Source: a virus
Length of the DNA stretch: 20,876 nt
IMG/VR virus record: IMGVR_UViG_3300030119_000104
Span: 1-20,876 of that record
Direction: 5' to 3' (one strand)
Positions 1 to 20,876 of the stretch are shown piece by piece. The stretch's first letter is position 1. Each line of letters opens with the position of its first letter. A model generated the notes under the pieces. The model was not told the DNA's origin, did no database searches, and saw only the letters and a list, made by a program, of their open reading frames with translations. Both the position numbers and the translations under genes were made by a program.

Positions 1-1
1 A

Positions 2-229
2 TCATCACCTGGAAATTGCCCATCATGCGGTAGGCATACCACTAAATGGGTTCTAGATCACTGCCACAACACTAACAGATTCAGAGGTTACATTTGTGAT
101 TCATGCAACGTAGCCTTTGGCAAATTCGCAGATGATCCAATAATTATGCACCGTTCACTTACATGGTTACAAACACATGGCACCAAACAAAACTGGTTTA
201 AAGGTAGTAGAGACAGAGGACTCCGCTAA
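2..229 (+). CDS. Endonuclease VII-like Holliday-junction resolvase, C-terminal part (5' cut by window edge)
   Basis: This reading frame is open from the first bases and ends at TAA 227-229, leaving 75 visible codons. It shows the recombination endonuclease VII (phage T4 gp49) pattern: a CPSC zinc pair (nt 17-28), the His/metal motif LDHCH (nt 53-67), a basic RFRG stretch, then CDSCN with the second zinc pair and the Asn that follows it, and GKFADDP. T4 endonuclease VII cuts branched DNA such as Holliday junctions. A role in resolving replication intermediates, or as an HNH-type nuclease, is inferred. The start lies upstream of the window. The last 53 bases overlap the next gene. T7-type endonuclease I, also a junction resolvase, is encoded separately at 4402, so the phage appears to carry two resolvase-type nucleases. 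Confidence 0.8.
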   Translation, partial: SSPGNCPSCGRHTTKWVLDHCHNTNRFRGYICDSCNVAFGKFADDPIIMHRSLTWLQTHGTKQNWFKGSRDRGLR

Positions 230-449
230 CCAAGATTTCATCAAGACATTTGACTGTTGCGATGACCCACTTGTATACACAATACAAAGGTATTCATACT
301 ATGATATGGATGGTACAATATGTGGAGTCTTTGACAGTCCAGAGACAGTCCAGGCAAGACTGACTAAACTTATGGATAGCCCTAGAGATGGGGAAAAGTT
401 CATCATTGAAACACATCAACTACGTTCACACACAATGGAGACCGAATGA
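177..449 (+). CDS. Hypothetical protein, 90 aa
   Basis: This is an acidic protein of 90 residues that I do not recognise. It starts at ATG 177 inside the end of the endonuclease VII-like gene (53-base overlap). It ends in TGA 447-449, which shares ATGA with the next gene, so translation is probably coupled. It has a Cys pair (FDCCDD) near residues 26-31 and an aromatic run (YSYYDMDG) near 38-46. There is no signal peptide or membrane segment. The start is uncertain because no Shine-Dalgarno sequence is visible; a later start would shorten the overlap, but the next in-frame ATG is well inside the protein. Position in the early region before the RNA polymerase suggests an early, host-takeover or accessory gene, but this rests only on context. 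Confidence 0.6.
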   Translation: MAPNKTGLKVVETEDSANQDFIKTFDCCDDPLVYTIQRYSYYDMDGTICGVFDSPETVQARLTKLMDSPRDGEKFIIETHQLRSHTMETE

Positions 450-589
450 CCAAAAAAGAACTACTAGACAAACTGACCGACTTAGGTTGGGACTACCAAA
501 GCATGACTAGATCTGGTCAACAAACCTATGATGAAATCATGCAAGGTATAGGAGTATTAAAACCTAATGAAAAATGGATTGATTTATGA
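446..589 (+). CDS. Hypothetical small protein, 47 aa
   Basis: A 47-codon frame runs from ATG 446 to TGA 587-589. It begins MTKKELLDKL and ends NEKWIDL. Both ends are joined to neighbours by ATGA overlaps, which is the main reason to call it real. It has a short predicted helical start and no membrane segment. Function unknown. Confidence 0.55.
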   Translation: MTKKELLDKLTDLGWDYQSMTRSGQQTYDEIMQGIGVLKPNEKWIDL

Positions 590-714
590 GCACACCACAC
601 GCACAAGAACGCCTAGAAGCTATCCTTGAAGAAGTTAAAGAGGCATTTCCCTATTATTCTGAAGAGAAACAATGTGCTATAGCTAGAGCACGTTTTGAGG
701 GGGAACTTATTTGA
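586..714 (+). CDS. Hypothetical small protein, 42 aa
   Basis: A 42-codon frame from ATG 586 to TGA 712-714, overlapping the previous gene by ATGA and the next by TTGA. The protein is acidic and likely helical (for example EAILEEVKEAF, residues 11-21), with one Cys. No family is recognised. Support comes from the continuous chain of overlapping starts and stops rather than from homology. Confidence 0.5.
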   Translation: MSTPHAQERLEAILEEVKEAFPYYSEEKQCAIARARFEGELI

Positions 715-857
715 AACCACGATACCCAGAATGGACATATCCAGTAGGTGGTGTACTGATTACAGCTATGTTTCTCAGTATATTTACTGGTTTAGTTATT
801 GAAGGCAGGTATAAGCCAGCTAACCCCGTTATTAGAGAACTTATTGACAGGACATGA
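711..857 (+). CDS. Small single-pass membrane protein, 48 aa, TTG start
   Basis: A 48-codon frame starts at TTG 711 (overlapping the previous stop as TTGA) and ends at TGA 855-857 (overlapping the next start as ATGA). There is no in-frame ATG until the middle of the hydrophobic stretch, so TTG fits best. Residues about 11-31 (GGVLITAMFLSIFTGLVIEG) form one probable transmembrane helix, flanked by an aromatic/basic N-terminus (KPRYPEWTYP) and a polar C-terminus. Small membrane proteins of unknown role are common in early phage regions. A function in the host membrane is only a guess. Confidence 0.5.
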   Translation: MKPRYPEWTYPVGGVLITAMFLSIFTGLVIEGRYKPANPVIRELIDRT

Positions 858-1147
858 AGAAAGTTTATCCAAACCGTATACGTGAGCTAAACAAATGGAA
901 AGCCACCGACAAGCTAACTCCAGTTGGTATTGACGATGGCTTGTACGCAGCAGATAACTGGCGTTTACCGCTCGGTTACATGTGTGTAATACGAGCCGAG
1001 CTCCCCAATGGTAAAGTAAAAGAGCGTTCGTATCGTTTACAAAAGGCTGCTAATAAATTTATGTTAGACCTCATTGCAAATGGTGCGGACTTTCACCTCA
1101 TGACTCACGAATTTGTAAAATCAACCGCTTGGCATTATGACGATTAA
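854..1147 (+). CDS. Hypothetical protein, 97 aa
   Basis: A 97-residue protein of mixed charge with a basic start (MKKVYPNRIRELNKWK). ATG 854 shares ATGA with the stop of the small membrane protein, and the end overlaps the next gene by 11 bases. The centre (LPLGYMCVIRAELPNGKVKERSY spread over residues 38-60) looks like beta hairpins and the C-terminal half is helical, giving a small folded domain. I do not recognise the family. It belongs to the early chain upstream of the phage RNA polymerase. Confidence 0.65.
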   Translation: MKKVYPNRIRELNKWKATDKLTPVGIDDGLYAADNWRLPLGYMCVIRAELPNGKVKERSYRLQKAANKFMLDLIANGADFHLMTHEFVKSTAWHYDD

Positions 1148-1415
1148 CCCACATGATCTATCAGAACTATTGTACAACCTAGGTTATTATGTTGATGATG
1201 AGACAGGAGAAGTCATGGTTGAAATACGACCAGACGGAACCACTACTTATGACAAATACCTTGTTGCAATGGTCACCACTGGTAGATTAATTACAAAACG
1301 AGATGAAAATTGGCAGTTAAAAATATACTTGCCAAACTGGAAATGTTTTGACAGTATGGAGGAGTACTGTAAAGTATTTCCAAATGAACAACAGTGTAAA
1401 GACTATGACGTATAG
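1137..1415 (+). CDS. Hypothetical protein, 92 aa
   Basis: A 92-residue acidic protein from ATG 1137 to TAG 1413-1415. It overlaps the previous gene by 11 bases. It is rich in aromatic and acidic residues (GYYVDDETGEVMVEIRPDG near 17-35) and reads like a small alpha/beta protein. No membrane segment or known motif is visible. Another ATG at 1405 overlaps its end by 11 bases in a different frame; see the note on the RNA polymerase start. Function unknown. Confidence 0.6.
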   Translation: MTINPHDLSELLYNLGYYVDDETGEVMVEIRPDGTTTYDKYLVAMVTTGRLITKRDENWQLKIYLPNWKCFDSMEEYCKVFPNEQQCKDYDV

Positions 1416-1432
1416 ATTAACCCAACATCAAA

Positions 1433-3823
1433 TTGACCACCTCGATGACTACGAATACTCCCTCTTCCTCGCCTATGGTGACTCATTCAAACCTACACCG
1501 ACAGTTCCTCCTGGAACAAGAAGCCATCAGCTGCGGGAGGCAGAGGCTACACGAATCCTTGAACAAGCTGGAGGAAAAATCCTATGCCTCGGCAAGCGTG
1601 TACGGAGTCGCATCAATAAGAGAGGCGTTGCCTTATTTAATGGAGCATATCGAAATCACCTTCGGCAAACTAAAAAACGGACAAGCAGGTAAGTTTTATA
1701 AACCTATTGCTGAACACATCAATGAGCTAGAACCTCTGGCTATTGCAACAATACTACTAAAAATAGTATTCGATAAAGTCTTTACGTTTGATCGTAATGC
1801 AGACCTTATCGTACCAATGATGACAGCTATAGGTGGTGCATTAGAATCTGAGTGTAAGTTTCGTTGGTACAAACGTGAACATCCAAACATCATGAGTTAT
1901 ATAGAGCGTGTCTATTTCCATGAAGTTACAGGAACACAACAGAAACTAAAGATCACAAGTGAAAAGTTTGGCGAGCGTGGTATACGTTGGTCAGCATGGT
2001 CAACCAAAACCAAGGTAGCACTAGGTAGATGGGGGTTGACAGCTGTTATGGAATCTACTGGTTGGTTTACAGTAGACAAACGTAAGTCAAGGCGTAAGAA
2101 GTATGAGTACCGTGTCGTTGCCACTGATGATTTTAACAACAAACGGAATCAACTAATTAAAACTGCTGAGTTATTTAGTGGTATACCTTGGCCTATGTTA
2201 GTAGAACCAGATGACTGGGGTTATGATGAAGAAGACAACATAATCTACGGTGGTTATCTAACTAATAGTTTAATGCGAGGTCATGAACTAACCAGAAGGG
2301 GCAACCCCACCATTAAACACGGGACTATCCCTATAACTTTTATCAACAAGTTACAGAAGGTAAAATACCGTGTGAACACTCATGTTCTAGAGACTGCCGA
2401 GTGTCTGAAAGAGAAGGAAAGGGTAGTAGGGAAGTTCATTCCAATTTCCCCAGCGTTCAAACCTCCTCGCCCTCCAGATGCAGAGGAAGATGCGAAGAAG
2501 AATTTGTTATGGCGTAGAGCTATGGCAGAATCACACACAGCTGACCGAATAAACTTTAAGAAGTCAGTAAGAACAAGAACACAATTAGAGGCAGCAGAAA
2601 AGTTTAAGGAAGACGATTTCTACTTATGTTGGTCATTTGACTATCGAGGTAGAACCTACCCCATTCAAGCTTTTCTTACACCACAAGATACAGATTTTGG
2701 TAAATCATTATTACGGTTTGCTGATGAATCTCCTGTTACAGACACAGCTGACACATGGTTAGCTTTCCAAGTAGCCACAACCTTTGGGCTTGATAAAGCT
2801 CCGATAATAGAAAGGTTACAATGGGTTGATAGTAACAGAGATTTAATCACAAGGGTCGCTACAGATCCGATAACTCATCTTTCAGAATGGGAAGATGTTG
2901 AAGAACCTTGGCAGTTTATGGCTGCCTGTCATGAATATTACCATTGCTGTATTAAAAATGATAAGGATACTACTGGTCTTATGGTAGCTGTAGATGCTAC
3001 ATGTAGTGGTCTACAAATACTAGCTGGTCTTGCTAAAGATCAGAGCACAGCTGAATTAGTAAATGTCGTTCCGTCTAAACAACCAAGCGATGCTTACAAG
3101 GCTGTAGCGGAGAAAGCCAAAGAGTTCCTACCGAGTTACATGCACCCTTGGATGACTCGTTCCGTGTGTAAACGCACAGTGATGACGATTCCATACAATG
3201 CTACTAAGGATAGTAGTCGTAAATATATACGTGAAGCATTGAAAGAAGCTAGCATTGAGGTACAAAATGAGGAACTAACACAGATAGTAAATGCTGTCTA
3301 CGACAGTATGGATTGTATAGTTCCAGGGCCCATGCAAGTTATGCGTTGGATTAAGAAAAGTGTAGGAGAGTACATAAGAAACGGTGGTAAATATATAGAA
3401 TGGGAAACTCCATCTGGATTTATTGTTAACCAAAAACGGGATGTCATTGAGACAGAACGTATGGAGCTACAGCTGTTAGGTCGTACATCAGTACGCATAC
3501 CTAATGGTAAGCAGACACCCTGCCCTAAACGCCACAAGTCTAGTACTGCCCCTAACTTTATTCATTCAATAGATGCAGCGATTCTTCACAGATCATTTAC
3601 TCAATTCGATGAACCATTCACAGTTATCCATGATTCTGTTTTATGCAGAGCAGGGGACATGGCAACACTCAATCAACTTGTGCGAGAAACCTACGCCAGT
3701 ATCTTTACCGAAGATTGTTGGCTCACCAAATTTGCACAAGCCATCAACGCCTCTGATCCACCACCCATTGTTGGAACATTAAACCCAGAGGTAGTATCCA
3801 ATTCCACCTATTTTTTCTGTTAA
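1433..3823 (+). CDS. T7-like single-subunit DNA-directed RNA polymerase
   Basis: This 796-residue protein is the phage RNA polymerase (T7 gp1 family, 883 aa in T7), which transcribes phage genes from phage promoters. The palm and fingers motifs are clear: VDATCSG with catalytic Asp521 (T7 D537), CKRTVMTIPY with Lys580 and Tyr588 (T7 K631 and Y639), and IHDS with Asp734 (T7 D812). The C-terminus is aromatic (TYFFC) where T7 ends in FAFA, the foot that lines the active site. The N-terminal domain aligns from about LHRQFLLEQE onward (T7 ERLAREQLALE). The start is uncertain: ATG 1433, ATG 1445 or ATG 1475 (MVTHSN) are possible, and the first 15 residues are low-complexity Ser/Thr. No ribosome binding site marks a choice. 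The stop abuts the next ATG exactly. Confidence 0.96.
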   Translation: MTTSMTTNTPSSSPMVTHSNLHRQFLLEQEAISCGRQRLHESLNKLEEKSYASASVYGVASIREALPYLMEHIEITFGKLKNGQAGKFYKPIAEHINELEPLAIATILLKIVFDKVFTFDRNADLIVPMMTAIGGALESECKFRWYKREHPNIMSYIERVYFHEVTGTQQKLKITSEKFGERGIRWSAWSTKTKVALGRWGLTAVMESTGWFTVDKRKSRRKKYEYRVVATDDFNNKRNQLIKTAELFSGIPWPMLVEPDDWGYDEEDNIIYGGYLTNSLMRGHELTRRGNPTIKHGTIPITFINKLQKVKYRVNTHVLETAECLKEKERVVGKFIPISPAFKPPRPPDAEEDAKKNLLWRRAMAESHTADRINFKKSVRTRTQLEAAEKFKEDDFYLCWSFDYRGRTYPIQAFLTPQDTDFGKSLLRFADESPVTDTADTWLAFQVATTFGLDKAPIIERLQWVDSNRDLITRVATDPITHLSEWEDVEEPWQFMAACHEYYHCCIKNDKDTTGLMVAVDATCSGLQILAGLAKDQSTAELVNVVPSKQPSDAYKAVAEKAKEFLPSYMHPWMTRSVCKRTVMTIPYNATKDSSRKYIREALKEASIEVQNEELTQIVNAVYDSMDCIVPGPMQVMRWIKKSVGEYIRNGGKYIEWETPSGFIVNQKRDVIETERMELQLLGRTSVRIPNGKQTPCPKRHKSSTAPNFIHSIDAAILHRSFTQFDEPFTVIHDSVLCRAGDMATLNQLVRETYASIFTEDCWLTKFAQAINASDPPPIVGTLNPEVVSNSTYFFC

Positions 3824-4402
3824 ATGCAAACACACGTTACTAAAAACCCAGTTCTACTAGAAGGTTTCCAAGCTATACTTAAGCCTGGGGAGTGGGGGTA
3901 TAAACTCTCAGTCCTTATGAAAGATGATATAGTAAAGGAACTAGAAGAAGAACGAGAAGGTGCATTAGAATGGGCTAAATCAAAAGCTAAAAATCCTAAG
4001 AGAGTATCTATTAAACCAGAACCTTGGGAAGAAGTTGAGTCACAGCCTGGGATGTACCAAGTTAAGTTTAGTTGGAGGGACGGAGACAAGTTCTTTCCAG
4101 TTGTTGTAGATACTGAGGGTACTCAGATTACAGACAAAGAAACACCAATCTATAATGGAAGCAAAGTTAAAATAGCTTTCTTTCAAAAACCATATGTATT
4201 ACCTACGGGTGATATAGGCACATCACTTAAACTAAAAGCTATACAAGTTGTTAGTCTTAACAGCGGAGCTGGTGTTGTCGATGACGGTGATCTCAGTCCC
4301 GAAGATGCTGCCAAGTTATTCGGATCTACTACAGGATTTAAAGTAGAAGAACCAAATGTAGACGCAGCCCCCTCGTCATTAGAGGAGGACGATGACTTCT
4401 AA
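3824..4402 (+). CDS. Single-stranded DNA-binding protein (T7 gp2.5-like)
   Basis: A 192-residue protein in the gene 2.5 position, directly after the RNA polymerase stop (TAA then ATG with no gap). It has the beta-rich OB-fold type body, with an IAFFQKPYVLP strand followed by a TGDIGTSLKLKAIQVV segment near residues 120-145. The very acidic tail ends LEEDDDF with a terminal Phe. In T7 gp2.5 the acidic tail with its last Phe contacts the DNA polymerase and helicase and competes with DNA. The expected role is to coat single strands during replication and recombination and help load the replisome. It is somewhat shorter than the T7 protein (232 aa). The last base overlaps the endonuclease start. 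Confidence 0.85.
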   Translation: MQTHVTKNPVLLEGFQAILKPGEWGYKLSVLMKDDIVKELEEEREGALEWAKSKAKNPKRVSIKPEPWEEVESQPGMYQVKFSWRDGDKFFPVVVDTEGTQITDKETPIYNGSKVKIAFFQKPYVLPTGDIGTSLKLKAIQVVSLNSGAGVVDDGDLSPEDAAKLFGSTTGFKVEEPNVDAAPSSLEEDDDF

Positions 4403-4746
4403 TGAGAAGTAGACTAGAAGAACAAGTTGCTAGCTTGTTGGATAAACTAGGTATTAAATACACATACGAAGCTGACAAGTTACACTATGTTCTCGAAGCT
4501 AACTATATACCAGACTTTAAGGTAGGTAACATATATCTAGAAACCAAGGGTTACTTTCCACCAGACCAACGAAAGAAAATGCTAGCTGTGAAGAAAGCAA
4601 ACCCAGATGCAGATATACGATTGGTATTCCAATCACCTACAAATAAAATATCTAAAAAATCTAAAACATCTTATGCAAAATGGGCTGAGAAACACGGGTT
4701 TCCTTGGTGCCCAGCTTACGCAATCCCCACAAGTTGGCTTAAATGA
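4402..4746 (+). CDS. Endonuclease I, Holliday-junction resolvase (T7 gp3-like)
   Basis: A 114-residue protein of the T7 endonuclease I family (149 aa in T7; PD-(D/E)xK-type fold). The catalytic set is visible: Glu6 in SRLEEQ, Glu23, Asp38 in IPDF and Glu47/Lys49 in LETKG, matching T7 E20, E35, D55, E65 and K67. The later segment (RLVFQSP...KTSYAKWAEKHG) also follows T7. The family cuts branched DNA and, in T7, helps degrade host DNA for nucleotide recycling. It lacks the T7 N-terminal arm and C-terminal basic tail. ATG 4402 overlaps the SSB stop by one base. Its 3' end is overlapped by the primase/helicase reading frame. Confidence 0.92.
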   Translation: MRSRLEEQVASLLDKLGIKYTYEADKLHYVLEANYIPDFKVGNIYLETKGYFPPDQRKKMLAVKKANPDADIRLVFQSPTNKISKKSKTSYAKWAEKHGFPWCPAYAIPTSWLK

Positions 4747-6316
4747 ATCTGAATTTTTATATCACGCAGCTTGCGATAGGTGTGGTTCGTCCGATGGTAA
4801 CAGCTACTACGATGACGGACATGCTTATTGTTTTGTATGTGGCCACTATGAGTCTGGAGGAGAACCAGTCCACCATCATCAAGCACCCAGAGCTATGCTA
4901 AAAGGATCGCCTGTTGGCTTACGTAAACGAAAGTTATCTGAAGAACATTGTCGTAAATACAGAGTGCATAAAGATGGGGATGTATTACGTTTTCATTACT
5001 TTACAAAAAGTGGTCAAATTTGTGCAGCAAAAGTAAAGACAAAAGATAAAGATTTCTATTGGGACGGTAAAAACACCGATAACCAGTTGTTTGGTCAACA
5101 CTTGTTTCCAGACAAGGGCACCCGCCTTACTATATATGAAGGCGAACTAGATGCAGTATCTGGATATGCTGCATTACCTACATGGCCTCATGTTTCCGTG
5201 CCTAACGGAGCAGCTGGAGCCAAAAAAGACTTACAAAAAGTACTTGATTTAATTCAAGGTTACGATGAGATAGTGTTATTTTTTGACAATGATGACGCTG
5301 GAATCAAAGCTACCGATGAATGTGCTCAACTATTTCCCGCTGGTAAGGTAAAGATTGCTAGACTAGAAAAGTACAAAGATGCTTCAGATGCCTGTCAGGA
5401 GGGTGATCTTGAAGCTATCAGACGTGCTATCTGGGATGCCAAAACTTATAGACCAGATGGTATTGTTGATGCTAAATCATTGCTTGAAACAATTACCACA
5501 CCTTCACCCCCCGCAGATCATGAGTACCCATTTCGAGGACTTAACGATAAACTACACGGCATACGATATGGAGAGCTTGTCACGATTACTGCTGGAAGTG
5601 GTATCGGCAAATCATCGTTTTGTCGAGAGCTTGCAGTACACCTCCTCGATAGAGGGGAGAGAGTCGGTTACCTTGCACTTGAAGAATCCAACCAAAGAAC
5701 AGCCCTCGGCTTGATGTCCGCATCAGTTGGTAAAGCTTTACATTTGGGAGAACAAAAGAAAGAGGAGCTAGAACATGCCTACAATAATACGATTGCTAAT
5801 TGGAATCTTTTTCTTTTTGATGGTTTTGGTAGCTATGATCCAGACACAATTTACAGTAGGATCGAATACCTTGCCTGTGGATTGGAATGTCGTATTGTAT
5901 TCTTAGACCACTTGTCCATATTATTGAGTGGACTTGACGGTGATGAGAGGCGTATGATAGACGTAACCATGACTAAGTTAAGATCGTTAGTAGAAAGAAC
6001 AGGTATTGCTTTGTTCTTAGTTTCACACCTTAGACGCACACAAAATGACAAAAACCACGAAGAAGGAGCCCGTATTACACTGGGACAGCTTAGAGGATCT
6101 GCAGCAATTGCACAGCTCTCTGATGGAGTTATCGGTCTCGAAAGAGATCAGCAAGACTCAAGTAAACAAGCTATTACTACAGTTAGAGTACTCAAGAATA
6201 GGTATTCTGGCGAATGTGGTATCGCAGCACAACTCTCGTACTCATTAGAAACTTGTAGTTTTGAAGAAAATGAAGTTACGCCCGAAGAGTTCGACCCCAC
6301 AACGGACTTCGATTAA
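4673..6316 (+). CDS. Bifunctional DNA primase/helicase (T7 gp4-like)
   Basis: This protein synthesises RNA primers and unwinds the replication fork. From ATG 4673 (547 aa; T7 gp4A is 566) the domains follow T7 closely: a zinc ribbon with Cys34/37 and Cys53/56 (CDRCGSSDGNS, CFVCG), TOPRIM with Glu156 in EGELDA and Asp205 in FFDNDDAG (T7 E157, D207), then the RecA-like helicase with Walker A GSGIGKSS (Lys313; T7 K318), a hydrophobic Walker B ending FLDHLS, and VSHLRR. The C-terminus is acidic (DPTTDFD), as in T7, where the tail contacts the polymerase. An earlier in-frame ATG at 4607 would add 22 residues and overlap the endonuclease more. The T7-like numbering favours 4673, but no ribosome site decides it. 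The end overlaps the exonuclease-domain frame. Confidence 0.95.
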   Translation: MQNGLRNTGFLGAQLTQSPQVGLNESEFLYHAACDRCGSSDGNSYYDDGHAYCFVCGHYESGGEPVHHHQAPRAMLKGSPVGLRKRKLSEEHCRKYRVHKDGDVLRFHYFTKSGQICAAKVKTKDKDFYWDGKNTDNQLFGQHLFPDKGTRLTIYEGELDAVSGYAALPTWPHVSVPNGAAGAKKDLQKVLDLIQGYDEIVLFFDNDDAGIKATDECAQLFPAGKVKIARLEKYKDASDACQEGDLEAIRRAIWDAKTYRPDGIVDAKSLLETITTPSPPADHEYPFRGLNDKLHGIRYGELVTITAGSGIGKSSFCRELAVHLLDRGERVGYLALEESNQRTALGLMSASVGKALHLGEQKKEELEHAYNNTIANWNLFLFDGFGSYDPDTIYSRIEYLACGLECRIVFLDHLSILLSGLDGDERRMIDVTMTKLRSLVERTGIALFLVSHLRRTQNDKNHEEGARITLGQLRGSAAIAQLSDGVIGLERDQQDSSKQAITTVRVLKNRYSGECGIAAQLSYSLETCSFEENEVTPEEFDPTTDFD

Positions 6317-6821
6317 CCTAGCGTATGACATAGAAACCGATGGTTTAGATTGTGAAAACATACATTGTATTGTTACACAAGATCTAGATACAGGTCAAGT
6401 CAACGAGTACAACGATCACGCTACACCTAATTACAGTATAGCTAACGCTGTTTGTGAATTAGAACTTGCCGATAATATTGTTTCGCATAACGGTATTATG
6501 TTTGACATACCACAAATCAAAAAACATTTTCCTTTTTTTACAGGTAAGGCAAAACATTGGGACACGCTAATCCTTAGTAGATTTTACCACCCAAACATAC
6601 TTGACACAGACCTCAGACGTAAGTGGGCAATGATGCCAGCTCGTTTGTATGGTTCACATAGTTTAGAAGCTTACGGGTATAGATTAAAATGTCATAAAGA
6701 TGAGTTCGGAAAAACTACTGATTGGAAAGAGTGGTCTCCCGAAATGCAAGAGTATTGCAAAAAAGACGTTGCCATTTTAGTTAAATTATGGACACATTTC
6801 CAAAAATTAATGAAGCAGTAA
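6261..6821 (+). CDS. DNA polymerase, 3'-5' proofreading exonuclease part (split gene)
   Basis: A 186-residue frame that carries only the proofreading exonuclease domain of a T7 gp5-type family A polymerase. Exo I is YDIETDG (Asp23, Glu25; T7 D5, E7), Exo II is SHNGIMFDIP (Asp82; T7 D65) and Exo III is EYCKKDV (Tyr165, Asp169; T7 D174). It also has the LEAYGYRL segment that matches T7 LEAWGYRL. The frame stops at TAA 6819-6821, exactly where T7 passes into its polymerase domain. The polymerase domain continues in the -1 frame from 6788. ATG 6261 or 6270 are the only in-frame ATG starts before Exo I and lie inside the primase/helicase end (56-base overlap). The split may be natural, bridged by frameshifting, or a missing base in the sequence. 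Confidence 0.88.
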   Translation: MKKMKLRPKSSTPQRTSINLAYDIETDGLDCENIHCIVTQDLDTGQVNEYNDHATPNYSIANAVCELELADNIVSHNGIMFDIPQIKKHFPFFTGKAKHWDTLILSRFYHPNILDTDLRRKWAMMPARLYGSHSLEAYGYRLKCHKDEFGKTTDWKEWSPEMQEYCKKDVAILVKLWTHFQKLMKQ

Positions 6822-8056
6822 TTCTCGAACACGAGATAGCACTAATGATGTCACAACAAAAAGTGACAGGTTGGCCTTTTGATGTAAAGAAAGCACAGAT
6901 ACTAGAAAATACATTACTAAATCGACTGCAAGAACTGAGAGATCAGTCTGTAAAGTTGTGTTGGTGTGTACCTGGAAATTTATTTACACCAAGAAGAGAC
7001 AACAAAAAACAAGGCTACATAGCTGGAGCAGAGATGCAAAGGTTAAAGGAATTTAATCCCAGTAGCAGAGAACATATAGCTTGGTGGTTTAAAACATTTC
7101 AAAAATGGAAACCAAACAAGTTTACGCCTACAGGTAAAGCGGTAATTGATGAAACCGTGTTGAAAGAGATAGGCACAAAAGAGGCATTAGTATTCCTTGA
7201 GATTCTGATTACACAAAAGAAACTCGGAATGTTGTCGCAAGGCACTAATGCGTGGTTGAAACTGGTCAAGGATGGCAGGGTTCACCACTCTTGCTTTATC
7301 GGTGCAGTAACACACCGTATGGCACATTCACATCCGAATCTGGCACAAGTCAGTTCTGATAAGGATTGTCGTGAATTATTTGTTACTAAACCAACTTGGA
7401 AACTTATCGACAGTGACCTTGCTGGTATCGAATTAAGATTATTTGCACATTACCTAGCCCGTTACGATGGTGGACGGTATGCAAAGATCTTATTAGAACA
7501 AGATATTCACCAAGTCAATGCAGATAAAATTGGAATCTCTCGCAGACAAGTTAAGACAATTACGTATTGCTTCTTGTATGGAGGGGGCAACCAGAAACTT
7601 GGATTATCTTACGACAACATGTTACCCCTCGAAAAAGCGAAGAAGAAAGGGGCAGAGATTAGGAGAGCTTACATGGATGCTATTCCAGGTCTCGAAAAGC
7701 TTGTTGAAGATACTAAAAGAGTTGCTGGTAGAGGTAGCATACGTGCTATTGACAAACGCCAAATTATTGTTGACAAAGAACACAAAGCGTTGAACTGTTT
7801 ATTACAGGGATCCGCTGCAGTCATTGCCAAACGATGGTTACTTCTAACTGACCATAACATACGCATGAGTAACATGGAGTATGAACGGTATGCTTTTGTA
7901 CACGATGAGCAGGTACTAGGTTCAGACCCTAAGTATGCACATGACATAGCTGAAATTTGTAAATTATCTGCATTACAAGCTGGCGAATATTATAATTTAA
8001 GACTACCCATAGAAGCTGATGCACAAATCGGTGACAACTGGGCTGAAGTACACTAA
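6788..8056 (+). CDS. DNA polymerase, family A polymerase part (split gene)
   Basis: A 422-residue frame with the polymerase domain of a T7 gp5-like enzyme. Near its start AVILEHEIALMM...GWPFD (residues 10-32) aligns with T7 AVDIEHRAAWLL...GFPFD. Motif A is SDLAGIELR (Asp210, Glu215; T7 D475, E480). Motif B is RRQVKTITYCFLYGGG (Arg252, Lys256, Tyr260; T7 R518, K522, Y526). Motif C is FVHDEQ (Asp373, Glu374; T7 D654, E655). All catalytic residues are present, so the enzyme should be active. ATG 6788 overlaps the exonuclease frame by 34 bases and has no ribosome binding site. T7 gp5 needs host thioredoxin; no thioredoxin gene is seen here. Tyr260 is the position equivalent to E. coli Pol I residue 762. 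Confidence 0.94.
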   Translation: MDTFPKINEAVILEHEIALMMSQQKVTGWPFDVKKAQILENTLLNRLQELRDQSVKLCWCVPGNLFTPRRDNKKQGYIAGAEMQRLKEFNPSSREHIAWWFKTFQKWKPNKFTPTGKAVIDETVLKEIGTKEALVFLEILITQKKLGMLSQGTNAWLKLVKDGRVHHSCFIGAVTHRMAHSHPNLAQVSSDKDCRELFVTKPTWKLIDSDLAGIELRLFAHYLARYDGGRYAKILLEQDIHQVNADKIGISRRQVKTITYCFLYGGGNQKLGLSYDNMLPLEKAKKKGAEIRRAYMDAIPGLEKLVEDTKRVAGRGSIRAIDKRQIIVDKEHKALNCLLQGSAAVIAKRWLLLTDHNIRMSNMEYERYAFVHDEQVLGSDPKYAHDIAEICKLSALQAGEYYNLRLPIEADAQIGDNWAEVH

Positions 8057-8772
8057 TGTTATTAATTGATTGTGACTTTATTGCTTATAAATCAGCACAA
8101 GTATGCGAAGAAGGTATAGATTTTGGTGACGATGTTATTGTTGCACAATCTAACTTTAGTCAAGTATTAAAAGTGTTTGAAAATGAGTTAGATAAAGTTA
8201 AGACCGCTATGATGGAAGATGAAGTGATCCTTTATTTTTCTAGTCCTGAAAATTTTAGGAAGAAAATTTCTGCCGATTACAAGGGACATAGAAACAAAAG
8301 GAAACCTTTGGGTTACAAACGCTTGGTCAACCATTGCAAAGAAAATTACAACTTTGTTTTACGTGAGGGTTTAGAGGCTGATGATTCTATTGGAATTGAT
8401 GCAACTAGATACCCTAGTACAGACAATATAATCGTAAGTCCAGACAAAGATTTACGTCAAATCCCAGGTATACTGTGGAATTTGGACGGTGATGTTGAAG
8501 AAATTACAAAAGAGCAAGGCGATGATTGGCACTTAATCCAAACGATGGCTGGAGACCCAACAGATGGTTACTCTGGTTGCCCTGGAATAGGAGTCAAGAA
8601 AGCTAGTGCAATAATAGAAAAGAAAGACTTTAAATGGGAAGCCGTTTGTCAAACTTTTAGAGAGAGAGGGTTATCAGACGATGACGCTTTACTCAATGCT
8701 CGACTAGCTAAGATCTTACAGCACAGAGATTACGATTATGAAAATGAAAAACCTATTCTTTGGAATCCTTAA
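8056..8772 (+). CDS. 5'-3' exonuclease (T7 gp6-like, FEN family)
   Basis: A 238-residue flap-endonuclease-type exonuclease. In T7, gp6 removes RNA primers and degrades host DNA to supply nucleotides. The metal-binding acidic residues occur in the expected order: LIDCDF (Asp5, Asp7), a basic arch segment YKGHRNKRK near residues 75-83, LEADDS, VSPDKDL, and then GDPTDGYSGCPGIGVKKA, which is the helix-two-turn-helix DNA-binding loop with its acidic residues. It is shorter than T7 gp6 (about 300 aa), mainly at the C-terminus. It overlaps the polymerase stop by one base and is followed at once by the reductase genes, which convert the released ribonucleotides to dNTPs. Confidence 0.92.
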   Translation: MLLIDCDFIAYKSAQVCEEGIDFGDDVIVAQSNFSQVLKVFENELDKVKTAMMEDEVILYFSSPENFRKKISADYKGHRNKRKPLGYKRLVNHCKENYNFVLREGLEADDSIGIDATRYPSTDNIIVSPDKDLRQIPGILWNLDGDVEEITKEQGDDWHLIQTMAGDPTDGYSGCPGIGVKKASAIIEKKDFKWEAVCQTFRERGLSDDDALLNARLAKILQHRDYDYENEKPILWNP

Positions 8773-10164
8773 ATGTTAAATGATTTGTTTCCACACCCTT
8801 TAATAGCTAGAACTGGTAGGATTGATAACTGGATGAAAAATCCAGAGGGACGTTTACCTGTTAGCTGCACAGTATTTGTTGTAGAAGATAGTATCGAGGG
8901 TGATAATGGAATCGAGGCATCGTGGCGTTTTGTGTCACATGCCTTGAGATTTGGAGCAGGTGTTGCAGTACACCTCTCGAAGATAAGACCCAACGGGCAC
9001 ACTAATGAGAAAGGGTTAGTCGCTAGTGGCCCTGTATCATTTGGTAAAGTATACTCAGCTCTTAATGAAACAATTAGAAGAGGTGGAGTATATAAAAATG
9101 GAGCGTGTGTCTTACACTTAGACTTAGATCACGCAGACATACTAGAATTTATAACCACACCAAGACATGAGTTACCTTGGGTAAAAAGATGTGTAGATCT
9201 TACACCTCAAATGTGGAAAGATACACCACACAAACAAGCTTTGTTAGAAGGCATAAAGTCTGGTGACATCTGGCTCAATAAAATTAAACATGACCGTCAT
9301 GGAGAAAGAATCTACAGCAACGTCTGTCTTGAGGTTTACTTGCCCTCACGTGGAACGTGCTTGCTACAACATGTTAATCTCGCTGCCTGTACTGTCGGCA
9401 ACATACAAGAGGGTTTCTCTGCAGCTATGTCCGAGTTGTGTGATCTCCATGCACGGACAGGTGTTGGAAAATCTGGAGAATACCTTGCCTCATCGGTTGA
9501 CAAACAAGTGGGACTTGGGATGCTCGGTCTTGCCAACCTCCTTAGACGTGAAGGGATCACATACGAACAGTTCGGACACGCCCTTGACGCAGTCAACTAC
9601 GGACTAGAACCAGACGGAACTGCTGGTATCATAGCTAGAGAAATAAATCTAGGTATACAAAAAGCAAAACAGATAGCATTATCTTACCAAATGGAAAGGG
9701 CATTTGCTATTGCACCGACTGCATCCTGTAGTTACAATTCAAAAGATCTCGATGGTTACACATGTTGCCCTGAGATTGCACCACCTATAGCTCGAAGTGT
9801 TGACCGTGATAGCGGAACATTTGGAGTTACATCATATGATTATGGCGATGTGGAGATCGCCTCTGAAGTTGGCTGGGACGCATACAAGCGTGTAGCAGAC
9901 GGCATCATGACAATGCTTCACAAGACGGGACTTCTTCACGGATACTCATTTAACTCTTGGAGTGATGTGGTAACCTACGACAATACGTTCGTTGAAGAGT
10001 GGCTGGACAGCCCCCAAACATCTTTATATTATTCCCTTCAAGTTATGGGTGATACACAAGATAAGTCCAGTGCCTATGCTGCATTAGATGAAAGTGATGT
10101 AGACGATTACTTGAGTGGGATTCTTAAACCCGAACCCATTAAGTGCATAGGTTGTGAAGAATGA
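8773..10164 (+). CDS. Ribonucleoside-diphosphate reductase large (alpha) subunit, class I cyanopodovirus type
   Basis: A 463-residue, short reductase alpha subunit that reduces ribonucleotides to deoxyribonucleotides. It has the disulfide-forming cysteines Cys32 (LPVSCTV) and Cys206 (NLAACTVG), the radical-site motif NVCLE (Asn183, Cys185, Glu187), an APTAS loop (residues 314-318), a YY pair at 419-420 and a C-terminal CIGC (Cys458, Cys461). The YY pair takes part in radical transfer from a beta subunit in class I enzymes, so this is class I even though such short phage proteins were first labelled class II. The N-terminal ATP-cone domain is absent, so the usual overall activity control is missing. 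The gene directly follows the exonuclease stop and shares ATGA with the beta subunit gene. Confidence 0.9.
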   Translation: MLNDLFPHPLIARTGRIDNWMKNPEGRLPVSCTVFVVEDSIEGDNGIEASWRFVSHALRFGAGVAVHLSKIRPNGHTNEKGLVASGPVSFGKVYSALNETIRRGGVYKNGACVLHLDLDHADILEFITTPRHELPWVKRCVDLTPQMWKDTPHKQALLEGIKSGDIWLNKIKHDRHGERIYSNVCLEVYLPSRGTCLLQHVNLAACTVGNIQEGFSAAMSELCDLHARTGVGKSGEYLASSVDKQVGLGMLGLANLLRREGITYEQFGHALDAVNYGLEPDGTAGIIAREINLGIQKAKQIALSYQMERAFAIAPTASCSYNSKDLDGYTCCPEIAPPIARSVDRDSGTFGVTSYDYGDVEIASEVGWDAYKRVADGIMTMLHKTGLLHGYSFNSWSDVVTYDNTFVEEWLDSPQTSLYYSLQVMGDTQDKSSAYAALDESDVDDYLSGILKPEPIKCIGCEE

Positions 10165-10877
10165 ACCCTTATGAAAAACTATTTCAACGGAAGCGAAAGT
10201 GGACTCCCGTTAAACCAACAAAAGGAAAACTACTTGAAGGTAGTGAAGAAGCCATCTACCGTGCTCTGGCAATACGCCATATGGAGCTACCTGTCGGTGC
10301 CTTCATCACGGAAACTCTTAGTAAAGAAGTTCCCGAAATTGCTAGATTACTTCTCGAAGACAATGTAAAAGATGAGGAGCGACATGACGTTGCTCTCAAC
10401 TACATTGCTGATGTCCACGGACTAGATGAGAAGGCAGAGAGAGAAGCAAAACTTTTACGTGATGCTTGGATAGCTCACCCAGACCACACCATATTAAAAG
10501 CATTAGTAGCAGAACGTGCAATCTTCTTTGTTATACTCCCTTTTAATCGTTTTTGTGGTGATGCAGCTCTTAGAACCGTATCGGCTGATATATCCAGAGA
10601 TGAGCAGATCCACGTGGCTTGCAATAGCCTCGTATGTGCTGATATGGGTTTACGCCCTAGTCCTTCTTTGGATAAACTTAGAAAAGCTACAATTAATTGG
10701 ATCTTTGAACCGTTAAAACACAAAGCAGACAACAAACATTTGAGCAGAAAATTTTGGACAGATTGTAGTGATCGTCTAATGTATGAGGGCAAAGCCCCAG
10801 AACTTTCTGACACTAAACGAGCACGTATGCCCGCATTTTTTGAACATGCAAACACCAACTTACCACAGTACTCTTGA
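10161..10877 (+). CDS. Ribonucleotide reductase small (beta) subunit, class I, no canonical tyrosine
   Basis: A 238-residue helical ferritin-like protein immediately after the alpha subunit (ATGA overlap). The metal ligands are visible: Glu51 (ITETL), ExxH at Glu72-His75 (DEERH), Glu118 (VAERA), and a second ExxH at Glu148-His151 (DEQIH). In class Ia beta subunits the radical tyrosine lies four residues after the first ExxH histidine; here that residue is Leu79. The protein therefore cannot use the standard tyrosyl radical at that site. This fits reports that cyanopodovirus P-SSP7-type beta subunits were overlooked and are divergent. The exact metal (Mn, Fe or mixed) cannot be told from sequence. 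The gene ends inside the start of the next small gene. Confidence 0.85.
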   Translation: MNPYEKLFQRKRKWTPVKPTKGKLLEGSEEAIYRALAIRHMELPVGAFITETLSKEVPEIARLLLEDNVKDEERHDVALNYIADVHGLDEKAEREAKLLRDAWIAHPDHTILKALVAERAIFFVILPFNRFCGDAALRTVSADISRDEQIHVACNSLVCADMGLRPSPSLDKLRKATINWIFEPLKHKADNKHLSRKFWTDCSDRLMYEGKAPELSDTKRARMPAFFEHANTNLPQYS

Positions 10878-11028
10878 CTGGGGACGCATCGAGAAGATCA
10901 TTGATGAACTCGATCAGCAGTTTCCAGATAAGTTTCCAGACCACAACCTATCAGAGAAAGCAATATCTTATAGGGCTGGTCAATTATCAATCATAAGATT
11001 ATTAAAAAATAAAATCAAAGGAGAATAA
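10846..11028 (+). CDS. Hypothetical protein, 60 aa
   Basis: A 60-residue protein from ATG 10846, overlapping the reductase beta gene by 32 bases. It begins MQTPTYHSTLDWGRIEKIID and ends in a basic helix (LLKNKIKGE). An in-frame ATG at 10783 would add 21 residues but increase the overlap to 95 bases, so the later start is preferred. The coding strand near its stop also carries the Shine-Dalgarno sequence for the next gene. It sits where T7 has genes 6.7 and 7, but I see no convincing similarity and do not assign a function. Confidence 0.6.
   Translation: MQTPTYHSTLDWGRIEKIIDELDQQFPDKFPDHNLSEKAISYRAGQLSIIRLLKNKIKGE
11017..11024 (+). promoter_or_regulatory. Strong Shine-Dalgarno site (AAAGGAGA) for the 11031 gene
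   Basis: AAAGGAGA is followed by an AT-rich spacer and ATG 11031; from AGGAG to the ATG is 7 bases. Most genes in this window have no recognisable ribosome site, so this one stands out and fixes the start. Its context AGGAGA-n-TAATTATG is almost repeated at 13805-13819. Confidence 0.8.
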
Positions 11029-11030
11029 TT

Positions 11031-11372
11031 ATGTGTGTCGGCCCTATAGCTAACCTCTTCGGAGGAGGTAGATCAACCCCAGCTGCCCCACCAACACCAG
11101 CCCCACCAACTACACCGCCACCCCCAATGCCAATACAACAGGCACCTACACCATTACCAGAAGCTCCAACACCAGTACCTATCTCTGAAGATGAGACAAA
11201 AAGAAAAGCAAAAGTAACAGCTAAGAAAGTTGCTAAGAAAGGTAGAGGACAAGCAGGTACTTCTCGTTTAGCAACTAAGAAACCAGCCACTGGTGGACTT
11301 AGAGGTATAAAAACTGGACAAGGTACCAACACAGGAAACAGTGGTAGCGGTAGTAGTGGGGGAAGTTATTAA
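11031..11372 (+). CDS. Pro/Lys/Gly-rich small structural protein, T7 gp7.3 position
   Basis: A 113-residue low-complexity protein in three parts. There is a short hydrophobic start (MCVGPIANLFGGG), a Pro/Ala/Thr-rich linker (about residues 14-60, with several PTPAPP-like units), a basic Lys/Arg stretch (KRKAKVTAKKVAKKGRGQAG, about 62-82) and a Gly/Ser tail. It starts with a strong ribosome site and ends overlapping the portal start. In T7 the gene just before the portal is gp7.3, a virion/tail-assembly protein that also has a Lys/Arg-rich region followed by a Gly/Ser-rich C-terminus. Position and composition suggest an analogous role. This is an inference; sequence identity is too weak to claim homology by eye. 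Confidence 0.7.
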   Translation: MCVGPIANLFGGGRSTPAAPPTPAPPTTPPPPMPIQQAPTPLPEAPTPVPISEDETKRKAKVTAKKVAKKGRGQAGTSRLATKKPATGGLRGIKTGQGTNTGNSGSGSSGGSY

Positions 11373-12955
11373 TGAAGAAGGCACGGCAAAGATACAATGA
11401 GTTATCTAGTCACCGTGAACAATTCCTTGAAGTAGCATATGAGTGTGCGGAACTAACTATTCCCACACTTATCATGCGTAATGAAACTAATAATTACCAG
11501 TCATTCGTAACACCTTGGCAATCAGTTGGAGCCAAAGGAGTCACCACATTAAGTTCAAAACTTATGCTAGGTCTCTTACCTCCGTCTACAAGTTTTTTTA
11601 AGTTACAACTTGATGATTCTAAGTTAGGTGTAGAGATACCTCCAGAAGCAAAGAGTGAATTAGATTTATCTTTTGCTAAGATAGAACGTATGATAATGGA
11701 AAGCATTGCTGCCTCTACAGATAGAGTACAGATCTTTGCAGCATTAAAACATTTAGTTGTTACAGGAAACGCTTTAGTATATATGAATAAAGAGGGTATG
11801 AAAGTATACCCTTTAAATAGATATTGTGTAGAGCGTGATGGGAACGGTGAGGTAATAGAAATAATTACCAAAGAAAAAGTAAATAAAAAGATACTAGGTT
11901 TACCAGAAGTTGACGATGACAACAGCGTTAATGATGAGAGCTCTGATGACTACAGCGGTAGTAAGGATGTAGATGTGTACACCTGTGTTAAGAGAACTGA
12001 CAAAGGTTGGCACTGGCATCAAGAAGCTAAGGACATGATACTACCAGACAGTGTAGGTAAAGCTCCTTTAGATAAATCCCCCTGGCTCCCCCTTCGTTTC
12101 GTTACGGTGGACGGAGAGGACTACGGACGTTCTAGAGTAGAAGAGTTCCTTGGGGACTTAAAATCTTTAGAGGCATTGATGCAAGCTCTTGTTGAGGGCA
12201 GTGCAGCAGCAGCTAAAGTTGTCTTTACGGTATCACCTTCAGCTACAACAAAACCAGCATCCCTTGCTAACGCAGGCAATGGAGCTATCATACAAGGTAG
12301 ACCAGATGATGTTGGAGTAGTACAGGTAGGTAAGACAGCTGATTTTCAAACAGCGTTTCAACTTGTTAACGTATTAGAAAGAAGATTAGCAGAAGCCTTC
12401 TTAGTATTAACTGTACGACAATCAGAAAGAACTACAGCAGAAGAAGTAAGGATGACTCAGATGGAGTTAGAACGTCAGCTTGGCGGTCTCTTCAGTTTGT
12501 TAACGACTGAGTTTTTAATACCTTACCTCAAACGTAAGATGCACACGTTAACTAAATCTAAACAGATTCCTAGCGTACCCTCTAATCTAGTTAAACCTAC
12601 CATAGTTGCAGGTATAAATGCACTAGGTAGGGGACAAGATAGAGAAGCACTTGTTCAATTCATTACAACCATAGCACAGACTATGGGGCCAGAGGCTCTT
12701 GCTCAGTATCTAAATGCTGACGAAGCAATCAAACGTCTTGCAGCTGCACAAGGTATAGATATACTTAACCTTGTCAAGAGCATGGAAGAACGTAATGCTG
12801 AACAACAACAAGCTATGCAGGCACAGCAGATGCAGTCTTTGACTGACCAAGCTGGTCAATTAGCTGGTACTCCTTTAATGGATCCATCTAAAAATCCAGA
12901 AATCACTGATGCAATCAACACAATGACAACTGGTAATGTACCACAACCACAGTAA
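11372..12955 (+). CDS. Portal (head-tail connector) protein, T7 gp8-like
   Basis: A 527-residue protein of the T7 gp8 family (536 aa in T7). Twelve copies form the ring at one capsid vertex through which DNA is packaged and ejected, and it joins head and tail. Family features include an N-terminal RYNELSSHREQFLEVAYECAELTIP-like helix region (split here over residues 7-32), then a WQSVGAKGVTTLSSKLMLGLLPP segment (about 49-71), and the GEDYGRSRVEEFLGDLK stretch in the middle that matches T7 portals. The C-terminal tail is Gln-rich (residues about 490-527). The gene lies before the scaffold gene, as in T7. ATG 11372 overlaps the previous TAA by one base. Confidence 0.95.
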   Translation: MKKARQRYNELSSHREQFLEVAYECAELTIPTLIMRNETNNYQSFVTPWQSVGAKGVTTLSSKLMLGLLPPSTSFFKLQLDDSKLGVEIPPEAKSELDLSFAKIERMIMESIAASTDRVQIFAALKHLVVTGNALVYMNKEGMKVYPLNRYCVERDGNGEVIEIITKEKVNKKILGLPEVDDDNSVNDESSDDYSGSKDVDVYTCVKRTDKGWHWHQEAKDMILPDSVGKAPLDKSPWLPLRFVTVDGEDYGRSRVEEFLGDLKSLEALMQALVEGSAAAAKVVFTVSPSATTKPASLANAGNGAIIQGRPDDVGVVQVGKTADFQTAFQLVNVLERRLAEAFLVLTVRQSERTTAEEVRMTQMELERQLGGLFSLLTTEFLIPYLKRKMHTLTKSKQIPSVPSNLVKPTIVAGINALGRGQDREALVQFITTIAQTMGPEALAQYLNADEAIKRLAAAQGIDILNLVKSMEERNAEQQQAMQAQQMQSLTDQAGQLAGTPLMDPSKNPEITDAINTMTTGNVPQPQ

Positions 12956-12957
12956 TT

Positions 12958-13806
12958 ATGGCAGAAACAATACGCTACGACACATCTGAGGATCCTGTAG
13001 TAGCAAAAGAAATAGCAGAAAAAGAAGCTGAGTCTCTAAAAATTGGTGAAGATCTTATGCAAAAGCAAGATAAAATGCTTGCTGGAAAGTATAAGAGTGC
13101 CGAAGAATTAGAGTCAGCATATATAGAATTGCAAAAGAAACTAGGAGAAACTTCTACAAGTAAAGCTGAGGACACTGCAGAACCAGAAACAGAATATCAA
13201 ATGTATTCTGATGATGGCTCTGTTAATTATGAGACAGCTAACGAATTGTATGGTGAGCAACTAGGTAATACATTTAAAGATAATGGTATAGATCCATTTG
13301 CAATGAACAAACATTTTGCAGAAAACAATGGTACTTTGTCTGACGAAATGTATGACCAACTAAGTAATGCTGGTTTGAACAGACAGTTGGTAGACTCATA
13401 TCTAAATGGTTTACGTGGTGAGCTAGGTTATGAAAATGCACAACCAACCTTAAGTGATGCAGAAATCAACGAAGTGAAGGCAATAGCCAATGGAGAGGAG
13501 GGATATAACTCACTTATGGAATGGGCTAGTAACAACTTAGAGAAAGAAGACATACAAAATTATGATAGTGTGTTAGCCACAGGAAATAAAACAGCTATAA
13601 AATTTGCAGTGAAAGCACTTATGGGACAGTATGAAGATGCCAACGGACGTGATTCTAAAATAGTTACTGGTAAACAATCACCTCAAGAAACTTACAGAAG
13701 TATGGCAGAGGTTGTAAGAGATATGAATAAGCCAGAATACACAAATGATGAGGCGTTCAGAGATGACGTTCTTAGAAAATTATCCGCATCAAACTTAAAA
13801 GTATAG
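12958..13806 (+). CDS. Capsid assembly scaffolding protein, T7 gp9-like
   Basis: A 282-residue acidic protein, rich in Glu/Lys helices (EIAEKEAESLKIGEDLMQKQ in the first 40 residues, then AGKYKSAEELESAYIELQKK). That AGKYKSxEELExAYxELQ segment is typical of podovirus scaffolds. It lies between portal and capsid genes, as in T7 (gp9, 307 aa). Scaffold guides shell assembly from the capsid protein and leaves the procapsid before DNA packaging. The C-terminal domain, expected to bind the shell, is lysine-rich (RKLSASNLKV). Two bases separate it from the portal stop. Unusually, a block of small genes plus hli, psbA and ndhI separates it from the capsid gene. Confidence 0.92.
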   Translation: MAETIRYDTSEDPVVAKEIAEKEAESLKIGEDLMQKQDKMLAGKYKSAEELESAYIELQKKLGETSTSKAEDTAEPETEYQMYSDDGSVNYETANELYGEQLGNTFKDNGIDPFAMNKHFAENNGTLSDEMYDQLSNAGLNRQLVDSYLNGLRGELGYENAQPTLSDAEINEVKAIANGEEGYNSLMEWASNNLEKEDIQNYDSVLATGNKTAIKFAVKALMGQYEDANGRDSKIVTGKQSPQETYRSMAEVVRDMNKPEYTNDEAFRDDVLRKLSASNLKV

Positions 13807-13810
13807 GAGA
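13805..13810 (+). promoter_or_regulatory. Strong Shine-Dalgarno site (AGGAGA) for the 13817 gene
   Basis: AGGAGA overlaps the scaffold stop and sits 7 bases (from AGGAG) before ATG 13817. The spacer TTAATT closely matches that of the 11031 gene. It indicates efficient, independent initiation at the first of the small basic genes. Confidence 0.75.
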
Positions 13811-13816
13811 TTAATT

Positions 13817-13945
13817 ATGCCGATGGGTAAGGGTACTTACGGAAGTAAGAAAGGTAGACCACCTGCAAAGGGTAAAAAGATGAACAAAGGTTTATCTAAA
13901 TTACCAGCAGCAGTAAGGAAGAAGATTCTTAAAAAGAAAAAGTAA
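13817..13945 (+). CDS. Small basic protein, 42 aa (MPMGKGTYGSKKGRP type)
   Basis: A 42-residue protein, about one third lysine, starting MPMGKGTYGSKKGRPPAKGK and ending LKKKK. Short proteins with this MGKGTYGSKKGRP start occur in many tailed phages near structural genes, and to my knowledge their function is unknown. The strong ribosome site and the position after the scaffold gene support expression with the late genes. It could bind DNA or another acidic partner in the virion, but this is only suggested by charge. Its TAA overlaps the next ATG. Confidence 0.75.
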   Translation: MPMGKGTYGSKKGRPPAKGKKMNKGLSKLPAAVRKKILKKKK

Positions 13946-14004
13946 TGGCTAAATGTCCTTGTAAACATGGCAAGAAAAAAAAGCGTAAGTCTAAGTATAG
14001 GTAG
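13945..14004 (+). CDS. Tiny Cys/Lys-rich peptide, 19 aa (doubtful)
   Basis: ATG 13945 overlaps the previous stop (TAATG) and gives MAKCPCKHGKKKKRKSKYR before TAG 14002-14004. It has a CxC-K-H group that could bind a metal, and ten lysines/arginines. It overlaps the next gene by 38 bases. The tight junction favours translation, but 19 residues are too few for confidence; it could instead serve only to couple translation to ATG 13967. Confidence 0.35.
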   Translation: MAKCPCKHGKKKKRKSKYR

Positions 14005-14212
14005 AGGCGAGAAGTCCCGCAAGGGTGGTCTCACTGCTAAAGGCAGAGCTAAATATAATCGTGCAACTGGCTCCAACCTCAAGGCTCCACAGCCTGGGGG
14101 CGGTGCACGTAAACGTTCCTTTTGTGCTCGCATGAAAGGTAACAAAGGGCCAATGAAAAAGAACGGAAAGCCAACCCGTAAAGCGTTGGCACTACGCAGA
14201 TGGAAATGTTAA
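13967..14212 (+). CDS. Basic protein of unknown function, 81 aa, common in cyanophages
   Basis: An 81-residue, strongly basic protein. It starts MARKKSVSLSIGRGEKSRKG, continues GLTAKGRAKYNRATGSNLKAPQ and ends KPTRKALALRRWKC. The GGLTAxGRxxYNRATGSNLKAP motif is one I know from small cyanophage and marine phage proteins of unknown function. Two Cys (CARM and the terminal Cys) and several Gly/Pro make it loop-rich. The ATG lies inside the preceding tiny frame. It ends directly against the next gene (TAA then ATG). Its position among late genes suggests a virion or DNA-associated role, which is not shown by any motif. Confidence 0.78.
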   Translation: MARKKSVSLSIGRGEKSRKGGLTAKGRAKYNRATGSNLKAPQPGGGARKRSFCARMKGNKGPMKKNGKPTRKALALRRWKC

Positions 14213-14371
14213 ATGGCTAAACGAGGATTATACGCAAACATCCACGCCAAACGTAAGCGTATCAAAGCTGGTTCTGGTGAAAAGATGAGAAAACCAGGAA
14301 GCAAAGGAGCTCCCACGGCTGCTAACTTTAAACGTGCAGCAAAAACCGCAAAAAAACGTAAGAAAAAATGA
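14213..14371 (+). CDS. Small basic protein, 52 aa (MAKRGLYANIHAKRKRI type)
   Basis: A 52-residue protein starting MAKRGLYANIHAKRKRIKAG, followed by SGEKMRKPGSKGAPTA and a lysine-rich end (KTAKKRKKK). The RGLYANIxAKRKRIxxGSGEKMRKPGxKGAPT pattern is widespread in tailed phages, usually beside structural genes. The function is unknown to me. It starts immediately after the previous stop and its TGA shares ATGA with the hli start, so it is coupled to the photosynthesis cassette. Confidence 0.8.
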   Translation: MAKRGLYANIHAKRKRIKAGSGEKMRKPGSKGAPTAANFKRAAKTAKKRKKK

Positions 14372-14499
14372 CACACAACCACAACAATGACAAATGGCAC
14401 ATAGCTGAAGAGCTCAATGGTCGCCTTGCAATGATAGGAGTAGTAGCTGCTATAGGTACGTACTTCTTTACAGGTCAGATTATACCTGGAATTTTGTAA
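14368..14499 (+). CDS. hli: High-light-inducible protein (one-helix chlorophyll-binding)
   Basis: A 43-residue Hli/Scp protein. The chlorophyll-binding helix is AEELNGRLAMIGVVAAIGTYFFTG (spread over residues 13-36), with the family signature ExxNGRxAMxG. The Glu and the Asn in this motif ligate chlorophyll in Hlips. The protein inserts once in the thylakoid membrane and protects photosystem II or newly made D1 against excess light. The N-terminus is short and His/Asn-rich (MTHNHNNDKWH), so it is a minimal phage form. It shares ATGA with the preceding gene and lies 76 bases before psbA, the usual pairing in cyanophages. Confidence 0.93.
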   Translation: MTHNHNNDKWHIAEELNGRLAMIGVVAAIGTYFFTGQIIPGIL

Positions 14500-14504
14500 T
14501 CAAC

Positions 14505-14543
14505 ATGCTCCCATAAGAGGTCGGCTCTAGCTGGTGGGAGCAT
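14505..14543 (+). promoter_or_regulatory. Structured psbA 5' leader hairpin (possible PhotoRC-type element)
   Basis: The 76-base gap between hli and psbA holds a perfect 9-bp stem: ATGCTCCCA at 14505-14513 pairs with TGGGAGCAT at 14535-14543. Inside the 21-base loop AGAG (14516-14519) can pair with CTCT (14525-14528). No T-run follows, so it is not an ordinary intrinsic terminator. The rest of the leader (14544-14575) is AT-rich, runs directly to the psbA ATG and has no Shine-Dalgarno sequence. PhotoRC-I and PhotoRC-II RNA motifs have been described before psbA genes of cyanobacteria and cyanophages. Position fits, but I cannot confirm the match. It could also be a processing or stability element that protects the psbA mRNA. 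Confidence 0.6.
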
Positions 14544-14575
14544 TATAACCTCGTACACTTTACATATTTATACAC

Positions 14576-15634
14576 ATGGCTGCAATCTCATTACAAAGAG
14601 AAACAACCAATAAGTGGCAAGAGTTATGTAAGTGGGTTACAAGCACAGACAACAGACTATACGTTGGTTGGTTTGGTGTACTTATGATCCCTGCATTACT
14701 TACAGCTGCAACCTGTTTTATTATCGCCTTTATAGCTGCTCCACCTGTTGACATAGACGGGATACGTGAACCAGTTTCTGGCTCTCTACTCTATGGAAAC
14801 AACATCATCTCTGGGGCAATCGTCCCGTCATCAAACGCAATCGGTCTGCACTTCTACCCAATCTGGGAGGCTGCAACCATTGACGAATGGCTCTACAATG
14901 GTGGGCCATACCAACTTATCATATTCCATTTCCTCATCGGTGTCTCTGCTTATATGGGACGACAATGGGAACTTAGTTACAGATTAGGTATGAGACCTTG
15001 GATAGCAGTAGCATACTCAGCTCCAGTCTCAGCAGCCTTTGCTGTATTTCTTGTCTACCCTTTCGGGCAGGGGAGTTTCAGTGATGGTATGCCTCTCGGT
15101 ATTTCTGGTACTTTTAATTTCATGTTTGTATTCCAAGCCGAACACAATATCCTTATGCACCCGTTCCATATGCTCGGTGTTCTTGGGGTATTCGGTGGTT
15201 CTCTTGCCTCTGCTATGCACGGAAGTCTTGTTACTTCTTCTCTTATTAAAGAGACAACTGCATTGGAAGCTCAGAACTATGGTTACAAATTTGGACAGGA
15301 AGAGGAGACATATAACATCGTTGCAGCTCACGGCTACTTCGGACGTTTACTTTTCCAATATGCAAGTTTTAACAATTCTCGCTCTCTACACTTCTTTCTG
15401 GCTGTTCTCCCCGTGGTTGGTATATGGTTTACCTCGATGGGTATAGCTACTATGGCATTTAACCTAAATGGTTTCAACTTCAACCAGTCAGTTGTTGACG
15501 CTAACGGTAAGGTTATCCCCACATGGGCTGACATAGTTAATAGACAAAACCTTGGATTCGAGGTAATGCACGAGCGTAATGCTCACAACTTCCCTCTTGA
15601 CTTGGCATGTATTGAGTCTACAGAAATTGCTTAA
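14576..15634 (+). CDS. psbA: Photosystem II reaction-centre protein D1
   Basis: A 352-residue D1 with standard numbering and no gaps through Ala344. Key residues are present: Tyr161 (TyrZ), Asp170, Glu189, His190, His332, Glu333, His337 and Asp342 for the manganese cluster and donor side; His118 and His198 for chlorophyll; His215 and His272 for iron; Ser264 and Phe255 at the QB site. Residue 130 is Gln, as in the D1:1 form. Phage D1 replaces photodamaged host D1 so that light energy remains available during infection. The tail after Ala344 is only eight residues (CIESTEIA), about half the usual cyanobacterial extension, and starts with Cys. It lies in the thylakoid membrane. Its stop overlaps the likely ndhI start. 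Confidence 0.97.
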
Positions 15635-16124
15635 TTTTATAAAAGATACAATAGACTCTGCAAAATATTTATTGCAGGGTCTTTCTGTAACTTTAAGTCA
15701 TATGGGTAGAAGACCTATTACAGTTCAATACCCTTATGAAAAACTCATACCCTCAACACAATACAGAGGAAGAATACACTATGAGTTTGATAAGTGCATA
15801 GCATGTGAAGTTTGCGTTCGAGTATGTCCGATAAATTTACCAGTAGTTGATTGGGTAATGAATAAGGAAACAAAGAAAAAAGAATTAAGGAATTATTCTA
15901 TTGACTTTGGGGCTTGTATATTTTGTGGTAATTGCGTTGAGTATTGCCCTACTAATTGCTTATCAATGACTGAAGAATATGAATTGGCTACATTTGACAG
16001 ACACACTCTTAATTTTGATAACATCGCTCTTGGACGACTTCCCACTAATGTTACAAGTGATCCCACAGTTAGATCATTACGTGAACTCGGTTATCTTTCC
16101 AAGGGTGTTATGGATCCTCACTAA
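15627..16124 (+). CDS. ndhI: NDH-1 subunit I, two [4Fe-4S] ferredoxin-type protein
   Basis: This is NdhI of the photosynthetic NDH-1 complex, which takes electrons from ferredoxin and passes them towards plastoquinone in cyclic electron flow around photosystem I. It has the [15 protein letters not shown] segment, then two complete cluster motifs: [12 protein letters not shown] and [12 protein letters not shown]. These are followed by [17 protein letters not shown] and [15 protein letters not shown]. Identity to cyanobacterial NdhI is obvious by eye. It stops near residue 165, whereas the host protein continues about 25-30 residues. I prefer TTG 15627, giving the usual N-terminal helix ([17 protein letters not shown]) and an 8-base overlap with psbA. 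TTG 15612 or ATG 15579 would only add residues inside psbA. No ribosome site decides. Confidence 0.92.
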
Positions 16125-16128
16125 ACCA

Positions 16129-16189
16129 CGTCCGTTCATCCTTCGGGACGCATGCAATCAGATCATGGAACGGGGGTCTGATACTGGAG
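16129..16189 (+). promoter_or_regulatory. Candidate glutamine-II (Downstream-peptide) riboswitch
   Basis: Between ndhI and a 16-codon frame lies a compact pseudoknot. Stem 1: CCGTTC (16132-16137) with GAACGG (16168-16173). Inside it a TCC-TTCG-GGA hairpin (16139-16148) has a UUCG tetraloop. The pseudoknot stem is ATCAGA (16157-16162) with TCTGAT (16177-16182), interleaved with stem 1. The CGTTCATCC...GGGACGCATG...GGAACG core is what I recall of the Downstream-peptide motif of marine cyanobacteria and cyanophages, a glutamine-binding RNA related to the glnA motif. A competing stem exists: CGTCC (16129-16133) with GGACG (16146-16150). The Shine-Dalgarno GGAG (16186-16189) lies just past the pseudoknot, so ligand binding could change access to it. 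Confidence 0.82.
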
Positions 16190-16195
16190 ATCATT

Positions 16196-16246
16196 ATGAC
16201 ACTCAAGTATCGTGGCGTTGAGTACACACCAATTAAGAAAAAGTAA
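16196..16246 (+). CDS. Riboswitch-linked 16-residue peptide (YRG-x-x-Y type)
   Basis: ATG 16196 follows GGAG (16186-16189) at 6 bases and encodes MTLKYRGVEYTPIKKK before TAA 16244-16246. The LxYRGVxY core resembles the start of small cyanobacterial DUF4278-type proteins and the short peptides placed after Downstream-peptide riboswitches. The location right behind the pseudoknot makes translation likely despite the length. In Synechocystis, a glnA-type glutamine riboswitch controls a small protein that inhibits glutamine synthetase. Whether this phage peptide acts on nitrogen enzymes is unknown. It is basic at the C-terminus and has no membrane segment. Confidence 0.7.
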   Translation: MTLKYRGVEYTPIKKK

Positions 16247-16257
16247 TTCGTAAAAGC

Positions 16258-16287
16258 GAGTGGGAAGGTGCGAACCCTTCCCTACTT
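16258..16287 (+). other. Long RNA hairpin in the capsid leader
   Basis: GGGAAGG (16262-16268) and CCTTCCC (16276-16282) form a perfect 7-bp stem with a 7-base loop (TGCGAAC). Four more pairs (16258-16261 with 16284-16287) extend it past one bulged T at 16283. There is no T-run, so a Rho-independent terminator is unlikely. It may be an RNA processing or stability element before the capsid gene; T7 has RNase III sites in comparable places. Confidence 0.5.
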
Positions 16288-16425
16288 ATTGGCATCAGCC
16301 TCTACGGAGATACCTAATGCCGTCATGACGGTGGGATAGACCACAACATCAGTATGAGTCTTAACTGAAACAAATAAGATTCCTATAAAACTAGATCTAG
16401 GAACGATAATTAATACCTTATAAAA
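16288..16425 (+). other. Rest of capsid-gene leader, structured, no gene seen
   Basis: No reading frame of useful length is present. Several small structures can be drawn: GGCAT (16291-16295) with ATGCC (16317-16321) enclosing a CTC-TACG-GAG hairpin (16300-16309); a 12-base palindrome CCGTCATGACGG (16320-16331); and a 10-base palindrome CTAGATCTAG near 16390. The last 35 bases before the capsid ATG are AT-rich and lack a Shine-Dalgarno sequence. A phage promoter for the capsid gene probably lies in this region, but I cannot identify its sequence. Confidence 0.45.
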
Positions 16426-17595
16426 ATGGCACAACAGTCAACAAATAACCCAGCTTCACAAACCTTTCTGGGTAGAATAAATACAGCTACAAACGCTACA
16501 AATAACAGAGACCTTTATTTAAAGTTGTTCTCAGGTGAGATGTTTACTGGCTTCCAAAGGGAAACAATCGCACGTGACCTAGTCATGAAGCGTACGTTAA
16601 CCAACGGAAAGAGTTTACAGTTCATCTATACTGGTCGCACAAGTGCGGAATACCACACACCTGGAAACAGTATATTAGGAAACTCTGACAAAACTCCTCC
16701 AGTAGCAGAAAAAACAATTACAGTCGATGACCTATTAATTAGCTCGGCTTTTGTGTATGAGCTAGATGAGACACTAGCACACTATGAATTGAGAGGAGAA
16801 ATCTCTAAGAAGATCGGTTACGCACTTGCACAAAAGTACGATAGACTAATCTTCAGAGCTATTGCTAAAGGTGCTAGACAGGCATCTCCAGTATCACTAA
16901 CCAACTTCGTTGAGCCAGGTGGTACACAAATTCAAGTTGGTGCGGGTTCTAACGCAGACGATGCTCTTGATTCAACTAAATTAGTTACAGCTTTCTATGA
17001 TGCTGCAGCTGCTTTAGATGAAAAAGGGGTGAGTGATGACGGAAGAGTGGCCGTATTAAACCCTAGGCAATATTATTCCCTCATACAAGAGGCAGGCTCT
17101 AACGGCTTGATTAACAGAGATGTACAAGGTACAGCTTTACAGAGTGGAAATGGCGTAATTGAAATTGCAGGTATCAAAATCTTCAAATCAATGAACGTTC
17201 CATTCTTCAGTAAGTATGGTACTAAGTATGCACCTGCATCTAGCCCATCAGCTGCTACTGACCTTGATACAGTAGATCCTGGAAATACAGGTTCATTCGT
17301 ATCTGAAGCTATTGAAACAGCTACAACAGTTACAGGTAACAACTATGGCCCACGCCAGAACTACGGTGCTGCCTCTAACTTTGCAAACACATGTGGATTA
17401 ATCTTCCAAAGAGAAGCTGCAGGTGTTGTTGAAACTATTGGCCCACAAGTTCAAGTAACTTCTGGGGATGTTTCTGTAGTTTACCAAGGTGATGTCATCC
17501 TAGGAAGACTCGCTATGGGTGCAGACTACGTGAACCCAGCAGCTTGTGTAGAATTGTTCGCTGGAACAACTACAAAGCCAGCTGCTTTCTCATAA
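16426..17595 (+). CDS. Major capsid protein, T7 gp10-like
   Basis: A 389-residue capsid protein of the T7 gp10A type (345 aa), with the HK97 shell fold. Family segments include LKLFSGEMFTGFQRETIARD near residues 32-51, the GKSLQFIYTGRTSAEYHTPGN region that matches T7 GKSAQFPVLGRTQAAYLAPGE, and TITVDDLLISSAFVYELDETLAHYELR (T7 ITIDGLLTADVLIYDIEDAMNHYDVR). A Gly/Ser/Thr-rich insert near residues 270-305 (SSPSAATDLDTVDPGNTGS) may be a surface loop. It should be the most abundant virion protein. It is preceded by a structured leader and followed by a strong terminator. The scaffold gene is 2.6 kb upstream instead of adjacent because of the photosynthesis and small-gene insert. Confidence 0.95.
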   Translation: MAQQSTNNPASQTFLGRINTATNATNNRDLYLKLFSGEMFTGFQRETIARDLVMKRTLTNGKSLQFIYTGRTSAEYHTPGNSILGNSDKTPPVAEKTITVDDLLISSAFVYELDETLAHYELRGEISKKIGYALAQKYDRLIFRAIAKGARQASPVSLTNFVEPGGTQIQVGAGSNADDALDSTKLVTAFYDAAAALDEKGVSDDGRVAVLNPRQYYSLIQEAGSNGLINRDVQGTALQSGNGVIEIAGIKIFKSMNVPFFSKYGTKYAPASSPSAATDLDTVDPGNTGSFVSEAIETATTVTGNNYGPRQNYGAASNFANTCGLIFQREAAGVVETIGPQVQVTSGDVSVVYQGDVILGRLAMGADYVNPAACVELFAGTTTKPAAFS

Positions 17596-17609
17596 CTATT
17601 TATTTATAT

Positions 17610-17632
17610 GGGGGCTTAGTCCCCCTTTTTTT
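17610..17632 (+). terminator. Intrinsic transcription terminator after the capsid gene
   Basis: GGGGG (17610-17614), loop CTTAGT, CCCCC (17621-17625), then seven T (17626-17632). This is a classic Rho-independent terminator 14 bases past the capsid stop. T7 has its main late terminator (T-phi) at the same place, where partial read-through makes capsid mRNA exceed tail mRNA. A similar effect is expected here. The T-run ends 3 bases before the next ATG, so read-through is needed for tail gene expression. Confidence 0.93.
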
Positions 17633-17635
17633 ATT

Positions 17636-18277
17636 ATGTCAGTAATATCTTACGGAGTGTCTACCGAACTAGATGCTGTAAACTCAATCTTGATGAGCGT
17701 TGGAGAATCCCCAGTTAATACTATAACTAATGTGCAAAGCCCCGAAGTGGTTATGGCACAGACTACTCTAAGGCAAGTCTGCCGTGAGATACAATCTGAG
17801 GGATGGTCATACAACACAGAGAATGAGTATCCTATTGACACCGATACCAACAACCAAGTGGTAGTTCCTAATAATATACTACAGATGGATCTTAATATAT
17901 TCCAGCATGGAAAAGATTATGATGTAGTAAGACGTAGTGATAACGGTGTAGCTAAAGTGTATGATAAAAAAGGTCATACATTTACATTTACAAATGTTAG
18001 TAAATTATTTTTTGATGTAATATGGATGATAGATTTTGAAGATCTACCACAACCATTTAAAGATTACATCACCGCTAGAGCCTGTAGAATCGCCTCTAAC
18101 CGTATGGTAAACAACCCGCAGTCTGCTAAGTTACTTGAAGCTGATGAAGCCTATGCAAGAGCAGCTGCACTTGAGTACGATGCAAAGCAAGGCGACTATA
18201 ATATCTTTAATGATTTCCAATATCAACAAGATGCAAATACCGTGTATCGTCCATTTAAAGTATTGAGAAGAATGTAA
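17636..18277 (+). CDS. Tail tubular protein A, T7 gp11-like
   Basis: A 213-residue gatekeeper/adaptor protein (T7 gp11, 196 aa). It forms the ring between the portal and the tail nozzle. Typical features are the N-terminal STELDAVNSILMSVGESPVN segment (residues 9-28), then REIQSEGWSYNTE (about 50-62), and the helical C-terminal part with YITARACRIASNRM and EADEAYARAAALEYDAKQGDYN. The N-terminal AVNxxLxxxGExPV pattern is shared by gp11 proteins of podoviruses. It begins just after the capsid terminator and its TAA overlaps the next ATG by one base. Confidence 0.94.
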   Translation: MSVISYGVSTELDAVNSILMSVGESPVNTITNVQSPEVVMAQTTLRQVCREIQSEGWSYNTENEYPIDTDTNNQVVVPNNILQMDLNIFQHGKDYDVVRRSDNGVAKVYDKKGHTFTFTNVSKLFFDVIWMIDFEDLPQPFKDYITARACRIASNRMVNNPQSAKLLEADEAYARAAALEYDAKQGDYNIFNDFQYQQDANTVYRPFKVLRRM

Positions 18278-20876
18278 TGCCAACAGTAAATCAACGTATC
18301 CCAAACTTTCTAGGGGGTGTATCTCAACAGCCAGATAAAATTAAATTTCCAGGACAGGTAAGGGTATGTGATAATGCTGTCCCAGACATAACATTTGGTT
18401 TGAAAAAACGTCCAGCTGGAGAGTTTGTTAAGACTTTAACTAACGCAAACAGTACAGGATTTTGGTACGAAATTTTGAGAGATGGTGACGAAAAATATAT
18501 TGTACAAATGACACCCGCTGCCAGTTATTCTGGTACAAAACCTATACGTATATGGGATCTATCAACTGGTGTAGAACAAAGTCTCACTAATAGTAATGGA
18601 GATTCTTTATTTCAATACATGCAGCAGACAGGTACACATAAAGAATATTCAATACAAACTATACAAGATTATACGATTATATGTAATCCACAAAAAACAG
18701 TAGGTACTACTGGAAATACCTTTTCACCTATCCATAGCGGGGACTATTCTTATGCTAGGCTTGATACTGTGGCTTATAATACTGAGTATATATTATATTC
18801 TGGTACAGCACCTGCACCTAATACTTACTTCAGAGTAACCTCTGTTAAAGTAGACAGGATTGTTGGAGGCAGTGCACAAGGCCCAACCTTTGATGACTCA
18901 AACGAAGACCAAAGTAAATCTGGTACATTGACGTGGTCATTCTCTGGAGGTAGTGCAGTTAATACCAGTGGTGCACAAGTAGGTGGTACAAATATTACAG
19001 AAAATATTGAGGGCAGTTTACAAGTTAATGGTAATAGTTTTATTGCTAATAATGTAGCAAACTATGATGGATCTGGTACAGAAGTATCTGATTTTTTAGG
19101 ATATACTCAAGATTATGATGTTAGATACACTGCTACAGTAACTCTACAAGACGGTGGTTTAATTAGGACTACTAATAAATCTACTGCAGAAGGATTGTTT
19201 ATAGACATTAGTTTAGAGGGAGAGACTTATAGAATATCAGTTGAAGCTGTAGAACCAGTAACTACTTACAGAGATGTATCTGGTATAGCTTACTTTAAAT
19301 CTCCAAAAAATCCAGACAATGGTGTGTTAAGTATGGCAACCATTCTAAGAGGTTTAAAAGATAAAGTTAATAGTGATCTATCTAACGTAACTGCTGAAGT
19401 TATAGGTAGTGGTTTGTTTATGCACGGTTCCGCTGCAGATGGTGTCAACTTTCTTGGTGGTGCTGTCAACGAAAACATGAGTGTTATTGGTCAAAAGGCA
19501 CAAGATATTAGTAGACTACCTGCTATGTGTAAACACGGGTATGTTGCTCAAATAGCTAACACTGCTGACTTAGACGTTGATGATTACTATGTAGAATTTA
19601 TAGCTGATAATGGCGTGTCTGGAGCTGGTAGCTGGGAAGAATGTGTAAGACCTCATAATTTTTCATCTAATAGTGACCCCATGATTAAGGGTTTAGACCC
19701 TGCAACAATGCCACATGCACTTATAAACAACCGTAATGGTACGTTTACATTTGTTAAATTAGATGAAGCTACAGCAAATTCACAAAATAATGAGAATTAT
19801 TGGAAAGATAGAGCAGTAGGAGACAACGCATCCAACCCTTTTCCTACATTTAACGGGACAGAAATACAGGAAATATTCTTTCACAGAAATAGATTAGGGT
19901 TTATTGCGGGTGAAAACATAGTAATGAGTAGACCTGGGGGGTACTTTAACTTCTTTATTGTGTCTGCTATATCCACCAGTGATGACAACCCTATAGATAT
20001 AACAGTATCTGATGTAAAACCTGCGTTTATTAATCACACATTACCTATACAAAAAGGTTTATTGATGTTTAGTGATAACGGTCAGTTCTTATTATTTACT
20101 GAGTCAGATATATTTAGCCCTAAAACAGCCAGATTAAAAAAGGTTGCAAGTTACGAATGTGACTCTACCATACAACCTGTAGACCTTGGTACATCCGTAC
20201 TGTTTACATCTAATGTATCAGCCTATGCTAGAGCATTTGAAGCTACAATATTAGATGATGATACACCGCCTAATATAACAGAACAGACTAGAGTAGTTCC
20301 AGAATTTTTACCAAAAGATATAACTAAATCTGCTAACTCAGTACCTATTGGTCTTGTTACGTATGGCAAGAAAGGTGATACTTCAGTATATCATTATAAG
20401 TATTACAACGCTGGTCAAAGACGTGAACAGTCTGCGTGGTATAGTTGGACATTGACAGGTACAATGCAACATATACTATATACAGGTGGTAGCTTTTTCA
20501 CTGTTACACTACAAGGTAGTGATTATATCTTAAGTAGGTATGAATATGTAGCAGATGCTGATTCCACGAGAGCTTATGTATTAGGTGGCACAGTGTCTGA
20601 TGTAGGTTCACCTCTTAAAACAGCTCGTTGGTTTGAACCATGCCTTGATAACCTAGCTATAGCAAGTGTTGTTACAGGCACTGCACAAACTACAACATCT
20701 CCTGAGAAGACAGTATTAACAATACCTTATACACCTACGGGTGCAACAAACTTCTTTATGATAGGTATTTCTGGTAACGATAGTGACGGTAACTCTATTG
20801 TTGGGGTTGTTAGAAAAGCAGATTCTGTTACTACAAATAGTGCAACATTTAATAATATAAATATCAGTAGCTCTGC
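18277..20876 (+). CDS. Tail tubular protein B (nozzle), T7 gp12-like, 3' cut by window edge
   Basis: The frame from ATG 18277 is open to the window end, giving 866 codons without a stop; T7 gp12 has 794 residues, so little may be missing. Six copies form the tail nozzle. The start PTVNQRIPNFLGGVSQQPD is characteristic of the family (GGVSQQP). The middle carries EIFFHRNRLGFIAGENIVMS and PGGYFNFF, followed by QKGLLMFSDNGQFLLF, which match the gp12 pattern of a YRNRLGF strand and a propeller-like repeat domain. The region about 190-330 is Gly/Ser/Thr-rich and may be an inserted surface domain. It overlaps the preceding stop by one base. Confidence 0.94.
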   Translation, partial: MPTVNQRIPNFLGGVSQQPDKIKFPGQVRVCDNAVPDITFGLKKRPAGEFVKTLTNANSTGFWYEILRDGDEKYIVQMTPAASYSGTKPIRIWDLSTGVEQSLTNSNGDSLFQYMQQTGTHKEYSIQTIQDYTIICNPQKTVGTTGNTFSPIHSGDYSYARLDTVAYNTEYILYSGTAPAPNTYFRVTSVKVDRIVGGSAQGPTFDDSNEDQSKSGTLTWSFSGGSAVNTSGAQVGGTNITENIEGSLQVNGNSFIANNVANYDGSGTEVSDFLGYTQDYDVRYTATVTLQDGGLIRTTNKSTAEGLFIDISLEGETYRISVEAVEPVTTYRDVSGIAYFKSPKNPDNGVLSMATILRGLKDKVNSDLSNVTAEVIGSGLFMHGSAADGVNFLGGAVNENMSVIGQKAQDISRLPAMCKHGYVAQIANTADLDVDDYYVEFIADNGVSGAGSWEECVRPHNFSSNSDPMIKGLDPATMPHALINNRNGTFTFVKLDEATANSQNNENYWKDRAVGDNASNPFPTFNGTEIQEIFFHRNRLGFIAGENIVMSRPGGYFNFFIVSAISTSDDNPIDITVSDVKPAFINHTLPIQKGLLMFSDNGQFLLFTESDIFSPKTARLKKVASYECDSTIQPVDLGTSVLFTSNVSAYARAFEATILDDDTPPNITEQTRVVPEFLPKDITKSANSVPIGLVTYGKKGDTSVYHYKYYNAGQRREQSAWYSWTLTGTMQHILYTGGSFFTVTLQGSDYILSRYEYVADADSTRAYVLGGTVSDVGSPLKTARWFEPCLDNLAIASVVTGTAQTTTSPEKTVLTIPYTPTGATNFFMIGISGNDSDGNSIVGVVRKADSVTTNSATFNNINISSS

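Follow-up and report, generated by a model that had tools for sequence, protein, structure and literature searches.

A Glutamine-II riboswitch and a short YRG peptide frame ahead of the major capsid gene in a T7-like marine cyanophage fragment and most of its relatives

Introduction

The hosts of cyanopodoviruses are the most abundant photosynthetic cells in the ocean, on whose nitrogen these phages depend. What would an RNA of a glutamine-sensing family do among the structural and photosynthesis genes of such a phage? The question is raised by a 20,876-base virus fragment from IMG/VR, which was analysed over its whole length and is called the window here. An earlier note, made from the sequence alone, had proposed that this DNA carries a Glutamine-II (Downstream-peptide) riboswitch followed by a Shine-Dalgarno sequence and an uncharacterised short peptide within a late operon, and had drawn a parallel with a small inhibitor of glutamine synthetase.

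The Downstream-peptide motif was listed for cyanobacteria and marine samples by Weinberg 2010 (PMC2864571). We found no description of Glutamine-II RNAs in T7-like cyanophages or cyanopodoviruses in the literature searched, which lies largely outside subscription journals. Public descriptions of the motif mention one phage, and finding it in a phage is probably no novelty by itself. Its breadth among phages, its fixed position and the comparison of the peptides appear to be new.

Results

The window has the gene order of T7-like marine cyanophages: RNA polymerase, primase/helicase, DNA polymerase, ribonucleotide reductase, portal, scaffold, psbA, ndhI, major capsid and tail tube. The names of capsid, psbA and the 4Fe-4S protein come from Pfam, and the others were given by reading of ORFs and synteny with annotated cyanopodoviruses. 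Judged by this order, the succession of portal, scaffold, psbA, ndhI, riboswitch, capsid and tail would agree with the proposed late operon. A scan that does not cover phage promoters found no sigma-70-like promoter on the + strand in 14300-16500, so that read-through from upstream is likely. The features discussed are collected in Table 1.

Table 1. Coordinates of the features discussed, as positions in the window
Feature	Position	Strand	Basis or remark
psbA (photosystem II D1)	14576..15634	+	Pfam Photo_RC, 295 bits
ndhI (NDH-1 subunit I, 4Fe-4S), upstream neighbour of the riboswitch	15627..16124	+	proposed TTG start overlaps psbA stop
Glutamine-II (Downstream-peptide) riboswitch aptamer	16130..16182	+	Rfam RF01704, 54.7 bits; covariation in 45 phage homologues
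P2 pseudoknot, 5' strand CCGUUC	16132..16137	+	pairs with 16168-16173, 6 bp; sequence
P1 hairpin UCC-UUCG-GGA	16139..16148	+	16139-16141/16146-16148, UUCG loop 16142-16145; sequence
P3, 5' strand AUCAGA	16157..16162	+	pairs with 16177-16182, 6 bp; extra U16163-G16176
P2 pseudoknot, 3' strand GAACGG	16168..16173	+	sequence
P3, 3' strand UCUGAU	16177..16182	+	sequence
Shine-Dalgarno GGAG of the peptide ORF	16186..16189	+	3 nt past P3; 6-nt spacer to ATG 16196
16-residue ORF MTLKYRGVEYTPIKKK, one DUF4278-type YRG unit	16196..16246	+	translation; TAA 16244-16246
7-bp hairpin with 7-nt T-loop-like loop (GGGAAGG-TGCGAAC-CCTTCCC)	16262..16282	+	similar hairpins in relatives
Candidate structured RNA (R1), leader of the major capsid gene	16288..16347	+	model R1, 76 bits; covarying helices; no Rfam family
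Major capsid protein	16426..17595	+	Pfam Gp10A-like, 237 bits; no Shine-Dalgarno

The photosynthesis-related region has some further features. The ndhI gene lies immediately 3' of psbA in this T7-like cyanophage; T7-like genes were seen at 7 of 80 IMG/VR ndhI loci, and the ndhI matches in annotated phages belong to the large cyanophages P-TIM40 and P-TIM68. An unlisted small ORF at 14369-14500 has the hli-like motif ELNGRLAMIG and probably encodes a high-light-inducible protein. Small Lys/Arg-rich ORFs, one of them DUF6321, lie 5' of it from about 13818.

When the whole window was searched with cmscan against 4227 Rfam families, RF01704 was matched over model positions 1-60 of 60 with an E-value of 5.8e-11 and a score well above the gathering cut-off of 33, which supports the family named in the earlier note. 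None of the other families reached its own cut-off, and the glnA riboswitch (RF01739) gave no match in the window up to E 10. The two interleaved 6-bp helices and the UUCG hairpin that had been described are present. In 45 distinct phage homologues, 97.5% of the pair cells were kept versus 83.5% in shuffled alignments, a level reached in 0 of 500 shuffles. All ten variable pairs, namely the four counted pairs of P1 and the six of P3, showed double-sided changes, while the five counted pairs of P2 (CGUUC/GAACG) were invariant in the 45 distinct sequences, so that covariation speaks neither for nor against P2. The Shine-Dalgarno sequence also lies behind the aptamer as had been proposed; the predicted duplex with the anti-Shine-Dalgarno sequence is -6.4 kcal/mol for the peptide ORF versus +2.9 for the capsid gene.

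Purifying selection acts on the YRG peptide frame. Over 42 distinct homologous codon blocks, pN/pS was 0.44 in frame, the other frames gave 1.15 and 1.46, and only 2 of 200 column-shuffled alignments were as low. The Y, R, G and second Y are invariant over these blocks, with their codons changing synonymously. The short YRGVxY peptide that had been read 3' of the Shine-Dalgarno sequence is upheld as a conserved reading frame. In a first set of 58 distinct phage riboswitches, every one is followed by a YRG ORF, whose start lies 23-32 nt past the GAACG strand with one exception, S-TIP37, to which an inner start was assigned; it falls within the range as well if the in-frame ATG (MSDLEKRY...) 25 nt past that strand is taken. 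By our own estimate from codon frequencies, a YRGxxY-like string would arise by chance at less than 1% per site.

There are two main forms of the phage peptide: a short form of 13-18 residues, to which that of the window belongs, and a long form, mostly of 33-38 residues, which has an N-terminal stretch such as MTQVELQARLKEQKDHARAM ahead of KLKYRG. A helix is predicted before YRG in the long relatives, in which no Pfam family besides DUF4278 (PF14105) is above its cut-off; for a 33-residue form, AlphaFold gave a helix at residues 3-24 and a YRG tail (pLDDT 80). The locus L004 encodes a capsid protein 98% identical to that of the window and a peptide of the long form, so that close relatives differ in having or lacking the N-terminal part. 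The L004 peptide matches DUF4278 with 30.5 bits (Pfam cut-off, 25.3), and the peptide of the window, tested with an artificial alanine tail, scored 17.3 against the same cut-off. A Pfam match of an artificially doubled peptide was discarded, and single copies were scored instead. The peptide that the earlier note called uncharacterised has relatives: its YRG unit resembles that of DUF4278, and hosts have two to three such units behind RF01704.

In searches of whole records, 17 of 19 cyanopodoviruses had RF01704 above the cut-off, in one copy and 5' of the major capsid gene. The copy in S-SBP1 is degenerate (19.6 bits), and none was found in the record of S-B28. In P-SSP2, P-SSP3, P-SSP7, P-SSP10, NATL1A-7 and others, comparable DNA, mostly unannotated, is found in the interval from the psbA region to the capsid gene; the YRG ORF of P-SSP7 has 17 residues. 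Of 39 IMG/VR capsid loci that had 1.2 kb or more of upstream sequence, 31 showed the motif by a strict pattern; Rfam added L047, and altered forms were recognized by eye in L071, L076 and L078. Among the matches listed of a phage-form pattern scan of IMG/VR, which overlaps the first set, a YRG ORF lay 3' at 139 of 139 testable sites; five more were too close to a contig end, and one (L415) was spurious and rejected. A phage contig with psbA, the riboswitch, MTVTLKYRGVSYTKTK and the capsid gene was found in AG-363-M21, an infected Prochlorococcus single cell. The riboswitch is at the same position in most of the cyanopodoviruses searched, and is no curiosity of one phage.

Some related loci depart from the common form. 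In the variants L071, L076, L077, L078 and L175, P1 is altered and the 5' strand appears inside the upstream gene; they are mostly below the Rfam cut-off and retain the YRG ORF. In another related phage, a group I intron (RF00028, 99.9 bits; L085:1499-1728) lies just before the capsid-gene match begins.

Glutamine-II sites were found in 13 of 16 picocyanobacterial genomes examined, with 1-7 sites each, and none was found in the other three, which are records of Cyanobium or Synechococcus that do not belong to the Prochlorococcus set. Prochlorococcus hosts carry the RF01704 aptamer before DUF4278 genes. The link that had been drawn between host nitrogen sensing and the phage element stands. One candidate host locus (L281, on G004 contig C15) turned out to be the phage contig of the infected single cell described above and was excluded from the host evidence. 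Those host ORFs behind Glutamine-II that were read (MTLIYRGQKYVQNKEAAKKQHNELTYRGKAYTS and similar) match DUF4278, mostly with two or three YRG units. AlphaFold gave three hairpins, one per YRG unit, for a 57-residue host protein, with low confidence (pLDDT 63). No meaningful relative of the host DUF4278 protein was found in the PDB, where only a chain at E 1.5 was returned. Since the phage has one YRG unit and the hosts two or three, the phage module looks, from the sequences, like a trimmed copy of the one in hosts.

A candidate structured RNA, R1, lies between the peptide ORF and the capsid gene. Model R1, a 62-position RNA element, was significant with one copy in each of 20 phage records and weak in S-TIP28. 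A pattern scan gave 120 testable sites, and at every one of them the element preceded the capsid gene, by a median of 66 nt. Its hairpin with a mostly UACG loop showed strong covariation. The enclosing helix also covaries, with 88.4% of cells paired versus 62.1% in shuffled alignments when the hairpin is included; the hairpins of the model are favoured by an alignment fitted in part to it, and the enclosing helix is outside the model. The third hairpin is nearly invariant, and its version in S-RIP1 is rewritten but still pairable. The stretch had no match among the 4227 Rfam families in cmscan, and R1 was absent from 12 of 13 genomes of the Prochlorococcus set, the exception being the phage contig of the infected single cell. 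Since the capsid gene lacks a Shine-Dalgarno sequence, in the window as at 32 related loci, it is natural to suppose that R1 may act in capsid translation or mRNA stability.

The DNA around R1 has other small structures. Short palindromes such as CTAGATCTAG lie between R1 and the capsid start codon. On the other side of R1, the place of the 7-bp hairpin is taken in relatives by a hairpin of the same T-loop-like type, by one of the GGGAGCACCTCAGAGTCGGACTCCC type, or, in NATL1A-7, by a tRNA-Gly. This hairpin was rejected as a terminator, the tail on the + strand being TACTTATTGG with no proper T run. It was also rejected as part of a tRNA or tmRNA, for the only gene of either kind that ARAGORN reported, over the window and the relatives, was the tRNA-Gly of NATL1A-7.

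Discussion

What does the riboswitch regulate, and in which direction? We consider it fairly probable that it controls translation of the YRG peptide, that translation is ON with glutamine, and that the peptide touches a nitrogen-regulatory partner in the host. By analogy with host systems, high glutamine in the infected cell, a sign of nitrogen sufficiency, would stabilise the pseudoknotted aptamer, and the stabilised aptamer would let more of the peptide be translated, in the way reported for type-2 glutamine riboswitches of hosts. The single-unit DUF4278-type peptide, given its kinship with the two- and three-unit proteins of the hosts, may contact their nitrogen-regulatory partner. The phage would thereby read and adjust nitrogen metabolism to fuel protein synthesis.

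In hosts, selective binding of L-glutamine by Glutamine-II has been shown for Synechococcus CC9902 (PMC6316151). Expression of PMM1846, a host gene behind an RNA of the Glutamine-II type, goes up in nitrogen excess (PMC6316151), and for this reason we prefer the ON direction. Folding did not discriminate: between free and aptamer-constrained folds of 58 phage leaders there was no consistent change, the mean unpaired probability of the Shine-Dalgarno sequence being 0.34 and 0.33, respectively, in the folding model. As the model relieves no sequestration of the Shine-Dalgarno sequence, the direction is taken from the host analogy only. The distance from P3 to the Shine-Dalgarno sequence is 2-4 nt in most phages versus mostly 6-8 nt in host Yfr6-type genes, and with this shorter distance the sign could be inverted: the glutamine-stabilised P3/P2, stacked against the Shine-Dalgarno sequence, would block the 30S subunit, and the peptide would be made when glutamine falls. 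We regard this as rather unlikely; host members are reported to be higher in nitrogen excess (PMC6316151), and the folding model shows no sequestration switch either way.

The place of the element suggests another explanation, in which the riboswitch and ORF are a leader that tunes the capsid gene through coupling, polarity or mRNA stability and the peptide product is irrelevant. It would agree with the single copy per record in the interval 5' of the capsid gene, with the lack of a Shine-Dalgarno sequence in that gene, and with the result of the + strand scan for sigma-70-like promoters, which found none between. In several phages, however, intervening ORFs put 0.5-1.1 kb between the riboswitch and the capsid gene, and the peptide is still 23-32 nt behind the aptamer. 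Moreover, the riboswitch and the YRG ORF are absent together from L021, L042 and S-B28, and both S-B28 and L021 keep the capsid gene and its leader RNA without them. Because the peptide stays while the capsid gene moves, and because riboswitch and peptide are missing jointly, the riboswitch is tied to the peptide and not to the capsid gene. Since the peptide is also under purifying selection across divergent phages, we think a pure capsid leader improbable.

An effect of the YRG peptide on nitrogen control is plausible by analogy, and one form of it would be direct inhibition of glutamine synthetase. IF17 has DUF4278 and lies under a glutamine riboswitch (PMC6316151), and to this extent the parallel drawn in the earlier note has a basis. 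However, DUF4278 is only the N-terminal part of IF17, which stabilises the protein and is dispensable for its function (PMC6316151), and the phage ORF is a DUF4278-like unit only. The parallel is weak for this reason, as the segment in common is the dispensable one. As read, the ORF stops after one YRG unit and would lack an IF7-like inhibitory part. IF-mediated control had also been excluded for marine picocyanobacteria, with divergent inhibitors such as PMM1846 left open (PMC6316151). We do not think that the peptide acts on glutamine synthetase as IF7 or IF17 does. A single unit of 16 residues looks a poor candidate, and direct inhibition of the enzyme is very improbable.

A broader scheme is put forward more tentatively. 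A host-derived glutamine sensor may dose a one-unit DUF4278 micro-peptide that competes with or imitates the multi-unit YRG proteins of the host and so resets nitrogen signalling in infection, and the adjacent structured RNA may offset the missing Shine-Dalgarno sequence of the capsid gene. The riboswitch and micro-peptide are unannotated in P-SSP7 and in most of the phage records read, and they are retained in most of the lineage. P-SSP7 with Prochlorococcus MED4 and S-TIP37 with Synechococcus WH8109 are ready models for metabolite sensing by phages, and the one-unit version of DUF4278 might teach the function of the host DUF4278 family.

Glutamine riboswitches borne by phages are known from other systems. 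That of the methylophage Melnitz is described as glnA-like and lies at ssrA, in the tmRNA region (PMC9004378). T4-like cyanophages also have a phage-borne glutamine riboswitch, S-CREM1 being described with a glnA RNA (PMC9602691, PMC9964418). Among protein families, the long phage versions of 33-38 residues match PHROG 5049 (47 positions, function unknown) weakly, with a best E-value of 0.00025. The YRGxxY unit is held in common with DUF4278 (PF14105) at the N-terminus of IF17, whereas the peptide of the window has one unit in 16 residues and no IF7-like part. A close likeness is to the Yfr6-type ORFs with RF01704 in Prochlorococcus and Synechococcus, which share the P1/P2/P3 layout, the core CGUUCA...CGCA...CAUGGAACGGGG and a YRG ORF 23-32 nt downstream. 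The phage aptamers differ from them in having mostly CGCAUG, where the hosts have CGCAG or CGCAA. They also have a shorter joining region, a closer Shine-Dalgarno sequence, and a single YRG unit in place of two or three.
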